NCBI RefSeq assembly: GCF_041346945.1
Contig: NZ_CP166850.1
Span: forward strand, 9,718,501 to 9,782,500
DNA from: Amycolatopsis sp. cg9
Lineage (GTDB): Bacteria > Actinomycetota > Actinomycetes > Mycobacteriales > Pseudonocardiaceae
Reading direction: 5' to 3'
Length of the DNA stretch: 64,000 bases
This document shows, piece after piece, positions 1 to 64,000 of this stretch; position 1 is the stretch's first letter, and every line of letters begins with the position of its first letter. Position numbers and translations under genes: made by a program. The notes beneath the pieces are model-generated. The model saw nothing but the letters and a program-made list of their open reading frames with translations, had not been told where the DNA came from and made no database searches.

Positions 1-2
1 CG

Positions 3-551
3 TTCGTGCTGTTCCTGATCCTGCGGCCGCTGTCGACGCGCGCGCTGACCGCGGGCGCGGCCCCGTTCCGCGTCGCCGTCGGCGGCTGGCTGTCTTCGGC
101 GCTGCTGGGCATCGCGCAGGTCGTCGTGCTGTTCGGCGCGGTGACCTGGCTGGTCGGCATCCACATCGCGCACCCGCTGGAGGCGATCGGGTTCGCCGTG
201 CTGGTTTCGCTGACGTTCACGTCGGTGGTGCACGCGCTCAACGCGTTCTTCGGCGCGGTCGGCAAGTTCCTCGGCCTGGTCCTGCTGGTGCTGCAGCTGG
301 TCAGCGCGGGCGGCACGTTCCCCTGGCAGACGATCCCGGACGCGCTGTACCCGCTGCACGTGGCGCTGCCGATGGGGTACGCGATCGACGGCTTCCGCCA
401 CCTGTTCTACAGCGGCGCTTCCGTGCAGATCCTGGGTGACGTCGGAGTGCTGCTCGGGTACCTGGTGGGCGGGATCCTGGTGTCCACGCTGGCCGCGCGC
501 AAACGTCGCGTTTGGACGGTGTCCGCGCTCAAGCCCGAGCTGAGCCTGTGA
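3..551 (+). CDS. YhgE/Pip-like ABC-2 type membrane protein, C-terminal part
   Basis: This is the C-terminal 182 residues of an integral membrane protein; the gene begins upstream of the window. Four to five hydrophobic segments are visible. The motif MGYAIDGFRHLFYSG before the last membrane span is typical of the YhgE/Pip family, whose members end in an ABC-2-like permease domain and are often annotated as phage-infection or type VII-linked envelope proteins. The stop TGA at 549-551 overlaps the GTG start of the following TetR gene, so the two are probably co-transcribed and the regulator may control this transporter. The family call rests on the C-terminus only. Confidence 0.7.
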   Translation, partial: FVLFLILRPLSTRALTAGAAPFRVAVGGWLSSALLGIAQVVVLFGAVTWLVGIHIAHPLEAIGFAVLVSLTFTSVVHALNAFFGAVGKFLGLVLLVLQLVSAGGTFPWQTIPDALYPLHVALPMGYAIDGFRHLFYSGASVQILGDVGVLLGYLVGGILVSTLAARKRRVWTVSALKPELSL

Positions 552-1120
552 GCGGCGGGACGAAGCAGAAGCTCTTCGAGGCGACGCTGGAGCTCTCGAA
601 GAGCCGGGGCCTGGTGGGCCTGACCGTCGACGACATCGCGGCCGCTGCGGGGGTCGCGAAAGGGACGGTGTACTACAACTTCGGCTCCAAGGACGGCCTG
701 GTCGACGCCCTGCTGCGGTACGGCGTGGACATGCTCGCGCTCCGCCTGCGCGACGCCGTTTCGGACGCGGACCCGCTGGACGTGATCGAAGCGCAGGTCG
801 ACACGACGCTGGAGTTCATCGCGCAGTACCCGGGGTTCTCGCAGATCCTGGTGAGCGAGCTGTGGCGGACGCCGGGCCAGTGGCACGAAACGCTTTCGCT
901 GCTGCGCGAGGAGATCATCTCGATCGTGAAGCAGCAACTGTCCCGGCTGGACGCGGCGGGCCGCCTGCCGGAGGGCGTGCAGATCCCGACGGCGGCGGCG
1001 GGGCTGTTCGGGACGATGCTGGTGGTGGCGCTGGACTGGCAGGTGTTCGGGCCGCAGCGGACGAGGGCGGAGGTCCGGGACGCGGTGATGGTGCTGATCC
1101 GCGGCTTGGGCCGCCGCTGA
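548..1120 (+). CDS. TetR-family transcriptional regulator
   Basis: A 190-residue protein. Residues about 8-55 form the TetR helix-turn-helix: VDDIAAAAGVAKGTVYYNFG followed by SKDGLVDALL. The C-terminal all-helical half would bind a ligand and dimerise. I chose the GTG at 548, which overlaps the upstream stop as GTGA; an in-frame ATG at 512 would add twelve residues that do not look like the family. Coupling to the YhgE/Pip-like gene suggests it regulates that operon. No operator could be read because the upstream promoter is outside the window. Confidence 0.85.
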   Translation: MSGGTKQKLFEATLELSKSRGLVGLTVDDIAAAAGVAKGTVYYNFGSKDGLVDALLRYGVDMLALRLRDAVSDADPLDVIEAQVDTTLEFIAQYPGFSQILVSELWRTPGQWHETLSLLREEIISIVKQQLSRLDAAGRLPEGVQIPTAAAGLFGTMLVVALDWQVFGPQRTRAEVRDAVMVLIRGLGRR

Positions 1121-1241
1121 CCGTCGCCCGCCGGGCCGTCGGGGCGCCCCCGTTTTCCACGCTACCGGGCGGCACCGACAATTCCGGCGCAGCTACCCCC
1201 GGCTTGCGCTGCTGCCCGCCGGCTCGCGGCCCAGCTCCGAG

Positions 1242-1294
1242 GTCGCGAATGACTCATTCGGGACCTGCGAGGTCCCGAATGAGTCATTCGGGAC
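1242..1294. repeat. Paired palindromic repeat, GAATGACTCATTC family
   Basis: Two 23-base units, 1242-1264 and 1272-1294. The second is a perfect odd palindrome (11-base arms around a central G) with core CGAATGAGTCATTCG. The first differs by two bases. They lie between the convergent 3' ends of the TetR and protease-like genes, so a bidirectional terminator role is possible. Related copies are at 53862-53926 and 54979-55032. Confidence 0.85.
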
Positions 1295-1324
1295 GTGGGA
1301 ATCGGCCGCCGCGAAGCAGCCGCG

Positions 1325-2926
1325 TCAGCCGCGGTCTTCCAGGCGGGCCCGGACCGCTGCCGCGTACGTGTCGACCGCGGTGGCCGCTGCCGTCAGCTCG
1401 CAGGGGCCGTCGATCAGCAGGCGCTTCGCCGGGACGTACGCCTGGTCCAGTTCCGGGTCGCTCTCCAGGCCGTGCTCGCGGGCCAGCTCGTGGTCGCCCG
1501 CGAGCCGGGCGCGCAGTTCCTCGCGGCGGGCCATCAGGCCGTCGAGGACCGCGCGCTGGCGGCGGCCGTCTTCGACCGCCGGGGCGACCGCGTGCTCGTG
1601 GCTGTCGATGTGGCGCTCCACCCACTCCGCGTCGCCGTCGACCTCGGCCGAGCGCAGCTGCTTGAGGGCGCCGCGGAGGCGGTGGGCGCGGGCCGGGAGC
1701 ATCGCCACGCCGGTGAAGCGCGTCGCCACGCGCAGCTGGTAGGCCTCGATCTCCGCCAGCTCCTCGACGGCCTGCGTCAGCACCTCGAGCCGGCCGGCGA
1801 GGTCGTCCGGGGCCGGGCGGGCCGCGGCCGTGCCCGCGCGCACCGCCGCCACGCCGGGCGACGACTCCTCGCGGAAGCCGAGCAGCAGGCGCAGTCCCAG
1901 CTCGGCCGCGCGGCCGGCCAGGGGCGCGAGCACCTCGCCGACCAGCCGGTCGGGTTCGGCGGAGTCGTCGATCGCGTCGACGACCAGCGTGCGGCCGGCG
2001 ACCCCGTTCGTCAGCCGGTCGGCGATGCGGTGGCGGACGGCGTCGGCGGTGCGCCCGGTCGCGTCGACGGCCAGGTCGACGCTGCCCGCCGGCGGCATCG
2101 GCCCGAACGCGGGCGGCAGGCCGGCCACGCCGAGGGAGCGTTCGCGGTCGGCGAGGACGATGCCGAACCGCAGGGCCGCCGCGACGGGCGAGCCCGCCTC
2201 GCCGGTGTCGACCACCCAGACCGTGCCGGGCTCGGCTTTCGCGAACCAGTCCGCCACCTGCTGCACGAAGGAGACGTCGACGGCTTCGCCGACCGGGCGC
2301 GAGAAGCTGGCGTCGACGGCCGGGCTGCCGGACGTCCAGATGCTCAGCTGCGGCAGGTGGCCGAGCATCGTCTCGACGGGCACCATCCACGTCCCGGTGT
2401 CCTTGCCGACGACCACGCCGACGACGTGGCCGGTCGCCTCGTCGAGCACCGCCGTGCCGCCGAACCCGGGGCCGAGCGGTTCGGCTTCGGCGGTGCGGAA
2501 CAGGCGGACCCACTCGCCGCCGGTCGGTTCCGGGGCGCCGAGCCGGGCGTGGGTCCACCGGCCGACCGAGCCGGGCGGGAACCCGAACGCGCGCACGAGC
2601 TGGTGCTCACCGAGCGGCATGCGGTGCAGCGGCGCGCGGAACACGCGCGACTCGGGGCGATCCAGGCGCAGCAGGGCGAGATCGCCGTGCCCGCCGCCGT
2701 CGGACGGCACCCAGCAGCCCTCGACGACGGTCGCGGTGCCGGGCAGCGCCTCGGCCAGGCCGACGAAGTCGACGGTCAGCGCGGACTTAGGCCCGCCGGC
2801 GGTCTCGACGACGTGCGCGCTCGTGAGCACGTGGTACTCGTCCAGTACCGTGCCCGCCCCGCACACCCGGCCGAGTTCGTCGTGCAGCCGGACCCGCCAG
2901 CGTCGTCGCTCACGCTCGAACCCCAT
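1325..2926 (-). CDS. Trypsin-like protein with NTPase-like region, catalytic serine missing
   Basis: A 533-residue protein. Residues 1-185 have a trypsin fold: His38 in TSAHVV and Asp82 in GDLALLRLD are present. The nucleophile motif normally reading G-x-S-G-x-x is GFGGTAV here, so residue 156 is Gly instead of Ser. From about residue 220 a second region resembles a STAND/AAA-type NTPase, with a Walker-A-like stretch at 236-247 (VVDTGEAGSP, no GKS/T) and a Walker-B-like VVDAIDD near 315. The C-terminal third is Arg/Glu-rich and helical. Start ATG 2926; the frame extends upstream but without family-like sequence. Proteins pairing a trypsin-like domain with NTPases occur in actinobacterial signalling or conflict systems; this one looks catalytically dead at both sites. 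No partner gene is adjacent. Confidence 0.6.
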   Translation of the reverse strand: MGFERERRRWRVRLHDELGRVCGAGTVLDEYHVLTSAHVVETAGGPKSALTVDFVGLAEALPGTATVVEGCWVPSDGGGHGDLALLRLDRPESRVFRAPLHRMPLGEHQLVRAFGFPPGSVGRWTHARLGAPEPTGGEWVRLFRTAEAEPLGPGFGGTAVLDEATGHVVGVVVGKDTGTWMVPVETMLGHLPQLSIWTSGSPAVDASFSRPVGEAVDVSFVQQVADWFAKAEPGTVWVVDTGEAGSPVAAALRFGIVLADRERSLGVAGLPPAFGPMPPAGSVDLAVDATGRTADAVRHRIADRLTNGVAGRTLVVDAIDDSAEPDRLVGEVLAPLAGRAAELGLRLLLGFREESSPGVAAVRAGTAAARPAPDDLAGRLEVLTQAVEELAEIEAYQLRVATRFTGVAMLPARAHRLRGALKQLRSAEVDGDAEWVERHIDSHEHAVAPAVEDGRRQRAVLDGLMARREELRARLAGDHELAREHGLESDPELDQAYVPAKRLLIDGPCELTAAATAVDTYAAAVRARLEDRG

Positions 2927-3140
2927 TCGGCGGACCCTACGCCGTGATCGCCGCGCCGCGGGCGCCGACCTCCCTACCCAGCGGTAATGGCTCACCCGAA
3001 CGGAGTCCTCCGTTCGTCGCAATGCCAACGGTTTTCGTACGCGGATGACTGAACGAGCCCCCGGGAAGACCGCTCACCGGGACCGTGCCCCCGTCCGCCG
3101 GTCTGCCCGAAAGATCACCCGGTACTGCACCGCCGAACCG

Positions 3141-3674
3141 TCAAACCCGGCCGAACACCCAGCTGCCCGGCGCGGCCGGGTCGTCGCCGGCCCAGAACTC
3201 GTACCAGTGGCCGGCGAACTCGTCGCGGGACAGGCGGCCGTCGCCGTCGGTGTCCAGGAGCTCGAACGCCTCCGCGGTGGCCGTCGCCGGGCCGCTCCAC
3301 GCCTCGATCATCCGGCGGAACTCCGCCGCCGAGATCGCGCCGTCGCCGTTTTCGTCGACCGCCTCGAACATCGCCGAGGCCGTTCCGGTGACCGCGCCGG
3401 GCATCCGCGGGAGCTCGTCGACGACGCCGAGGACCTCGTCGAGGGAGACCTTGCCGTCACGGTCGCGGTCGGACGCGTCGCGCAGGGTCGCCCACCAGCC
3501 CATCATGATCGCGGCGAGCTTCTCGCCCTCGGGCGTGCCGCCGTCGGTGCCGCGCACGTCGAGCCACCTCGCCGTGAGGGCCCGGAAATCGGACTCGGTC
3601 AGGTACCCGTCTTCGTCGGCGTCCATGGCGCCGAAGACGACGGAGATCTTGCGTCGCTGGAAGTCACTGGCCAT
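3141..3674 (-). CDS. Four-EF-hand calcium-binding protein, calerythrin-like
   Basis: A 177-residue cytoplasmic protein with four EF-hand loops: DADEDGYLTESDF near the N-terminus, DRDRDGKVSLDEV, DENGDGAISAAEF and DTDGDGRLSRDEF. All have acidic residues at the usual Ca2+ positions. Length and arrangement match calerythrin, the 177-residue calcium-binding protein known from Saccharopolyspora. In-frame starts exist at 3737 and 3686; I prefer ATG 3674 because a long stem-loop (3732-3761) overlaps the longer start and the family begins like MASDFQRRK. It lies downstream of polA on the same strand, separated by that hairpin, so it probably has its own promoter. Role: Ca2+ buffering or sensing. Confidence 0.8.
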   Translation of the reverse strand: MASDFQRRKISVVFGAMDADEDGYLTESDFRALTARWLDVRGTDGGTPEGEKLAAIMMGWWATLRDASDRDRDGKVSLDEVLGVVDELPRMPGAVTGTASAMFEAVDENGDGAISAAEFRRMIEAWSGPATATAEAFELLDTDGDGRLSRDEFAGHWYEFWAGDDPAAPGSWVFGRV

Positions 3675-3731
3675 GGAGGCCAGCATCGCCGCGGCCACCG
3701 GCGTCCGACGACGGCCGCCCGAGTACACCCG

Positions 3732-3761
3732 CGTCACGACCCGGTGATCCGGGTCGTGACG
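3732..3761. terminator. Stem-loop after polA
   Basis: A perfect 13-base stem (CGTCACGACCCGG and its complement) around a TGAT loop, ten bases beyond the polA stop on the minus strand. There is no long T run. It probably ends polA transcription. Confidence 0.7.
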
Positions 3762-3771
3762 CTGCGTGAAT

Positions 3772-6513
3772 CTAGTGCGCGGCTTCGTTCCAGGATCGCC
3801 CGTAGCCGACCGAGACCTCCAGGGGCACCGCGAGGTCGTACGCCGAGCCCATGCCGTGGCGCACCAGCGTCTCCAGCTGCTCGCGCTCCCCCTCGGCGAC
3901 CTCCAGCACGAGTTCGTCGTGGACCTGCAGCAGGATCCGGCTCTTCAGCTTCGCCTTGACGAGTTCACGGTGGACGTTGAGCATCGCGACCTTGATGATG
4001 TCCGCCGCGCTGCCCTGGATCGGGGCGTTGAGCGCCATCCGCTCGGCCATCTCGCGGCGCTGGCGGTTGTCGCTGTTGAGGTCCGGCAGGTAGCGGCGGC
4101 GGCCGAAGACCGTTTCGGTGTAGCCGTTCTTCGCCGCGACGCCGACGACCGAGTGGAGGTAGTCGCGCACGCCGCCGAAGCGGTCGAAGTACGCCTCCAT
4201 CTGGGACTTGGCGTCCTCGGTGGAAATCCGCAGCTGCTGCGAAAGCCCGTACGCCGACAGCCCGTACGCGAGGCCGTACGACATCGCCTTGACGCGGTAG
4301 CGCAGCTCCGGCGTGATCTCCTCCGGCGGCATCGAGAACGCCCGCGACGCCACGAACGTGTGCAGGTCCTCGCCGGAGTTGAACGCCTCGATCAGGCCCT
4401 CGTCCTTCGACAGGTGCGCCATGATCCGCATTTCGATCTGGCTGTAGTCCGCGGTCATCAGCTCGGTGAAGCCCTCGCCGACGACGAACGCGTCGCGGAT
4501 GCGGCGGCCTTCCTCGGTGCGGACCGGGATGTTCTGCAGGTTCGGCTCGGTCGAGGACAGCCGCCCGGTGGCCGCGATCGTCTGCAGCAGCGTGGTGTGG
4601 ATGCGCCCGTCGTCGGCGACGGACTTGATCAGCCCCTCCACGGTCGTGCGCAGCTTCGTCGCGTCCCGGTGCTCCAGCATGTGCTGCAGGAACGGGTGTT
4701 CGGTCTTCTCGAACAGGCCCTGCAGCGCCTCGGCGTCGGTCGTGTAGCCGGTCTTGGTGCGCTTGGTCTTCGGCATGCCGAGCTCGTCGAACAGCACGAC
4801 CTGCAGCTGCTTCGGCGAGCCGAGGTTGATCTGCTTGCCGATCACCGCGTACGCCTCTTCGGCCGCCTGCGTGACGCGCGAAAGGTAGTGCGCTTCCAGC
4901 GTCGTCAGCTGCTCCAGGTCGACGGCGACCCCGGCGATCTCCAGCTCGGTGATCACCTCCAGCAGCGGCAGCTCCAGCTCGGCGAGCAGCTTCGCCCCGC
5001 CGATCTGCTCCAGCTCCTTTTCGAGCGCGCCGGCCAGCTCGAAGATGGCGCGCGCCTTGACGAGCTCTTCCTGGATCTCCTTCTGCTCCAGGCCTTCCGC
5101 GCCGCCGTCGAGCAGCGACAGCTGCCCGTCGCCGCCGTCGGTCTCCGAGCGCAGCTCGCGGTGCAGGTAGCGCAGCGCGAGGTCGTCCAGCTCGAACGTG
5201 CGCTGCCCCGGGCGCACCAGGTACGCGGCCAGCGCGGTGTCCATGGCGAGCCCGGCCAGCGCCCAGCCGCGGGCGCGGATCGCGTGCAGCGGGACCTTGA
5301 GGTCGTGGCCGGTCTTGCGGATCCCCGGGTCGGCGAACCACGCGGCCAGCGCGGCGTCGTCGGCCTGGTCCATCGCCGTGACGTCGACATACGCGCCTTC
5401 GCCGTCGGCCGCCGCGAAAGCGACCGCGCGCAGGTCGGAGCGGACCGACGCGCCCACCGTGCGGAACGCCAGCGCCACCGGCTGTCCCTTGCCCGCGTGC
5501 GACGTCAGCCACGCGCCCAGCGCGCCGGGCGCGAGCGCGGCACCGGAGACCTCGAAGCCCTCGTCGGCCTCCGGCTCGGCGCTCTGCAGCGTCGCGAACA
5601 GCCTGTCCCGCAGCACGCGGAACTCCAGCTCGTCGAACAGCGCGTGCACGGCTTCGCGGTCCCACGGGCGCAGCTCCAGCCCGGCCGGGCCGATCTCCAG
5701 CTCGACGTCCCGGATCAGCTCCGTGAGCTGCCGGTTCAGCTGGACCGAGCTGAGGTGCGCCCGGAGGGCCTCCCCCGCTTTCCCTTTTACTTCGTCGACG
5801 CGGTCGATCAGGTCGTCGAGCGAGCCGAACTGCTTGATCCACTTGGCCGCGGTCTTCTCCCCGACGCCCGGGATGTTCGGCAGGTTGTCCGAGGGGTCGC
5901 CGCGCAGCGCCGCGAAGTCCGGGTACTGCCGCGGGGTGAGCCCGTACTTCTCCTCGACGGCGTCCGGCGTGAACCGGGTCATCTCCGACACGCCGCGCTT
6001 CGGGTAGAGCACGGTCACCTGCTCGGTGACCAGCTGCAGCGCGTCCCGGTCGCCGGTACAGATCAGGACGTCGAAGTCCGCCGCCGTCGCCTGCGTGGTG
6101 AGCGTGGCGATGATGTCGTCGGCCTCGAAGTTCTCCTTCGTCAGCGACGGGATCCCGAGCACGTCGAGGACTTCCTTGACCAGGTCGACCTGGCCGCGGA
6201 ACTCGTCCGGCGTCGAGCTGCGGTTCGCCTTGTACTCCGCGTACGTCTCCGAGCGGAACGTCTTGCGCGAGAGGTCGAACGCCACCGCCAGATGGGTCGG
6301 CGCTTCGTCGCGCAGCAGGTTGATGAGCATCGAGGTGAAGCCGAAGACCGCGTTCGTGACCTGGCCGGTCTTGGTCTTGAAGTTCTCCGCGGGCAGCGCG
6401 AAGAAAGCGCGGTAGGCCATCGAATGGCCGTCGATCAGCAGCAGCTTCGGGCGCTCGGCGACACCGGTCGATCCTGTGGCGTTGGCAACGGTCGTCTTCT
6501 CACTCGGGCTCAC
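3772..6513 (-). CDS. polA: DNA polymerase I
   Basis: A 913-residue DNA polymerase I for repair and Okazaki-fragment maturation. The N-terminal 5'-3' exonuclease domain has LLLIDGHSMAYRAFFA and the metal-binding ICTGDRDALQL; the helix-hairpin-helix GVGEKTAAKW follows. The middle domain lacks the DxE motif I of proofreading exonucleases (it reads VALAFRTVG), as in other actinobacterial PolA proteins. The polymerase domain carries DYSQIEMRIMAH (motif A), RYRVKAMSYGLAYG (motif B) and LLQVHDELVLE (motif C). Start GTG 6513 is chosen over an upstream in-frame start at 6558 because the shorter protein matches family length. It diverges from the thioesterase gene with about 60 bases between. Confidence 0.97.
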   Translation of the reverse strand: MSPSEKTTVANATGSTGVAERPKLLLIDGHSMAYRAFFALPAENFKTKTGQVTNAVFGFTSMLINLLRDEAPTHLAVAFDLSRKTFRSETYAEYKANRSSTPDEFRGQVDLVKEVLDVLGIPSLTKENFEADDIIATLTTQATAADFDVLICTGDRDALQLVTEQVTVLYPKRGVSEMTRFTPDAVEEKYGLTPRQYPDFAALRGDPSDNLPNIPGVGEKTAAKWIKQFGSLDDLIDRVDEVKGKAGEALRAHLSSVQLNRQLTELIRDVELEIGPAGLELRPWDREAVHALFDELEFRVLRDRLFATLQSAEPEADEGFEVSGAALAPGALGAWLTSHAGKGQPVALAFRTVGASVRSDLRAVAFAAADGEGAYVDVTAMDQADDAALAAWFADPGIRKTGHDLKVPLHAIRARGWALAGLAMDTALAAYLVRPGQRTFELDDLALRYLHRELRSETDGGDGQLSLLDGGAEGLEQKEIQEELVKARAIFELAGALEKELEQIGGAKLLAELELPLLEVITELEIAGVAVDLEQLTTLEAHYLSRVTQAAEEAYAVIGKQINLGSPKQLQVVLFDELGMPKTKRTKTGYTTDAEALQGLFEKTEHPFLQHMLEHRDATKLRTTVEGLIKSVADDGRIHTTLLQTIAATGRLSSTEPNLQNIPVRTEEGRRIRDAFVVGEGFTELMTADYSQIEMRIMAHLSKDEGLIEAFNSGEDLHTFVASRAFSMPPEEITPELRYRVKAMSYGLAYGLSAYGLSQQLRISTEDAKSQMEAYFDRFGGVRDYLHSVVGVAAKNGYTETVFGRRRYLPDLNSDNRQRREMAERMALNAPIQGSAADIIKVAMLNVHRELVKAKLKSRILLQVHDELVLEVAEGEREQLETLVRHGMGSAYDLAVPLEVSVGYGRSWNEAAH

Positions 6514-6575
6514 GGGCCCGAGTCTAGGCTGAGGGTCCGACACTCTTACGTGTCGCATAGGAACAGGAGCTTTGT

Positions 6576-7016
6576 GTGACGGACAGTGCCGCCCCCATCG
6601 ACGTGGAGCGGCTGTCGGGCATCGACCCGGCGGCGGCGGACCAGCAGCTGAACGACAAGATCGGCATGAAGCTGCTCGAAGCGACGGCCGAACGCGTGGT
6701 CGGCACGATCCCGGTCGAGGGCAACCTCCAGCCGTACGGCCTGCTGCACGGCGGCGCGAACGCGGTGCTCGCCGAGGCGCTGGGCTCGACGGTCGCGGCG
6801 CTGAACGCGGGCCCCGGCCGGGCGGCGATGGGACTCGAGCTGTCCTGCACGCACCACCGGGCGGTCCGCGCGGGCACGGTCACCGGGGTCGCGACGCCGC
6901 TGCACGTCGGCCGCGGCACGATCACCGCGGAGATCGTGCTGACCGACGACGAGGGCCGCCGCACCTGCACCGCCCGGCTCACCTGCGTCGTCCGGGACCG
7001 CCCGCCGGGCGCCTGA
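6576..7016 (+). CDS. Hotdog-fold acyl-CoA thioesterase (PaaI type)
   Basis: A 146-residue hotdog-fold protein of the PaaI/YbdB type, which hydrolyses acyl- or aroyl-CoA thioesters. The central helix signature is intact: QPYGLLHGGANAVLAE, followed by the conserved Glu region and the strands AMGLELSCTHHRAV and GRGTITAEI. Start GTG 6576 has GGAGC eight bases upstream. It is divergent from polA, and a LysR regulator follows three bases after its stop, so the two may be co-transcribed. Substrate unknown. Confidence 0.85.
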   Translation: MTDSAAPIDVERLSGIDPAAADQQLNDKIGMKLLEATAERVVGTIPVEGNLQPYGLLHGGANAVLAEALGSTVAALNAGPGRAAMGLELSCTHHRAVRAGTVTGVATPLHVGRGTITAEIVLTDDEGRRTCTARLTCVVRDRPPGA

Positions 7017-7019
7017 GCC

Positions 7020-7991
7020 GTGGACCTCGACGTCGCCCAGGTGCGGGCATTCGTGGTGACCGCCGAGCAGCGCCACTTCGGCCGGGCCGCCCAGGCGCTG
7101 TTCCTCACCCAGCAAGCGCTGTCCAAGCGCATCCGCAAGCTCGAGGACGCCCTCGCGACGCCGTTGTTCGTGCGCACCAACCGGTCGGTCGAACTGACCG
7201 CCGAGGGCGAGCGGTTCCTCCCGCACGCGCGCGAACTGGTGCGGGTGGCCGACGCCGCGGTGGCGGCCATGGGCGCCGACGACCGGCCGCTGCGCCTCGA
7301 CCTGCTCGACTACCGCCTCTCCCCGATGTTCCTGCTGCGCCGGCTCGCCGAGCGGGAGCCGGCGCTTCGGGTGGACAAGGTCGCCGGCGGCGGGTTCGCC
7401 AACGCCGTCGAGAAGCTGCTGTCCGGCGAGCTCGACGCCGCGTTCGGCCGGGTGAACGGCTTCGGGCGGCCACTGCCGGACGAGCTGGAGCACCGGGTCG
7501 TCCGGCTCGAGCCGCTGGTCGCCCTGCTCGCCCCGGAACACCCCCTCGCCGTGCAGGACGCCCTCCCGCTGATCGACCTGCGCGCCGACGGGATCTGGCT
7601 GCCCGGCCACGGCGGCCCGGCCGAATGGCTGTCCTACGTGAACGAGCTGTGCACCCGCTTCGGCGTGCCGGTCGACGACTCCGGCGTCAGCTACGACCTG
7701 CGCCACACCCTCGAGCAGACCCGCTACGGCAAGCGACGCGTCACGCTGGCCGGCGCGGACATGGAGCTCGCGCCGGATCTGAACCTGAAGGTGCTGCCGT
7801 TCGAGCCGTCGCCGCTGTTCCCGTGGTCGCTGGTCTGGCGGCGCGGGAAGGCGCACCCGGCGCTGAAGCGGCTGATGGCGCTGGCCGGGCGCACCAGCCG
7901 CGAAGAGGGCTGGTGCGCCTACGACCCGGCGCACGCCTGGGTGCCGGACGACGACGTCAGCCTCGCAGCTTCCGCGCGAACCACTCGCTGA
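7020..7991 (+). CDS. LysR-family transcriptional regulator
   Basis: A 323-residue LysR-type regulator. The N-terminal winged helix-turn-helix spans residues 1-60, with FGRAAQALFLTQQALSKRIR and LEDALATPLFVRTNRSVELT. The rest is a two-lobed effector-binding domain. Start GTG 7020, three bases after the thioesterase stop. Its 3' end overlaps that of the convergent hydrolase gene by 35 bases. LysR regulators often control a neighbouring divergent gene; here the nearest candidates are the thioesterase and the hydrolase, but neither is divergent. Confidence 0.88.
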   Translation: MDLDVAQVRAFVVTAEQRHFGRAAQALFLTQQALSKRIRKLEDALATPLFVRTNRSVELTAEGERFLPHARELVRVADAAVAAMGADDRPLRLDLLDYRLSPMFLLRRLAEREPALRVDKVAGGGFANAVEKLLSGELDAAFGRVNGFGRPLPDELEHRVVRLEPLVALLAPEHPLAVQDALPLIDLRADGIWLPGHGGPAEWLSYVNELCTRFGVPVDDSGVSYDLRHTLEQTRYGKRRVTLAGADMELAPDLNLKVLPFEPSPLFPWSLVWRRGKAHPALKRLMALAGRTSREEGWCAYDPAHAWVPDDDVSLAASARTTR

Positions 7992-8718
7992 AGGCGGCGT
8001 CGACGCGGGCCGCTTCCGGCGTCCCCGGCGGGAACTCGTGCGCCATGCCCTCGACCGTGACCAGCTCGGCCCCCAGCTTCTCGTGCAGGGCCGCGGCCGG
8101 CTCGCGCACGGCGACGTCGTCGGCCGCCCCGGCGACCAGCAGCAGCGGCGCGGTCAGCTCGGCCGCCCGGTCGACGTAGTCGTAGCGCGCGGCGACCGCG
8201 CGGGACCTCGCGGTCCACCCGTAGGTCACCCCGAAGCGCCGCTCGTTGGCGGCGATCATCGGCGCGAGCTGGACGACCGGGCTGGCCACCGCGGCGGCCG
8301 CGATCCCGGCGTCCCCGCGCGCCAGCACCTCCAGCGCCACGAGCGCCCCGGCCGAGCCGCCGAACACCCCGAGCGGCCCGCTCGCGCCCGGCAGCCGGTC
8401 GCGCAGCTCGGCCAGCGCCGCCGGGAACTCGCCCGCCGCCTGCTCGGTCACCGGCTCGAACACGTCGAGCACGGCGTCCTCGTTCGCCCGCCGGAAGACT
8501 TCGTCGTAACCGCCTTCGGGCAGCCGCGCGCCGCTCAGCGGCAGGCCGAGGTACACCCGCCACGCCTGGAGCCCCGCCATCGGCACGGCTTCGGCCATCG
8601 CCTGCTCGCTCGCCGGCGCGTCCATCAGGTGCCAGCCCACCACCAGCGCCGCCGGCGCGCCCGCGTCCGCCGGCGGCACCGCCACGAACGGCACCCCGGC
8701 CGCGATACCCTCGATCAT
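7957..8718 (-). CDS. Alpha/beta hydrolase
   Basis: A 253-residue alpha/beta hydrolase. The nucleophile elbow is FGGSAGALVAL (Ser in G-x-S-x-G), the acid is probably in VAGAADDVA and the base His in VEGMAHEFPPG. The oxyanion region is VGWHLMDAP. It resembles esterase or dienelactone-hydrolase-like enzymes; no signal peptide, so cytoplasmic. Start ATG 8718 is preceded by GAGGGAG. It lies 103 bases downstream of the SARP gene on the same strand and could be a read-through target. Confidence 0.75.
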   Translation of the reverse strand: MIEGIAAGVPFVAVPPADAGAPAALVVGWHLMDAPASEQAMAEAVPMAGLQAWRVYLGLPLSGARLPEGGYDEVFRRANEDAVLDVFEPVTEQAAGEFPAALAELRDRLPGASGPLGVFGGSAGALVALEVLARGDAGIAAAAVASPVVQLAPMIAANERRFGVTYGWTARSRAVAARYDYVDRAAELTAPLLLVAGAADDVAVREPAAALHEKLGAELVTVEGMAHEFPPGTPEAARVDAAFSEWFARKLRG

Positions 8719-8821
8719 CTCGTGCTCCCTCGGTTTTCGTTGTGCCCCAAGGAAACCGCGAGAAGACGACCGGGTCCAACAGCCGTTCCGGCCGCGACGA
8801 CAACCGGTGGTTGTCGACGCC

Positions 8822-9613
8822 TCAGCAGGTGTCGCCGACCAGCGTGCCGTCGAGGATCACCTGCTGGATCCCCTGGAGGTGCTCGCCCGGCTCCACCCCC
8901 AGTTCGGCGACGAGGAACCCGCGCGCCCGCCGGTAGGTGTCCAGCGCTTCCGCCCGGCGCCCCGACGCGTAGAGGCCCCGCATCAGCTGGCCCCAGAAGC
9001 GTTCCCGCAACGGGTGTTCGGCGACCGCGTCGTACAACGCGTCGAGCACGTCTTCGTGCGCGCCGAGCAGCAGCCGGACCTCGACGCTGCGTTCCAGGAC
9101 GGCGAGCCGGCGTTCCTCCCACCGGTCCGCTTCGGCGCGAAGGACCTGTCCCACGGCCGGCAGCCCGTCGAGCAGGCTGCCCCGCCAGACCGCGAGGGCG
9201 CGGTCGTAGCACCGCGCCGCCTGCTCGGTCTCCCCGGCGCGTTCGGCCCGGTCGCCGGAAAGCCGCCAGTCCTCGAACCGGGCGACGTCGCATTCGTCGC
9301 GCCGCACCACCAGGCGGTAGCCGTCGGGCTGGGTGACGATGCGCCGGCCGTCACCGGGATCGCCGAGCACCCGCCGCAGCGCCGCGACGTAGGTCCGCAG
9401 GTTCGCCCGCATCGACACCGGTGGTCTGCCCCAGACCGCGCGGGCCAGGTAGTCGATCGTCGCCACCCGGTCCGCCCGCAGCAGCAACGCGGCCAGCACC
9501 GCCCGCTGCCGCGGCCCGCCCACCGCGAGCCGGCGGCCCCTGGCACACACTTCGAGCGGGCCGAGCAACCGGAATTCGATTTCCCCCTCGGCCGCACCAC
9601 GCACGAACGCCAT
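8822..9613 (-). CDS. SARP-family (BTAD) pathway regulator
   Basis: A 263-residue protein with the two domains of a small Streptomyces antibiotic regulatory protein. Residues about 8-95 are an OmpR-type winged helix (EFRLLGPLEVCARG, GGPRQRAVLAALLLRA, LRTYVAALRRVLGD). Residues about 100-255 are a bacterial transcriptional activation domain (LRERFWGQLMRGLYASGRRA, EALDTYRRARGFLVAELGVE). Start ATG 9613 has an excellent GAGGAGGGGAG site upstream, which rules out the longer frame from 9769. It is divergent from the Cys-rich peptide gene, with the shared promoter region between them. SARPs normally activate specialised-metabolite clusters, so it is the probable activator of the peptide cassette. Confidence 0.85.
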   Translation of the reverse strand: MAFVRGAAEGEIEFRLLGPLEVCARGRRLAVGGPRQRAVLAALLLRADRVATIDYLARAVWGRPPVSMRANLRTYVAALRRVLGDPGDGRRIVTQPDGYRLVVRRDECDVARFEDWRLSGDRAERAGETEQAARCYDRALAVWRGSLLDGLPAVGQVLRAEADRWEERRLAVLERSVEVRLLLGAHEDVLDALYDAVAEHPLRERFWGQLMRGLYASGRRAEALDTYRRARGFLVAELGVEPGEHLQGIQQVILDGTLVGDTC

Positions 9614-9696
9614 GCTCCGCTCCCCTCCTCCGGCCCGTCCGGGCCGCCCTCCTGGTGTTTTGCCTCTCCTGCGCCGAAATCCCTTCCGTGCCGCCG

Positions 9697-9727
9697 TGTG
9701 CGGCGGGTGTGCTCGCGCTGTGCGGCG
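9697..9727 (+). promoter_or_regulatory. Candidate SARP binding repeats upstream of the peptide gene
   Basis: The 9-mer TGTGCGGCG occurs at 9697-9705 and again at 9719-9727, exactly 22 bases (two helical turns) apart. A possible -10 (GACGAT, 9734-9739) follows six bases after the second copy. SARP activators are known to bind direct repeats spaced by 11 or 22 bases just upstream of the -10. Assignment to this SARP is inference. Confidence 0.45.
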
Positions 9728-9789
9728 AGCGGCGACGATGGACCAGACCAGCAAACCAGCCCGCTCCACGGATCGAAAGGATCACGCGG

Positions 9790-10038
9790 ATGCTCCAGCT
9801 GAGCCCGAAACTCGACCAAGCAGTCCAAGGCGTGGCCGCGCTCGGTGACCGGATCCTCGGACTCGTCGTGCCGCGGGTGACCGCGAAAGCGGCCTGCCCG
9901 TGTTCGGGGGACTTCCTGCAGTACTGCGGCTGTTACCAATACGGCAGCGGCTACCGGAAGTACTACCGGACCTGCTACTTCAACTGCGACTGCACCCACT
10001 ACTGCGATTCCTGCATCTACTCCGCCGTCAGCTGCTGA
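9790..10038 (+). CDS. Cys-rich secreted peptide precursor (putative new disulfide-rich peptide)
   Basis: An 82-residue precursor. Residues 1-35 form a mostly helical leader ending in VTAKAAC, which contains an A-x-A signal-peptidase-like site (Ala32-Lys33-Ala34). The remaining 47-48 residues hold ten cysteines (36, 38, 46, 48, 62, 66, 68, 72, 75, 82), seven tyrosines and few hydrophobic residues, enough for five disulfides. CxC pairs recur at 36/38, 46/48 and 66/68. Start ATG 9790 follows GAAAGGA with an eight-base spacer. The convergent operon encodes a signal peptidase, ABC exporter, redoxin and MauE-like protein, the set needed to export, cleave and oxidise such a peptide. I recognise no known family. 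Bacteriocin, signal or metal-binding peptide are all possible; the secreted oxidised form is inference. Confidence 0.75.
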   Translation: MLQLSPKLDQAVQGVAALGDRILGLVVPRVTAKAACPCSGDFLQYCGCYQYGSGYRKYYRTCYFNCDCTHYCDSCIYSAVSC

Positions 10039-10463
10039 ACCGGCCGGGTCGTCACGACACCGACGACCCGGCCGACCGGGAAGTAGCCGAGCTCGGCCGA
10101 ATCGATGCTTCCCTTCGCGTCGCCGAGCAGCACGAGCATGCCCGCCGGCACCCGGTCCTCCGGCCGGTCCGCGAGGGCCGGCAGCCCCGCACGGGGGACC
10201 GGGTCGCCGGGGATCGCCGCGACGCGCTTGACGAGGTGGCCGGGGCCCAGTGCCCGCGGCCCGGCCCGGCCCGGGTGTTCGACGACGACCACCCCGCCGC
10301 GGCGGATCTTCCCGGCCCGGCGGCAGAGGACGCGCTGGCCGTCCCGGAACGCGGGCGCCATGCTGAGCCCGGACACGACGGCGACGAACCAGCGCCGCCG
10401 GGCCCACCGGATCAGCACCACCCCGGCCACCGCGGCGACGGCCGCCCAGAGCCAGCCGGTCAC
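10017..10463 (-). CDS. S26-family signal peptidase
   Basis: A 148-residue type I signal peptidase homologue, shorter than housekeeping LepB. One N-terminal membrane anchor (residues 4-18) is followed by Ser34 in SGLSMAPAF (nucleophile) and Lys79 in GHLVKRVAAIPGD (general base), so the catalytic dyad is intact. Box E is degenerate: GDAKGSIDSAELGYFPVG. Start GTG 10463 overlaps the exporter stop as GTGA, showing translational coupling. Its last 22 bases overlap the 3' end of the convergent peptide gene. It probably removes the peptide leader outside the membrane after export. Confidence 0.85.
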   Translation of the reverse strand: MTGWLWAAVAAVAGVVLIRWARRRWFVAVVSGLSMAPAFRDGQRVLCRRAGKIRRGGVVVVEHPGRAGPRALGPGHLVKRVAAIPGDPVPRAGLPALADRPEDRVPAGMLVLLGDAKGSIDSAELGYFPVGRVVGVVTTRPVQQLTAE

Positions 10464-12319
10464 GACCGGCTCGCCAATTCCGCTTCGCCCGCCCCGTACC
10501 CGCGCGACTGGAGCCGGAAGAGCCGGCCGTAGCGGCTCCCGGGCTCGGTCATCAGCTCGGCGTGCGAGCCCTCCTCGGCGACTTCGCCGTCGTCCAGGAC
10601 GGCGATGCGGTCCGCGTCGCGCAGCGCGCTCAGCCGGTGGGCGATGACGACGCTGGTCCGCCCGTCCCGGTACGCCCGCAACCGCGTGTGCAGGTCGTGC
10701 TCGGCCTCCGCGTCCAGCCCCGCACTCGGTTCGTCGAGCACGAGCAGGTCGCAGCGGTCCCGGAGGAAGGCCCTGGCCAGGGCGATCCGCTGCCACTGTC
10801 CCCCGGACAGCAGCACGCCGGCGTCGGCCGCAGTGCGGTCCTCGTCTTCGAAGTAGGTCCGCGTGAGCGGGGTGTCGTAGCCGCGCGGCAACGCGGTCAG
10901 CAGGTCGTGGGCCTGCGCCCGCCGGGCGGCGCGGTGCAGCCGGTCGTCGTCGTCGAGCGCGGCGAGGTCCCCGACGCCGATGTTCTCCCGCGCGGTCAGG
11001 TCGTAGGTCATGTAGTCCTGGAACACCGCCCCGATCCGTTCGCGCAGCTCGTCGACGCGCAGCTCGCGCAGGTCGACCCCGTCCCAGGTGACGCTGCCTG
11101 CCACCGGGTCGTAGAACCGGCAGAGCAGCTTCACCAGCGTGCTCTTGCCCGCGCCGTTCACCCCGACCAGCGCGACCGTCTCGCCGCGGCGGATCGTCAG
11201 GTTCACCCCGCGCAGCACCCACGGCCCGTCCTCGCGGTAGCGGAACCAGACATCGCGCAGCTCGATCCGGTCGCGCAGCTCGCCCACGCGGCGGGGCCGG
11301 GGCGGCGCGGGCAGGTCCGGCTCCGCGCGCACGACCGCCGCGTAGTGGCCGAAGAGCAGCAGCGCCTGGTGGCCCGCCGCGAGGTCGCGGACAACGGCCA
11401 GGACCATGGCCTGCGTCCCGGCCACCGCCGCCGCGAACACGGAGACGTCGCCGATGCTCAGCTCCCCGGACCGGGCGCCGCGGACGGCCCAGACGAGGCC
11501 GAACCCGGCGATCAGGGCCCCCGCCGCGCCGAGCAGGGCCTGTGCGACCAGCTCGCGCCGGTCCGCGCGGCGGTCCTCCCGGTGCACCGCGGCCGTTTCG
11601 CGCCGCATCCGGGCCCCGAAGTGCGCGCCGAGGCCGAGCAGCCGGATCTCCTTGGCGGCGCGGTGGTCGGTGAGCAGCTGCGCGTAGAACAGCTCACGGC
11701 GGCGGCCGTGCCCGGTCGCGGCCAGCATCTCGGCCCGACGGCGGCCGATGGTCAGCTCCACCGCGAGCGCGGGCACCGCCGCGAGCGCGACGACGACCGC
11801 GAACACCGGGCCGACCGTCAGCAAGGTGCCGAGGAAACCCAGCAGGGTCACCGAGGCCTGGGCGATGGCGAGCCCGCGGGCCAGGACGTCACCGGGCGCC
11901 GACCGCCCGAACGACTGGGCCAGCTGCACCCGGTCGTGGAACCGCGGGTCTTCGAGCCGGGCCAGCCCCCGGAGGCGGCCGAGTGCCTCGTAGAGCCGCG
12001 CCTGCGCGAGTTCCGTGACCGCCCGGCCGAGCGCGGCCCGGACGTACCTCGCCGACTGCTGGGCGAGCACCGTGGCCACGCCGGTGACCGCCAGCGCGAT
12101 CGCCGGCAGGACGACCGGGGCGGTGCCGCCCGCCACGAGCGCGTCGAGCACGACCTTCGTCAGCCACGCCGTGAGCACCGGCAGCGCTCCGGCGACCACG
12201 GTCAGCACCACGTCCGCGACCACCGCGCCGGGCGCGGCCCGCGTCGCGAGCGCGAGGGCGTCCCGTGCTGCCTCGGCCGTGCGCCGGTACCGTTCGCGCC
12301 GGCGCGGCCGAGCGCTCAA
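10460..12319 (-). CDS. ABC exporter, fused membrane and ATPase domains
   Basis: A 619-residue half-transporter of the MsbA/lantibiotic-exporter type. The N-terminal ~340 residues hold about six membrane helices, starting with VVADVVLTVVAGALPVLTAW. The ATPase domain has Walker A GVNGAGKST, signature LSGGQWQR, Walker B LLVLDEPSAGLD and H-loop IAHRLS. There is no N-terminal C39 peptidase domain, in keeping with a separate S26 peptidase. Start TTG 12319 overlaps the redoxin stop as TTGA; an upstream in-frame extension lies inside the redoxin gene and is not protein-like. A homodimer would export the Cys-rich peptide. Confidence 0.85.
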   Translation of the reverse strand: MSARPRRRERYRRTAEAARDALALATRAAPGAVVADVVLTVVAGALPVLTAWLTKVVLDALVAGGTAPVVLPAIALAVTGVATVLAQQSARYVRAALGRAVTELAQARLYEALGRLRGLARLEDPRFHDRVQLAQSFGRSAPGDVLARGLAIAQASVTLLGFLGTLLTVGPVFAVVVALAAVPALAVELTIGRRRAEMLAATGHGRRRELFYAQLLTDHRAAKEIRLLGLGAHFGARMRRETAAVHREDRRADRRELVAQALLGAAGALIAGFGLVWAVRGARSGELSIGDVSVFAAAVAGTQAMVLAVVRDLAAGHQALLLFGHYAAVVRAEPDLPAPPRPRRVGELRDRIELRDVWFRYREDGPWVLRGVNLTIRRGETVALVGVNGAGKSTLVKLLCRFYDPVAGSVTWDGVDLRELRVDELRERIGAVFQDYMTYDLTARENIGVGDLAALDDDDRLHRAARRAQAHDLLTALPRGYDTPLTRTYFEDEDRTAADAGVLLSGGQWQRIALARAFLRDRCDLLVLDEPSAGLDAEAEHDLHTRLRAYRDGRTSVVIAHRLSALRDADRIAVLDDGEVAEEGSHAELMTEPGSRYGRLFRLQSRGYGAGEAELASRS

Positions 12320-12879
12320 CCACGGCCTCCGGCCACCGGTGCGGTCAGCTCTTCCAGCACGAAGCCGCGGGAAGCGATCCGGCCGTCGTCGTCCAGGACG
12401 CAGACCGCGGGGAAGCCGCGGACGCCGAACGCCGAGGCGACCGGTCCGTCGGGCGGCTCGATCACGGTGTGCGCGACGGGTTCGAACGACCGCGCCATGG
12501 CCCGGGTGTCCTCGTCGAGGTCCGTGCCGATCACGACCGCGAGCACCGCCGCCCGGCCACCCGGCTCGGCTTCCGCGCGTTCGAGGAACCGCGGCAGCTG
12601 CTCGGTGCAGGCCCCGCAGTGCGGGGTGAAGAACCCGATCAACGCCGAACCGGGGAGCCCCTCGCCCGAGACGGTCACGCCGTCGGTGGTCGACGTCGTG
12701 AACGCGCCCGGCGCCGTCCCGGGCGCGATCATGACCTCCGGTGCCGCACCCCCGCCCGCCGAAGCGGCCTCGATGGCCTTCGCGTGCTCGCGCAGCCGCC
12801 GGACGACGCCGAGCAGCAGCACGAGGTTCACCACACCGAGCACGCCGAGCACGATGTCGGCCGTGATCAAGGAAGACAT
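12316..12879 (-). CDS. Membrane-anchored thioredoxin-like protein (TlpA/MauD type)
   Basis: A 187-residue protein with one N-terminal membrane helix (residues 7-26) and an extracytoplasmic thioredoxin fold. The active site is CGAC at 88-91 in GFFTPHCGACTEQLP, and the cis-Pro loop is RGFPAVCVLDDDG. Such proteins move disulfides in exported substrates. It starts 11 bases after the MauE-like gene and overlaps the exporter gene. Paired with the MauE-like protein it could oxidise or reshuffle the ten-cysteine peptide, as MauD and MauE support folding of the disulfide-rich methylamine dehydrogenase subunit. Confidence 0.85.
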   Translation of the reverse strand: MSSLITADIVLGVLGVVNLVLLLGVVRRLREHAKAIEAASAGGGAAPEVMIAPGTAPGAFTTSTTDGVTVSGEGLPGSALIGFFTPHCGACTEQLPRFLERAEAEPGGRAAVLAVVIGTDLDEDTRAMARSFEPVAHTVIEPPDGPVASAFGVRGFPAVCVLDDDGRIASRGFVLEELTAPVAGGRG

Positions 12880-12890
12880 GTTCCGCCCCT

Positions 12891-13421
12891 TCAGTTCCTG
12901 AGTTCACCGAAGAACAGGTCGAGCAGGTCGTCGAGCCGGATCACCAGGACGGCGACCAGTGAGCCGCCAGCGAGCGCGAGCAGGCCCGCGGCCGGCTCCG
13001 GTGGCACCACCGGTCCCCACACCCCCGGCAGCCCGGCCAGCGCGAGGAGCACGAGGCACGCGCTGCGCACGACGTGCCCGTACCCGATCGGCTGCGAGGA
13101 ACCGCCGAAGCACCCGCACTCGGCCCGGATGCCGCGCCGGATCCGGCTGGTCAGCCCCATCGCGAACACCGAGGCCAGCGCCGCGGCCAGCAGGCACCCC
13201 AGCCACGGCCGGACCGCGAGCGCGGCGGCCGTGGTGCCCTCCGCGAAAGCGATCGCACCGGCCAGCCACACCGTGCGCCGGGCACCGACGAACCCGAACG
13301 GCCGCAAGGACGCCGCGAAAGCGGTGAACGCGGCCGGGCCGCGGACCTTGCTCAGCGCGGACACGGCGAAGACGACCGCCGGGACCCACCGGCACGCGAG
13401 CTGGATCGACGCCGTGACCAT
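12891..13421 (-). CDS. MauE/DoxX-like membrane protein
   Basis: A 176-residue protein with four to five membrane helices and the pattern of MauE-type proteins: ALSKVRGPAAF near the N-terminus and ECGCFGG (Cys102, Cys104) after the third helix. MauE-like proteins pass electrons across the membrane to thioredoxin-like partners. Start ATG 13421, with GAGGA close upstream; a longer frame from 13487 adds an unlikely extension. First gene of the four-gene export and folding operon. The promoter must lie in the short gap to the livF terminator. Confidence 0.75.
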   Translation of the reverse strand: MVTASIQLACRWVPAVVFAVSALSKVRGPAAFTAFAASLRPFGFVGARRTVWLAGAIAFAEGTTAAALAVRPWLGCLLAAALASVFAMGLTSRIRRGIRAECGCFGGSSQPIGYGHVVRSACLVLLALAGLPGVWGPVVPPEPAAGLLALAGGSLVAVLVIRLDDLLDLFFGELRN

Positions 13422-13475
13422 GTCCTCAGCCTGCCCCGCGGCCGCACATGTCCCGCACAGGAACCGCACAAGCAA

Positions 13476-13507
13476 CCGGCCCCGCACGCCGAAGCGCGCG
13501 GGGCCGG
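13476..13507. terminator. Terminator of the liv operon
   Basis: Stem of ten bases (CCGGCCCCGC with its complement) plus an inner CGC/GCG pair, 20 bases beyond the livF stop on the minus strand. It separates the transporter operon from the peptide-export operon. Confidence 0.7.
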
Positions 13508-13527
13508 GGTGGAACGCTTCCGGAACG

Positions 13528-14241
13528 TCAGCCGACGCCCAGGTAGGCCTCCTTGATGCTGTTGTCCGCGAGGAGCTCCTTGCCGGTGCCGGACTTGGTG
13601 ATCCGGCCGGTTTCGAGCACGTACGCGCGGTGGGCGCGGGACAGCGCCTGCTGCGCGTTCTGCTCCACCAGCAGCACCGTGGTGCCCTGCTTGTTGATCT
13701 CCGTGATGATCCGGAAGATCTGCTGGATGAACTGCGGGGCGAGCCCCATCGACGGCTCGTCCAGCAGCAGCAGCTTCGGCTTCGCCATCAGCGCGCGCCC
13801 GATGGCGAGCATCTGCTGCTCGCCGCCGGACATCGTGCCGCCCATCTGCGTCTTGCGCTCCGCCAGCCGCGGGAACAGCTCGAAGACCCGCTCCAGGTCC
13901 GTGTCGAGGTCCTTGCGGTCCTTGCGGGCGTAGGCGCCCATGTCGAGGTTCTCCATCACCGTCATGCCGGGGAAGATCCCGCGGCCTTCCGGCGCCTGTG
14001 AGATGCCGCGGACCACCCGGAGGTCGCCGCGCAGCTTGGAGATGTCCTCGCCGGCGAACGTGATCTTGCCCGACGAGATCGGCCGGATGCCCGAGATGGC
14101 CCGCATCGTCGTCGACTTGCCGGCGCCGTTGGCCCCGATCAGCGTGACGATCTCGCCCTCTTCGACCGAAATGGACAGCCCGGAGACCGCCTGGATCCGT
14201 CCGTAGTGGACGGACACGTCCGACAACTCAAGCAACGTCAT
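13528..14241 (-). CDS. livF: Branched-chain amino acid ABC transporter ATPase LivF
   Basis: A 237-residue ATPase of the high-affinity branched-chain amino acid importer. Walker A is GANGAGKST, the Q-loop lies in GISQAPEGRGIFPGMTVMEN (a LivF hallmark), the signature is MSGGEQQM and Walker B LLLLDEPSMGLAP. The start overlaps the end of livG by 14 bases. It is the last gene of the operon and is followed by a hairpin. Substrate specificity beyond branched-chain or related amino acids or amides cannot be read. Confidence 0.92.
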   Translation of the reverse strand: MTLLELSDVSVHYGRIQAVSGLSISVEEGEIVTLIGANGAGKSTTMRAISGIRPISSGKITFAGEDISKLRGDLRVVRGISQAPEGRGIFPGMTVMENLDMGAYARKDRKDLDTDLERVFELFPRLAERKTQMGGTMSGGEQQMLAIGRALMAKPKLLLLDEPSMGLAPQFIQQIFRIITEINKQGTTVLLVEQNAQQALSRAHRAYVLETGRITKSGTGKELLADNSIKEAYLGVG

Positions 14242-15154
14242 CGTCAGGCACCCCCAGGTAGGCCGCGATCACCGCGGGGTTCTCGCGGATCTCGGCGGGC
14301 AGTCCTTCGGCGATCTTCTTGCCGAACTCCAGCACCACGATCCGGTCGGTCACGCCCATGACGAGCTTCATGTCGTGTTCGATGAGCAGCACGGTGTAGC
14401 CGTCGTCGCGGATGGTCCGGATCAGGCCCATCAGGTCTTCCTTCTCCGCCGGGTTGAAGCCCGCCGCGGGCTCGTCCAGGCAGAGCAGCTTCGGCTCGGT
14501 GGCCAGCGCCCGCGCGATCTCCAGGCGCCGCTGGTAGCCGTAGGGCAGGTTCTTCGCCCGGTCGGCCGCGCGGTCGGCGATGCCGACGAACTCCAGCAGG
14601 GCCATCGCCTTCTCGACGGCGGCCTTCTCCTCGCGGTGGTGCCGCGGGGAGCGGACCAGCGCGCCGAGCAGGCTGGTCTTGTGCCGCGCGTCGGTGCCGA
14701 CGACGACGTTCTCCAGCGCGGTCATCTCGCTGAAGAGCCGGATGTTCTGGAACGTCCGCGCGATGCCCAGCTGGGTGATGCCGTGCCGCGACGTCTTGCC
14801 CAGCGCCTTGCCCTCCAGCCGGACCTCGCCCGAGGTCGGCCGGTACACGCCGGTCATCGCGTTGAAGCACGTCGTCTTGCCCGCGCCGTTCGGCCCGATC
14901 AGGCCGAGGATCTCGCCGCGGCGGATGCCGAAGGAGATCTGGTCGAGCGCGACGAGGCCGCCGAAGCGCATCGTCACGTCGTCGACCTCGAGCAGCGTCT
15001 CGCCGACCTCGACCTCGATGTCGCGGTCCGGCGCGACGACCTCGGCGACCTCGGCTTCGTGCTCGGCCCGCTCTTCCGCCGTCATGTGCTGCAGTTCGGC
15101 GACGAGGCCGCCCTCCGCGACGACCTCGGGCCCGCCGTTCTGGGGCTCGGTCAT
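14228..15154 (-). CDS. livG: Branched-chain amino acid ABC transporter ATPase LivG
   Basis: A 308-residue ATPase. Walker A GPNGAGKTT, LivG-type insert GIARTFQNIRLFSEMTALEN, a signature region reading PYGYQRRLEIARALA, and Walker B LLCLDEPAAGFNPAEK. About 50 residues precede the usual start of the fold and are strongly acidic (TAEERAEHEAEVAEVVAPD); this extension is unusual but belongs to the only start that gives a 4-base overlap with livM. Pairs with LivF to power LivH and LivM. Confidence 0.92.
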   Translation of the reverse strand: MTEPQNGGPEVVAEGGLVAELQHMTAEERAEHEAEVAEVVAPDRDIEVEVGETLLEVDDVTMRFGGLVALDQISFGIRRGEILGLIGPNGAGKTTCFNAMTGVYRPTSGEVRLEGKALGKTSRHGITQLGIARTFQNIRLFSEMTALENVVVGTDARHKTSLLGALVRSPRHHREEKAAVEKAMALLEFVGIADRAADRAKNLPYGYQRRLEIARALATEPKLLCLDEPAAGFNPAEKEDLMGLIRTIRDDGYTVLLIEHDMKLVMGVTDRIVVLEFGKKIAEGLPAEIRENPAVIAAYLGVPDDDVA

Positions 15155-16296
15155 GACTTGCTCCCCGGGGTCGGTTCGGTCTGCAGCGCGCCGTCGCTGC
15201 TGATCTGCTCACCTCGGCCCAGCAAGCGCTGGTACGCCTGCCTGCCGTAGGCGAGCAGCCGCTGGCGCGCGCCGAGCAGGCCCTGCGGCCGGAAGATCAT
15301 CAGGATGATCAGCGCCAGGCCGAAGATCAGGTACTTGTACTCGGCGATCGCCTGGAAGCGCAGCGGGACGTAGGCGACCACGCAGGCGCCGAGGAGGACG
15401 CCGACCTTGTTGCCCGACCCGCCGAGGATCACCGCGGCGAGGAACAGCATCGACGTGACGACGTCGAACTTCTGGTTGTTCACGAAGCCGAGCTGGCCGG
15501 CGTAGAGCGCCCCGGAGAGGCCGCCGATCGCCGCGCCGCTGATGAACGCCCAGATCTTGAACTTGAACGTCGGCACGCCCATGATCTCCGCCGCGTCCTC
15601 GTCGTCCCGGATGGCGACCCACGCGCGGCCGACGCGGCTGCGCTCCAGGTTCCCGACCAGGAACAGGACGGCGATGATCAGCGTGACGCACAGCCAGTAC
15701 CACGGCGTGCCGTTCGAGTTGTTGAACAGCGCCGAGCCGTCGGCGTTGGTGCCCGGCGGGTGCCCGACCTCCTTGAAGCCGGAGTTGCCGCGCAGCGGGC
15801 CGACGTTGTCCGCGAGCAGGCGGACGATCTCGCCGAACCCGAGCGTCACGATCGCGAGGTAGTCCCCTCGCAGCCGTAGCGTCGGTGTCCCGAGGATCAC
15901 GCCGAACACCATCGTCACCACCATGGCGATCGGCAGCACGACGAGGAACGGCAGGTGCGACAGCGACGAGTCGGGGCTGGTGAACAGCGCCATCACGTAC
16001 GCGCCGATGGCGAAGAACCCGACGTACCCGAGGTCCAGCAGGCCCGCCTGGCCGACCACGACGTTGAGGCCGATGGCGACCAGCGCGTAGCGGGCCACCT
16101 CGAACATCGCGATCGGGAAGTCGTACCCCGGCTGGGTGGTCAGGATCGGCGGGTTCAGCACCGGCAGGAAGTAGATCAGCACCACCAGCGGGATCAGGAC
16201 GACCCACTGCTGGACGCGGCTCAGGTTGTTCCAGCGCTCGCGGAGCGAGTGCTTGCCGGGGTTCGCCACCGCCGGCTGGGTCGTGGTCGTCGTCAT
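15151..16296 (-). CDS. livM: Branched-chain amino acid ABC transporter permease LivM
   Basis: A 381-residue permease with about ten hydrophobic segments and the LivM-type sequence VGQAGLLDLGYVGFFAIGAY, then RLRGDYLAIVTLGFGEIVRL, which contacts the ATPase. The N-terminus is longer than in enteric LivM and includes a cytoplasmic SLRERWNNLSR region. Start ATG overlaps the livH stop by four bases and its stop overlaps livG by four, so the operon is tightly coupled. Confidence 0.92.
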   Translation of the reverse strand: MTTTTTQPAVANPGKHSLRERWNNLSRVQQWVVLIPLVVLIYFLPVLNPPILTTQPGYDFPIAMFEVARYALVAIGLNVVVGQAGLLDLGYVGFFAIGAYVMALFTSPDSSLSHLPFLVVLPIAMVVTMVFGVILGTPTLRLRGDYLAIVTLGFGEIVRLLADNVGPLRGNSGFKEVGHPPGTNADGSALFNNSNGTPWYWLCVTLIIAVLFLVGNLERSRVGRAWVAIRDDEDAAEIMGVPTFKFKIWAFISGAAIGGLSGALYAGQLGFVNNQKFDVVTSMLFLAAVILGGSGNKVGVLLGACVVAYVPLRFQAIAEYKYLIFGLALIILMIFRPQGLLGARQRLLAYGRQAYQRLLGRGEQISSDGALQTEPTPGSKS

Positions 16297-17309
16297 ACCC
16301 GGGCCTTTCCGAGCGACTCACCGAGGATGCCGGTGGGCCGGATCATCAGGACCAGCACCAGCAGGACGAACGCGACGATGTCGCGCCACCCGCCGCCGAA
16401 CAGCGACTGGCCGTAGTTCTCCGCGACGCCGAGCAGCAGGCCGCCCAGCAGCGCGCCGCGCAGGTTGCCGATACCGCCGAGCACCGCCGCGGTGAACGCC
16501 TTGATGCCGAGCAGGAAGCCGCCCTGGTACCACGCGCCCTGCGGGATCTTCATCATGTAGAACAGCGCCGCCGCACCGGCGAGCAGGCCGCCGATGAGGA
16601 AGGTCAGCATGATGACGCGTTCCTTGTTGACGCCCATCAGCGTCGCGGTGTCCGGGTCCTGCGCCACGGCGCGGATGCCGCGCCCGAACTTCGTCTTGTT
16701 GACGAAGTAGTTGGCGCCCAGCATCAACAGGATCGACGCGACGACCGTGATGATCGTGACGTTGGTGATGCTGCCGCCGAAGAGCGTGAAGACTTCCTGG
16801 TTGCGCATGAGGCGGATGCCCAGCTCGGGGTTGCCGCCGCGCCAGATGAAGATGAGCTGCTGCAGCACGAACGAGGCGCCGATCGCGGTGATCAGGAAGA
16901 CGAGCTTGGGTGCCCCGCGTTTTCTCAGCGGCCGGTAGGCGACCCGTTCGAGGACCACCGCCGTACCGCCGGAGATCGCCATCGACGCCAGCAACGCGAG
17001 CAGCAGGAAGCCGATCAGCTCGATCACGGTGAGCGTGGGCGTGTTACCGGGGCGGAAGCCGAGGCCGTAGAAGGTGAACCACGTCGCGTAGACGCCGTAG
17101 ATGAACACCTCGGAGTGGGCGAAGTTGATGAGCTTCAGGACGCCGTAAACGAGCGTGTAGCCCAGCGCCACGAGCGCGTAGATGCTGCCGTAGGCCAGCC
17201 CGTCGAACGTGTTGTTCCAGAACTGGTCGAGGAACGCGTTCACGTCGAACGTGATCCAGCTGTCGCTCTGCGCCAGAACGACCGAGCTCAGGTGATGAGT
17301 CAATGACAC
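16293..17309 (-). CDS. livH: Branched-chain amino acid ABC transporter permease LivH
   Basis: A 338-residue permease. After an extracytoplasmic N-terminal stretch the family signature GLAYGSIYALVALGYTLVYG appears, followed by about eight membrane helices and the coupling loop RAVAQDPDTATLMGVN. Start GTG 17309, with GGAGA upstream. A hairpin lies between this gene and the substrate-binding-protein gene, so part of the transcription probably stops before it. Confidence 0.92.
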   Translation of the reverse strand: MSLTHHLSSVVLAQSDSWITFDVNAFLDQFWNNTFDGLAYGSIYALVALGYTLVYGVLKLINFAHSEVFIYGVYATWFTFYGLGFRPGNTPTLTVIELIGFLLLALLASMAISGGTAVVLERVAYRPLRKRGAPKLVFLITAIGASFVLQQLIFIWRGGNPELGIRLMRNQEVFTLFGGSITNVTIITVVASILLMLGANYFVNKTKFGRGIRAVAQDPDTATLMGVNKERVIMLTFLIGGLLAGAAALFYMMKIPQGAWYQGGFLLGIKAFTAAVLGGIGNLRGALLGGLLLGVAENYGQSLFGGGWRDIVAFVLLVLVLMIRPTGILGESLGKARV

Positions 17310-17330
17310 ACTAGTTCTCCATGTGGGACC

Positions 17331-17373
17331 GGGGTGCTCACCCGGCGGGATCCAGCCGCCGGGCGAGCACCCC
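17331..17373. terminator. Attenuating hairpin between binding-protein gene and livH
   Basis: Two 18-base arms (17331-17348 and 17356-17373) with one mismatch and a seven-base loop, just after the binding-protein stop on the minus strand. A hairpin here would let the binding protein be made in excess over the membrane proteins, a usual arrangement for ABC importers. Confidence 0.75.
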
Positions 17374-17397
17374 GGGAATCAGAACGGAAGCGTTGCG

Positions 17398-18609
17398 CTA
17401 CTTGATCTCGGTGTTGCGGACGATCTTCCCGCCCTCGACCTTGTAGGTCCACACGGTCGTGCTGGACAGCTCGCCCTTGTCGTCCCACTTGAAGTGCTTC
17501 GTGATGCCCTGGCCGTCGTAGGTCTTGACGAAGTCCAGCAGGCCCGCGCGGTCCTTCTTGCCCGCGTCGATGCCCTTGAGCAGGATCGTCGCCAGGTCGT
17601 AGGCCTCGGGCGAGTAGGTGCCCGGGTCCTTGCCGACGGCGGCCTTGTAGGCGTCGGTGAACTTGGTGAACTGGTCAGCCGGGACGCACGGGCAGGTGAA
17701 GTACGCCTTCGAGGCCGCCTCGCCGGCGCCCTTGACGAACTCGTCGTCCTTGACACCGTCCGGGCCGACGAACTTGGCCTCGACACCCGCGTCGTTCAGC
17801 TGCTGCGCGAAGGGCGCGGCTTCCTGGTAGTACCCGGAGTAGAACACCGCGTCCGGCTTCTCGCTCTTGATCTTGTTGACCACGGCCGAGAAGTCGGTCT
17901 GCTTCGTCTTGACGCTGTCCTGGCAGGTGCCCTTGTCGCCGAGCGCCTGGATGGTCGACGCGGCGAGGCCGGTGCCGTAGTCGGAGTCGTCCTTGATGAC
18001 GCACACCTTGGCGGCCTTGAGCTCACCGGTCATGAACTTCGCGGCGGCCGGGCCCTGGGTGTTGTCGTTGCCCAGACCGCGGAAGAAGGTCTTCCAGCCG
18101 TTCTGGGACAGGGTCGGGTTGGTGGCCGACGGGGTGACCGTGACCAGGCCCGCGCCGTTGAAGATGTTGCCCGCGGCCTTGGACTCGCCGGAGAACGGCA
18201 GGCCGACGACGCCGATGATGGCCGGCGTGTTGACGATCTGCGTCACGATGCCGGGCGCCTTGTCGGGCGTGCCCTCGGTGTCGAACTGCTCCAGCTTGAC
18301 CTGGCAGCCCGGGTTCGCCTTGTTGTGCTGGTCCACGGCGAGCTTCGCGCCGTTCAGGATGTTGACGCCCAGCGCGGCGTTGGCGCCGTTGATGGTGCCC
18401 GCGTACGCGATGGAAGTCGGGGAACACTGGGCCTTGCCGTCACCGGCCGGGTCGGCCGCGTCGGCGGCGGCGGACGGAGCCGCGGCCTGGGACTGCGAGC
18501 TCGCGCTGCTGTCACCCGAGCCGCTGTCGGTCCGTGCCGAACACGCGCTGAGCGAAATGGCCCCGGCAGCGGCCAGCACGATGAACCGCGCAAGTCGTGC
18601 TTTCTGCAC
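17398..18609 (-). CDS. livK: Branched-chain amino acid ABC transporter substrate-binding lipoprotein
   Basis: A 403-residue periplasmic-binding-protein-like lipoprotein. Residues 1-21 form a lipoprotein signal with lipobox LSAC; a Ser/Asp-rich linker follows. The mature part has the two-lobed type I fold: INGANAALGVNILNGAKLAV, GVVGLPFSGESKAAGNIFNG and VFYSGYYQEAAPFAQQL. Start GTG 18609 is set by GGAGGA five bases upstream; a TTG at 18621 would run through that site. First gene of the liv operon. The exact ligand (Leu/Ile/Val, amide or urea) is not readable. Confidence 0.88.
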   Translation of the reverse strand: MQKARLARFIVLAAAGAISLSACSARTDSGSGDSSASSQSQAAAPSAAADAADPAGDGKAQCSPTSIAYAGTINGANAALGVNILNGAKLAVDQHNKANPGCQVKLEQFDTEGTPDKAPGIVTQIVNTPAIIGVVGLPFSGESKAAGNIFNGAGLVTVTPSATNPTLSQNGWKTFFRGLGNDNTQGPAAAKFMTGELKAAKVCVIKDDSDYGTGLAASTIQALGDKGTCQDSVKTKQTDFSAVVNKIKSEKPDAVFYSGYYQEAAPFAQQLNDAGVEAKFVGPDGVKDDEFVKGAGEAASKAYFTCPCVPADQFTKFTDAYKAAVGKDPGTYSPEAYDLATILLKGIDAGKKDRAGLLDFVKTYDGQGITKHFKWDDKGELSSTTVWTYKVEGGKIVRNTEIK

Positions 18610-18654
18610 TCGTTCCTCCAAATGCCACCTGACCGCCCGGTAGGACGGCTGTCC

Positions 18655-18666
18655 CCATGTGGGACC
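18655..18666 (-). promoter_or_regulatory. 12-mer shared by two liv leaders
   Basis: CCATGTGGGACC occurs here, about 46 bases upstream of the binding-protein start, and again at 17319-17330, upstream of livH where it overlaps the ribosome-binding site. It could be an operator or an mRNA element, or chance. Confidence 0.3.
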
Positions 18667-18953
18667 TGACTGGCCGCTGAAAGTAGCCGCCCCGGGAGCC
18701 GTTGCACAGAGTCACACGTGCTCTTGTAGCCACATCGTGACGGTCGTCACGAGTATTAACGTATGATTTACACCCGCTCGTCGTAATTTGACCAGCGGGT
18801 TGTGACTCTCGGTGCTCAACAGCCCGCAGAGTGCCCCTTGACGCCCGGTTCAAGGTGTGCAGAGTCTACGGACCGCGAGACGATCACCGCGCCCGGCCAC
18901 GCCGGGAAGGTTCGCAAAGGTACCAACAACGCCCTTTCGGGCACCCGGAGCGT

Positions 18954-19000
18954 CACGAAAAAGAGGCGCACCGGCTGCCCGGCGCGCGCCTCTTTTCGTG
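18954..19000. terminator. Terminator after pdtaR
   Basis: Arms CACGAAAAAGAGGCGC (18954-18969) and GCGCCTCTTTTCGTG (18986-19000) form a stem ending in a T-rich run on the minus strand, directly after the pdtaR stop. It has the form of an intrinsic terminator and may work both ways. Confidence 0.8.
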
Positions 19001-19005
19001 GTCGG

Positions 19006-19620
19006 TCAGCTCCCGATGCTCTCCACAACAGCCTCGGCCACGGCCTTCATGGTGGTCCGGCGGTCCATGGCGGTCCGCTGGATCCACCGGAAGGCATCGG
19101 GCTCGGTGAGCCCCTGGCGGCTCATGAGCAGCCCCTTGGCCCGGTCGATGACCTTGCGCGTCTCGAGCCGATCGGTGAGCCCGGCAACCTCGGCCTCGAG
19201 CGCCTGCAACTCGGAGAACCGGCTGACGGCGAGCTCGATGGCGGGCACGAGGTCGCGCTTCGCGAAGGGCTTGACCAGGTAGGCCATGGTCCCGGCGTCC
19301 CTCGCGCGCTCGACGAGGTCCCGCTGGCTGAAAGCGGTGAGGATGACGACCGGAGCGATCCGGTCCCCGGTGATCTTCGAAGCGGCCTCGATGCCGTCGA
19401 GCTTCGGCATCTTGACGTCGAGGATCACGAGATCGGGCTTGAGGTCGGTGGCCAGCGCGATGGCCTGCTCCCCGTCCCCGGCTTCCCCGACGACTTCGTA
19501 GCCTTCTTCGCGCAGCATTTCGACGAGGTCCAGCCGGATGAGCGCCTCGTCCTCCGCAACGAGCACCCGTCGCTGCGGCACGGTGGCGGCACCGTTGGCC
19601 TCGGTAGCCTGATCGGTCAC
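19006..19620 (-). CDS. pdtaR: ANTAR-domain response regulator PdtaR
   Basis: A 204-residue response regulator. Receiver domain: acidic pair in VLVAEDEALIR, phospho-acceptor Asp in LVILDVKMPKLDG, and the switch residues in VVILTAFSQRD and AYLVKPFAKRDL. The C-terminal ~60 residues are an ANTAR RNA-binding domain (LETRKVIDRAKGLLMSRQGL, DAFRWIQRTAMDRR), which acts as an antiterminator by binding dual-hexaloop RNAs. Start GTG 19620 has AGGAGGA upstream; a longer frame is rejected. It matches mycobacterial Rv1626 in length and order. Its cognate kinase PdtaS is not in the window. Confidence 0.92.
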   Translation of the reverse strand: MTDQATEANGAATVPQRRVLVAEDEALIRLDLVEMLREEGYEVVGEAGDGEQAIALATDLKPDLVILDVKMPKLDGIEAASKITGDRIAPVVILTAFSQRDLVERARDAGTMAYLVKPFAKRDLVPAIELAVSRFSELQALEAEVAGLTDRLETRKVIDRAKGLLMSRQGLTEPDAFRWIQRTAMDRRTTMKAVAEAVVESIGS

Positions 19621-19795
19621 CGGGGTCCTCCTGAAGACTCGGCGGGACGGTCGGTTTTCGCGGCTTCCCGCGAACCTGAAGCCTACCGGGAACGATCCAG
19701 TTCCCGAGATGGCGTTCACCACTCAGTGGCGCGGACGACACTCCTGGCCCCGAGAGTCGCCGGGAGGCGGTGATCCCGTAGGGTTGCTGCGTCGC

Positions 19796-19869
19796 GCCCC
19801 CGTAGCCCAACTGGCAGAGGCAACGGATTCAAAACCCGTCCAGTGTGAGTTCGAATCTCACCGGGGGCA
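19796..19869 (+). tRNA. tRNA with CAA anticodon (Leu by the code), class I shape
   Basis: A 74-base cloverleaf. Acceptor arms GCCCCCG (19796-19802) and CGGGGGC (19862-19868) pair perfectly, with discriminator A at 19869. The anticodon loop TTCAAAA (19828-19834) gives CAA, which reads UUG Leu codons. The T-arm GTGAG-TTCGAAT-CTCAC is perfect. The variable region is only five bases (19840-19844), whereas leucine tRNAs normally have a long variable arm. Pair 31-39 is an A-C mismatch. CCA is not encoded. It marks the left edge of the accessory island. Confidence 0.85.
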
Positions 19870-20034
19870 CTCGCGAGCACCTGCAGAGTTCTGCAGCTGA
19901 CCAGCATAACTGTGGCGTCAGCCGATCACCGGGCCACCGGCAACGACCGGCTGCGCGCGGCCGAAGACGGCGGTGCGCGGTCTATTCGCGGTCCACGAGA
20001 AGCTGTGGCGTCGGTCACGCTAGCGTGTTGTTGC

Positions 20035-21021
20035 ATGAGCTTCGACTTCGGCGACGTCCCAACGTGGATATCAGCCATCTCCGCCACAGGAGCCCTCATC
20101 GCGGCAGGTTTCGCTGCATGGTGGACCTCCAAGACTGCAACGTCAGCTGGCCAGCAAGTGGTGGCGGTCCGTGAGCAGGTTGAGGCAGAACGCGAGCAGC
20201 TCGAACTCGCGAAAGGCGAGGCTGAACGCCAACAAGCGTTGGCGGCGCAAGCCGACGAACGCGCAGCGGCCGCTGCCGAGCGCGAACGCGTAGCAGCCGA
20301 GGCAGCCGAGAGCCGAGCAGAAGCAGCAGCCCAGCGTGAACGGGCCGCATATAGGGCAGCTGAAGATCGCTTCCTGCGCGCACAACTCGACACTCGCGCA
20401 CCGACGGTCTACGCAAGAGCAACGCCAGGCTCAGTACTACGTGAGCACACTGTCGCGACCGTCGATGGCCCCTCGCCCACGCCGCTCCTCGCAGTGGTGC
20501 CGCTGGCGACTTATCAAGAGAATCCAAACGCAATATTTTGGAGCAGTCGATATTCGATAAGCGAGACAGTTAGCATACCGGACGACAAATTCTATGTATT
20601 CGTTCTCACTGCAACAATTCAATTTGTCAACAGCTCAGATGTTCCCGCGCGGATCGACTTTCCCAATCTTGAAAACGTTACCCTGCTCGGCCGCCGTTGG
20701 GGTCAGGAACTAGTTGTGCCGCCACGAGAAGCTCGACACGTTGTCGCCCGAAGAAAACTCGAATCCGCCGGCATGAAGACCAACGAAGGGATTGGAAATC
20801 CCAACGTCACCACTCTCGATCTTGAGTACTGGGTACGCGATCTTGGGACAAATGTACGTGACACATTCCGTCTCTGCCTTGACATGCGGTACTTTGAGCG
20901 CGACGGCTCACGATTGACCGTGAAGCCCGAACCAGCATTCCCCTGGGAGGAATGCTTCGGAGGACAAATAAAGCAGCGCCTATACGAGCAACTCGACACA
21001 GGTGAACACTTTGACAAATGA
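20035..21021 (+). CDS. Membrane-anchored coiled-coil protein, unknown function
   Basis: A 328-residue protein I do not recognise. One N-terminal membrane helix (ISAISATGALIAAGFAAWW, residues about 12-31) is followed by a long Ala/Glu/Arg-rich coiled coil (about residues 40-115) and a C-terminal domain of strands and loops. The second half of the gene is clearly less GC-rich than its neighbours (for example 20530-20660). Start ATG 20035 is chosen because the protein then opens just before the membrane helix. It lies between a tRNA and a broken integrase, so it is probably cargo of an old integrated element; phage-exclusion or signalling roles are only guesses. Confidence 0.65.
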   Translation: MSFDFGDVPTWISAISATGALIAAGFAAWWTSKTATSAGQQVVAVREQVEAEREQLELAKGEAERQQALAAQADERAAAAAERERVAAEAAESRAEAAAQRERAAYRAAEDRFLRAQLDTRAPTVYARATPGSVLREHTVATVDGPSPTPLLAVVPLATYQENPNAIFWSSRYSISETVSIPDDKFYVFVLTATIQFVNSSDVPARIDFPNLENVTLLGRRWGQELVVPPREARHVVARRKLESAGMKTNEGIGNPNVTTLDLEYWVRDLGTNVRDTFRLCLDMRYFERDGSRLTVKPEPAFPWEECFGGQIKQRLYEQLDTGEHFDK

Positions 21022-21051
21022 ATAAAATAATTGCCGATCTATGTTTCCAAG

Positions 21052-21329
21052 TCAAGAATTCGCGCAATTCGCTTCCGCACTTTCCCCCTGCCAGTCGAGT
21101 GCTCTCTCGATGCGGTCGTGGGCGGCCGGCTCCAGGCCGGCGATCACCTTGGCGTAGATCTGGTGCAGTACGGCGACCGAGTGGCCGGCCCACTCGGCTC
21201 ACTGCGTAGACGGCACCCCAGCGGACAGCCAGGTGGACATACAAGCGTGCCGCAGGTCGTAGGGGCGCTTCGCCAGCGGCGAGGCGTACTCGCCCTCTGA
21301 GAGCGCACCCTTCCGCGCCTTGTCCTAGA
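21052..21329 (-). pseudogene. Tyrosine recombinase (integrase) remnant
   Basis: Reading the minus strand gives a C-terminal integrase fragment: SPLAKRPYDLRHACMSTWL, then SAGVPST-Q, an in-frame TGA, then AEWAGHSVAVLHQIYAKV. The RPYDLRHA box, the AEWAGHS box and the later Tyr are the conserved His/Arg/Tyr motifs of phage-type tyrosine recombinases. Another stop (TAG) lies just upstream of DKARKGAL, and the N-terminal and central domains are missing. The gene is thus dead. Together with the tRNA 1.2 kb away it marks a decayed integrative element. Confidence 0.8.
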
Positions 21330-21438
21330 CACGGTGGCGAAACGTTACCGCGAGACTAGGACGCTGCACTCTCGGAACGCCGTCACCTCGCGCCGGCCGC
21401 CGTCACGAACTCGAGTGTCGCCGCGGGTCACACGACTG

Positions 21439-21475
21439 AGGGACTGCACGGTTGACTCGCAACCGTACAGTCCCT
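21439..21475. terminator. Strong hairpin after the immunity-candidate gene
   Basis: Sixteen-base arms (21439-21454 and 21460-21475) with a single mismatch and the five-base loop ACTCG. It lies 18 bases beyond the stop of the minus-strand gene at 21494 and probably ends the RHS/immunity transcript. Confidence 0.75.
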
Positions 21476-21493
21476 TATGAAAGAGTGACCGTC

Positions 21494-21838
21494 CTAAGCG
21501 GACTCTGCTCCGTCGTGGAACACCTCGAGGCGGACCTTTGCCGCTGCCTCGTTGTCCAACCAGCGCAACTCGAACTGCTCGCCGTACCAGTCGAGCCGAG
21601 CCGTCTCCAGTTCCTCCTGCGCGCTTTCCATTCCCGGATCCGCGCGATCCTCGTACCGCCAGTGCTCCGGTTGGTCCAAGTCCCGTCGCGCGAAAACCAT
21701 GTCGACGTAAGTGACATCGTCAGCGCTCTTCACGAGCTCGGGAACCGTGACGTGGAGGTATCCCTCGATGCGCGTCCCGTCCGATACTTCGGCGATCCGG
21801 TCAGCGAACGCGAATTCGTTCGACGTGTCGTGCTCCAT
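21494..21838 (-). CDS. Small acidic protein, candidate immunity protein for the RHS toxin
   Basis: A 114-residue acidic cytoplasmic protein with no signal or membrane segment and no family I can name. Start ATG 21838 is preceded by GGGAGGTG. It begins 16 bases after the stop of the RHS gene on the same strand and is followed by a hairpin. Position and size are those of the immunity gene that accompanies polymorphic toxins, and the strongly acidic sequence (for example ESAQEELETARLDWYGEQFE) suits binding a basic toxin tip. Function is inferred from context only. Confidence 0.6.
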   Translation of the reverse strand: MEHDTSNEFAFADRIAEVSDGTRIEGYLHVTVPELVKSADDVTYVDMVFARRDLDQPEHWRYEDRADPGMESAQEELETARLDWYGEQFELRWLDNEAAAKVRLEVFHDGAESA

Positions 21839-21854
21839 GGGCACCTCCCGCGGG

Positions 21855-24800
21855 TCAGTGTCGCACATGGTAGTTGTTGGTGTACTTCTTGTTGACGCGA
21901 CCAGACTCGAAGTTGGACTGCCAGCCACGCCGCCCCTTGTTCTCCGGGGATCGGTATTGGCGTTTCCCGTTGCGGGAGACCCAGCGGACGCTGCCGCGCT
22001 TCGTGACGGTCTTCTTGGCGAGGGGGCCGACCCAGATACGACCGGCCACCCTGGATTGGCGGAAGGTCGCCTTGACGCCCTTGTAGACGAATCCTTGCGA
22101 ACGCCGGGCCGCCTTGAGGATCGTACCGACCCCGCGGGCGAACTTGGCTGCCTTGTAAGCACCGATCGCCGCGCCGACGGCGGCCGTGCCGATCCCGGCG
22201 GTGAGGACGCCGGCGAGGGCTTGCGCGCCGTACCGTGCTGCCGCTCCCCAGTTCCCCTGGATGGCGTTTCCTGCCGCAGCCACCCCGCTCGCGATGGTTC
22301 CGATCGGTCCGGGGATCCACGAGGCGACTTCGGCCACCTTGGTCACGACGCTCACGATCGAGCTGAACCAGGAGCCGCCGTCGAGGTCCATCGCGTTGAT
22401 CGGGTCGCCGGCGACGTAGTCGTAATCGTTGGCGGAACCCCCGTCGACCGGGTCGACGGAGAGGAAGCGGCCGAGCAGCGGGCTGTAGGGCCGGGCCCCC
22501 ATCTGCACCACGGACAGCGCGCCCGTGTGCTCGTAGGGACGCTGGTACTGGCCGAGCCAGCCGTAGTCCATCGAGCCCGGGGCGTTGTCCGGCACGTTCT
22601 GGCTGTCGACCGCACCCGAGGCGGTCAACGGCTGCCCGTACGGGTCGAAGGTCCGCAGCTCACCGACCTGGTGGCCCGAGGAGTCGGTGGACAACACCAG
22701 GTCGCCGCGCACCGACGGGTGGTCGTAGGTCGGCGTGAACGCTCCGTCGGAGCCAACCCTCGTCGTGTAGAGGACGCCACCAGGCAGGGTCAATGCGAGC
22801 GTGGTGAGCCGGCCATCGGCGGACAGGGTCAAGTCCGCGGTGTCGCCGTCGCTCGTGTAGCCGTACCGGACGACTGTGTTGTTGTCGCAGTCACGCGGGT
22901 CGCGTCGCACGATCCGGTCGGTCACGTCCCGGGTGTAGGCGATGTCGGCGTTGAGCGCCGGATTCGGGCCGACGCTCTTGACGCCGATGTTGCGGTCGGA
23001 ACCGTCCCAGGTCAGGGTCGTAGCCGTACCATCGGTCGCTTTCCAGCCGGTGGTGTTGCCGTTGGTGTCGTAGGTGAAGCCGGACAGGATTGTGGCACCT
23101 TCGGTGGCCAGCAGCCGGTCGGCCGCGTCGTAGCAGTACCGGGTTTCGGCGGTGCCGGAGGCGGTCTGGTCGAGCAGGCGCATCCGGTTGGTGTTCAGGC
23201 CCGCGTTCGCCTGGGTGCCGTTGGGACAGGTCGCGGACGCGGACGCGGTGTAGTCGTAGGTGTAGTGGTGCCCGGTGACGTAGGCCTCGGTGAGCCGCCC
23301 GACCCCGTCGTAGATGTAGTTGGGCGCGTCCGGCCGGGCATCGACGCCGGCGAGGGACTCGTCGATGATCGTCCCCGCCGACGTTCGACCGACCTTGCTG
23401 ACCAGATCTCTGCCGTCGCTGGTCTTCCAGCCGAGGGACAGGAGCCTGGCCGCGTTGTCCTTCGACGTCGACGCCAGTGAGGTGCCGTTGGCGTAGTCGA
23501 CGGTGGCGAGCTCACCGGCGTTGTCGTAGCCGACGGTGGCCAGGGTCTGACCATCGAGCTTCTGGGTGAGGGTCCTGCCCGCGTCGTCGTAGGTGGTGGA
23601 GATCGTCCTCGGCTGGTCCGCGGCGTTGGGTGGGGTGACGGTGGCGGAGGTGACGCGGCCCGCCTGGTCGTAGACGGTGCTGGTGCGCACGCCGTTGACG
23701 TCGGTGTAGCCCACCTCACGACCGAGGAAGTCGACCGTGGTCGTGACGGTGCCCTTGTCGTCGCTCATCGAGGTGGTGAGCGGGTCTCCGCCGACCGCGT
23801 AGTCGTGGGTTACGGTCCGCGCGGGGGCATCGGTGCTCGCGGGCACCTTGACCTGGACGGGCCGGTCTCGGCTGTCGTAGCTGGTGCAGGTCCACGCCCC
23901 GCCGGTCGCCTCGGCGATCACGCGCCCGGACGCGTCGTAGACCTGCTCGTCGACCCGCGCCGGGCCCGTCGCCGGGGCCGTCGACGTGGTCAGCTTCGCC
24001 AGGCCGCCCTGGTTGACCGCGGCGCTGCCGGCCACGCACGGGTTGACCCGCGTCTCGGTGTCGCCGTAGTACGAGTAGGTGGTTTTCGCGCCGGTGGCCA
24101 TGGTCTTGGCGGTCTTGCGCAGGTAGCCACTGCCGGGCGTCTCGTAGGAGACCGCCCCGGCGACCTTCAGCCCCGACGGGTTGGCCAGTCCGGACGTGGC
24201 CAGCCCGTACACCGGGTCGATCCCGCTGTCGCTGAAGCTGGTGGTTCCCGTCTTGTCCGCGACGCCGTCGGATTCCGACGCCGTGGTAGAGGTCTTGAGC
24301 CCGTAGTGCGGCCGCAGCTGCGTCCCAGGTACGGGCTGCTGGGTGCCGGACGGGGTGGTCCAGTGCAGTTCCAGCTGGGCGGTCAGGTCGAACTCGTAGT
24401 AGTCGACGCGAATTCGTTTGGCCTGGCCGGCGGAATCGGCGTGCACGACGCCCTGGCGCCACTTCGCGGTGGTGTTGATCCAGTCGTCGATGACGAGCTG
24501 GTCGTCGACCCACACGCGAACGCCGTCGTCGGCGAGCAGCCGCAACGTGTAGTCACCGGCGACGGGGAAGACGATGTCGCCGCCCGCGCGCAGCGAGTAG
24601 TGGTCCGCGGGAATTCCCGCGGTGGGCGCCACCGAACCCCAGTTCTTGACGAACGTGCCGTCCGCGGTGCCGAGTCCGGTGGTGTAGACCTTCGGCGCGC
24701 CGGAGAGCTGGTCGTTGTCGTACCAGGACACGGCGAGGCCGTTGATGCCTTCGTCGTAGCCGTTGTGGCCGTGGGACATTCCTCCCGGACAGGTACCGCC

Positions 24801-27800
24801 GGGCAGCTGACCGATGAAGCAGGACGCCGGTGCCGGGCCGTAGGAGTCGACCGGGCGGTCGGCGTAGTCGTAGACCGTGGTGGTCTTGCGTCCGGCCGCG
24901 TCAGTGGTCGACAGCGGCAGATCCTTCGGACTCCATTCCTGCGTCGACGTCTTCCCCGCGCTGTCGGTCGTGGACGTGGTCCGGTCAGCGGCGTCGTAGG
25001 TGACCTTCGAGAAGAACCCGGTCGCGGGGCTCAGCCCCGCGACGTCCACAAAGGTCTGACGGTTCGCCGGGTCGTAGCGGTAAGCGCGGGCCGACCGGGC
25101 CTTGCCGATCGCGGGCACCGCGGAGTTGACCGAGATGGCCTTCGGCTTGGCGGCGGTGTCGTAGGAGATCGTGTGGGTCAGGTCGCCTTCGTTTGCTTTG
25201 CGGTTGACCGGGTCCGCGGCGATCCAGTCGTTGGCGAGGCTGTCCCGCGTTCCGGCGAGCAGACCGGCCGCGTTGTACCCGTAGTCGGTGATCTCCGAGC
25301 CCGGATCCTCGATCCGGCCGAGCTGGTTGCCGCCGACGTACCAGAGGCGGGTTTCGGTGCCGTCCCAGTAGCTGATCCGGCACAGCATCTGTGCCGGCGG
25401 CAGGGTTTGCGCGCCGGCGGGAGCGGTTGCGCCGCCGTAGCAGTCGTCGCCCGCGCGGTTGTAGTGCAGGACGTGCGAGCGCTGCGAGACCGGGTCCTTG
25501 ATCTCGCGCAGCCGCGAGGGAGTGCCGTCGTAGATGTACTGCAGCGCCGTGGGCTTGCGGGAGTCGATGCTGGAGGTCTGGCTCTCCAACTTGCCGTCGG
25601 CGCGGAAGACGAACACCTCGCCGCCGTCGGTCAGGGTGATCTTCCCTCCCGCGTCGACTCCGAGAACACCGTCTTCGCCACTCGGCGGGGTGTAGCCGCC
25701 GGCGCTCTTCTTGGTCCAGGTGTGCTTGGCACCCGACGCGTCGGTCAGCACGATGTTCTGGTCGCTGACCTTGGCCTCGGTATAGCTCGAGCCGTCACCG
25801 TCCAGGTCCGCCGACAGCGCCCAGCCCCGCGGCAGCACCGGGAGGTCGCTGGTGTAGAGCCAGTCGGCGGGCACGATCTGTGGGGCGACGGTGGTGTTGT
25901 CGGTGGTGCGGACGAACAGCCGCATCTTCGCCGCGCCGGTCGCTTCGGCGTTCTCGACCTTGATCGGGACCCGCTGGCCCGCGGTCAGCGTGACATTGGT
26001 GGCCTGGGTCCAGTTCAGGTCACTGGCGCTGTTGACCTCGTAGACCTTGGCGCCGTTGATCCACACGGTCGCACCGTCGTCGTGCACGCCTGCCAGCTGG
26101 TAGGTCCCGGCGACCGGGGCCTGGAAGAAGCCTTCCCAGCGGGCGACGAACCAGTCCGCGGGCAACGCCGGCGCGAACGGCGAGTCGGTACCCCAGTCGA
26201 CGTTCACCTGCGGCTCAGTGCGCACCAGCACCGGCTGCTGAGGGTCGCTGATGATGCCGTTGTGCGAGAGGTCGACGAAGTAGGACGCCTTGAGGCCCTT
26301 GTTCTCCACCTGCTGGGAGTTGTAGGTGAACGACAGTCCCGCGTTGCCGCCGACCGTGGTGAAAGTCGGCGTCTGCGCACTGGTCGACACGTTGCCGTTG
26401 GCGAGGTTGACTTCGACCGGACCGGCGTCGTCCGTCGGGGAGGGCCCGTGGTCGCCGATGCGCTGGTCGATCTTGAAGTGGCCGACCCAGGTCGGGGTGA
26501 TCGTCGTGGTGCCGCTGTAGGTCATCGCCTGCCACGTGTAGGCGACGCCGTCCTGCAGGATGCCCGCCGGGACCGTCCAGGTCGGCGTCGTCAGGCAGCC
26601 GGATTCGACCACCACGCCGGACTTGGCGTCCGCGCCGGTCGCGATGCGGAAGCAGTACTTGACCTGCTCGCCGTCGGGGTCGGCGACCGGGTTGACCGCC
26701 AGGGTCGGAGTCAGCGACGTCGACACGGTTCCGTCGACCGGCCCGACGAGCGTCGCAGCCGGGGCCGGGGAGCCGGTGTCGACGGTGAGAGTGGCGTTCA
26801 GGTTCTTGTACGTCCAGGTGCCGGGGTTCTCCGCCCCGACCATCATGAAGAACACCGAGCCGTCGCGGGCATTCACGCGGTCGCGGATGAACCCCGTCAT
26901 CCCCTCGCCGACGAAACTGCCGACGTCGCCGACCAGCGCGCTGGTCATGTAGCCGCCGACGCCGTTGAAGTTGAAGCCCGACGCGTGGTAGAGGTTCGCG
27001 TTCCACGTCTTCAGCGACCCGACCACGCTCGTGTTGCGCGTCAGGTCCATGCGCGCGCCGACCACCGTCTTGCCGAACAGCGGCGAATAGTCCATGTGGA
27101 AGACACTGCGGTTGTACGTGTCGCCCTTGGCCTGGCTGTTGCCGATCCGCAGGCCGCAAGCGTCGCAGTTCGTGCCGTCGGAGCGGTAGGAGTGCGACTC
27201 CGTGACGCCGTAGGTGAAGGTCGGGTCCACCGACACCGGGTAGACCCGCTTCGGGTCACGCAGCCAGTTCGGGTCGACCGCGACCGTCAGCCACCAGTCA
27301 GCGCCGGCCTTCTCGAGGGCGTAGGTGCCACCGGTCATCGCCGGCGCGGTCTCGCCGTTGCCCGCGGAGTCCCAGGTCTCGATCGGCGGCAACACGATCT
27401 TCGCCGCGCCCGCCTTATCGGCGAGGGTGACCGAGCCGTTCTTCTCCAGCTTCGGGGTCAGGTCACCGGTGGTGAGCTTGAACTTCCACGCCGAGCGGCC
27501 GTCGGCCGGGGGCCGCTTGAGCTTGATGGTCTCCTTGACCGCGCCCGGGGTGACCTCGTAGTCCAGGTCCGTGCCTGCGGCGACCTCGGGGTAGGTGACC
27601 GAATCGCCCTTTACCGCCGCCGTGGTCGGGGCGGCCTGGTCGAGCGCGAGGCCCGCGGTGTGGCCACCGGACTCGACCTGCAGCACCGCCGCGTCGTCGG
27701 CCTTGCTGGCCAGCGACGGGCTCAAGGGGTGGTTGTCTGCGTCGGCGCGTTTGGTCGCCGGGTCCGCTTCGAGGGTGGTCCGGACCGGCTGCCACTGGCC

Positions 27801-28166
27801 GTGCTCGTCCTGCACGTTCATGGGCTGGTTCGACTGGCGCACCGAGTGCGTGCCGTCGGCGTTGACGTACTCGGTGGTGAACATCGACCTCGACACCGGC
27901 GTCGAGCGCTGCGGGTCGAAGTGCGTGCCCGCACCGCCGTCGCGACGGGTCTGCGCGGTGAAATCGGCCGTCGACGGTGCTTGCGGCGCGACCGGCGCCG
28001 GTGCTGTCGGGGACAGCAGACCGACGTCACGCGGGTCGATCGGCTTCGGCGCGACCGGCGGCGCCGCGATGGCTTCGGTGCTGCCGACGAGCAGGGTCAT
28101 CGTCAGGACGAGCACGAGGGCTCTGACCCAACGGACCAACTGGACAGGGCGCGACAAACGCAGCAC
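21855..28166 (-). CDS. Secreted RHS-repeat protein with PA14 domains and C-terminal toxin-like tip
   Basis: A 2103-residue secreted protein. The start is GTG 28166, with GGGGAGGAA upstream; a start at 28214 has no such site. Residues 1-36 are a signal peptide. A DNRLRE-like adhesion domain lies near 310-430 (YRSDGTNCDACGLRIG). The first PA14 domain is around 600-720 and a second around 1120-1250, both with the motif HDDGATVWING or ADDGVRVWVDD. YD/RHS repeats fill about 850-1880 and end in the core motif RPYSPLLGRFLSVDP (~1890). After an Ala/Gly-rich segment, the last ~80 residues are basic and end NKKYTNNYHVRH, consistent with a nuclease-type toxin tip that I cannot assign. A candidate immunity gene follows. 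Confidence 0.88.
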   Translation of the reverse strand: MLRLSRPVQLVRWVRALVLVLTMTLLVGSTEAIAAPPVAPKPIDPRDVGLLSPTAPAPVAPQAPSTADFTAQTRRDGGAGTHFDPQRSTPVSRSMFTTEYVNADGTHSVRQSNQPMNVQDEHGQWQPVRTTLEADPATKRADADNHPLSPSLASKADDAAVLQVESGGHTAGLALDQAAPTTAAVKGDSVTYPEVAAGTDLDYEVTPGAVKETIKLKRPPADGRSAWKFKLTTGDLTPKLEKNGSVTLADKAGAAKIVLPPIETWDSAGNGETAPAMTGGTYALEKAGADWWLTVAVDPNWLRDPKRVYPVSVDPTFTYGVTESHSYRSDGTNCDACGLRIGNSQAKGDTYNRSVFHMDYSPLFGKTVVGARMDLTRNTSVVGSLKTWNANLYHASGFNFNGVGGYMTSALVGDVGSFVGEGMTGFIRDRVNARDGSVFFMMVGAENPGTWTYKNLNATLTVDTGSPAPAATLVGPVDGTVSTSLTPTLAVNPVADPDGEQVKYCFRIATGADAKSGVVVESGCLTTPTWTVPAGILQDGVAYTWQAMTYSGTTTITPTWVGHFKIDQRIGDHGPSPTDDAGPVEVNLANGNVSTSAQTPTFTTVGGNAGLSFTYNSQQVENKGLKASYFVDLSHNGIISDPQQPVLVRTEPQVNVDWGTDSPFAPALPADWFVARWEGFFQAPVAGTYQLAGVHDDGATVWINGAKVYEVNSASDLNWTQATNVTLTAGQRVPIKVENAEATGAAKMRLFVRTTDNTTVAPQIVPADWLYTSDLPVLPRGWALSADLDGDGSSYTEAKVSDQNIVLTDASGAKHTWTKKSAGGYTPPSGEDGVLGVDAGGKITLTDGGEVFVFRADGKLESQTSSIDSRKPTALQYIYDGTPSRLREIKDPVSQRSHVLHYNRAGDDCYGGATAPAGAQTLPPAQMLCRISYWDGTETRLWYVGGNQLGRIEDPGSEITDYGYNAAGLLAGTRDSLANDWIAADPVNRKANEGDLTHTISYDTAAKPKAISVNSAVPAIGKARSARAYRYDPANRQTFVDVAGLSPATGFFSKVTYDAADRTTSTTDSAGKTSTQEWSPKDLPLSTTDAAGRKTTTVYDYADRPVDSYGPAPASCFIGQLPGGTCPGGMSHGHNGYDEGINGLAVSWYDNDQLSGAPKVYTTGLGTADGTFVKNWGSVAPTAGIPADHYSLRAGGDIVFPVAGDYTLRLLADDGVRVWVDDQLVIDDWINTTAKWRQGVVHADSAGQAKRIRVDYYEFDLTAQLELHWTTPSGTQQPVPGTQLRPHYGLKTSTTASESDGVADKTGTTSFSDSGIDPVYGLATSGLANPSGLKVAGAVSYETPGSGYLRKTAKTMATGAKTTYSYYGDTETRVNPCVAGSAAVNQGGLAKLTTSTAPATGPARVDEQVYDASGRVIAEATGGAWTCTSYDSRDRPVQVKVPASTDAPARTVTHDYAVGGDPLTTSMSDDKGTVTTTVDFLGREVGYTDVNGVRTSTVYDQAGRVTSATVTPPNAADQPRTISTTYDDAGRTLTQKLDGQTLATVGYDNAGELATVDYANGTSLASTSKDNAARLLSLGWKTSDGRDLVSKVGRTSAGTIIDESLAGVDARPDAPNYIYDGVGRLTEAYVTGHHYTYDYTASASATCPNGTQANAGLNTNRMRLLDQTASGTAETRYCYDAADRLLATEGATILSGFTYDTNGNTTGWKATDGTATTLTWDGSDRNIGVKSVGPNPALNADIAYTRDVTDRIVRRDPRDCDNNTVVRYGYTSDGDTADLTLSADGRLTTLALTLPGGVLYTTRVGSDGAFTPTYDHPSVRGDLVLSTDSSGHQVGELRTFDPYGQPLTASGAVDSQNVPDNAPGSMDYGWLGQYQRPYEHTGALSVVQMGARPYSPLLGRFLSVDPVDGGSANDYDYVAGDPINAMDLDGGSWFSSIVSVVTKVAEVASWIPGPIGTIASGVAAAGNAIQGNWGAAARYGAQALAGVLTAGIGTAAVGAAIGAYKAAKFARGVGTILKAARRSQGFVYKGVKATFRQSRVAGRIWVGPLAKKTVTKRGSVRWVSRNGKRQYRSPENKGRRGWQSNFESGRVNKKYTNNYHVRH

Positions 28167-28466
28167 GACCGGTTCCTCCCCTGGCGATCCCGGCTTCGCC
28201 GCGACCGCCCCCATGGCCCGTGGGACAACTTGCCGACACGGGTCTGACCGGGGTCGGAGATTCTCATCCCTTCGCCCGCACCGCTCATCGCCACGACCTC
28301 ACACAGCTGTTACACAGGTCGAACGAGACGAAAGCCACAGTTGCCAATTGATCACCGATGCCGTAAACGCCAGGTCACCGCCCTGCGGCAGCCCGAAAGC
28401 AGCCGGTTACGATCGCCGGCGGTCCGGCCGTCCGCGGACCGCGCCTTCCGTTCCGGCAGGAGACCC

Positions 28467-30158
28467 ATGACTCAGCCAGTGCTCGCCGATGCCCCCGGGC
28501 CCGACGTCACCGCGCCGATCCCGCGCATCACCGAACCGGCTCACCGCCGCGGGTCGTGGCGCCCCGGCGCCGTCGCGTGGTGGGTCTTCGCCGCAGTCCC
28601 GGCCGGCTTGGCGCTGCTGGCGGCGGTCCGCGCGCCGCGGATGCACGTCCTACTCGACTACTGGCACGTCTTCACCAAGATCACCGACGACAGCGGCAAC
28701 CTGCTGCTGGGCCAGGTGTTCACCTATCACCTCGACCAACCGTTCGTTGTGCCGTCCCTGCTGTTCTACGCGGACGCCGCATGGTTCGGCGGCGACAACC
28801 GAGTTCTGACGGTCCTTACGATCGTGCTGCTCGTGGTCGCCGTACTGGCCCTGCGCACGATGCTGCCGCGACAGCTCTCCCCGACCTCCCGCGGCGCCTT
28901 GACGGCCGGCATTTCGTGGCTGTTGTTCAGTTCTCACGCAACCGAACTGTGGGTGCAGGGCACGAACGGCATCAGCTGGGTCCCCGCCGTGACGGCGTGT
29001 GCGATCGCGATCGCTTGCGCACACCACGGCCGTCTTGCCTTGGCGTCGGGCGCGGCCGTTCTCGGTTGCCTCAGTTTCGGTGCGGCGCTGCCGATCTGGT
29101 TCGTGATCGCGTTCATCATGTGGCTGCGCAAGGAATCCCTGCTGCGTACCGCGATCCTGGCAGGGGTCGGCATCGTCGTCGTCGGTGCGTGGTGGCTCAC
29201 CAAACCCGCCGGGGCACAGTCAGGCTCGACGGCGGCGTTCGACCCGGACGGGCGCCTCTCTGTCATCGCTGCCGCCGCGGGTGGCCTGTGGTCGGTGGAC
29301 ACCGCCGTCATAGCGGTGATCGCGGGCGGCTTGACGATCACCCTGCTCGGGTTGTTGCTCAGCAGCACGATCGGTGACCGCCTCCGGGACTCGGCCGGCA
29401 CGGACGCCGGGTGGGCGGGTTTGGCCCTCTACGCATTCGCGCTCGCGCTCATGCTCGCCCTGGGGCGGACGACGACGAACGTCCCGGGAGGCAACGTCGG
29501 ACTCATCAGCCGCTACGCCCTCGTCGCCGCGCTCGCCACCGTCGCGTTGTTCGTCCTGACCACTCTGCGCCGTCCACAGTGGTCACAACGCCATCTCGTC
29601 GCCGCCGTCGCCGCCCTGGCGTTGATCACGCACGCGATCGGCGGCGGAAAAGCCGACGAAGTCCGCCGAAGCTATGCGCCGCTCACCTTGTCCGCCATCG
29701 CCCTTCGCGTTGACGCACCCGCGGCTTTGGACGCGCTCCACATCCAGCGCGACGCCGCACCGGCCGCCCGCGCGTTGCACGCCTACCCGTTCACCGACGA
29801 GTTCACCCTCGGCTGCCACGGCCCGGAACTCGGCGGCCACGTCGACCTCGCCACCGCACAACCGATGCCCTCTGGCGGCCCTGGGGACGCACACGGGGCG
29901 ATCGACTCCCCCGCCGCCACAGCCGGTGCCCTCGTCACTGGCTGGGCCGTGGTCGCCGGCACCCCACCGGACTGCATCCTCCTCACCGATCCCACCGGCA
30001 CCGTGACCGGCGGCGGCATCACCGGCCTACCGCTCACCGCCGCGCAGGGTCCGGCCACCCCCGCGGGCGCCACAGCGTGGCGGGCGGCCGCGGGCCCGAC
30101 CAGCGGGCCGCTCGTCGTTCTCGCCGTGCGCGGTGGTCACCTCCACCGGATCAGCTGA
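28467..30158 (+). CDS. Polytopic membrane protein, unknown function
   Basis: A 563-residue protein with about ten membrane helices in residues 30-430 and an extracytoplasmic C-terminal domain of about 130 residues. Start ATG 28467 has GCAGGAGA upstream. The loop after the first helix (LLDYWHVFTKITDDSGNLLL) and the overall layout resemble actinobacterial glycosyltransferase-C-like or envelope proteins, but I see no catalytic motif and do not assign activity. It is divergent from the RHS gene, with 300 bases of shared upstream DNA in which I find no clear operator. Confidence 0.7.
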   Translation: MTQPVLADAPGPDVTAPIPRITEPAHRRGSWRPGAVAWWVFAAVPAGLALLAAVRAPRMHVLLDYWHVFTKITDDSGNLLLGQVFTYHLDQPFVVPSLLFYADAAWFGGDNRVLTVLTIVLLVVAVLALRTMLPRQLSPTSRGALTAGISWLLFSSHATELWVQGTNGISWVPAVTACAIAIACAHHGRLALASGAAVLGCLSFGAALPIWFVIAFIMWLRKESLLRTAILAGVGIVVVGAWWLTKPAGAQSGSTAAFDPDGRLSVIAAAAGGLWSVDTAVIAVIAGGLTITLLGLLLSSTIGDRLRDSAGTDAGWAGLALYAFALALMLALGRTTTNVPGGNVGLISRYALVAALATVALFVLTTLRRPQWSQRHLVAAVAALALITHAIGGGKADEVRRSYAPLTLSAIALRVDAPAALDALHIQRDAAPAARALHAYPFTDEFTLGCHGPELGGHVDLATAQPMPSGGPGDAHGAIDSPAATAGALVTGWAVVAGTPPDCILLTDPTGTVTGGGITGLPLTAAQGPATPAGATAWRAAAGPTSGPLVVLAVRGGHLHRIS

Positions 30159-30168
30159 CAGAACCCGC

Positions 30169-30273
30169 TCACATCCGCCGTCGCCGGACCGCCGTGAACG
30201 CGAACAGTCCGGCCGGCAACCACAGGAACCCTGCCCCGGTCCAGCCTGCCGCGTCGGGCGGATCCATCGCCAT
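30169..30273 (-). pseudogene. Short membrane-protein tail, remnant or microprotein
   Basis: A 34-codon minus-strand frame encoding one membrane helix and a basic end (GAGFLWLPAGLFAFTAVRRR). It looks like the C-terminal tail of a larger membrane protein. There is no ribosome-binding site before either possible ATG (30273, 30267). More likely debris than a gene. Confidence 0.3.
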
Positions 30274-30599
30274 GCGCCGTGGCCAGCAGCGCGGATCACG
30301 CCGAACTACGCCGCCACCGTGAAAGGACCCATGATGCGCGTTTGCGCGGTGGCGTTGATGGCGTGGGTGGCAGAGCCGGGATCGCCGGCAAGTCCCAGCT
30401 GAACCCCTTCAGCTACACCACGACATCGGGGTGTCTCGCACCTGCGCGAAGTCGCCTTGCGTTCGATCTACGTGGACGGAGCTGGCGCGCCGCCGGCGAC
30501 GGTCGAGGCACAGCTGCCGGGCGTCGGCACAGCGGACGGGCACGACCCGGCGAACGCTGACGACTCGCAACAGCGTGTGCCTGTTTCGCGGCCGAGTGC
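30274..30599. other. Intergenic stretch without recognisable features
   Basis: About 330 bases between the membrane-protein region and the DUF6069 gene. No frame here gives a protein I would support and I see no strong hairpin or repeat. Confidence 0.5.
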
Positions 30600-31019
30600 T
30601 CAGCCCGCGTGGGGTGCCGGCGACGTCGCGTCCGGCGCACGCAGAGTCGGGCGGAGGGCGAGGACGACCGCGCCGGTGACGGTCAGGTGCATCAGCATCA
30701 GCCCGGCCACGTTGGCGGCGGTCGCGCCCGCGGTCAGCAGGAGCACGTCCGGGATCCACGTCAAGACGAGGACGAGGGGCACCACGATCCGCAGCACCTT
30801 CGGGTGGCGGCCGGCGATCAGACCCCACCCGGCGGCGCCTACGAGCAGCCCGAGGACCGTCGCGGGCAGGTAGGCGGCGGGGTTGAGGCCCATCCCGATA
30901 CCACCGTCGTCGAGGGCGGACGCCGCGAGAGCGATGACAGTGTTGACGGCAGCAGCCGCCACGATGGCGATCCCCAGGCGGAGAGCCGTGGCAGGGGACA
31001 GGGCGGCGGTGGTGGACAT
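30600..31019 (-). CDS. DUF6069-type small membrane protein
   Basis: A 139-residue protein with four membrane helices (IAIVAAAAVNTVIALAAS, YLPATVLGLLVGAAGWGLIA, IVVPLVLVLTWIPDVLLL and a helix after NVAGLMLMHLTVTGAVV). This is the layout of the DUF6069 family in actinobacteria, often paired with a MarR or TetR regulator. GGAGGAG lies just before the start. It diverges from the MarR gene across two palindromic operators, so it is the likely target of that regulator. Confidence 0.75.
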   Translation of the reverse strand: MSTTAALSPATALRLGIAIVAAAAVNTVIALAASALDDGGIGMGLNPAAYLPATVLGLLVGAAGWGLIAGRHPKVLRIVVPLVLVLTWIPDVLLLTAGATAANVAGLMLMHLTVTGAVVLALRPTLRAPDATSPAPHAG

Positions 31020-31027
31020 CGCTCCTC

Positions 31028-31079
31028 CTTGGGTTGCGTGTTAAACCCAAGCTAGGTTGAGTTGCGTGTTAAAGTCAAG
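31028..31079. promoter_or_regulatory. Two MarR-type operators between DUF6069 and marR genes
   Basis: Box 1 (31028-31051) has arms CTTGGGTT and AACCCAAG around eight bases. Box 2 (31056-31079) has arms TTGAGTT and AAGTCAA, with one mismatch. Both contain GTTGCGTGTTAAA, repeated 28 bases apart (31033 and 31061). Box 2 ends one base before the GTG of the MarR gene, so binding would block it. Confidence 0.7.
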
Positions 31080-31080
31080 C

Positions 31081-31584
31081 GTGCACGAGCAGGGAAAAGT
31101 CGAGCCGTTCGACCGGCTCGACGACGACGAGCGGCGCGCGTGGGTCAACGTGGCGAAGGTGCTGCTCACGCTGCCAGGAGCGCTGGAAAGCCAATTGTTA
31201 CGGGACGCCGACCTGACGCTGCTGGGCTACATGATCCTGGCGCGGCTGTCGGTGGTGCCGGGCGAAAGCCTGCGGATGAGCGAGATCGCGGAGATGGCCA
31301 ACGGCTCGCTGCCGCGGATCTCCCACGCGGTCGCCCGACTAGAGGACCGCGGATGGGTGACCCGGAAGGTGTGCACCGGCCAGGGCCGCCGCTTCACGAC
31401 GGCAACCCTGACCGACGCGGGACGCACCCACCTGGCGACGGCGTCGCCAGCGCACGTGGCAAACGTCCGGCACCTGGTGATCGAGCCACTGGGCGCCGAC
31501 TTCGCCCGGCTCGGGGACGCCGCCGAGCGGATTGTCGAAAACCTGGGGCTGCCGACCGAGGTCTTCAAGCGCCCGCAAGGCTAA
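31081..31584 (+). CDS. MarR-family transcriptional regulator
   Basis: A 167-residue winged-helix regulator. Recognition region: LRMSEIAEMANGSLPRISHA, then VARLEDRGWVTRKVCTGQGR with the wing RRFTTATLTDAG. Helices at both ends form the dimer interface. I take GTG 31081 as start because two operators end immediately before it; upstream TTG/GTG codons at 31057 and 31066 lie inside the second operator. It probably represses itself and the divergent DUF6069 gene. Confidence 0.85.
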   Translation: MHEQGKVEPFDRLDDDERRAWVNVAKVLLTLPGALESQLLRDADLTLLGYMILARLSVVPGESLRMSEIAEMANGSLPRISHAVARLEDRGWVTRKVCTGQGRRFTTATLTDAGRTHLATASPAHVANVRHLVIEPLGADFARLGDAAERIVENLGLPTEVFKRPQG

Positions 31585-31679
31585 CCCACCGGACGACGAA
31601 GGCGGCGGCGACGTCCGCACCGAGGCCGTTCGGCTGGACGGCGGCATCCGGATGGCTCCGCGCCGAGCGTGAACGCCGG

Positions 31680-32642
31680 CTAGCCTCGCGTGATCCCGGG
31701 GTACTGCCCTTCAGTCAGGCAAAAGGGTTGCGGAGGGATTTTCAGGATCTCCGGGTTGTCCAGCTGCTTCGGGTCGACCAACGCATCGCTGATGCCCGAG
31801 TCCTTCCAGTCGACACCCGAGAGCTGCGCCCCGAGCAGGTTCGCGTACTTGAGGTCACTGCCGACGAATCGGGCTGCGGTCAGGAAGGCTTCTCGGAGAT
31901 CGGTGTTGGCGAGCACCGCACAAGTGAAATTCGACTGAATGGCACTCACGCGGCCAAGATTGGCGCTCAAGAGGTAGGCGCCCGTAAAATCGGCACCGGT
32001 CAGTTCCGAACCACTCAAATCGGAGCCGGCGAAGTACGCTCGTACGAAATCCATACCCACGAGGTCAATCCCGGATAGGCAGGTGAAACGCAGGTCTACC
32101 GAGTATTCGTAAGCTCTCGTGTCGGGCCTGATGTTGTTGTGGCCAATCACCCCCACGGCGGCCCGGATGTCTTCGGGTACGCGTTTCCCTTCGGTGCAAC
32201 CGGAGACCGGCGCGTGCTCGCGAACGAACGACGCCAGGTACTTCAGGATCTTGGGACGATACGGTGGCGAGTCCTGCATGAGATCTTCCAGAGCGTGGAT
32301 CCCACCCTGCCTGACGTCGATGCTGCCCTGGTTGCCCAGTTGCTGCACAGCGCGGTCGAACCGTTCGTCCAGCTGCCCTCGCCGGGCGATTTCCACCTGC
32401 TCCTGGCTGGCCTGAGCCGACCTGTCACTCGCCTCGGCGGAGCGCCAGCTGATGGCCACCGCGGCCGCCGCGACGATCACTGACAGGAAGCTGATGACGA
32501 GACTCCACCGCTCCCGCCTTCCTGCGCGTTTCGTTGTCCGGTGCCGCTTCCGCGGCACGGAAGAACCATTCCTTCCCCGAACGCTAGACCTACGCGCGGC
32601 GCGACGACGATTCTTGTTCCGTCGTTTGTTTGTCGCGGACAT
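31680..32642 (-). CDS. Membrane-anchored pentapeptide-repeat protein
   Basis: A 320-residue protein. A very basic N-terminus (KRRNKNRRRAARR) precedes one membrane helix (SLVISFLSVIVAAAAVAISW). A helical region follows (LDERFDRAVQQLGNQGSIDV, then RQGGIHALEDLMQDS), then pentapeptide repeats of the A(D/N)Lxx type from about residue 190 (FAGSDLSGSELTGADFTGAY, DLREAF, DLKYANLLGAQLSGV). The combination of membrane anchor, HALEDL motif and pentapeptide repeats is common in actinobacteria; function is unknown. Start ATG 32642 has no strong ribosome-binding site. Its N-terminal part overlaps the tail of the ligase remnant frame. Confidence 0.75.
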   Translation of the reverse strand: MSATNKRRNKNRRRAARRSSVRGRNGSSVPRKRHRTTKRAGRRERWSLVISFLSVIVAAAAVAISWRSAEASDRSAQASQEQVEIARRGQLDERFDRAVQQLGNQGSIDVRQGGIHALEDLMQDSPPYRPKILKYLASFVREHAPVSGCTEGKRVPEDIRAAVGVIGHNNIRPDTRAYEYSVDLRFTCLSGIDLVGMDFVRAYFAGSDLSGSELTGADFTGAYLLSANLGRVSAIQSNFTCAVLANTDLREAFLTAARFVGSDLKYANLLGAQLSGVDWKDSGISDALVDPKQLDNPEILKIPPQPFCLTEGQYPGITRG

Positions 32643-33114
32643 GGCCGACGAGTATGCCGCATGAGCCACGGGAACCCGGCGCCGGCCAGCTTCTCAAAAC
32701 CTGGTCCTCCTCGGCTGCGTCGAACAAGGCGCATACTTCCGGCCTGCTGACCTTCATCGACGGGGTGCGCGGCAGTTCGTTCACGATCTTGACGACAGCG
32801 GACACCTGGTACCGCGCCAGCCGGTCAGCGAGCCAATCCTGCAGCTCGGCGACTCCCCGCTCGGCGCGCAGCGTCACCGCGGCGACCGGGACCTCACCCA
32901 GCCGCTCGTCGGGAATCCCCACCACCGAGGCGTCGCCCACGGCGGGATGGGCCCGCAGCGCCCCCTCGATCACGCTCGGCACGTTCTTGAACCCGCCCCG
33001 GTTGAGGGCGTCGTCCGCGCGGCCGTGGATGAACAAGAAACCGTCCTCGTCGAGACTCGCCAGGTCGTTCGTGCGCACCCGGGCCGTCGACGGGCAGCTG
33101 CGGTCCCCGGGCCT
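32590..33114 (-). pseudogene. Acyl-CoA ligase C-terminal fragment
   Basis: The frame carries the end of an adenylate-forming ligase: RTNDLASLDEDGFLFIHGRA, DDALNRGGFKNVPSVIEGAL, VVGIPDERLGEVPVAAV and ELPRTPSMKVSR, which are motifs A8 to A10 of the family. The ATP-binding N-terminal ~350 residues are missing: homology begins abruptly near 33085-33114, where a HAD fragment begins on the other strand. The homologous part ends near 32720; the frame then runs on without homology. Non-functional. Confidence 0.75.
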
Positions 33115-33345
33115 CCAAGCTCGCACGAAGTGGGGATGAGCAAGCCCGATCCGCGGATCTACGAGCTCACCTGCACACGCCTTGGTGTCGGCCCGGAGGA
33201 GATGGTCTTCCTCGACGATGTGGAGCCCAACATCGCCGGTGCTCGCGAGGCTGGTATCCACGCGATCCACTACCGGGACAACGCTCAGGCGATCACTGAG
33301 ATAGAGGCGGTGCTGAGGTCCGGATCGGCGGGTGCCCCGGAGTGA
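33115..33345 (+). pseudogene. HAD-family hydrolase C-terminal fragment
   Basis: The plus strand reads SSHEVGMSKPDPRIYELTC then EEMVFLDDVEPNIAGAREAG, motifs III and IV of HAD-IA hydrolases (Lys in SKPDP, Asp pair in LDD). The nucleophile motif DxDGT and cap domain are missing. The reading frame is open upstream but not homologous. It abuts the opposite-strand ligase fragment, marking a recombination joint. Confidence 0.75.
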
Positions 33346-33695
33346 GAAACGGTTGTGGCAGGTCCGTGCCGACACCCCGGGTGATCGCCGGTCGGCCGGC
33401 TCGCGACGTCCGCGGGGTTTCCGGTTGCTCGATCGCGAAGTCCGGTATCGCGGACAACTTCTTCGGCTCGGCGTATTCCGTGCCGGAGGCGCGCTTCGAC
33501 AGCGTCAACCGGCAGCTCCTCGCGATCGCCCACGACATGCGCGACACCGCCCTCTGCGTCCAGATCTCGGTGGCGGAGGACTTCCTGCTGATCCGGCGGA
33601 ACCTCGCCGTAAGGCAACAACCCTCGGCCGGCCAGCCGGGATATTGCCGGCGTATCGAAAAACGCATACGGGCCCGCAACCGCGGCCCGTCTTGA
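33342..33695 (+). other. Doubtful open frame upstream of vanH
   Basis: A 117-codon frame with a natural-looking middle part (SVNRQLLAIAHDMRDTALCV) but no known family, no good ribosome-binding site, and a VanR-like site inside its last third. It may be a gene remnant. The interval 33346-33651 otherwise shows nothing. Confidence 0.25.
33652..33671 (+). promoter_or_regulatory. Putative VanR site and promoter of vanHAX
   Basis: CGTAT-N10-ATACG, followed by GGGCCCGCA. The same element with the same spacing lies before vanY (38089-38108). In both cases 33 bases separate the site from the ATG, and TGGCAC precedes the start with no Shine-Dalgarno sequence. As the two genes belong to one VanRS regulon, this is the natural candidate for the VanR operator. 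Confidence 0.65.
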
Positions 33696-33704
33696 CTGGC
33701 ACGC

Positions 33705-34712
33705 ATGACCGACAGCCAGCAAGCACCGGCCCGCGGCCGGGCGCCGGTGACGATCGGGGTCACCGTTTACGGGTGTGCGCCCGATGAGGCCGCTCTCTTC
33801 CAGGAGCTGGCCGTCCACTGCGGTGTCACGCCCACCATCACCGAAGACGCGGTGGGCGACCACAACGTCGGGCTGGCCGCCGGGAATCGGTGCGTCAGCA
33901 TCGGGCACAAGACCGAAGTCAGCGACTCGACCTTGCGGGCGCTGAGCCGGGCCGGCGTCGAGTACGTCTCCACCCGCAGCGTCGGCTACAACCACATCGA
34001 CGTCGGGTACGCGAAGTCCGTCGGGATCACCGTGGAGAACGTCGCCTACTCGCCCGACAGCGTGGCCGACTACACCTTGATGCTCATGCTGATGGTGATC
34101 CGCGGGGCGAAGTCGACGCTGCGGCGCGCGGAAGTGCACGACTACCGGCTGAACGACGCCCGGGGGAAAGAGCTGCGGGACCTGACCGTCGGAGTCGTCG
34201 GCACCGGACGCATCGGGGTTGCCGTCATGGATCGGTTGCGGGGGTTCGGGTGCCGCATCGTGGCGCACGACAGCGTGCCGCGGAACTCCGCCGACTACGT
34301 GCCGCTCGACGAACTTCTGCAGATCAGCGACATCGTCACGCTGCACACGCCGCTGACCGCGGAAACGCACCACCTCCTCGACCGGCGGCGGATCGCGCGG
34401 CTGAAGCGGGGCGCGTTCGTCGTCAACACCGGGCGCGGTCCGCTCCTCGACACCGAGGCGCTCGTCCGCGGCCTGGAAAGCGGGCGGCTGGGCGGCGCCG
34501 CGCTCGACGTCCTCGAAGGCGAGGAAGGCATCTTCTACGCCGACCACCGGGGGCGGCCCGTGAACTCCGAAGCGCTGGTGCGGCTGCAAAACCTGCCCAA
34601 CGTCGTGATCAGCCCGCACACCGCCTACTACACCGACCACGCCTTGAACGACACCGTCGAAAACAGTCTCGTCAACTGCCTGAGCTTCGAAAGCGGGAAC
34701 CACCATGGCTGA
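33705..34712 (+). CDS. vanH: D-lactate dehydrogenase VanH
   Basis: A 335-residue D-2-hydroxyacid dehydrogenase that reduces pyruvate to D-lactate for the resistant cell-wall precursor. NAD-binding motif GVVGTGRIG; catalytic residues Arg244 in VNTGRGPLLD, Glu in DVLEGEEGIFY and His305 in ISPHTAYYTDHA. VanH-type sequences STRSVGYNHIDVGYAKSVGI and YSPDSVADYTLMLML are present. It starts ATG 33705 without a clear ribosome-binding site, 33 bases after the putative VanR site. Its 3' end overlaps vanA by eight bases. Confidence 0.95.
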   Translation: MTDSQQAPARGRAPVTIGVTVYGCAPDEAALFQELAVHCGVTPTITEDAVGDHNVGLAAGNRCVSIGHKTEVSDSTLRALSRAGVEYVSTRSVGYNHIDVGYAKSVGITVENVAYSPDSVADYTLMLMLMVIRGAKSTLRRAEVHDYRLNDARGKELRDLTVGVVGTGRIGVAVMDRLRGFGCRIVAHDSVPRNSADYVPLDELLQISDIVTLHTPLTAETHHLLDRRRIARLKRGAFVVNTGRGPLLDTEALVRGLESGRLGGAALDVLEGEEGIFYADHRGRPVNSEALVRLQNLPNVVISPHTAYYTDHALNDTVENSLVNCLSFESGNHHG

Positions 34713-35709
34713 GCTGAAAGTCGGGATCCTCTTCGGGGGCCCGTCCGAGGAACACCCCGTCTCCGTCAAGTCCGCGCACGAGGTCGCCAAGCACCTCGAC
34801 GCCGAAAAGTACGAGCCCGTCTGGATCCGGATCACCAAGGACGCCGCGTGGGAACTCTGCGACGGCCCCGGCGCGGAGCACGGCAACCCGGTCGTGCTGT
34901 CGCCGGACGGGCTGCTCGTCCTGTCCGACGGGAAGTACGAGGTGCTCAAGCTGGACGTCGTCCTTCCCGTGCTGCACGGCCGGTTCGGGGAAGACGGGGC
35001 GGTGCAGGGTTTGCTCGAACTCGCCGGCGTCCCCTACGCCGGCTGTGACGTCACCGGTTCCGCGCTGTGCATGGACAAGTCGCTGACCTACCTCGTCACC
35101 GCGAGCGCGGGCATCGCCACGCCGAAGCACTGGGAGGCGGACGAAAACCCCGGCTCGTTCAGCTACCCCGTCTTCGTCAAGCCCGCGCGGTCGGGATCCT
35201 CGTTCGGGGTGAGCAAAGTGCTGCGCGCGGAAGACCTGCCGGACGCCGTCGAAGCCGCGCGGGAGTACGACGAGCGGGTGCTGATCGAAGAAGCGGTCGT
35301 CGGCAGCGAAATCGGGTGTTCGTTGCTGGGCAACGGATCCGACCTGATCGCGGGCGAGCTGGACCGGGTCGCGCTCAGCCACGGGTTCTTCAAGATCCAC
35401 CAGGAGGAAAACCCGGAAAGCGGTTCCGAGAACTCGGCGTTCATCGTGCCCGCGGACATCCCGGCCGAGGCGCGCACGCTCGTCCTGGAGACGGCGAAGG
35501 CCGTTTACCACGCGCTGGGGTGCCGGGGACTGGCTCGGGTGGACATGTTCCTCAAGGAGGACGGGACCGTCGTGCTCAACGAGGTCAACACCCTGCCCGG
35601 CCTGACCTCCTACAGCCGCTACCCGCGGATGATGGCCGCCGCCGGGCTGCCGCTCGGGGAAGTGCTCGATCGGCTGCTTTCGCTTGCCCTGGAGGAGAAG
35701 CGGCGGTGA
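34705..35709 (+). CDS. vanA: D-alanine--D-lactate ligase VanA type
   Basis: A 334-residue ATP-grasp ligase joining D-Ala to D-Lac. The N-terminal GGPSEEHPVSVKSA, ATP-binding VFVKPARSGSSFGVSKV and metal-binding ARVDMFLKEDGTVVLNEVNT are intact. The omega loop reads FFKIHQEENPESGSENSAF, with His232 at the position of VanA His244, where D-Ala-D-Ala ligases have Tyr; this indicates depsipeptide specificity. It is sandwiched between vanH and vanX with 8- and 4-base overlaps. It belongs to the actinomycete VanA/VanM-like ligase group; the exact subtype needs a tree. Confidence 0.95.
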   Translation: MAELKVGILFGGPSEEHPVSVKSAHEVAKHLDAEKYEPVWIRITKDAAWELCDGPGAEHGNPVVLSPDGLLVLSDGKYEVLKLDVVLPVLHGRFGEDGAVQGLLELAGVPYAGCDVTGSALCMDKSLTYLVTASAGIATPKHWEADENPGSFSYPVFVKPARSGSSFGVSKVLRAEDLPDAVEAAREYDERVLIEEAVVGSEIGCSLLGNGSDLIAGELDRVALSHGFFKIHQEENPESGSENSAFIVPADIPAEARTLVLETAKAVYHALGCRGLARVDMFLKEDGTVVLNEVNTLPGLTSYSRYPRMMAAAGLPLGEVLDRLLSLALEEKRR

Positions 35710-36323
35710 ACGACGACTTCGTCTTCGTCGACGAGCTCGTGCCCGGCATCCGCTGGGACGCCAAGTACGCCACCTGGGACAACTTCACCGGCAAGCCCGT
35801 GGACGGCTACCTCGCCAACCGCGTCGCCGGCACCCGGGCGTTGTGCGCGGCCTTGGAACGAGCCCAGGAGAAGGCCGAAACCCTCGGGTTCGGGCTGCTC
35901 CTGTGGGACGGCTACCGTCCACAACGGGCTGTCGACTGCTTCCTGCGCTGGTCACGCCAACCCGAGGACGGCCGGACGAAGGCGCGGCACTACCCGAACA
36001 TCGCGCGCACGGAGATGTTCGAAAAGGGTTACGTGGCCAGGAAATCGGGGCACAGCCGGGGCAGCACCGTCGACCTGACGCTCTACCACCTGGCCACCGG
36101 TGAGCTCGCCGCCATGGGTGGGGGCCACGACCTGATGGACGTCGTTTCGCACCACGGCGCGGCCGGGATCACGGCGGCCGAAACGGCGAACCGGCAGCAC
36201 CTCTGCTCCATCATGGAATCCTGCGGGTTCCGCCGGTACGACCGGGAATGGTGGCACTACACGCTGAACCGCGAACCCCACCCGGACACCTACTTCGACT
36301 TCCCCGTCCCGTGGCGCTCGTGA
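35706..36323 (+). CDS. vanX: D-Ala-D-Ala dipeptidase VanX
   Basis: A 205-residue zinc dipeptidase that removes cytoplasmic D-Ala-D-Ala so only D-Ala-D-Lac enters peptidoglycan. Zinc ligands His116 and Asp123 (SGHSRGSTVDLT) and His184, catalytic Glu181 (REWWHYTL) and Arg71 (WDGYRPQR) fall at exactly the numbers of classical VanX. Start GTG 35706 overlaps the vanA stop as GTGA. The 3' end overlaps convergent vanS by 34 bases. No signal peptide, as expected. Confidence 0.96.
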   Translation: MNDDFVFVDELVPGIRWDAKYATWDNFTGKPVDGYLANRVAGTRALCAALERAQEKAETLGFGLLLWDGYRPQRAVDCFLRWSRQPEDGRTKARHYPNIARTEMFEKGYVARKSGHSRGSTVDLTLYHLATGELAAMGGGHDLMDVVSHHGAAGITAAETANRQHLCSIMESCGFRRYDREWWHYTLNREPHPDTYFDFPVPWRS

Positions 36324-37393
36324 CCCGGCACCCGCACGGTGACGCGGAGCCCGCCGTCGAGGCGCGGGGTGATCGTGAGGGTCCCGTCGTGCGCCCGGGC
36401 GATGCTGGCGACGATCGCCAGGCCGAGGCCGACCCCGGCGTGGTCGCTCTTCACGCGTTCGGTGCCGCGCTGGAACGGTTCGGCGAGCGTCGCCACCAGG
36501 TCCGGCGAGAGCTGTTCGCCGGTGTTCTCGACGGTGAGCTCGACGCTCCCGCCGTGGACGCTGGTCTCGACCCACACCGTGCCCGCTCCGGGCCGGTTGT
36601 GGACGATCGCGTTGTGCACGAGGTTCGTCGTCAGCTGCAGCAGCAGCGCGGCCGAGCCGGTGGCGGCGGCCGGCACGCCGGACACCGAAAGCGCGACGCC
36701 GCGCTTCTCCGCGAAAGCGAGGAGCGTTTCGGCGGCCTCCTCCGCGATCAGGGACAGGTCGACGGGTTCCGGGGTGAACGACCGCTGGTCGGCGCGGCTG
36801 AGCAGGAGCAGCGCTTCGGCGAGGTCGATCGCCCGGGTGTTCACGGCGTCGAGGCGGTCGACGAGCTCGTCGACGTCGCGGTCGCCGTCGTGGCGGGCGA
36901 CGTCGAGCAGCGTCCGCGTGATCGCCAGCGGGGTGCGCAGCTCGTGGGAGGCGTTGGCGGCGAACCGCCGCTGTTCGGCGACCTGCGCTTCGAGCCGGGC
37001 GAGCATCGTGTCGAAGGCGTCGGCGAGCTCGCGGAACTCGTCCCGGCGGCCCGGCAGCCGGATCCGGTGCGAGAGCGAGCCGTCCGCGGCCGTGCGGGTG
37101 GCGTCGGTGATGCTGTTCAGCGGGGCGAGCATCCGGCCGGCGAGGACCCACCCGCCCGCGAGCCCGAACACCAGCAGGAAGAGCAGGCAGGCCGCCGCGG
37201 ACGGGGCGAAGGCGCGGATGAGGACGCGGCCGGGCGGGGACATCACCACCGGCATGAGTTCCATGCTCAGCTGCTGGTAGTTCAGCAGGAACAGGCCCAC
37301 CGCGGCGAGCAGCAGGGTGCCGGTGACCATGACGACGCCGGCGTAGCTGAGGGTCAGCTTGAGGCGGACGCTCAGCCCGCGTGCCCTAGCCAC
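36290..37393 (-). CDS. vanS: Sensor histidine kinase VanS
   Basis: A 367-residue sensor kinase. Two membrane helices (about 16-37 and 62-84) flank a short extracytoplasmic loop of roughly 25 residues, the layout of actinomycete VanS rather than of large-sensor kinases. A HAMP-like linker follows, then the H-box NASHELRTPLAI with His150, N-box QLTTNLVHNAIVHNRPG and G-box HAGVGLGLAIV. Start GTG 37393 overlaps the vanR stop by eight bases. It presumably detects glycopeptides and phosphorylates VanR. Confidence 0.92.
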   Translation of the reverse strand: MARARGLSVRLKLTLSYAGVVMVTGTLLLAAVGLFLLNYQQLSMELMPVVMSPPGRVLIRAFAPSAAACLLFLLVFGLAGGWVLAGRMLAPLNSITDATRTAADGSLSHRIRLPGRRDEFRELADAFDTMLARLEAQVAEQRRFAANASHELRTPLAITRTLLDVARHDGDRDVDELVDRLDAVNTRAIDLAEALLLLSRADQRSFTPEPVDLSLIAEEAAETLLAFAEKRGVALSVSGVPAAATGSAALLLQLTTNLVHNAIVHNRPGAGTVWVETSVHGGSVELTVENTGEQLSPDLVATLAEPFQRGTERVKSDHAGVGLGLAIVASIARAHDGTLTITPRLDGGLRVTVRVPGHERHGTGKSK

Positions 37394-38054
37394 GATCAGT
37401 CTCGATGCGGTAGCCGACCCCGGGCACGGTCGCGATGATCCCGGGTTCACCCAGGCGTTTGCGCAGCGACGACACCGTGATGCGCACGGCGTTGGTGAAC
37501 GGGTCGGCGTTCTCGTCCCAGGCCCGTTCCAAGAGGTCCTCGGCGCTGACGACACCCCCTTCGGCGGCGACGAGGACCTCCAGCACGGCGAACTGCTTCC
37601 TGGTCAGCGCCACATAACGGCCGTCGCGGTAGACCTCGCGGCGGAACGGGTCCAGCCGGAGCCCGGCGATCTCCCGCACGGGCGGCCGGTTGTGGGCGCG
37701 ACGGCGGTCGAGCGCCCTGAGCCGCAGCACCAGCTCCCGCAGCGCGAACGGCTTGGTGAGGTAGTCGTCGGCGCCGAGCTCGAACCCGGTGGCCTTGTCG
37801 TCGATCCGGTCGGCGGCGGTCAGCATGAGGATCGGGGTGCCGCTGCCGGAGGCGACGATGCGCCGGGCGATCTCGTCGCCGGACGGGCCGGGGATGTCGC
37901 GGTCGAGCACGGCGATGTCGTAGGTGTTGACGCTCAGCAGTTCCAGGGCCGTGTCGCCGTCGCCGGCGATGTCGGCCGCGATCGCCGCCAGGCGCAGCCC
38001 GTCCCGGATGCCTTCGGCCAGATAGGGTTCGTCCTCGACGACCAGCACACGCAC
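37386..38054 (-). CDS. vanR: Response regulator VanR
   Basis: A 222-residue OmpR-type response regulator. Receiver: acidic VVEDEPYLAEG, phospho-acceptor Asp51 in DIAVLDRDIPG, switch residues in ILMLTAADRI and YLTKPFALREL. DNA-binding winged helix from about 125: ALTRKQFAVLEVLVAAEGGV, RITVSSLRKRLGEPG and VPGVGYRI. Start GTG 38054. It diverges from vanY across the second VanR-like site, so it could autoregulate. Confidence 0.92.
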   Translation of the reverse strand: MRVLVVEDEPYLAEGIRDGLRLAAIAADIAGDGDTALELLSVNTYDIAVLDRDIPGPSGDEIARRIVASGSGTPILMLTAADRIDDKATGFELGADDYLTKPFALRELVLRLRALDRRRAHNRPPVREIAGLRLDPFRREVYRDGRYVALTRKQFAVLEVLVAAEGGVVSAEDLLERAWDENADPFTNAVRITVSSLRKRLGEPGIIATVPGVGYRIETDRG

Positions 38055-38088
38055 GCCCCCGATCGTACGAGCCGGTTCCTATCGGCGG

Positions 38089-38108
38089 CGTATCGAAAAC
38101 CGGATACG
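38089..38108. promoter_or_regulatory. Putative VanR site between vanR and vanY
   Basis: CGTAT-N10-ATACG followed by GGGCCCGCA, the same as at 33652-33671. It is 33 bases before the vanY ATG and 34 bases before the divergent vanR start, so one site may serve both promoters. Confidence 0.65.
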
Positions 38109-38141
38109 GGCCCGCATCGCGGCGTTTCCTTCACTGGCACC

Positions 38142-38615
38142 ATGACTTCTCGCGAACTGGTCGTCCGCGGCGCCGTCCCCCGGCCGGTGTCCGTCTTCGA
38201 CGACGAGACGCCGGCCGTCGTCAACCTCGATCCGGAACTGCTCGCCGCCCTGCGCCGGGCCGCGACCGACGCCGCGCGCGACGGCGTCGCGATCCTCGTC
38301 AACGGCGGCTGGCGGTCCCCCGCCTACCAGGCAGAGCTGCTCCGCCGGGCCGTCTCGGAGTACGGCTCGGAACGCGAAGCCCGCCGCTGGGTGGCCACGC
38401 CCGGCACCTCGGCGCACGTGTCGGGCGACGCCGTCGACATCGGGCCCGCGGCGGCCCGGCGCTGGCTGGCCGAGCACGGTGCCGGGTACGGGCTGTGCCA
38501 GATCTACCGCAACGAACCGTGGCACTACGAACTGCGCCCCGAAGCCGTCGACCACGGGTGCCCGCCGATGTACCCCGACCCCAGCCACGACCCGCGGACG
38601 AGCCTCAGGACGTGA
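38142..38615 (+). CDS. vanY: VanY-type D,D-carboxypeptidase without membrane anchor
   Basis: A 157-residue zinc D-alanyl-D-alanine carboxypeptidase of the VanY/VanX superfamily. Zinc motif SAHVSGDAVDIG (His92, Asp99), catalytic Glu125 and His128 in NEPWHYELRP, and substrate-binding GGWRSPAYQAELL. It would trim terminal D-Ala from precursors made with D-Ala-D-Ala. There is no signal peptide or membrane segment, unlike membrane-bound VanY of enterococci; a cytoplasmic role like VanXY enzymes is possible. The ATG at 38142 is the only reasonable start, and its promoter copies that of vanH. Its 3' end overlaps convergent ftsQ by 11 bases. Confidence 0.88.
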   Translation: MTSRELVVRGAVPRPVSVFDDETPAVVNLDPELLAALRRAATDAARDGVAILVNGGWRSPAYQAELLRRAVSEYGSEREARRWVATPGTSAHVSGDAVDIGPAAARRWLAEHGAGYGLCQIYRNEPWHYELRPEAVDHGCPPMYPDPSHDPRTSLRT

Positions 38616-39447
38616 TCGTCGGCAGTTCCGGCGCCGCGACGTCGTAGACCTTGCCGTCCTGGGTCAGCAGCGCCGCCAGGACCTTGGCCTTGCGGTCCGT
38701 CTGCTCCGCCGTCCCCCAGCGAACGATCTTCCCGCTCGACAACGTGAACTCGACGCTCGCCGGCGTCTTGGCCGTCGCCGTCGTGACCTGCTTGAGGAGC
38801 TGCTCCGGGATCACCCCGAGGACCGCCGTCACCGCCCGGGTCACCGGGTCGTCCGCGGAAACCTTGGGGAGCTTCAGTTCCGGCAGGCCCGGCGGGCGGG
38901 CCGCGACCGTCTTGAACACCACGCCGCCGCCGTCGACCAGGTGCACGCCGTCGCCGCCGGGGCCGCTGTCGAAGAACGCGATGGCCGTTCGCTCGGTCAC
39001 CGTGATCTCGACCGTGTTCGGCCAGGAGCGCGACACCTCGACCGTGGCGATGCCCGGCATCCCGGCCACCCGGTCGCGGATCTCGTCGGCGTCCAGGCGC
39101 AGCAACGGCTTGTCGGCCGGGACCGCCGCCACCGCGCGGATCTGGTCCGCGGTCACCGTGCGCGCCCCCGCCACCGCGACGTCCTTGACCCCCAGCATCG
39201 AGCTGAAGAACAGCAGGTAGACGCCCGCGACGACGGTCAGGACGGTGAGCAGCGCGACCCACCGGCGGCGGATCTCCACCTGCCGGTTGGGCCGGGTGGG
39301 CCGGGTGCGCGGCGCCGTCTTGACCCGTGCGGCGCGGGTGCGGCGGCGCTCCTCTTCGGACCGCCGCCCGCGCCGTTCCCGCGCCAGGGCAGCGCGATCC
39401 CGCTCGTCCTCTTCGGACGGACGGCGGCGTTCCCTGGTCGGACTCAT
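38605..39447 (-). CDS. ftsQ: Cell division protein FtsQ
   Basis: A 280-residue division protein. A charged Arg/Glu-rich cytoplasmic tail (residues 1-60) is followed by one membrane helix (VALLTVLTVVAGVYLLFF), a POTRA domain (VKDVAVAGARTVTADQIRAV and PGIATVEVSRSWPNTVEITV) and the FtsQ beta domain (ASVEFTLSSGKIVRWG). It bridges early and late division proteins at midcell. Start ATG 39447, four bases after murC. ftsZ, the usual next gene, does not follow; vanY converges on it instead. Confidence 0.95.
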   Translation of the reverse strand: MSPTRERRRPSEEDERDRAALARERRGRRSEEERRRTRAARVKTAPRTRPTRPNRQVEIRRRWVALLTVLTVVAGVYLLFFSSMLGVKDVAVAGARTVTADQIRAVAAVPADKPLLRLDADEIRDRVAGMPGIATVEVSRSWPNTVEITVTERTAIAFFDSGPGGDGVHLVDGGGVVFKTVAARPPGLPELKLPKVSADDPVTRAVTAVLGVIPEQLLKQVTTATAKTPASVEFTLSSGKIVRWGTAEQTDRKAKVLAALLTQDGKVYDVAAPELPTITS

Positions 39448-39451
39448 GGTG

Positions 39452-40849
39452 TCAGCGCTTGTCCAGCTCGGCGAGGATCTCCGGGCCCAGCTGCGTCACG
39501 TCCCCGGCGCCCATGGTGACGACGAGGTCGCCACCGCGCACGAGCCCGGCCACCAAGCCGGCGGCGACGTCGAACGCGGGCTCGTAGTGCACCGGCACGG
39601 TCACGCCGTCGGCGATCAGCGCACCGGTGACACCCGGCTCGGGCTCCTCGCGGGCGCCGTAGACGTCCAGCACGACGACCTCGTCGGCCAGCGACAGCGC
39701 CGCGGAGAACTCCTTCGCGAACAGCTTGGTCCGCGAGTACAGGTGCGGCTGGAACACGACGACGACCCGGCCGGACCCGGCCGCGGTCCGGACCGCGCGC
39801 AGCTGCGCGGCCACCTCGGTCGGGTGGTGGGCGTAGTCGTCGTAGACGCGGACGTCGCCGGCGCGGCCCTTGAACTCGAAGCGGCGCCGGACGCCGCCGA
39901 ACGCGGCCAGCCCCTCGGCCAGTTCGGTCGCCGGCGCGCCCAGCTCGAGCCCGGCCAGCAGCGCGGCGACCGCGTTGAGCGCCATGTGCTCACCCGGCAC
40001 GGCGACCCGCACCGACAGCTCGGCGCCGTCCAGCGCCAGGCGGACGACGCCGCCGTCGGGCGCCGGGGTGTACTCCAGCACGCGGGCGTCGCCCTCGCCG
40101 GTGACCGAGCGGCCGTAGCGGCGCACCCGGACCCCCAGCTTCTCGGCTTCCTCGCCCAGCTCGTCCGCGGCGGCGTCGTCACCGCACACGATCAGCAGCC
40201 CGCCCGGCACGATCCGCGCGACGAAGTCGGTGAAGACCTTCGTGTAGGCCTCGGCCGTGCCGTGGTGGTCCAGGTGGTCGGGCTCGACGTTCGTCACGAC
40301 CGCGACCGACGGCGAATACGTCAGGAACGAGCCGTCGCTCTCGTCGGCCTCGGCGACGAAGACGCCGCCCTCGCCGTGGTGGGCGTTGGCGCCGGACTCG
40401 TTGAGGTCGCCGCCGATGGCGAACGACGGGTCGAGCCGGCAGTGCTGCAGCGCCACGGTCAGCATCGACGTCGTCGACGTCTTGCCGTGCGTACCCGCGA
40501 TGCAGGCGACGCGGTGGCCTGCCATCAGCCCGGCCAGCGCCTGCGCCCGGTGCAGCACCGGGATCCCCGCCGCGCGGGCCGCGGCCAGCTCGGGGTTGGT
40601 CTCCTTGATCGCCGTCGAGACGACCACCGACGACGGCGGCTCGGCCAGCGCGGAAAGGTTCTCGGCGCGCTGGCCGATGAACAGCTCGGCGCCCTGGGCC
40701 CGCAGCGACAGCAGCGCGCGCGACTCCTTCGCGTCCGAGCCCGACACGAACGCGCCCCTGGCCAGCAGGATCCGCGCGATGCCGGACATGCCGGCCCCGC
40801 CGATCCCGATCAGGTGCGCCCGGCGCAGCTCTTCAGGCAACTCAGGCAC
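39452..40849 (-). CDS. murC: UDP-N-acetylmuramate--L-alanine ligase
   Basis: A 465-residue Mur ligase adding L-Ala to UDP-MurNAc. N-terminal nucleotide motif [19 protein letters not shown] loop [13 protein letters not shown], carbamate/Mg region [15 protein letters not shown] and C-terminal [15 protein letters not shown] are intact. Start GTG 40849 overlaps the murG stop by eight bases. Cytoplasmic step of peptidoglycan synthesis, in dcw order murG-murC-ftsQ. Confidence 0.97.
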
Positions 40850-41966
40850 CGGCGGCCTCCAGGACGATGCGGGCGAGGGTCTCGTCGGCTTCGCGGTGGC
40901 CCATGCCGGCCGCGGCCGCGCTCATCTTCGCGACGCGGTCGGGGTCGGTGACCAGCGGGACGACCAGCTCGGCGACCTTGGCCGGGCTCAGGTCGGCGTC
41001 CTCGACCATCAGCGCGGCACCGGCGTCGACGGCGGGCCGCCCGTTGGAGGCCTGCTCGCCGTTGCCGATCGGCAGCGGGACGAACACCGCGGGCAGCCCG
41101 ACCGAGCTCACCTCGGCGACGGTCATCGCGCCCGAGCGGCAGATCGCGACGTCCGCCGCCGCGTAGGCCAGGTCCATCCGCTCCAGGTACGGCACCGGCA
41201 CGTACGCCGGCTTGCCCGGGAACTCCTGCACGACCAGGGTGTTCTTCGGCCCGTGCGCGTGCAGCACGCCGACCCCGGCGTCGGCCAGGTCCTTCGCCGC
41301 GCCGGACACCGCGGCGTTGATCGACTGCGCGCCCTGCGAACCGCCGAACACCAGCAGCGTCGGCGCGTCGGGGTCCAGCCCGAAGTGCGCGCGGGCCTCG
41401 GCGCGCAGCCCGGCGCGGTCCAGCGACGTGATCGACCGCCGCAGCGGGATCCCGACGACCTCGGCGTTCGGCAGCGTCGTCCCGGGGACGGCGACGGCGA
41501 CGCGCTTGGCGAACCGCGCGCCGACCTTGTTGGCCAGGCCGGCCGACTTGTTGGCCTCGTGCACCACGATCGGGACGCGCCCGCGCGCGGCCAGGTAGGC
41601 GGGCAGGGCGACGTAGCCGCCGAAGCCGACGACGACGTCCGCGCCGACCCGGTCCAGCACCTCACGGGTCTTGCGCACCGAGTCGCGGACCTTCAGCGGC
41701 AGCCGCAGCAGCTCCGGCGTCGGCTTGCGCGGCAGCGGCACCGGCGGGATCAGCTCCAGGTCGTAACCGCGGGCCGGGACGAGCTTGTTCTCCAGGCCGC
41801 GCTCGGTCCCGAGGGCGATCACGGTCGCGTCCGGGCGCAGCCGCATGACGGCGTCGGCCAGGGCGAGGGCGGGTTCGATGTGTCCTGCGGTGCCACCTCC
41901 GGCGACCACGACCACAGGCCCTCTGCCCGCGGCTTCTCGCTCGGTTCCCTTGACGGGCTTACTCAC
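40842..41966 (-). CDS. murG: Lipid II-forming glycosyltransferase MurG
   Basis: A 374-residue peripheral membrane glycosyltransferase moving GlcNAc onto lipid I. N-terminal G-loop [21 protein letters not shown]-terminal donor site [16 protein letters not shown] and [20 protein letters not shown]. Start GTG 41966 overlaps the ftsW stop as GTGA with GGAGAGG upstream; an extra TTG one codon earlier is rejected. Confidence 0.97.
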
Positions 41967-43477
41967 CAATGACCTCTCCGGTTCGCGGTACTCCGGGTAC
42001 CACGGCTCGCTGTTGTCCGCGCGGCCCCGCCGCGAGCGGTGCTCGTGCGGGTCGTGCTCGTCCGTGCCGCGCTGCGGCGCACCGGCTCGCGGACCGACCT
42101 GCGCCGTTCCTGCGCCGGGGCGGCCCGCGCCGCACGGGGCGCGGGCCTGGCCGCCTTCGCCCCGGAGCGCGCCGCACCCTTGCGGGTGGCGGGCGGGCGG
42201 TACGGATCGGGCGCGGGCAGCCGCAGCAGGCGTCCGAATTTACCCGGCCCCTGTGTGCGCAGCGCGGCCACCGCCTCCGGTTCGTGCCGGGCGGCGTTCG
42301 CGAGCACCCCCATGATGAGCATGGTGATCACCAGCGACGTCCCGCCGTAGGAGATCAGCGGCAGCGTGACGCCGGTGACCGGCAGCAGGCCGACTACGTA
42401 ACCGATGTTGATGCCGGCCTGCGCGACCAGGAACACCGTCAGCGTGCCGGCGACGATCCGGATCCACGGGTCGATGTTGCGGGTGGCGATCCGCAGGCCC
42501 ACGATCGCGACCCCGGCGAACAGGCTCAGCACCACGGTGCAGCCGATGAAGCCGAGCTCCTCGCCGATCAGCGCGAAGATGAAGTCGTTCTGGACGTTCG
42601 GCAGGTAGCTCCAGCTGGCCGCGCCCTGGCCGAGGCCCTTGCCGAACAGCCCGCCGTCGGCCAGCGCCAGCTTGGCCTGGTTGGCCTGGAAGCCCTCGGC
42701 GCTGGTGTCGGCGTCCGGCGAAAGGAACGACATGACGCGGGCGAGCCGGTAGGGCGCGATCAGGGCGAGCACGAGCACGCCGGCCAGGCCGCCCGCGAGG
42801 ATCACGCCGAACAGCCGTTTCGGCGCGCCGGCGAACCACAGCAGCGCCAGCAGGACGACGGCGAGGGTGACCGTGCCGCCGAGGTCGGGCTGCAGCATGA
42901 CCAGGGCGAACATCAGCAGCGCGATGGGCACGACCGGCACCAGCAGGTGCCGCCACTGGTGGATCACGTTGTACTTGATCACCAGGATGTGCGCGCCCCA
43001 GAACGCCAGCGCGACCTTCGCGGCCTCGACCGGCTGGAAGGTGAAGTCGCCGATCCGGAACCAGCCCTGCGAGCCGTTCACCGTCGACCCCAGCGGGGTC
43101 AGGACCAGCACCAGCAGCCCCAGGCAGACGACCGTCGCGGTGGCCGACATCGCCCGGATCCGCTCCAGCTTGACCCGCAGGCCCAGCCAGAACACGACCG
43201 AGCCGATGGCCACGAACACCAGGTGCTTGATGAACAGCGAGTACACCCCGCTGCCGGTCTTCGGGTTGTAGGACTCGACCGACGACGCCGAGAGCACCAT
43301 GACGGCGCCGATCACGGTGAGCACGCCGGTGAGGGCGAGCACGAGGTGGAACGACGCCAGCGGGCGCGAGAGCCACGCGGTCAGCGCGGACCGGAAGGCG
43401 ACGAAGCCGCTCTCCTTGCGCTCGCGGCGCGGCCGCTGCGTCTTGGGCTTGGGTGTCTTGGGCTCAGTGACCGTCAC
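41963..43477 (-). CDS. ftsW: Septal peptidoglycan polymerase FtsW
   Basis: A 504-residue SEDS-family glycosyltransferase with ten membrane helices. Family signatures: [53 protein letters not shown] and [17 protein letters not shown]. About 30 basic residues precede the first helix. The last ~90 residues form a strongly basic, low-complexity tail (Arg/Ala/Ser/Thr-rich), longer than in enteric FtsW. Start GTG 43477, with GGGGGAG upstream, overlapping murD by 14 bases. It works with FtsI at the septum. Confidence 0.96.
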
Positions 43478-44870
43478 TCGGCTCCCCCGCTGCGTCGTCG
43501 CGGAGGACGTGCACCGCCGCGGCGAACGCGTCGCCGCGCGCGCCGTAGTTCGGGAACATGTCCAACGACGCCGCGGCGGGTGCCAGCAGCACCACGTCAC
43601 CTGGCCGGGCCATCGCGCTGGCCGCACTCACCGCCGCAGTCATGGGTTCATGGTCACCCGGACGGAGGCTGTTCACCGGGACATCCGGCGCGTGTCGCGC
43701 GACCGCGGCGGCGATCACGGGTGAATCGACACCGAGTAGCACAACTCCGCGGAGGCGGCCGGCGATACTGCTCACGAGTTCGTCGACCGAGGCGCCCTTG
43801 AGCTGGCCCCCGGCGATCCACACGATGCTCTGGTGCGCGCGCAGCGACCCGGCGGCCGCGTGCGGGTTGGTCGCCTTCGAGTCGTTGACGTACCGGACGC
43901 CGGCGACCTCGGCCACCTCGACGGCCCGGTGCGGCGCGGGCTGGTACTCGCGCAGGCCCTTCAGCACGGCCTCCGGGGAGACGCCGTGGGCGCGGGCCAG
44001 CGCGGCCGCGGCGAGGGCGTTCGAGACGTTGTGCGGGCCCGCCGGGCGGACGTCGGCGAGGGTGGCCAGCTCCTCCGCGCTGGTCGCCGGGTCGGCGACG
44101 AACGCGCGGTCGACCAGCAGGTCTTCGACGATCCCCAGCTCACCGGCCCGAGGGGTGTCGAGCCGGAAGCCGACGGGGCGGGCGCTCTCCGGGGCGTGCG
44201 CCCCGGCGATCCGGGTGGACCACTCGTCGTCGGCGTTGTGCACGGCGATCTTGGCGCGGGTGTAGACGCGCCCCTTGGCCGCGGCGTACTCGTCCATCGA
44301 GCCGTGCCAGTCGATGTGGTCCTCGGCCAGGTTCAGCACGACGGCCGCGTCCGGGGCCAGCGTCGAGGACCAGTGCAGCTGGAAGCTCGACAGCTCGACG
44401 GCCAGCACGTCGTAGCCCGCGCGGACCGCGTCGAGGGCCGCGTAGCCGATGTTCCCGCAGGCCACGGCGTTGGCGCCGGCCGCTTTGAGGATCGACTCGA
44501 GCATGCCGGCGGTGGTCGTCTTGCCGTTGGTGCCGGTCACCACGAGCCAGGACGGCGGGTGCTCGCGCAGCTGCCCGACCCGCCAGGCCAGCTCGACGTC
44601 GCCGATCACCTCGACCCCCGCCTCGGCGGCGGCGACCAGCAGCGGCGACGTCGGCCGCCAGCCGGGGCTGGTGACGACGAGGACGACGTCGGCGGGCGGC
44701 TCGGTCAGCCCGGGCACCAGCTCGGCGCCCAGGCCGTCCAGCTCGGCCAGGCGCTCGGCGTTGCCGTCGGTGACGGTGACGCGCGCGCCCAGGTCGGTGA
44801 GCACGGGCACGATCGACTTCCCGGTGACCCCCGCACCGGCGACCAGGACGTGACGACCGGCGATGTCCAC
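43464..44870 (-). CDS. murD: UDP-MurNAc-L-Ala--D-Glu ligase
   Basis: A 468-residue Mur ligase. Motifs: LVAGAGVTGKSIVPVL, ATP loop VVTGTNGKTTTAGML, LNLAEDHIDWHGSMDEYAAA and YVNDSKATNPHAAAGSL. The frame is open far upstream through mraY, but GTG 44870, two bases after the mraY stop, gives the family length. Adds D-Glu to UDP-MurNAc-L-Ala. Confidence 0.96.
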   Translation of the reverse strand: MDIAGRHVLVAGAGVTGKSIVPVLTDLGARVTVTDGNAERLAELDGLGAELVPGLTEPPADVVLVVTSPGWRPTSPLLVAAAEAGVEVIGDVELAWRVGQLREHPPSWLVVTGTNGKTTTAGMLESILKAAGANAVACGNIGYAALDAVRAGYDVLAVELSSFQLHWSSTLAPDAAVVLNLAEDHIDWHGSMDEYAAAKGRVYTRAKIAVHNADDEWSTRIAGAHAPESARPVGFRLDTPRAGELGIVEDLLVDRAFVADPATSAEELATLADVRPAGPHNVSNALAAAALARAHGVSPEAVLKGLREYQPAPHRAVEVAEVAGVRYVNDSKATNPHAAAGSLRAHQSIVWIAGGQLKGASVDELVSSIAGRLRGVVLLGVDSPVIAAAVARHAPDVPVNSLRPGDHEPMTAAVSAASAMARPGDVVLLAPAAASLDMFPNYGARGDAFAAAVHVLRDDAAGEPSDGH

Positions 44871-44872
44871 GG

Positions 44873-45955
44873 TCAGCCCCCGAAGCCCAGCTGTTCGCTG
44901 TAGAACAACCCGAGCCCGAACATGCAGCAGATCGCCGAGAGCAGCCAGAACCGGATGATGACCGTGGTTTCCGCCCACCCGGCGAGCTCGAAGTGGTGGT
45001 GGAACGGGGCCATCCGGAACAGCCTTCGCCGGGTCGTCCGGAACACCGCGATCTGCGCGACCACCGAGATCATCTCGACCATGAACAGGCCGCCGATGAC
45101 GATGGCGAGCAGCTCGGTGCGGGTGGTCATGGACAGGCCGGCGACCAGGCCGCCGAGGGCCAGCGAGCCGGTGTCGCCCATGAAGATCTTCGCCGGGGCC
45201 GCGTTCCACCAGAGGAACCCGACGCAGGCACCGGTCGCCGCGGCGGCGACCACCGCCAGGTCCAGCGGGTCGCGGACGTCGTAGCAGGCGGGCGCCGGGC
45301 CGTTCGCGCAGTTGAGGCGCTCCTGCCAGAACGCGATGACGACGTAGGTCGCCAGCACCATCGCCGCCGAGCCACCGGCCAGGCCGTCGAGGCCGTCGGT
45401 GAAGTTCACCGCGTTCGACCAGCCGGAGATCACGACGTAGCAGAAGAGCACGAAGATCACCGCGGGGAAGGTGATCAGCGCGAGGTCGCGGACGTAGGAG
45501 AGGCTCTCCGACGCCGGCGTGATGCCGCGCTCGTCGGCGAAGTTCAGCGCCAGGACCGCGAACGCGACCGTGACCACCAGCTGGCCGACCAGCTTCGCGG
45601 TCTTGTTCAGCCCCAGGTTGCGCTGCTTGCGGATCTTGATGAAGTCGTCGAGGAACCCGACGATGCCCAGGCCCACCGCCAGCAGCAGCACGAGCAGCCC
45701 GGAAGCCGTCGGCGCGCCGCTGCGGGAGTTGAACATCCAGTTGATCAGGTGCGCGGCGAAGTACCCGACGACCATCGCGATGATGATCGCGACACCGCCC
45801 ATGGTCGGGGTACCGCGCTTGGACTTGTGTCCCTGGGGGCCTTCCTCGCGGATCTCCTGGCCGAAGCCCTGCCGGGAGAAGACCCGGATCAGGTAGGGCG
45901 TCAGCATGATGGAGACCAGCAGGCCCGCCGCGGCCGCGATCAGGATGCTGATCAC
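44873..45955 (-). CDS. mraY: Phospho-MurNAc-pentapeptide transferase (lipid I synthase)
   Basis: A 360-residue integral membrane enzyme with ten helices that links phospho-MurNAc-pentapeptide to undecaprenyl phosphate. Signatures: [16 protein letters not shown] near the N-terminus, [16 protein letters not shown], the metal-binding [16 protein letters not shown], and the histidine motif [14 protein letters not shown]. Start GTG 45955 overlaps the murF stop as GTGA. Confidence 0.97.
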
Positions 45956-47454
45956 GAGTCACCACCGTTCGAGCGATTCTCGGAGTTGTCGGTTTCCCGG
46001 GGTTCGAGCAGGGCTTCGGCGACCCGCCAGAGGCCGGCGGCCTTGGAGGCCTTCACCAGCACCACGTCCCCGGGGCGGAGCTGATCATGCAGCAGGGCGA
46101 TCGCGGCCCCGACGTCGGGTACCAGGGTCGATTCCTCGCCCCAGGAACCCTCCTGGAACGCGCCCTGGTGCATGGCCGCCGCCTCGGGGCCGATCACGAC
46201 GAGCTTGGCGATGTTGAGCCGGACGACCAGGCGGCCGATCTCGTCGTGCGCGGTGACCGCGTCCGCGCCGAGCTCGCCCATCACGCCGAGCACGGCCCAG
46301 GACCGCCGGCCGCTCTCCCGCGTCATCGCCGCGAGGGCCTTCAGGCCGGCCCGCATCGACTCGGGGTTGGCGTTGAACGAGTCGTTGAGGATCGTGACGC
46401 CGTCTTCGCGCGTCACGACCTCCATGCGGCGCGCGGACCGCCGTTCGAGGCCCGAGAGCCGCGCGGCGATCTCGTCCGGGGTCGCGCCCAGTTCCAGGGC
46501 GACGGCGGCGGCGGAGAGCGCGTTGCCGACGTGGTGCTCGCCGTGCAGGGGCAGCGTGACGTCGGCCTCGCCGGCCGGGGTGACCAGCCGGAACGACGCG
46601 CGGGCCTGCTCGTCGAGCGTGATGCCGGTGGCCCTGATCTGGGCGGACGGGCTCTCGCCGACGTACACCACCCGGGCCTTCGTGCGGCTCGCCATGGCGC
46701 TGACCAGCGGGTCGTCGGCGTTCAGGACCGCGACGCCGTCCGCGGGCAGGGCCTCGACGAGCTCGCCCTTGGTCTTCGCGATGCCTTCGCGCGAGCCGAA
46801 CTCGCCGACGTGCGCGCTGCCGACGTTGAGCACCACGCCGATCTTCGGCGGCGCGATCTCGGCGAGGTGGGCGATGTGCCCCGGGCCGCGTGCGGACAGC
46901 TCCAGCACCAGGTGCCGGGTCCGCGCGTCGGCCCGCAGGGCGGTCCAGGGGTGCCCGAGCTCGTTGTTGAACGACCCGGGCGGCGCGACCGTCGGGCCGA
47001 GCGGCTCCAGCAGCTGCGCGATGACGTCCTTGGTCGACGTCTTGCCGGAGGAGCCGGTGACGCCGACGACGGTCAGTTCGCCCTCGGCCAGGCGCTGGAC
47101 GACGTACCGGGCGAGCTTGGCGAGCGCGCCCAGCACCGCGGCGCCGGAGCCGTCCTTGTCGCCGGTCAGCGCGACCGACCGCTCGTGGGCCTCGCCCGCG
47201 GCCAGCGGCGGGACGACGATCGCGGGCGCGTCGACCTCGCGGGCGGCCAGCACGGCCACGGCGCCGGCCTCGACGGCCTGCGCGGCGAAGTCGTGGCCGT
47301 CGACCTTCTCCCCCGGCAGGGCGACGAACAGGCCGCCTGGGGTGAGCTGCCGCGTGTCGAACTCCACGCTGCCGGTGACCTGCGCGCCCGGTTCGGCGCG
47401 GTGCAGCCGGCCGCCGACGACGTCGGCGATCTCGGCCAGGCTGAGCACGATCAC
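45952..47454 (-). CDS. murF: UDP-MurNAc-tripeptide--D-Ala-D-Ala ligase
   Basis: A 500-residue Mur ligase adding the terminal dipeptide. In a van-containing strain it must also accept D-Ala-D-Lac. Motifs: [23 protein letters not shown] loop [37 protein letters not shown] and [19 protein letters not shown]. Start GTG 47454 overlaps murE as GTGA; the longer open frame upstream lies within murE. Confidence 0.96.
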
Positions 47455-49037
47455 ACATTCACCTCGAGTTTGTTTCTGATGGCCGCGGCCAGCTCGTCGC
47501 GGTCGGAGAACGGGTGCACGACGCCACCGGCCTCCTGGCCGGACTCGTGCCCCTTGCCGGCGAGGAAGACGATGTCGCCCGGCCCGGCGAGCGCGACGGC
47601 GTGGGCGATGGCTTCGCGCCGGTCGCCGATCTCGACGACCTCGCCGCCCTCGGCGGGCCCGACCGCGCGGGCGCCGGCCAGCATCGCCGCGCGGATCGCC
47701 GCGGGGTCCTCGGAACGCGGGTTGTCGTCGGTGACGATCAGGACTTCGCTGCGGCGGGCCGCCGCCTCGCCCATCATCGGGCGCTTGGCGGTGTCCCGGT
47801 CGCCGCCGCAGCCGAGCACGGTGATGATCCGGCCCTCGGTGCGGGCCCGCAGGGCGTCGAGGCCCTGGGCGACCGCGGCCGGCTTGTGGGCGTAGTCGAC
47901 GACGGCGGTGAACTCCTGGCCGACGTAGACCCGCTCCATCCGGCCCGGCACCTGCACCTCGGCGAGGCCGGTGACGATGTGCTCCAGGCTCACGCCCGCG
48001 GTGCTCAGGATCGCGGCCGCGAGCACGGCGTTGGCGACGTTGAACTCGCCGGGCAGCGGGATCTTCGCCGCGGCGCTCTGGCCGTCCGGGCCGTGCAGGG
48101 TGAACGTCTGCTCGCCGTGCGGGGTGGCCTCCAGGTCCGTGGCCTTCCAGGCGGCCTCGGTGCCCGGGTCCGTCGTCACGGTGATCGTCTGCGGCGTGAG
48201 CAGGGCCTGGCCCCACGCGCTGTCGACCACGACGACCTCGCTGGTCGAGCGGCCGTCGAACAGCAGCGACTTCGCGGCGAAGTACTCCTGCATGTCCTTG
48301 TGGAAGTCCAGGTGGTCCTGGGAGAGGTTGGTGAACGCGCCGACCGCGAACCGGGTGCCGTTGGCGCGGCCCAGCGCGAGCGCGTGGCTGGAGACCTCCA
48401 TCGGCACGTGCGTGACCCCGCGCTCCAGCATCACCGCGAGCAGCGCCTGCAGGTCCGGCGCCTCGGGCGTGGTGAAGCCGCTGACCAGGCGTTCGCCGGC
48501 GATCCGCGTCTCGACCGTGCCGATCAGGCCGGTGGTGAGGCCGGCGGCCTGCAGCCCGGCGTCGACCAGGTAGGACGTCGTGGTCTTGCCGGACGTACCG
48601 GTGACGCCGAGGACGGCCAGCCGCAGCGACGGCTCGCCGTAGATCCAGGCGGCGATCTCGCCGAGGGCGGCGCGCGGGTCGGCGTGGACCAGGATCGGGA
48701 CACCGGCGTCGCGCAGGGCGGGCCGCTCGGCGCCCGCGGCGTCGGTGAGCACCGCGACGGCGCCGGCGGCGACCGCCTGGTCGCTGAAGTCGGCACCGTG
48801 GGCGCGGGCCCCCGGGAGCGCGGCGAAGAGGTCGCCGGGCAGCACGTGCTGGGCCCGCAGCGTGGTGCCGGTGACGGTGAGGTCGGCGGCGTCGGGGCTG
48901 TCGGCGATGAGGCGGGCGTCCGCCCTGGCGAGGAGGGTCGCCAGCGGGACCGGGTCGATGCGCGCCGGGCGGGGCGGCGCGGGGACCGCTTTCACCGGGC
49001 TTTCCGGCACCTGGGAACTGGACGAGGACACGGACAC
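47451..49037 (-). CDS. murE: UDP-MurNAc-L-Ala-D-Glu--meso-DAP ligase
   Basis: A 528-residue Mur ligase. ATP loop VLGVTGTSGKTTTSYL, carbamylated-Lys region EYFAAKSLLFDG, and VTDDNPRSEDP, the DNPR motif that selects meso-diaminopimelate. About 30 Ser/Pro-rich residues lie before the fold. Two GTG codons (49037, 49031) can start it, neither with a Shine-Dalgarno sequence, so it may be leaderless. A terminator just upstream separates it from ftsI, so it should have its own promoter. Confidence 0.95.
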   Translation of the reverse strand: MSVSSSSSQVPESPVKAVPAPPRPARIDPVPLATLLARADARLIADSPDAADLTVTGTTLRAQHVLPGDLFAALPGARAHGADFSDQAVAAGAVAVLTDAAGAERPALRDAGVPILVHADPRAALGEIAAWIYGEPSLRLAVLGVTGTSGKTTTSYLVDAGLQAAGLTTGLIGTVETRIAGERLVSGFTTPEAPDLQALLAVMLERGVTHVPMEVSSHALALGRANGTRFAVGAFTNLSQDHLDFHKDMQEYFAAKSLLFDGRSTSEVVVVDSAWGQALLTPQTITVTTDPGTEAAWKATDLEATPHGEQTFTLHGPDGQSAAAKIPLPGEFNVANAVLAAAILSTAGVSLEHIVTGLAEVQVPGRMERVYVGQEFTAVVDYAHKPAAVAQGLDALRARTEGRIITVLGCGGDRDTAKRPMMGEAAARRSEVLIVTDDNPRSEDPAAIRAAMLAGARAVGPAEGGEVVEIGDRREAIAHAVALAGPGDIVFLAGKGHESGQEAGGVVHPFSDRDELAAAIRNKLEVNV

Positions 49038-49189
49038 GGCCAAGAGGCTACCGGCGGCCGTTCCGGGCCCCCGCACGCGGTACGGCGATTGCGCGCTGCT
49101 GAGGCACATGTGCTAGGCGACGCCACGGACCTTGTTGCCCCGCAAGGACTTCCCCCGCGCTCCGGACCGATGTGGACGATGGGCGCGAA

Positions 49190-49219
49190 AAAGCCCCCTC
49201 ACCCGCGTGAGGGGGCTTT
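49190..49219. terminator. Intrinsic terminator between ftsI and murE
   Basis: A perfect 13-base stem (AAAGCCCCCTCAC with its complement) and CCGC loop, followed on the minus strand by a T5 run. It lies 12 bases beyond the ftsI stop and divides the dcw cluster into two transcription units. Confidence 0.88.
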
Positions 49220-49231
49220 GACGCACAGTGC

Positions 49232-51157
49232 TTACTGGACGATGAGCGGGACCTCGGGCGACGGGCCGTCCGACAGCGGGATCTGGTACCGCTGCGTCAG
49301 GTACGACGCGATGCTGTGGAACAGCGGCGCGGCGGAGTGCCCGACCGGCAGCGTCGTGTCCGGCGCGTCCAGCCGGATGCCCACCACGAACCGCGGGTGG
49401 TCGGCGGGCAGGATGCCGGCGAAGGTGATGTTGTACAGGTGGTCGCTGTAGGCCTTCGTCCGCGGGTCGACCTGCTGGCCGGTGCCCGTCTTGCCGGAGA
49501 TCTGGTAGCCCTCGACCGCCGCCGTCGGCGCGGTGCCCTTCTGCAGGCCCTTGCCGTTCTGGGCGACCGCGCGCATCATGTCGCGCACCGTCTTCGCCGT
49601 CTGCGGGCTGACCACTTGGACGCTCTTCGGCGCCGGCTCGGGCACCGTCGTCCCGTCCGGGTTGACCTTCGCCTTGACGATCCGGGGTTCGACGCGCAGG
49701 CCGTCGTTCGCGATCGCCTGGTACATCCCCGCCATCTGCAGGACGGTCATCGACAGGCCCTGCCCGATCGGCAGGTTGCCGAACGTCGTCGCCGACCACT
49801 GGCTGCGCGCGGGCACCACGCCGGCGCTCTCGCCGGGGAGGCCGACGCCGGTGCGCTGGCCGAGGCCGAACCGCTTGAGCAGCTCCGAGTAGTGCTCCTC
49901 GCCGATCTTCTGGGCGAGCAGCAGCGTGCCGATGTTGGACGACTTGGCGAAGATGCCGGCGGTGGTGAACGTCTGCGTGCCGTGGGTCCAGGCGTCGTGC
50001 ACCGTCTTGTCGGCCACCTGCAGCGCGCCGGGCACCTGGATCGTCGACTCCGGCGTCGCGATGCCTTCGTCGATCGCGCCGGTGGCGGTGACGACCTTGT
50101 TGACCGAACCCGGTTCGAACGGCGTGGTCACCGCGGGGTTGGCCAGGTCTTCGTTGGTCCAGGTCGTCTGGTCGTTGGGGTCGAACGTCTTGTCGTTGGC
50201 CAGCGCGTAGACCTCGCCGGTCTTGGCGTCCAGCACGACCGCCTGCCCGCCCTTGGCGTGCGACTGCTGGACGTAGTCCGACAGCTGGCGCTGTACCTCG
50301 TACTGCAGGTCGGAGTCGACGGTCAGCTCGAGGTCCGAGCCGGGGACCGCGGCCTGCAGGTCGTGCTCGGTGCCCGGGATGACGACGTTGTCGCTGCCGT
50401 TCTTGGTGTTGACCATCATCCGGCCCGGCGTACCCGCCAGGTCGTTGTCGCGCAGCAGCTCCAGCCCGACCAGGCCGTGCAGGTTGTGCTTGGAGACGTC
50501 GGGGTCGTCGGAGCGCCAGTTCGCGGCGCCGACGATGTTCGAGGCCAGGCTGCCGCCCGGGTACTCGCGCAGCGCCCGCTTTTCGACGCCGATCCAGGCG
50601 AAGTGCTTGACGATGTCGGCGGCGATCGACGGCTCGACGTTGTTCACCAGGTAGGTGAAGGACGCCTGCTTGTGGAACAGGTCCAGCAGCTGCTGCTCGC
50701 CGATGACGTTGGGCAGCTTGCCGGCGATGTACTTCGCGGCGGCGGCGGTTTCGTTGTCGAAGGTCTTCTGGGTGCCGGGGTTCTTCGTCGCGAAGTCGTC
50801 CATGCTCTTGCGCAGCGCCTTGAGGTTCACCGAAAGCGTGCGCACCTCGACGCTGAACGCCAGCTTGGCGCCACTGCGGTCCACAATGGACCCGCGCTGG
50901 GCGGGGATGTCGATGGTCTGGGTGCGCTGCCGTTCGGCCGCGGCGGACAGCGCCCCGGCCTCGAACCACTGCACCTGCACCAGTTTCCCGCCCGCGACGA
51001 GGAGCACGGCGACCAGCAGCAGGCGCACGGCGGAGAACCGGGTGCGGTTGCCGCCGTTGCCCCGGCGTGCGGCCGCGCTGCGCGTCCCGGCGGCGTAGGT
51101 CCGCCGCGCGCTCCCCGCGGAGCGCGCGCGGACCTGTCCCCCGCTCGAAGCCCTCAC
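49232..51157 (-). CDS. ftsI: Septal penicillin-binding protein FtsI (class B PBP)
   Basis: A 641-residue class B transpeptidase. After about 50 basic residues there is one membrane helix (AVRLLLVAVLLVAGGKLVQV), the dimerisation domain (RGSIVDRSGAKLAFSVEVRT) and the penicillin-binding domain: SxxK in FEPGSVNKVVTATG, SxN in FAKSSNIGTLLL and KTG in ISGKTGTGQQV. No complete PASTA domain is visible at the C-terminus. Start GTG 51157 overlaps the ftsL stop as GTGA; the longer open frame upstream is not protein-like. Confidence 0.95.
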   Translation of the reverse strand: MRASSGGQVRARSAGSARRTYAAGTRSAAARRGNGGNRTRFSAVRLLLVAVLLVAGGKLVQVQWFEAGALSAAAERQRTQTIDIPAQRGSIVDRSGAKLAFSVEVRTLSVNLKALRKSMDDFATKNPGTQKTFDNETAAAAKYIAGKLPNVIGEQQLLDLFHKQASFTYLVNNVEPSIAADIVKHFAWIGVEKRALREYPGGSLASNIVGAANWRSDDPDVSKHNLHGLVGLELLRDNDLAGTPGRMMVNTKNGSDNVVIPGTEHDLQAAVPGSDLELTVDSDLQYEVQRQLSDYVQQSHAKGGQAVVLDAKTGEVYALANDKTFDPNDQTTWTNEDLANPAVTTPFEPGSVNKVVTATGAIDEGIATPESTIQVPGALQVADKTVHDAWTHGTQTFTTAGIFAKSSNIGTLLLAQKIGEEHYSELLKRFGLGQRTGVGLPGESAGVVPARSQWSATTFGNLPIGQGLSMTVLQMAGMYQAIANDGLRVEPRIVKAKVNPDGTTVPEPAPKSVQVVSPQTAKTVRDMMRAVAQNGKGLQKGTAPTAAVEGYQISGKTGTGQQVDPRTKAYSDHLYNITFAGILPADHPRFVVGIRLDAPDTTLPVGHSAAPLFHSIASYLTQRYQIPLSDGPSPEVPLIVQ

Positions 51158-51888
51158 TGACCGGCCCCCGGCTGCTGCTGCGGCGGCTGCTGCTCCTCGG
51201 CGGGCACGGCGGGCTGGTCGCCCTCGATCGGCGCGCCCTGCTGGGACTGCGTGCCCGCGGCGGGCGCGGCCGGCGGCGCGACCGGCACCGCCGGGGTGTC
51301 CGCCTTCGCCTTCTTGGGCTCGCCGACGAGCGAGGTCTTGCCGTCCGGGCCGACGACGATCCGCGCCGGGTCGCCACCGGGCACCATGCCCTGCTGCTGG
51401 GCCGCGGGGGCCAGCGAAGCGGGCGACTCGGCCTTGGCGACGTCGCGCTGGAGCTGCTCCTTCGTCTCGGCCAGGCTCGCGTTGGCGGTGCGCAGCTGCT
51501 CGAGCCGGTAGGAGTCGGCGATCGCCTGCGTGGACAGCCACAGCGTGGTGGCCACGCCGACGGCCAGCAGCGCCATCATCATCAGCACGAACGAGGCCCG
51601 TGACTTGGGCAGCCGCAGCTTCAGCTTGAGCTTCGGCGCGGGCGTCCCCGGTGCGGCCTTCGGTTCCGGGCGCGGCTCGCGCTCCTTGAGCAGGTCGGCC
51701 CGCTGGGCGCGGCGCGCGTAGGCGCGCTCGGCCGCGGACGTGCGGCCGCGCGAACCGCGCCGGGGCGCGGCCTTGCCCGGCTGGGTGGTCTGCGGGTCCG
51801 GCTCGACGGTGGTCGAGGTGCGGGCGGCGTCGCTGCGTCCCCGCGTCGCCGGCGCGGCCCGGCGGCGGGACTTCGTGGGAGCGGTCAT
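51154..51888 (-). CDS. ftsL: FtsL-like division protein
   Basis: A 244-residue bitopic protein in the position of ftsL. A long basic cytoplasmic region (residues 1-95) precedes one membrane helix ([20 protein letters not shown]) and a short coiled coil ([20 protein letters not shown]). The C-terminal ~90 residues are Pro/Ala/Gln-rich and probably disordered. Start ATG 51888 overlaps rsmH as ATGA. Sequence conservation of FtsL is low; the call rests on position and topology. Confidence 0.82.
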
Positions 51889-52838
51889 CGCGGCTCTCCG
51901 ATCCTCTCTGCGGCCCGCAGCCGCACCGAGGCGGCGCGCGGGTTCCGTTCGATCTCCTCTTCGCCGGCCTTCTCGGCCCCGCGGGTCAGGAGCTTCAGCT
52001 CAGGTCCGTGTCCGGGCAGCTCGACCGGCAGTCCTTCCGGGGTGCGCGACTTCGCGAGCTCGGCCAGTGCTTGCTTGACGAGCCGGTCCTCCAGGGACTG
52101 GTAGGACTCGACGACGATCCGTCCGCCCGTCTTCAGGGCACCCAGCGCGGCCGGCATGGCCCGGCGGAGCACTTCGAGCTCGCCGTTGACCTCGATCCGC
52201 AGCGCCTGGAAGGTGCGCTTGGCCGGGTGCCCGCCGGTGCGGCGGGTGGCGGCCGGGACGGCGTCGTAGAGCAGCTCGACGAGGCGCCCGCTGGTGGTGA
52301 ACGGCTCCTGTTCCCGGGCTTTAACGACGGCCTTGACGATCCGCTGCGCGAAGCGTTCCTCGCCGTAGTCCCGCAGGATCCGGATCAGCTCGCCGGGCGC
52401 GTAGGTGTTCAGCACGTCGGCGGCGGTGAACCCGGTGGTCGGGTCCATCCGCATGTCCAGCGGGGAGTCCTTGGCGTAGGCGAACCCGCGCTCGGCCCGG
52501 TCCAGCTGCATGGAGGAGACGCCGAGGTCGAACAGGATGCCGTCGGCCTTCGCGAGGTTCAGCCCGTCGAGGGCCTCGGGGAGTCCGTCGTAGACGGTGT
52601 GGACGAAGTCGACGCGGTCACCGTGCCGCGCGAGGCGCTCCGCGGACTTCTCGAGCGCGGCCGGATCGCGGTCCAGGGCGACCAGGCGGAGGCGCGGGAA
52701 CGCTTCGAGGAGGGCGTCGGAATGCCCGCCGAGGCCGACGGTCGCGTCCACCAGGACGGCGTCGCGGTCGGCGAAGACGGGGGTGAAGAGCTCGACGATG
52801 CGCGCCAGCAGTACCGGGACGTGCTCGGGTGCCGTCAT
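51885..52838 (-). CDS. rsmH: 16S rRNA (cytosine1402-N4)-methyltransferase
   Basis: A 317-residue SAM-dependent methyltransferase (MraW). Motifs: [19 protein letters not shown] loop [44 protein letters not shown] and [15 protein letters not shown]. Start ATG 52838 has GGGAGGGAAC upstream, so the extra 44 codons of the open frame are not used. It methylates C1402 in the ribosomal P site. The leader upstream contains a long hairpin. Confidence 0.96.
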
Positions 52839-52884
52839 GTGTTCCCTCCCCCTCTCTCGCCTGGGCGGCCCGGGGGAAATATGG

Positions 52885-52978
52885 CGGATGCCGTCAGGTC
52901 CCTGTCCGCCCGCTGCGGACCTGGTACCGGGGAAGGTGCACCAGGGCTGTTGAGCGGACAGAGGCCTCACGGCATCCG
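52885..52978. other. Long imperfect hairpin in the mraZ-rsmH gap
   Basis: Outer arms CGGATGCCGT (52885-52894) and ACGGCATCCG (52969-52978) pair perfectly. Inner arms CTGTCCGC (52902-52909) and GCGGACAG (52954-52961) pair too, and CCTGGT/ACCAGG nests inside. It lies between the mraZ stop and the rsmH start in the transcribed leader. Together with a small hairpin at 53015-53035 it fills the 216-base gap. A regulatory RNA structure is plausible. Confidence 0.6.
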
Positions 52979-53054
52979 GGTGGGCTTCCCCCTCGTCGCG
53001 CGGGCGGTGAACCTCTTCGTCCCCCGACGACGAAGGTGCACCGCGACCGCACGC

Positions 53055-53486
53055 CTAGAAGACGCCCGGCAGTACTTCCTCTCGAGCCTTCGCGTAGCTG
53101 TCTTCGTGTTCTTCCAGGTAGCCCTGCCACGCTTGGGCGTCCCAGATCTCCAGCCTGGTGATCGCCCCGATCACCACGCACTCCTTGCTGAGCCCCGCGT
53201 AGCGGCGAAGCTCGGACGCGATGGTGATGCGCCCCTGGCCGTCCGGCCGTTGCTCGTCCGTCCCGGCGAACAGGTAGCGCTGGTAGGCCCGAACCGCCTC
53301 GTTCGTGAACGGGGCCTCGGCGACCTTGCGCGCCATCTGCTCGAACTCGGCGCGGGGGAAGACGAAGAGGCAGTGGTCCTGCCCCTTGGTGAGCATCAGC
53401 CCGCCGGCCAAGGCGTCGCGGAACTTCGCGGGCAGCGCGAGCCGCCCCTTGTCGTCCAGCTTCGGGGTGTGGGTGCCGAGGAACAC
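53055..53486 (-). CDS. mraZ: Transcriptional regulator MraZ
   Basis: A 143-residue protein with two swapped-hairpin AbrB-like DNA-binding motifs, [20 protein letters not shown] and [18 protein letters not shown]. MraZ represses its own promoter and the dcw cluster by binding GTGG-type repeats with ten-base spacing; such repeats lie upstream at 53554-53587. Start GTG 53486 has GGGAGGTGGAGG upstream, which rules out the longer frame. First gene of the dcw cluster. Confidence 0.96.
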
Positions 53487-53553
53487 GGCCTCCACCTCCC
53501 TACCGCACCCGGTGGCGAACCACCGTCTACGGCTCCAGGGCTTCCCTTCCGCC

Positions 53554-53587
53554 CCACTGGCCACCACCGTACCCCACTTTTCACCAC
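53554..53587 (-). promoter_or_regulatory. MraZ operator: four GTGG boxes at ten-base spacing
   Basis: On the minus strand GTGG occurs at 53584-53587, 53574-53577, 53564-53567 and 53554-53557, each exactly ten bases apart, 68-101 bases upstream of the mraZ start. This matches the known direct-repeat architecture of MraZ boxes. Confidence 0.8.
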
Positions 53588-53648
53588 AGTCAACGCGAGA
53601 AACCGGCGGCTCACTCCGTCGTGTGTTCCGTTTTTGCAGGTCAACGAG

Positions 53649-53841
53649 GTGGGGGCAGGTGGAGGGCCCAGTGGGGCCCGGTGGCCAAGATCCCCCTCGG
53701 CGGGGTCCGGAGCAACCTCAGCTGTTCCCCATGCGTCCGCATAACGGCCGCGAAGGAACCCAGAGGCCCCTAGTGGGGCCCCGTGGGGGAACCCGGTGGG
53801 GCCAAGTGGGGCTCCCAGGTGGGTCCCGGTGGGGGCCCCGC
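53649..53841 (+). repeat. Two arrays of GTGGG repeats upstream of mraZ, opposite orientation
   Basis: Array 1: GTGG at 53649, 53659, 53671 and 53681 (spacing 10, 12, 10). Array 2: GTGGG at 53773, 53783, 53796, 53806, 53819 and 53829 (spacing 10, 13, 10, 13, 10), so it can be read as three 23-base tandem units ending at 53841. The plus strand is very G-rich. The orientation is opposite to the MraZ operator. The 23-base period is not a multiple of three, which argues against coding. Confidence 0.75.
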
Positions 53842-53861
53842 AGCCCCGAACCCACCGCCGC

Positions 53862-53926
53862 CCAAAGGTCTTGAATGAGTCATTCAGGACCTCCGAAGAC
53901 CTGAATGACTCATTCAAGACCTTTGG
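53862..53926. repeat. Perfect 27-base inverted repeat, GAATGAGTCATTC family
   Basis: Arms 53862-53888 and 53900-53926 are perfectly complementary with an 11-base loop. Each arm contains the palindromic core TTGAATGAGTCATTCA. It lies 100 bases upstream of the gene at 54029. Same family as 1242-1294 and 54979-55032. Confidence 0.88.
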
Positions 53927-54028
53927 CGAGGCAGACGAGTTGTCCACAGGCCCAACCGGTGACGGCGAGTAGTCCACAGATTGCGGAATGCACTGTCGGC
54001 CGACCGAGGTCAGCGCGACGATCTTCGG

Positions 54029-54985
54029 GTGAGCAGACAAACCTGGGCCCGAGACGCGGAGGCGCTCTTCGCGGCGAGCAGACTGGGCGTCATCACCGTG
54101 GCGCACCTGGAATCCCTCGGCGTACCACAGCGGACGAGTTATCGGCGGTGCCTTCCCGGCCGGCCGTGGCAGCGGCTCCTCCCCGGGGTGGTCCTGCTCC
54201 GCACCGGCGAGCCCACACGCCGACAGCTGGTCGAAGGCGCGCTCCTCTACTGCGGCGACCGGGCACTGGTCACGGGAGTGGAGTCCTGCCGGCGCCAAGG
54301 GCTGCGGCGGCCGGCTCGGCCGGGCGAACCGATCCACCTCCTCCTGCCCGCTCATCTGAAGACCACCAGCAGCGGGTACGTCCTCGTCGAACGAACGACG
54401 CGGATGCCCGCCGCGATCCCCGTCGACGGTCTGCCTCTGGCCCCCGTGGTCCGGTCGGTGCTCGACGAATGCCGCCGGTCGACCAACCGCGGGGCGGTCC
54501 GGGCTTTGCTGGCCGAGGCCGTGCAGCAGCTGAGGATCGACCCGGCCGATCTCTCGACCGAGCTGGAGAGCGGCAGCACCAGGGGCAGCGCCCTGCCGCG
54601 CTCGGTGCTGCGGGAGATCACTCATGGCGCACGGTCGGCCGCCGAAGCCGACGCCCTGGCCCTGCCGCGCCGTGCCGGCTTGCCCGAGCCGGTGTGGAAC
54701 TTCGAACTCCGCGACGAGCGGGGCCGGTACGTCGCCACCCCGGACGCGTGGTGGGACGACGTGGCCCTGGCCTGGGAGATCGACTCGTACGAGTTCCACT
54801 TCGAACAGCCCGGGTACGCCGCGACACTCGCTCGCAACAACCGCTACGCCGCGGCAGGCGTTTCCGTGGTGCAAACGGTGCCGAGCAAGCTCCGCGCGGA
54901 CCCCGACGCGGTCATCGCCGAGTTGGTCGCCGCCTACCGTGCCGCGGCGATCCGGCCCCGTCCCCCGGTGCGGCTGGCGTCTTGA
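54029..54985 (+). CDS. DUF559/AbiEi-like protein, unknown function
   Basis: A 318-residue protein. The N-terminus has an AbiEi-like winged-helix region (FAASRLGVITVAHLESLGVP, QRTSYRRCLPGRPWQRLLPG). The C-terminus resembles the DUF559/Vsr nuclease fold: VATPDAWWDDVALAWEIDSYE, then ARNNRYAAAGVSVVQTVPSK, with the Asp and Glu of PD-(D/E)xK but no obvious Lys. Such proteins are common and multicopy in actinobacteria; a role in defence or DNA processing is plausible but unproven. Start GTG 54029 is uncertain (in-frame TTG 53981). Palindromic repeats lie on both sides, and the TGA stop is inside the right-hand one. Confidence 0.6.
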   Translation: MSRQTWARDAEALFAASRLGVITVAHLESLGVPQRTSYRRCLPGRPWQRLLPGVVLLRTGEPTRRQLVEGALLYCGDRALVTGVESCRRQGLRRPARPGEPIHLLLPAHLKTTSSGYVLVERTTRMPAAIPVDGLPLAPVVRSVLDECRRSTNRGAVRALLAEAVQQLRIDPADLSTELESGSTRGSALPRSVLREITHGARSAAEADALALPRRAGLPEPVWNFELRDERGRYVATPDAWWDDVALAWEIDSYEFHFEQPGYAATLARNNRYAAAGVSVVQTVPSKLRADPDAVIAELVAAYRAAAIRPRPPVRLAS

Positions 54986-55032
54986 ATGGACTCATTCAGG
55001 TCTTCGGGGGTCCTGAATGAGTCATTCAAGAC
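54979..55032. repeat. Paired palindromic repeat, GAATGACTCATTC family
   Basis: Arms 54979-55000 and 55012-55032 are complementary except for one extra G in the left arm. They lie where the gene at 54029 meets the convergent EspG-like gene. Possible bidirectional terminator. Confidence 0.85.
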
Positions 55033-55068
55033 GGGGAGCGCAAGACGGGGATGACAAGCGGGAGGGGG

Positions 55069-55824
55069 TCAGTCTTCGGGGGTGAGGAGGGCGGCGACCC
55101 GGGCCGCCAGGCGGGTGCTGTCCACCGGGGTCACGTTGACCCAGTCCTGCCCGCCCCGGCCCGCGGTCTGCGTGGCGCAGTACGCGCCCACGTCCGTGTC
55201 GAACCACGACAACCCGCCGATCCGCGCGACCCGCCCCGAAGGCGAACGGCGGCTGACGCTGAACGACCCCGCCGAGTACACCGGGCGCGCCTGGATCGCC
55301 AGCACCTCCCGCAGTTGCGCCGACGAAGCCGCCGAAGCGGCGCCGCGGGTGGAAAACACCGGGTCCTCCACCGTGCCCGCCAGCGCCGAGGCAGGCAGGC
55401 TCACCCCGTAGCCCGGGCCGGCCGTCAGTTCCGGGAGGACGTCGACGATCGCCGTGCAGAGCTCGGCGTCGCGGATCGCCGCCAGTGCGATCGTCTGCTC
55501 CGGCTGGGTCGCCAGGACGCCGCGGCGGCCGCGGACCGCCGTCACCGCGCGGAACGGGGCCGGGGCCGTCATGTCGGCCATCGCTTCGCACGCGACGAAG
55601 ACCTCCGCCTCGGCGAGCAGCGAAAGCCGCTCCGCGAGGGCGGGCTCCAGCGATGAACCGTCGTACAGCCCGCGCTCGGCCAGGTTGTCGTACACCGCCT
55701 TGCGGACCTCGGCGCGTTCCTCCTCGGTGCCGCCGACGCTGCGCACGCTCAGCGGCTCCGGCGGGCGGTCGTGGCCGAGGTCGGTCCAGAGGATGTCGAA
55801 CGCCGAGGCCGAGACGCGGATCAA
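55069..55824 (-). CDS. EspG-like ESX secretion chaperone
   Basis: A 251-residue protein resembling EspG, the cytosolic chaperone that binds the tip of PE/PPE-type ESX substrates and delivers them to type VII secretion. Visible features are an N-terminal FDILWTDLGHDRPPEPL strand-loop, a central helical part with ERLSLLAEAEVFVACEAMAD and a C-terminal AGSFSVSRRSPSGRVARIGG strand pair. Start TTG 55824 overlaps the upstream PPE-like gene as TTGA, so chaperone and substrate would be made together. Confidence 0.75.
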   Translation of the reverse strand: MIRVSASAFDILWTDLGHDRPPEPLSVRSVGGTEEERAEVRKAVYDNLAERGLYDGSSLEPALAERLSLLAEAEVFVACEAMADMTAPAPFRAVTAVRGRRGVLATQPEQTIALAAIRDAELCTAIVDVLPELTAGPGYGVSLPASALAGTVEDPVFSTRGAASAASSAQLREVLAIQARPVYSAGSFSVSRRSPSGRVARIGGLSWFDTDVGAYCATQTAGRGGQDWVNVTPVDSTRLAARVAALLTPED

Positions 55825-56384
55825 GCCTGCCCCAGCGACGGCGCGGCGGGGAACGTCTCGGCCGGCACGTGGCCGTGCAGGGCCGCGTCCCGGGTGCGGA
55901 GGACGTCGATCGCCTTCTGGCGGGCGGCTTCCGCCTCGGCGCGGCGGGCCGCCAGCTCGTCGGACAGCCCCGCCAGCACGAGCAGGTTCCCGGACGACGC
56001 GGCGTCCCGGATCATCGACGCCGGGTCGTAGACCACCGGCGGCGGCATGTCGGCCCGGGCCCGCGCGGCCGCCTCCGCCTGCGCGCCGACCGCCCGGCCG
56101 ACCGACGCCGAGACCGCGGCGGAGTGCGAAAGCCAGCCAGCGGCGCGGCCGAGCGCGGCCCGCGCCGCGTCACCCGCGCCGCCCTGCCAGTTCTCCTGCG
56201 ACGACGTGATCAGCCCGGCCAGCTCGGCGGTCGATTCCTGCAGCCGTTTCGCCAGCTCGTCCCAGCGCGCGCCCGCCTCGCCCGCGGCGACCGGGTCGTT
56301 GCCCGCCTCGACCTCCGCGGCCATGGCCTCGTGGCTGTAGGACTCGTACCGCGCGGTGGGGACGGGCGGTTGGGCGTCGGGCAC
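55821..56384 (-). CDS. PPE-like ESX substrate
   Basis: A 187-residue, almost entirely helical protein. A WxG-type turn (ENWQGGAGDAARAALGRAAG) lies between two long helices, the pattern of PPE and WXG100 proteins secreted by ESX systems; PYESYSH-like and YDPASMI segments flank it. It has no signal peptide. Its stop overlaps the EspG-like gene. It is probably the cargo of that chaperone; no secretion ATPase or EccB-E gene is present. Confidence 0.7.
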   Translation of the reverse strand: MPDAQPPVPTARYESYSHEAMAAEVEAGNDPVAAGEAGARWDELAKRLQESTAELAGLITSSQENWQGGAGDAARAALGRAAGWLSHSAAVSASVGRAVGAQAEAAARARADMPPPVVYDPASMIRDAASSGNLLVLAGLSDELAARRAEAEAARQKAIDVLRTRDAALHGHVPAETFPAAPSLGQA

Positions 56385-56400
56385 GGCGCACCTCTCGTGG

Positions 56401-56940
56401 TCAGGGCAGTTTCGGTTCGACCAGCCCGGCCACCGTGCCCGCGCGGCGGCAGGCGAGGGGGGTGTCCGAGAAGCCGCTGTTGCTGACGTCGATCTGGACG
56501 CTGGCCGCGTCGCCGACCCCGAGCAGCACGGCGCAGGTGCCGTCGGCGGCCTTCTTGTCCATCACCTTCAGCGCGGGGTGGCTGCCGACCGTCGTCTTGG
56601 TCGCGGTCTTCTTCGCGACTTCGAGGTCGGCCAGGCCGTCGGTCTCGCTGAGGGTCACCGTGACGCCGAACGCGCCGGGCACGGTCCAGTCGCACGCGCG
56701 GGCGCCGGCGATCTCCTTGGGCTTGCCGAGCACGCTCACCCCGGCGGTCGAGCGATCCTGGGGACCGAGCAGCGTGCACGGGTCCATCGCGGCCAGGCCG
56801 GTCCACGCGACGGGCGGCGTCGACGACGACGGCGGGGCCGACGTGACGGGCCCGGGCCCGGTTCCGGGCGAGGCCTGCCCGCAGCCGGCGAGCGCCACGA
56901 GCACGACCGGGACCCACAAGAGACGCAAGCGATCAGCCAC
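56401..56940 (-). CDS. DUF3558-type lipoprotein
   Basis: A 179-residue lipoprotein: signal with lipobox VALAGC, then a Pro/Ser-rich linker and a DUF3558 domain starting at LAAMDPCTLLGPQDR, with paired cysteines (DPCTLL, ARACDW, TCAVLL, PLACRR). DUF3558 lipoproteins are frequent beside ESX-type genes in Pseudonocardiaceae and Mycobacteriaceae. Start GTG 56940 overlaps the preceding small gene by eight bases. Confidence 0.8.
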   Translation of the reverse strand: MADRLRLLWVPVVLVALAGCGQASPGTGPGPVTSAPPSSSTPPVAWTGLAAMDPCTLLGPQDRSTAGVSVLGKPKEIAGARACDWTVPGAFGVTVTLSETDGLADLEVAKKTATKTTVGSHPALKVMDKKAADGTCAVLLGVGDAASVQIDVSNSGFSDTPLACRRAGTVAGLVEPKLP

Positions 56941-57283
56941 CCGAGCAGTCCACCCCGTCCGCTGCCTGCTCGTCGGCGTGCTGGTACTTCGCCAGCGCCT
57001 CCGAGATCCGGAGCTTGAGCGTCTCCAGCTCCTTGCCGAACGCCGTCAGCTGCTGCACGGCCGACCCCTGGCCGCCGATGCCGTACTCGGCCATGAACCG
57101 GCCGAGCTCCCCCGCGTACCCCCCGCCGAGCGGGACCGTCCGGCCGAGCACCTTGGCTTCGCGGACCATCTCGCCGACGGTGTCCTGCAGCTGGCCGAGC
57201 TTCGCGAAGGCGTCCGCGGCCAGCTCGGGCGCGACCGCGAAGCCGCGCAAGTCGAACGGCGGTTGCGCTCGCGCCTCGCTCAT
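56933..57283 (-). CDS. Small helical ESX-associated protein
   Basis: A 116-residue mostly helical protein without signal peptide, first gene of the four-gene ESX-accessory group. Long helices (ADAFAKLGQLQDTVGEMVRE and LTAFGKELETLKLRISEALA) flank a Gly-rich turn, the proportions of EspC/WXG100-like proteins, but no clear WxG motif is present. Start ATG 57283. Function inferred from neighbours. Confidence 0.6.
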   Translation of the reverse strand: MSEARAQPPFDLRGFAVAPELAADAFAKLGQLQDTVGEMVREAKVLGRTVPLGGGYAGELGRFMAEYGIGGQGSAVQQLTAFGKELETLKLRISEALAKYQHADEQAADGVDCSGG

Positions 57284-57587
57284 AAGCGGTTACGCCTCTC
57301 CGTAGCCGGGCGACCTCGAAACGCAGCATACGACAGTGCGGGCCGTCAGCGGGAGCACCCAGAATCGGGTGACAACACACCCGTTCGGGGTATCGTCCCT
57401 GCTTGCGCAGTGTCATCAACCGCCGTGCCGGGCGTGATTCCCCCGGGTTCGCGGGGTTCCGGCCCCTGGTTCGCCCGGGTTTGACACACTGGATGGAAGG
57501 CTGGTCGCTGCGCGCGGACAGCAGCGATGGGGGCTTCGGCCCGGCGGTGCGCACAACGCGCGCGGCCACGCGCCACCAGGAGGTCGA

Positions 57588-58655
57588 GTGACGTCGAGAA
57601 TCCAGTCTGCGGCGCCCGGATCGGGCGAGCAGGCATCCGGGCGGCCGCCTTACCCGGCGGAGTCCACGGGCAACGGCCGGGTCGCCGGCCGCCCCGGCAG
57701 AGTGTCGCTGGACGAGCTGCACGAGACCGCCCGGCGGATCGCCGCCAACGTGGAACGCGTGCTGGTCGGCAAGCCCGACGTCATCCGGATCGCGCTGGTC
57801 ACCCTGCTCGCCGAAGGCCACCTCCTGGTCGAAGACGTGCCCGGCGTCGGGAAGACGTCGCTGGCCAAGGCGCTCGCCCGGTCGATCGACTGCACGGTCA
57901 GCCGCATCCAGTTCACCCCGGACCTGCTGCCGAGCGACGTCACCGGCGTCTCCATCTACAACCGCCAGTCCGGCGAGTTCGACTTCCGCCCCGGCCCGGT
58001 GTTCGCGAACATCGTGGTGGGCGACGAGATCAACCGCGCCTCGCCGAAGACGCAGTCGGCGCTGCTGGAGTGCATGGAAGAGCACCAGGTCACCGTCGAC
58101 ACCTCGACCTACCGCCTCGAGCAGCCGTTCATGGTGATCGCCACCCAGAACCCGATCGAGATGGAAGGGACCTACGCCCTCCCCGAGGCCCAGCGCGACC
58201 GGTTCACCGCGCGCGTCTCCATCGGCTACCCCGACCAGCAGGCCGAGCTGGCGATGGTCGACGAGCACGCCGGCCACAACCCCCTCGAAGAGCTGCAGCC
58301 GGTGTCCGACGGCGAAACCGTGCACCGCCTGATCGAGACGGTCCGCGCCGTGCACATCGCGCCGGAGGTCCGCCGGTACGCCGTCGACGTCGTCGCGGCC
58401 ACCCGGCAGGTCCCGGAGATCCGGCTCGGCGCGTCCCCGCGGGCGACGCTGCACCTCGTCCGCGCGGCGCGGGCGCAGGCGGCGCTGTCGGGCCGCGACT
58501 ACGTCGTACCGGACGACCTGCACACGGTCGCGGTCCCGGTCCTGGCGCACCGCCTGGTGCTGACCACCGAAGCCCACGCGGCGCGGCGGTCGGCGACCGA
58601 CGTCGTGCGCGCGGTGCTGCACCGGGTGCCGGTGCCGCAGGGCTCCCGGCCCTGA
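57588..58655 (+). CDS. moxR: MoxR-family AAA+ ATPase
   Basis: A 355-residue AAA+ ATPase. Walker A EDVPGVGKTSLAKALA, Walker B VVGDEINRASPKTQSALLEC, sensor 1 VIATQNPIEMEGTYALPEAQ and the arginine region RDRFTARV. MoxR proteins act as chaperones, usually with a DUF58 partner, which follows 29 bases later. Start GTG 57588 has AGGAGGT upstream. The ~300 bases to the divergent ESX-group gene contain a TTGACA at 57481 but no convincing -10. Confidence 0.92.
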   Translation: MTSRIQSAAPGSGEQASGRPPYPAESTGNGRVAGRPGRVSLDELHETARRIAANVERVLVGKPDVIRIALVTLLAEGHLLVEDVPGVGKTSLAKALARSIDCTVSRIQFTPDLLPSDVTGVSIYNRQSGEFDFRPGPVFANIVVGDEINRASPKTQSALLECMEEHQVTVDTSTYRLEQPFMVIATQNPIEMEGTYALPEAQRDRFTARVSIGYPDQQAELAMVDEHAGHNPLEELQPVSDGETVHRLIETVRAVHIAPEVRRYAVDVVAATRQVPEIRLGASPRATLHLVRAARAQAALSGRDYVVPDDLHTVAVPVLAHRLVLTTEAHAARRSATDVVRAVLHRVPVPQGSRP

Positions 58656-58683
58656 TCCGGCGCTCGAAGGGGAAGAGAACGGC

Positions 58684-59958
58684 ATGCTGCGTGCCCTGTC
58701 CGGCCTGACCACCCGCGGCCGCTGCCTCCTGGCCGCGGGGATCGCGGCCGCGGTGTGCTCGTTCGTGCTCAACGAGCGCGACCTGCTGCGCGTGGCGGTG
58801 TTCGTGGTGGCGCTGCCGCTGCTGGTCGCCGCGTTCATCTCGGCGACCCGGCTGCGCATCGGCGCCACCCGCGTGCTGCACCCGCAGCGCGTCGCGGTCG
58901 GCGGCAACGGCGAAGTGCAGCTGGAGCTGTGGCGCAGCGGCCGGCTGCCGGCCGGCGAGATCCTCCTCGAGGATGGCGTGCCGTACGCGCTGGGTTCGCG
59001 GCCGCGGTTCGTCGTCGAGCGGCTCCCGCACGACCGCCGGGTCGCGCTGCGCTACCCGCTGCAGCCGGTGCTGCGCGGGGTCCAGCAGGTCGGGCCGCTG
59101 CGCGCGACCATCACCGACCCGTTCGGGCTGTGCGAGTTCGAGCGCGAGCTGATCGGGCACTCGCGGCTGGTCGTCGTGCCCCGGGTGGTCCCGCTGTGGG
59201 GCCTGCCGAGCGGCGCGGGGATCGGTGTCGGCGACGACGGCACCGTCCGGCTGCACGCCGGGCAGGGCGAGGCCGACGTGATCGTCCGCCAGTACCGGCA
59301 GGGCGACGACCTGCGGAAGGTGCACTGGCGCTCGACCGCGCGCCGCGACGAGATCATGGTGCGCGTCGAAGAACGGCCGTGGCGCGGCGGCACCACCGTG
59401 CTGCTCGACCACCGCGCGGCCGCGCACCACGGCAGCGGCCCGGCCGCCAGCCTGGAGTGGGCGGTGTCGTTCACCGCGTCGGCCGCGCTGCACCTGCGCC
59501 GGTCCGGGCACCGCGTCCGGCTGGTCAGCGAGCACGGGATCACCCTCGCCGACACCCCCGGCGAAGGCGGCGACCACTACGACAACGTCCTGCTCGACGC
59601 GCTGGCCGCGCTGCAACCGGCGCACCAGCGGGACATCACGCTGGCCGGCGACCCCGGCGAGGGCCAGGAGCTGATCGCCGTGCTCGGCACCGTCAGCACC
59701 GAAGCCGTCCACGAACTGACCCAGTACCGCCCGCGCGGCATCCGCAGCCTCGCCGTCCTGCTCGACACGCCCACCTGGTCGGCGGGCGTGAGCGCGCCCG
59801 AACAGCGGGCCGCCGCCACCGAAGACTCGGCCGCGCTGCTGCGCGCGTCGGGCTGGGGCGTGGTGGTCGCCGGGCCGGGCTCGCCGATGCCGCAGGTCTG
59901 GGCCGAGCTCAGCCGCAGCGGCGCCCGCGGCCACACGCTGATCGGCGGTCAGCGATGA
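58684..59958 (+). CDS. DUF58 membrane protein
   Basis: A 424-residue protein with two N-terminal membrane helices (residues about 12-27 and 36-54) and a DUF58 domain, whose signature is YRQGDDLRKVHWRSTARRDE, followed by a von Willebrand-like fold. It pairs with MoxR ATPases and transglutaminases in envelope assembly or stress. Start ATG 58684; stop overlaps the next gene as ATGA. Confidence 0.88.
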   Translation: MLRALSGLTTRGRCLLAAGIAAAVCSFVLNERDLLRVAVFVVALPLLVAAFISATRLRIGATRVLHPQRVAVGGNGEVQLELWRSGRLPAGEILLEDGVPYALGSRPRFVVERLPHDRRVALRYPLQPVLRGVQQVGPLRATITDPFGLCEFERELIGHSRLVVVPRVVPLWGLPSGAGIGVGDDGTVRLHAGQGEADVIVRQYRQGDDLRKVHWRSTARRDEIMVRVEERPWRGGTTVLLDHRAAAHHGSGPAASLEWAVSFTASAALHLRRSGHRVRLVSEHGITLADTPGEGGDHYDNVLLDALAALQPAHQRDITLAGDPGEGQELIAVLGTVSTEAVHELTQYRPRGIRSLAVLLDTPTWSAGVSAPEQRAAATEDSAALLRASGWGVVVAGPGSPMPQVWAELSRSGARGHTLIGGQR

Positions 59959-62447
59959 GCACTTCCGCACCCCCGCGCCCGGCGCGCCCGTCTTCTCAGC
60001 ACCCGCTGTCGGCCTGGCGGAGCAGCCTGCTCGCCCCGGCCGCCGCCGGTATCGCGACGCTCTGCGCGGCGACGTCGGTGACGAGCGTCGTAGCCGGCCT
60101 GGCCTGGTTCGGCTACCTGTTCGTCGCGGTCCTGCTGATCGCCGCGACCGGGCTGGCGCTGCGCTCCCTGCAGGTGCCGACCGTCCTGGTCGGCCTCGGC
60201 CAGCTGCTGGTGCTGCTGTTCCTCATCACCGGCGCGTTCACCACGAACGGGATCCTGCAGGTGATCCCCGGCCCGGACGCGTTCGAAGAGATCGGCACGA
60301 CGCTGTCCGCCGCCGCCGAGCAGATCCGGGTCGGGCTGCCGCCGGTCGAGGGCAGCCAGCCGATCCTGTGCCTGGTGACGATCCTGATCGGCCTGGTCGC
60401 CGTCCTGGTGGACACGCTCACGGTGGCCGCCGCGGCGCCGGCCGCGACCGGGCTCGTGCTGCTCTGCGTCTACGCCGTGCCGGCCGCGCTGAGCGAGGAA
60501 ATGCTGCCCTGGTGGACGTTCCTGCTCGGCGGGGCGGCGTTCGCCGGTCTGCTGGCGGTCGACGGCAACCACCGGCACCGGCGCTGGCGGACCCGGGAAG
60601 CGCCGGGCCGCAGCGGCAAGCAGGGCGTGCTGTCCGCGCCGGTCGCGGTCGTCAGCGCGGCGATCGTGCTCGGCCTGTTCGGCGGCGCGATCACGTGGGT
60701 CGGCACGGTCGGGCGGATCCCCTTCGGCGCCAGCGGGAACGGCGCCGGCGCGGGCTCCGGCGGGTTCGGCATCCAGCCGTTCACCGAGCTGCGCGGGATG
60801 CTCGACCAGGGGTCCAACCGCGAGCTGTTCAAGGTCCGCGGCCTCGGCACCGACCGGCGGCTGATGCGCGCGATGACGCTGGACACCTACTACCCCAACA
60901 AGGGCTGGGGCCTGCACGACGAAGGCCGTTCGCAACAGGGCGTCCCGGTCGGGCCGCAGCTGCCGGCGGCGCCGGGCGACGACGGCAACGGCGCCGCGCG
61001 GAAGATCGACGTCGAGCCGGCGAGCTGGCGGGACAACTGGCTGCCGGTGTACGGCGCGCCGCGGGTGATCGACGGCGCGGGCAACGGCTACCTCTACGAC
61101 CAGGTCAGCGGCACGGTGTTCACCACGCGCAGCGAAACCCCGCCGTCGTACACCGAATACGCGTCGCTGAAGGAACCGACGGCCGCCGAACTGCGCGTGA
61201 CCCCGCGCGTCGACGACCTGCCGCCGCGCTACACGGAACTCGACCGGGTCGACGAGCGCGTCCGCGCGAAGACCCAGCAGCTGACCGCGGGGGCGGCGAA
61301 CGACTTCGACCGCGCGTCGGCGATCTGGCGGTACTTCACGGCGCAGAACGGCTTCGTCTACGACACGAAGACCGCGCCGGCCAACGACGCGGACGCGCTC
61401 GCCGACTTCATCCTCAACGGCAAGCGCGGCTTCTGCGAGCAGTTCGCGTCGGCGATGGCCGTGATGCTGCGCGTGGCGGGCATCCCGTCGCGGGTGGCGA
61501 TCGGCTTCACCCCCGGCGTCCAGGTCAACGACTACCTGTCGATCAGCACCCAGGACGCGCACGCGTGGGTCGAGGCGTACTTCGGCGACAAGGGCTGGGT
61601 GACGTTCGACCCGACCCCGCTGTCCGACGGCCGCGGCATCACCCCGCCGTACCTGCAGGCCGGCCCGCAGGACGGCAACCAGCCCGACGACACCCAGGTG
61701 GCGCCGAGCACGGTCCAGTCGAGCGCGGCGCCCACCGGCGTCCCGCGCGACACCGGGCAGAACCTCCCGGAGCAGGGTCCGGCGCAGACCGACACGGGCG
61801 TGCCGGGCTGGGCCTGGGTGCTGGTGGCGGTGCTGCTCACGCTGGCGGTGCTGACGACGATGCAGGTGATCCTCGCGGGCCTGCTCTACCGGAGACGACC
61901 GGAAGCCGAGCCGGAGAGCGTGCCGGCGCTGACCGGGTTCCGCGCGGTGCTGAAGAACTGGATGCCGCTGATCTCCACCGCGCTGTGGGTGGCGGTGCTC
62001 GGCGTGCTGACCTGGCTGGTGGCCTGGTGGTTCAGCCTGCTGGTCGTGCTGCTGCTGGCCGGCCTGCTGGGCCCGTCGGCGGCGCGCGACGTCGGCAGGC
62101 GACGGCGGCTGCAGGAGATCGTCGGCCACCGCCCGGGCGCGGCGGACGCGGCGTGGTCCGAGCTGCGCGCCGAGTGCGCGGACCGCGGCCTGCCGATCCC
62201 CCCGAGCGACACGGTCCGCGTGGCCGGCCAGAAGCTGGCGGCGAAGCACCACTTGGACGACGAGGGCCGCGAGGGTCTTCGCACGGTCATCGGCGTGGTG
62301 GAGCGGTCCTGGTACGGCGGCGAGGGCGAAGGCGACCCGAGGCTGCCCTCGGCGTTCGACCACCTCCGGCGGAGCCTGCACCGCAACGCGCCGCTGTCCT
62401 GGAAGGGCCGGCTGTTCCCCAAGTCTCTGTTCCGCAACCGCGACTGA
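59955..62447 (+). CDS. DUF3488/transglutaminase-like membrane protein
   Basis: An 830-residue protein with six or seven N-terminal membrane helices (DUF3488), an extracytoplasmic transglutaminase-like domain and two more helices before a DUF4129-type cytoplasmic tail. The catalytic triad is intact: Cys in GKRGFCEQFASAMAVMLR, His in STQDAHAWVEAYF and Asp in WVTFDPTPLSDG. Start ATG overlaps the DUF58 stop as ATGA, giving a three-gene moxR-DUF58-transglutaminase operon. Probably cross-links or processes envelope proteins; substrate unknown. Confidence 0.9.
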   Translation: MSTSAPPRPARPSSQHPLSAWRSSLLAPAAAGIATLCAATSVTSVVAGLAWFGYLFVAVLLIAATGLALRSLQVPTVLVGLGQLLVLLFLITGAFTTNGILQVIPGPDAFEEIGTTLSAAAEQIRVGLPPVEGSQPILCLVTILIGLVAVLVDTLTVAAAAPAATGLVLLCVYAVPAALSEEMLPWWTFLLGGAAFAGLLAVDGNHRHRRWRTREAPGRSGKQGVLSAPVAVVSAAIVLGLFGGAITWVGTVGRIPFGASGNGAGAGSGGFGIQPFTELRGMLDQGSNRELFKVRGLGTDRRLMRAMTLDTYYPNKGWGLHDEGRSQQGVPVGPQLPAAPGDDGNGAARKIDVEPASWRDNWLPVYGAPRVIDGAGNGYLYDQVSGTVFTTRSETPPSYTEYASLKEPTAAELRVTPRVDDLPPRYTELDRVDERVRAKTQQLTAGAANDFDRASAIWRYFTAQNGFVYDTKTAPANDADALADFILNGKRGFCEQFASAMAVMLRVAGIPSRVAIGFTPGVQVNDYLSISTQDAHAWVEAYFGDKGWVTFDPTPLSDGRGITPPYLQAGPQDGNQPDDTQVAPSTVQSSAAPTGVPRDTGQNLPEQGPAQTDTGVPGWAWVLVAVLLTLAVLTTMQVILAGLLYRRRPEAEPESVPALTGFRAVLKNWMPLISTALWVAVLGVLTWLVAWWFSLLVVLLLAGLLGPSAARDVGRRRRLQEIVGHRPGAADAAWSELRAECADRGLPIPPSDTVRVAGQKLAAKHHLDDEGREGLRTVIGVVERSWYGGEGEGDPRLPSAFDHLRRSLHRNAPLSWKGRLFPKSLFRNRD

Positions 62448-62526
62448 AGTCCTTCACCCGGCCGGGGGTCACCCGCTGTCACCGCTGTGGGTGACCCGCC
62501 GGGGCCGGGCGTAAGAGCACACAAGA

Positions 62527-62562
62527 AGATCCGCGTCCGGCCTGGTGGCCGGACGCGGATCT
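62527..62562. terminator. Bidirectional terminator
   Basis: A perfect 16-base stem (AGATCCGCGTCCGGCC and complement) with a TGGT loop between two convergent genes, the transglutaminase and DUF3040 genes. Confidence 0.85.
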
Positions 62563-62577
62563 CGTGGTCTTGCGGCG

Positions 62578-62982
62578 CTACTGCTCCTCGAAGCGCTGGC
62601 GGAAGCGCTCTTCCATCCGCTGGGTGAAAGAACTGCGGCGCCCGGGTTGCTTGCCCCCGCGGGTGCCCGATCCACCGCCCTTGCCGTCCCCGTCGGCGGC
62701 GTGCCGAATCGATGTGACGGCCATCATGACCCCGAAGAACATCACGAGGAACCCGAGCACGCTGATCAGCGGGATGTCGGCCACCCGGAACTGCGGCACC
62801 ACCACGCCCAGCACCAGCAGGGCCACGCCCACTACGAACAGGGCGATGCCCTGAATACGCCGTCGGCGAGCGGGGCGACGCAACCGGGTGCCACGCACCG
62901 TGGATGCGAACTTGGGGTCCTCGGCATAGAGCTCGCGCTCGATTTGATCGAGCAGCCGCTGCTCATGCTCGGAGAGTGGCAT
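62578..62982 (-). CDS. DUF3040 membrane protein
   Basis: A 134-residue actinobacterial protein: conserved N-terminus MPLSEHEQRLLDQIERELYA, then two membrane helices (GIALFVVGVALLVLGVVV and IPLISVLGFLVMFFGVMMAV) and a basic Gly/Arg/Gln-rich tail. DUF3040 genes usually lie near mraZ in actinobacteria, as here. Function unknown. Start ATG 62982 with GGAGGA upstream. Confidence 0.9.
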   Translation of the reverse strand: MPLSEHEQRLLDQIERELYAEDPKFASTVRGTRLRRPARRRRIQGIALFVVGVALLVLGVVVPQFRVADIPLISVLGFLVMFFGVMMAVTSIRHAADGDGKGGGSGTRGGKQPGRRSSFTQRMEERFRQRFEEQ

Positions 62983-63347
62983 CTTTCCTCCTCCGGCACA
63001 GCTGTCGCGGGCGCCGGGCCGCGCAACGTCCTGGACCCAACAGCCAACCCCAGGCGGGGTGGCACTGTCCAGGATACGAGGCCCGCGCCCGCACGACTAC
63101 CCGATCCCGCATCCAGAAGGGATCGAATTGGGCTAAATCCCGCCGGAGGGGCGTTGCGGACGGTCACCATGGCCCATCGTGACCGGTTGACGGCTTGTGC
63201 GGCGATGTGGGGGAAGGGGCACGAGCGGAAGATCACCTTCCGTGAACGGCCGGCAGAGGGCGGGCTCGGAGGCCCGGCTCGCGGCCGGCCGAGGGCTGGC
63301 GGCCGGGCGGCGGCAGACGAGCGGGTGGCGGGTGGCGACCGACCGAC
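62983..63347. other. Intergenic DNA without recognisable gene
   Basis: Upstream region of the DUF3040 gene. No protein-like frame; its promoter should be here but I could not pick a -10/-35 pair. Confidence 0.5.
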
Positions 63348-63466
63348 GGGTGGCGGCAGGCGGCAGGCGACCAGGTGTGGCGGCAGGCGACCGGGTGGCA
63401 GGCCAGCGGCCAGCGACCGGGTGGCAGACCGGCGGCCGGCGAGTGGGTGGCGGCAGGCGGATAGCT
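63348..63466. repeat. Degenerate 26-base minisatellite
   Basis: Units start at 63348 (26 bases), 63374 (19, lacking seven), 63393 (26), 63419 (26) and 63445 (partial). Most begin GGGTGGC and contain a GGCAGGC- or GGCCGGC-like middle. Purely G/C-rich, non-coding. The stretch 63467-63704 after it shows no gene. Confidence 0.75.
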
Positions 63467-63704
63467 GGCGGCGGGAAAGTTGCCGAGCGCGCCCCAGGGC
63501 TCCAGCTTCCGCCAGGTGACCGAGCCGCCGCACCACCCGCCGCGCGTGCGGTTCAGCGGCCTGGCGGCTGCACGCCGGCCGGTGCCGCGGCCTCCGGCGG
63601 GCCGGCCGGAAGGGTGCGGGCCCGGCCGTAGAGGGCAGCGCTCCACCCACCGCCATGGCGCTCACCGCACCAACCCGCCCGATCAGATCATCCGCGCGCC
63701 GCCC

Positions 63705-63998
63705 TCACCGATCCCGCGGTGCCAGGAGCGACGCCGGTCGCACCGCTGCCGAACCGAACTTGGACCTCGCCACGTCTGCCGCCACCTCGGCGTCGCGCCA
63801 GTGCGGGGCCGGGGAGTCGAACAGCAGCTGCTCCCCCACCTCGCCGGTGTCCAGGCCCTCCACCCGGACGCCGATCAGCCTGACCGCCCCCGTCGGGGCG
63901 TGCTCCGCCAGCAGCGACACCGCCACCGCGTGGATCTCCCGCGCCACGTCGGTCGCCGACACCAGCGTGCGGGCGCGGGTGATCGTCCGGAAGTCCGC
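63705..63998 (-). CDS. dinB: DNA polymerase IV, C-terminal part
   Basis: The last 97 residues of a Y-family polymerase; the gene runs off the right edge. The sequence ADFRTITRARTLVSATDVAR is the start of the little-finger domain (conserved FRTITRSRTL pattern), followed by VRLIGVRVEGLD, typical of DinB. The catalytic palm lies outside the window. Error-prone translesion synthesis. The frame is open to the window edge; the true start is not visible. Confidence 0.85.
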   Translation of the reverse strand, partial: ADFRTITRARTLVSATDVAREIHAVAVSLLAEHAPTGAVRLIGVRVEGLDTGEVGEQLLFDSPAPHWRDAEVAADVARSKFGSAAVRPASLLAPRDR

Positions 63999-64000
63999 GA

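Follow-up and report, generated by a model that had tools for sequence, protein, structure and literature searches.

Introduction

Disulfide-rich peptides are hard to produce in bacteria. In the maturation of methylamine dehydrogenase, a MauE-family membrane protein and a thioredoxin-like protein, MauD, serve a small Cys-rich polypeptide. The disulfide role of MauE in this process is cited in the decRiPPter study (PMC7794033), which lists three uncharacterised candidate families from Streptomyces in which mauE occurs with a precursor of eight or more Cys; one of the three has mauD as well. These families come from Streptomyces sp. 2112.3, S. viridosporus T7A and Streptomyces sp. CS081A, and a role in precursor modification is proposed there (PMC7794033). 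The nearest characterised actinobacterial products that we found are the actifensins of Actinomyces, which consist of a leader and degenerate cores with six Cys and three disulfides; their operon is described as holding ABC genes, a subtilisin-like protease, an alpha/beta hydrolase, a LuxR regulator and genes of unknown function (PMC6989792). Laterosporulin, in turn, is called 'leaderless' in the title of its PDB entry 4ozk. On the regulatory side, operators of SARP regulators are built from repeats spaced by 11 or 22 bp, and 8 bp separate the last of them from the -10 element (PMC10936776), and the PimR operator consists of three heptamers with 4-bp spacers (PMC5930380).

Here, we compare with these systems a locus in the window, that is, the whole 64-kb stretch of Amycolatopsis DNA that was analysed. 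Very probably, this locus encodes a pathway that is switched on by a SARP and yields a secreted ribosomal peptide rich in disulfides. The original prediction was right on the sequence, and comparison with other genomes supports it on the system, as far as comparison can tell. In soil actinobacteria, the same gene set stands beside many different Cys-rich peptides, a sign of a large, uncharacterised natural-product family.

Results

A Cys-rich precursor gene beside a four-gene operon

Every gene of the finding was confirmed in the raw sequence of the Amycolatopsis locus (Table 1). The original prediction had described an 82-residue peptide with ten Cys in its last 47 residues and an A-x-A site ahead of the first Cys, a divergent SARP gene, and a coupled operon of four genes (ABC, S26, redoxin and MauE). 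The peptide frame was recovered as described, its A-x-A site being A32-K33-A34, and all four operon products gave Pfam matches. The operon runs from 13421 to 10017 on the minus strand in the order MauE-redoxin-ABC-S26, and start and stop codons overlap by 4 bp between redoxin and ABC (12316-12319) and between ABC and S26 (10460-10463). The precursor gene is convergent to the operon, its end overlapping that of the S26 gene by 22 bp, and the SARP gene is divergent from the precursor.

Table 1. Features of the locus, in positions of the window
Feature	Position	Strand	Remarks
SARP-type regulator	8822..9613	-	start re-assigned from 9769 to 9613; small
Putative operator upstream of precursor	9697..9725	+	TGTGCGG-N4-TGTGCTC-N4-TGTGCGG, 11-bp pitch
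Precursor gene, 82 aa, 10 Cys	9790..10038	+	leader 9790-9891, core 9892-10035
S26 family peptidase	10017..10463	-	PF10502 3e-15; Ser34/Lys79; TM window 1-19
ABC exporter, TM plus ATPase	10460..12319	-	ABC_tran 6.4e-31; C39 peptidase not found
Membrane-anchored redoxin, C88-G-A-C91	12316..12879	-	Redoxin PF08534 8.9e-9; TM window 8-26
MauE-family membrane protein, C102-G-C104-F-G	12891..13421	-	PF07291 5.8e-21
Putative operator upstream of MauE	13442..13470	-	three exact TGTGCGG heptamers, 11-bp pitch

The window precursor divides into a leader (residues 1-34) and a core (residues 35-82), with Cys at positions 36, 38, 46, 48, 62, 66, 68, 72, 75 and 82. For residues 35-82 with loss of 10 H, the computed monoisotopic mass is 5522.03, compared with 5532.11 for the fully reduced form. 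No 19-residue stretch of the precursor was as hydrophobic as a membrane segment (best hydropathy 1.16), and the 34-residue leader is unlike a Sec signal peptide. One relative, P0001, is 91% identical. For the window precursor and the A8 members, no convincing match was found in Pfam, NCBIfam or PDB sequences, and none of the 28 precursors scanned is covered by a Pfam or NCBIfam family. Among the matches listed, relatives are named hypothetical or uncharacterized protein, except for two ShKT-domain labels in UniRef.

The precursor follows the complete cassette

Searching 80 genomes of the genus for MauE gave 43 matches in 28 genomes, the window's own genome counted, and 42 genus loci were collected besides the window. 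All 42 had redoxin and ABC matches beside MauE, and 41 had an S26 match; the only short frame of the locus without S26 (L057) is leaderless. A Cys-rich frame with the leader was picked up in 34 of the 42 loci by a regular expression and in six more by a looser one, and such a frame was found in L065 by reading.

A leader profile was built from 14 seed leaders, drawn from the window and the genus loci, and applied to 45 loci of other genera in the order (L113-L157). As controls, we used 15 loci with weaker MauE relatives and without an ABC or S26 match (L158-L172). At 8 bits, the 87 cassette or near-cassette loci of genus and order yielded 90 matches, 86 of which then had at least four Cys, in 74 loci. 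Reversed-sequence decoys gave 16 matches at 8 bits, none with four Cys, and 1 of 41 at 4 bits, a comparison in which the seeds come from the tested loci and the window. The control loci gave no match at 8 bits and one with four Cys at 6 bits. In the named set, made up of the best 80 of 99 relatives found by scanning GTDB species genomes, a precursor was present at 4 bits in 61 of the 63 full cassettes.

The pooled set, which includes these 80, comprised 183 loci, or 173 after deduplication by MauE DNA, and redoxin, ABC and S26 all stood beside MauE in 131 of the 173. A precursor (9 bits, at least four Cys) was present in 127 of the 131 four-gene loci, 7 of 17 partial loci and 0 of 25 MauE-only loci; at 5 bits, one of the last 25 had a match. 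With the seed loci left out, 115 of 119 full cassettes compared with 0 of 25 MauE-only loci (Fisher P = 3.7e-24), where P values overstate independence because the loci are related by descent, and the MauE-only loci are in part more distant MauE relatives rather than a random control. The MauE-only loci show that the link is to the cassette and not to any MauE. The original prediction had staked its case on homologous four-gene operons carrying a Cys-rich frame and on conservation of that frame between species, and it held up on both points: the frames share the window's leader, and same-leader frames, in part with the same core, recur in other species and genera.

The profile missed four full cassettes (L149, L156, L174 and L252). 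Two related frames are present by eye in L156, and L174 begins at a contig edge; L149 and L252 hold all four genes, yet no precursor was found in them. Of 160 precursors, 145 have a cassette gene no more than 300 bp away, and for 97 MauE lies at most that far off on the same strand. Named genomes with full cassettes include those of Amycolatopsis, Streptomyces, Nonomuraea, Microbispora, Micromonospora, Actinomadura, Planomonospora and Kribbella. When 346 genomes were drawn from the phylum, 8 more matches outside the order were obtained at 1e-18, counted as MauE matches alone.

One leader, many cores and a mostly even number of Cys

All 146 unique precursors fit one leader model, and their variable cores adjoin processing genes, as is characteristic of RiPP precursors. 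The common leader spans about 20-34 residues and reads L-x-D-R-L-L-x-x-x-V-P-x-x-x-A-x-A. In 134 of the 146, A-x-A stands within 16 residues ahead of the first Cys, although the leader model itself contains A-x-A. The cores vary strongly: 135 are unique and fall into 77 clusters at about 50% identity, with 4 to 12 Cys at very different spacing. More than one precursor is encoded in some loci (L061, L062, L066, L147 and L148). With the limit set at three Cys, two 3-Cys matches appear, which we took for chance.

Counted by core cluster, after exclusion of cores with fewer than four Cys, the Cys number is even in 70 of the 77 clusters and odd in 7 (binomial P = 3.5e-14). For S, T, Y, G, R, A and N, counted in the same clusters as controls, the division ranges from 32:45 to 45:32. 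An even number is expected if Cys are used in pairs, and it is the strongest sign in the sequences that they are. In two precursor subfamilies, pN/pS was 0.43 (14 sequences) and 0.38 (6 sequences), and constraint was slightly weaker in the core than in the leader; values near 0.4 fit translated genes under purifying selection.

Conserved catalytic residues in the proposed maturation and export machinery

Among chosen representatives of the 43 genus loci, the C-x-C-F-G motif of MauE was invariant in 16 of 16 proteins and the CxxC motif of the redoxin in 14 of 14, in agreement with the emphasis that had been placed on CGC and CGAC in the window proteins. Ser34 and Lys79 of the S26 peptidase, proposed earlier as its active pair, were both invariant in 12 of 12 aligned proteins. 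The exporter had been described as lacking a C39 domain, and indeed no C39 peptidase was among the five Pfam families matched; its best NCBIfam matches are MsbA-like and below their cut-offs. The redoxin and the S26 peptidase of the window each have one N-terminal hydrophobic segment and MauE has several, so that, in the predicted topology, the catalytic parts can face outward. Three loci (L186, L217 and L227) contain A-x-A precursors and no S26 gene in the stretch examined, so the S26 peptidase may be replaceable.

Within 7 kb of MauE in the 63 full cassettes (of the best 80 of 99), the other gene clusters found in more than eight loci were regulators of SARP type, in 34 loci, and precursors, in 11 and 10. 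This speaks against another modifying enzyme being widely shared, at that clustering sensitivity, where the known precursors themselves group across at most 11 loci and divergent or distant genes may escape. A shared immunity gene was not found among these clusters. An antimicrobial product normally needs such a gene.

Paired operator-like repeats upstream of precursor and operon

Scanned as 8822-9769, the regulator matched Pfam BTAD (2.3e-43) and Trans_reg_C (1.7e-9). The divergent SARP gene of the original prediction thus stood, but its start at 9769, which would leave just 20 bp to the precursor start, was replaced: the ATG at 9613, shortly ahead of the SARP-like stretch EIEFRLLGPLEV, is probably the better start and would open a 176-bp divergent region. 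A SARP-domain gene was present in 81 of the 131 full-cassette loci.

Three exact copies of TGTGC at 11-bp pitch occur at 9697-9723 (+) and 13444-13470 (-), the only two such triples in the 64 kb, and none appeared in 100 shuffles of the window. Across the 10.6-Mb genome there are four exact matches, two of them at this locus; with up to one mismatch, six were found, compared with one for the backward-read pattern. The hexamers GACGAT (9734-9739) and CAGGCT (13433-13428) lie 8 bp past the precursor-side and MauE-side operators, respectively; both are -10-like only and may act as -10 elements. These paired repeats lend further support to the proposed link between the SARP and the peptide genes.

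Beyond the window, the pattern is less uniform. Among 21 upstream regions, the window's included, triple repeats were reached by at most 4 of 200 shuffles in five (window, L128, L129, L139 and L145) and were not above shuffles in the other 16. Some other precursors are preceded by triple repeats that differ in sequence from those of the window. In L148, a TTAGC-type repeat, seen with no chance control, lies upstream of precursor and MauE alike, and no SARP gene was seen within the 16 kb of this locus. By these comparisons, the SARP assignment is sound for the window and extends to the class only in part.

Predicted structure of the precursors

AlphaFold2 modelled the window precursor (43 sequences) with four core strands at 41-51, 54-64, 70-72 and 76-81, strand block means of 85-90, a low-confidence leader helix and a pTM of 0.45. 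The model of a 6-Cys relative (36 sequences) has the same strand order, and the models are confident in the core only. Foldseek gave no match below E 0.2 for either model. With VIA-align, the best Z scores of the two were 4.5 and 2.9, and laterosporulins, which are disulfide-rich bacteriocins, were tied with cystatins and others: laterosporulin and laterosporulin3 matched both models weakly, and laterosporulin10 that of the 6-Cys relative.

Discussion

Proposed pathway and alternatives

In the proposed pathway, the SARP would bind the paired TGTGCGG operators and switch on precursor and operon together. The 34-residue leader would guide the precursor to the ABC exporter. Disulfides among the core Cys would be formed or shuffled outside the membrane by the anchored redoxin, with MauE re-oxidising the redoxin, and the S26 peptidase would cleave after A32-K33-A34, yielding a 48-residue peptide with up to five disulfides. 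Comparison supports this scheme through the co-inheritance of precursor and four genes, one leader with many cores, conserved catalytic residues, a repeated operator-like sequence and even Cys numbers. We infer SARP binding, the order of steps, the redox direction, the cleavage site and a role as weapon or signal.

As to that role, we give a bacteriocin-like weapon or antimicrobial roughly even chances. The same pathway might make a signalling or developmental peptide instead, which we regard as possible but rather unlikely. Pointing that way are the SARP control, the lack of a shared immunity gene near the 63 full cassettes (of the best 80 of 99), and the named carriers, which we take to be largely mycelial actinomycetes; diverse cores on a fixed leader, however, are typical of weapons, and the weak structural likeness to laterosporulins also speaks against a signal.

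It is improbable that the locus makes a lanthipeptide-like or other thioether RiPP, with MauE and redoxin merely holding Cys reduced before modification. TlpA-like redoxins can be reductive, and Cys-rich cores with a leader would suit such a product; decRiPPter, moreover, treats loci of this kind as RiPP candidates. Nevertheless, no additional enzyme family recurs widely around the cassettes, with the proviso that divergent or distant genes may escape, and a bias towards even Cys numbers is not expected for Cys-Ser/Thr thioethers. Quite improbable, too, is a metallothionein- or ferredoxin-like secreted protein whose Cys bind a metal or cofactor while the redox pair protects its thiols. Even Cys numbers and C-x-C pairs would also fit metal sites, but the diversity of the 77 core clusters in Cys number and spacing, the lack of convincing Pfam, NCBIfam and PDB sequence matches for the window precursor and the A8 members, and the oxidising surroundings expected outside the cell weigh against it. 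Finally, a chance reading frame beside a general redox and export operon has a negligible probability: spurious frames are many in high-GC sequence, and L149 and L252 have the operon with no precursor found, but the near-constant co-occurrence, the lack of four-Cys decoys at 8 bits, pN/pS near 0.4 and the shared operator-like repeats all count against it.

The SARP-switched disulfide-peptide pathway remains the preferred reading, and we lean towards a broader form of it, in which the cassette is a general, core-tolerant factory for disulfide-rich peptides. One leader would serve many unrelated cores with 4 to 12 Cys, oxidation and cleavage would be dedicated and extracytoplasmic, and filamentous actinobacteria would hold an arsenal comparable to the defensins of animals and plants; here, matched operators would place precursor and factory under one SARP. 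If the proposed pathway is right, the locus belongs to a group of ribosomal peptides that have an oxidative folding line to themselves. This class would give MauE a function outside methylamine metabolism, supply a genome-mining rule (leader motif, four genes and even Cys number) and serve as a ready-made way to secrete and fold disulfide-rich peptides.

Comparison with known systems

We know of no MauE cassette for the laterosporulins. Their structural match to the precursor models (PDB 4ozk, 6lwy and 6lwz) is weak and tied with cystatins. C39 peptidase-exporter systems differ from the locus, where the 619-aa exporter is without a C39 Pfam match and the leader ends in A-x-A, not G-G. Actifensins have in common with it an actinobacterial leader-plus-core peptide and ABC genes beside the precursor. 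However, the actifensin operon as described names no MauE, redoxin or S26 and has G-A at -3/-2 instead of A-x-A (PMC6989792), and an actifensin-type subtilisin-like protease, several ABC genes and a LuxR regulator are absent from the genes of 8822-13421.

With known SARP regulons (PMC10936776, PMC5930380), the locus shares its operator geometry: three heptamers separated by 4 bp (11-bp pitch) and, 8 bp downstream, a hexamer that is -10-like only, along with a SARP gene. What differs are the putative targets, here a peptide precursor and its maturation operon, to which binding is predicted.

The original prediction knew of no described class with this gene set, a statement that has to be qualified. 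The bare association of MauE with a Cys-rich precursor is already in print (PMC7794033), and the locus, with its MauE (5.8e-21) and 10 Cys, likewise combines mauE and a precursor of at least eight Cys; going by the main-text description, the decRiPPter MauE families are likely identical with this class. That main text contains neither 'S26' nor 'redoxin', and its passages on these families do not give the S26-ABC-redoxin-MauE cassette as a unit, a common leader, a spread over many actinobacterial genera, Cys parity or operators (PMC7794033). In full-text literature searches, decRiPPter was the one relevant paper, and the four-gene cassette, shared leader, parity and operator pair were not found; nor did the literature searched describe, as one system, leader-dependent ribosomal peptides together with a line for redox chemistry and cleavage.

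Like the MauD/MauE system of methylamine dehydrogenase maturation, the locus combines MauE with an adjacent thioredoxin-like partner. Among the seven window proteins scanned, none corresponds to a methylamine dehydrogenase structural gene, and the precursor has no Pfam or convincing PDB match. In contrast to that system, the predicted substrate here is a small peptide with a leader, accompanied by an ABC exporter and an S26 peptidase.

Variation in cassette composition

Additional copies of cassette genes were found at several MauE loci from other genomes. The single cassette region of L147 and L148 holds one 10-Cys and two 8-Cys precursors, the latter of a different core type (CDAC...NNCNGQC in L147), and a second redoxin adjoins this multi-precursor region. 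Near the main cassettes of L217 and L227, a second, weaker MauE directly adjoins another ABC exporter, with no redoxin match at either pair. All seven cores with an odd Cys number (7, 9 or 11) came from L126, L139, L141, L150 and L173; such a number could mean that one thiol stays free, that separate chains are bonded to each other, or that the product consists of two peptides.

L153, L155 and L160, which have MauE and a redoxin, appear to form a side branch in which neither S26 nor a full-length exporter was matched and the 6- to 8-Cys frames upstream of MauE are devoid of A-x-A. By eye, an ABC ATPase frame lies close by in this branch, and a PadR-like regulator frame adjoins L153 and L160. 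The leaderless frame of the genus locus L057 had no match elsewhere among the genus genomes searched; leader and peptidase were possibly lost jointly there.

Neighboring gene and further repeats

As no alpha/beta hydrolase gene was prominent among the frames shared by cassettes, we left that of the window out of the system. Outside the window, its own genome (G000:C1) contains only two exact TGTGC triple repeats, the putative SARP operator, which may mark further SARP targets.

Coordinates of additional features
Feature	Position	Strand	Context
Alpha/beta hydrolase	window 7957-8718	-	downstream of SARP gene, same strand
Exact TGTGC triple repeat	G000:C1:2106269-2106295		own genome
Exact TGTGC triple repeat	G000:C1:10100029-10100055		own genome
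Leaderless 6-Cys frame, starts MKAAC	L057:8560-8733	-	beside cassette without S26
Second MauE and ABC exporter	L217:11001-13267	-	near main cassette
Second MauE and ABC exporter	L227:14498-16785	-	near main cassette
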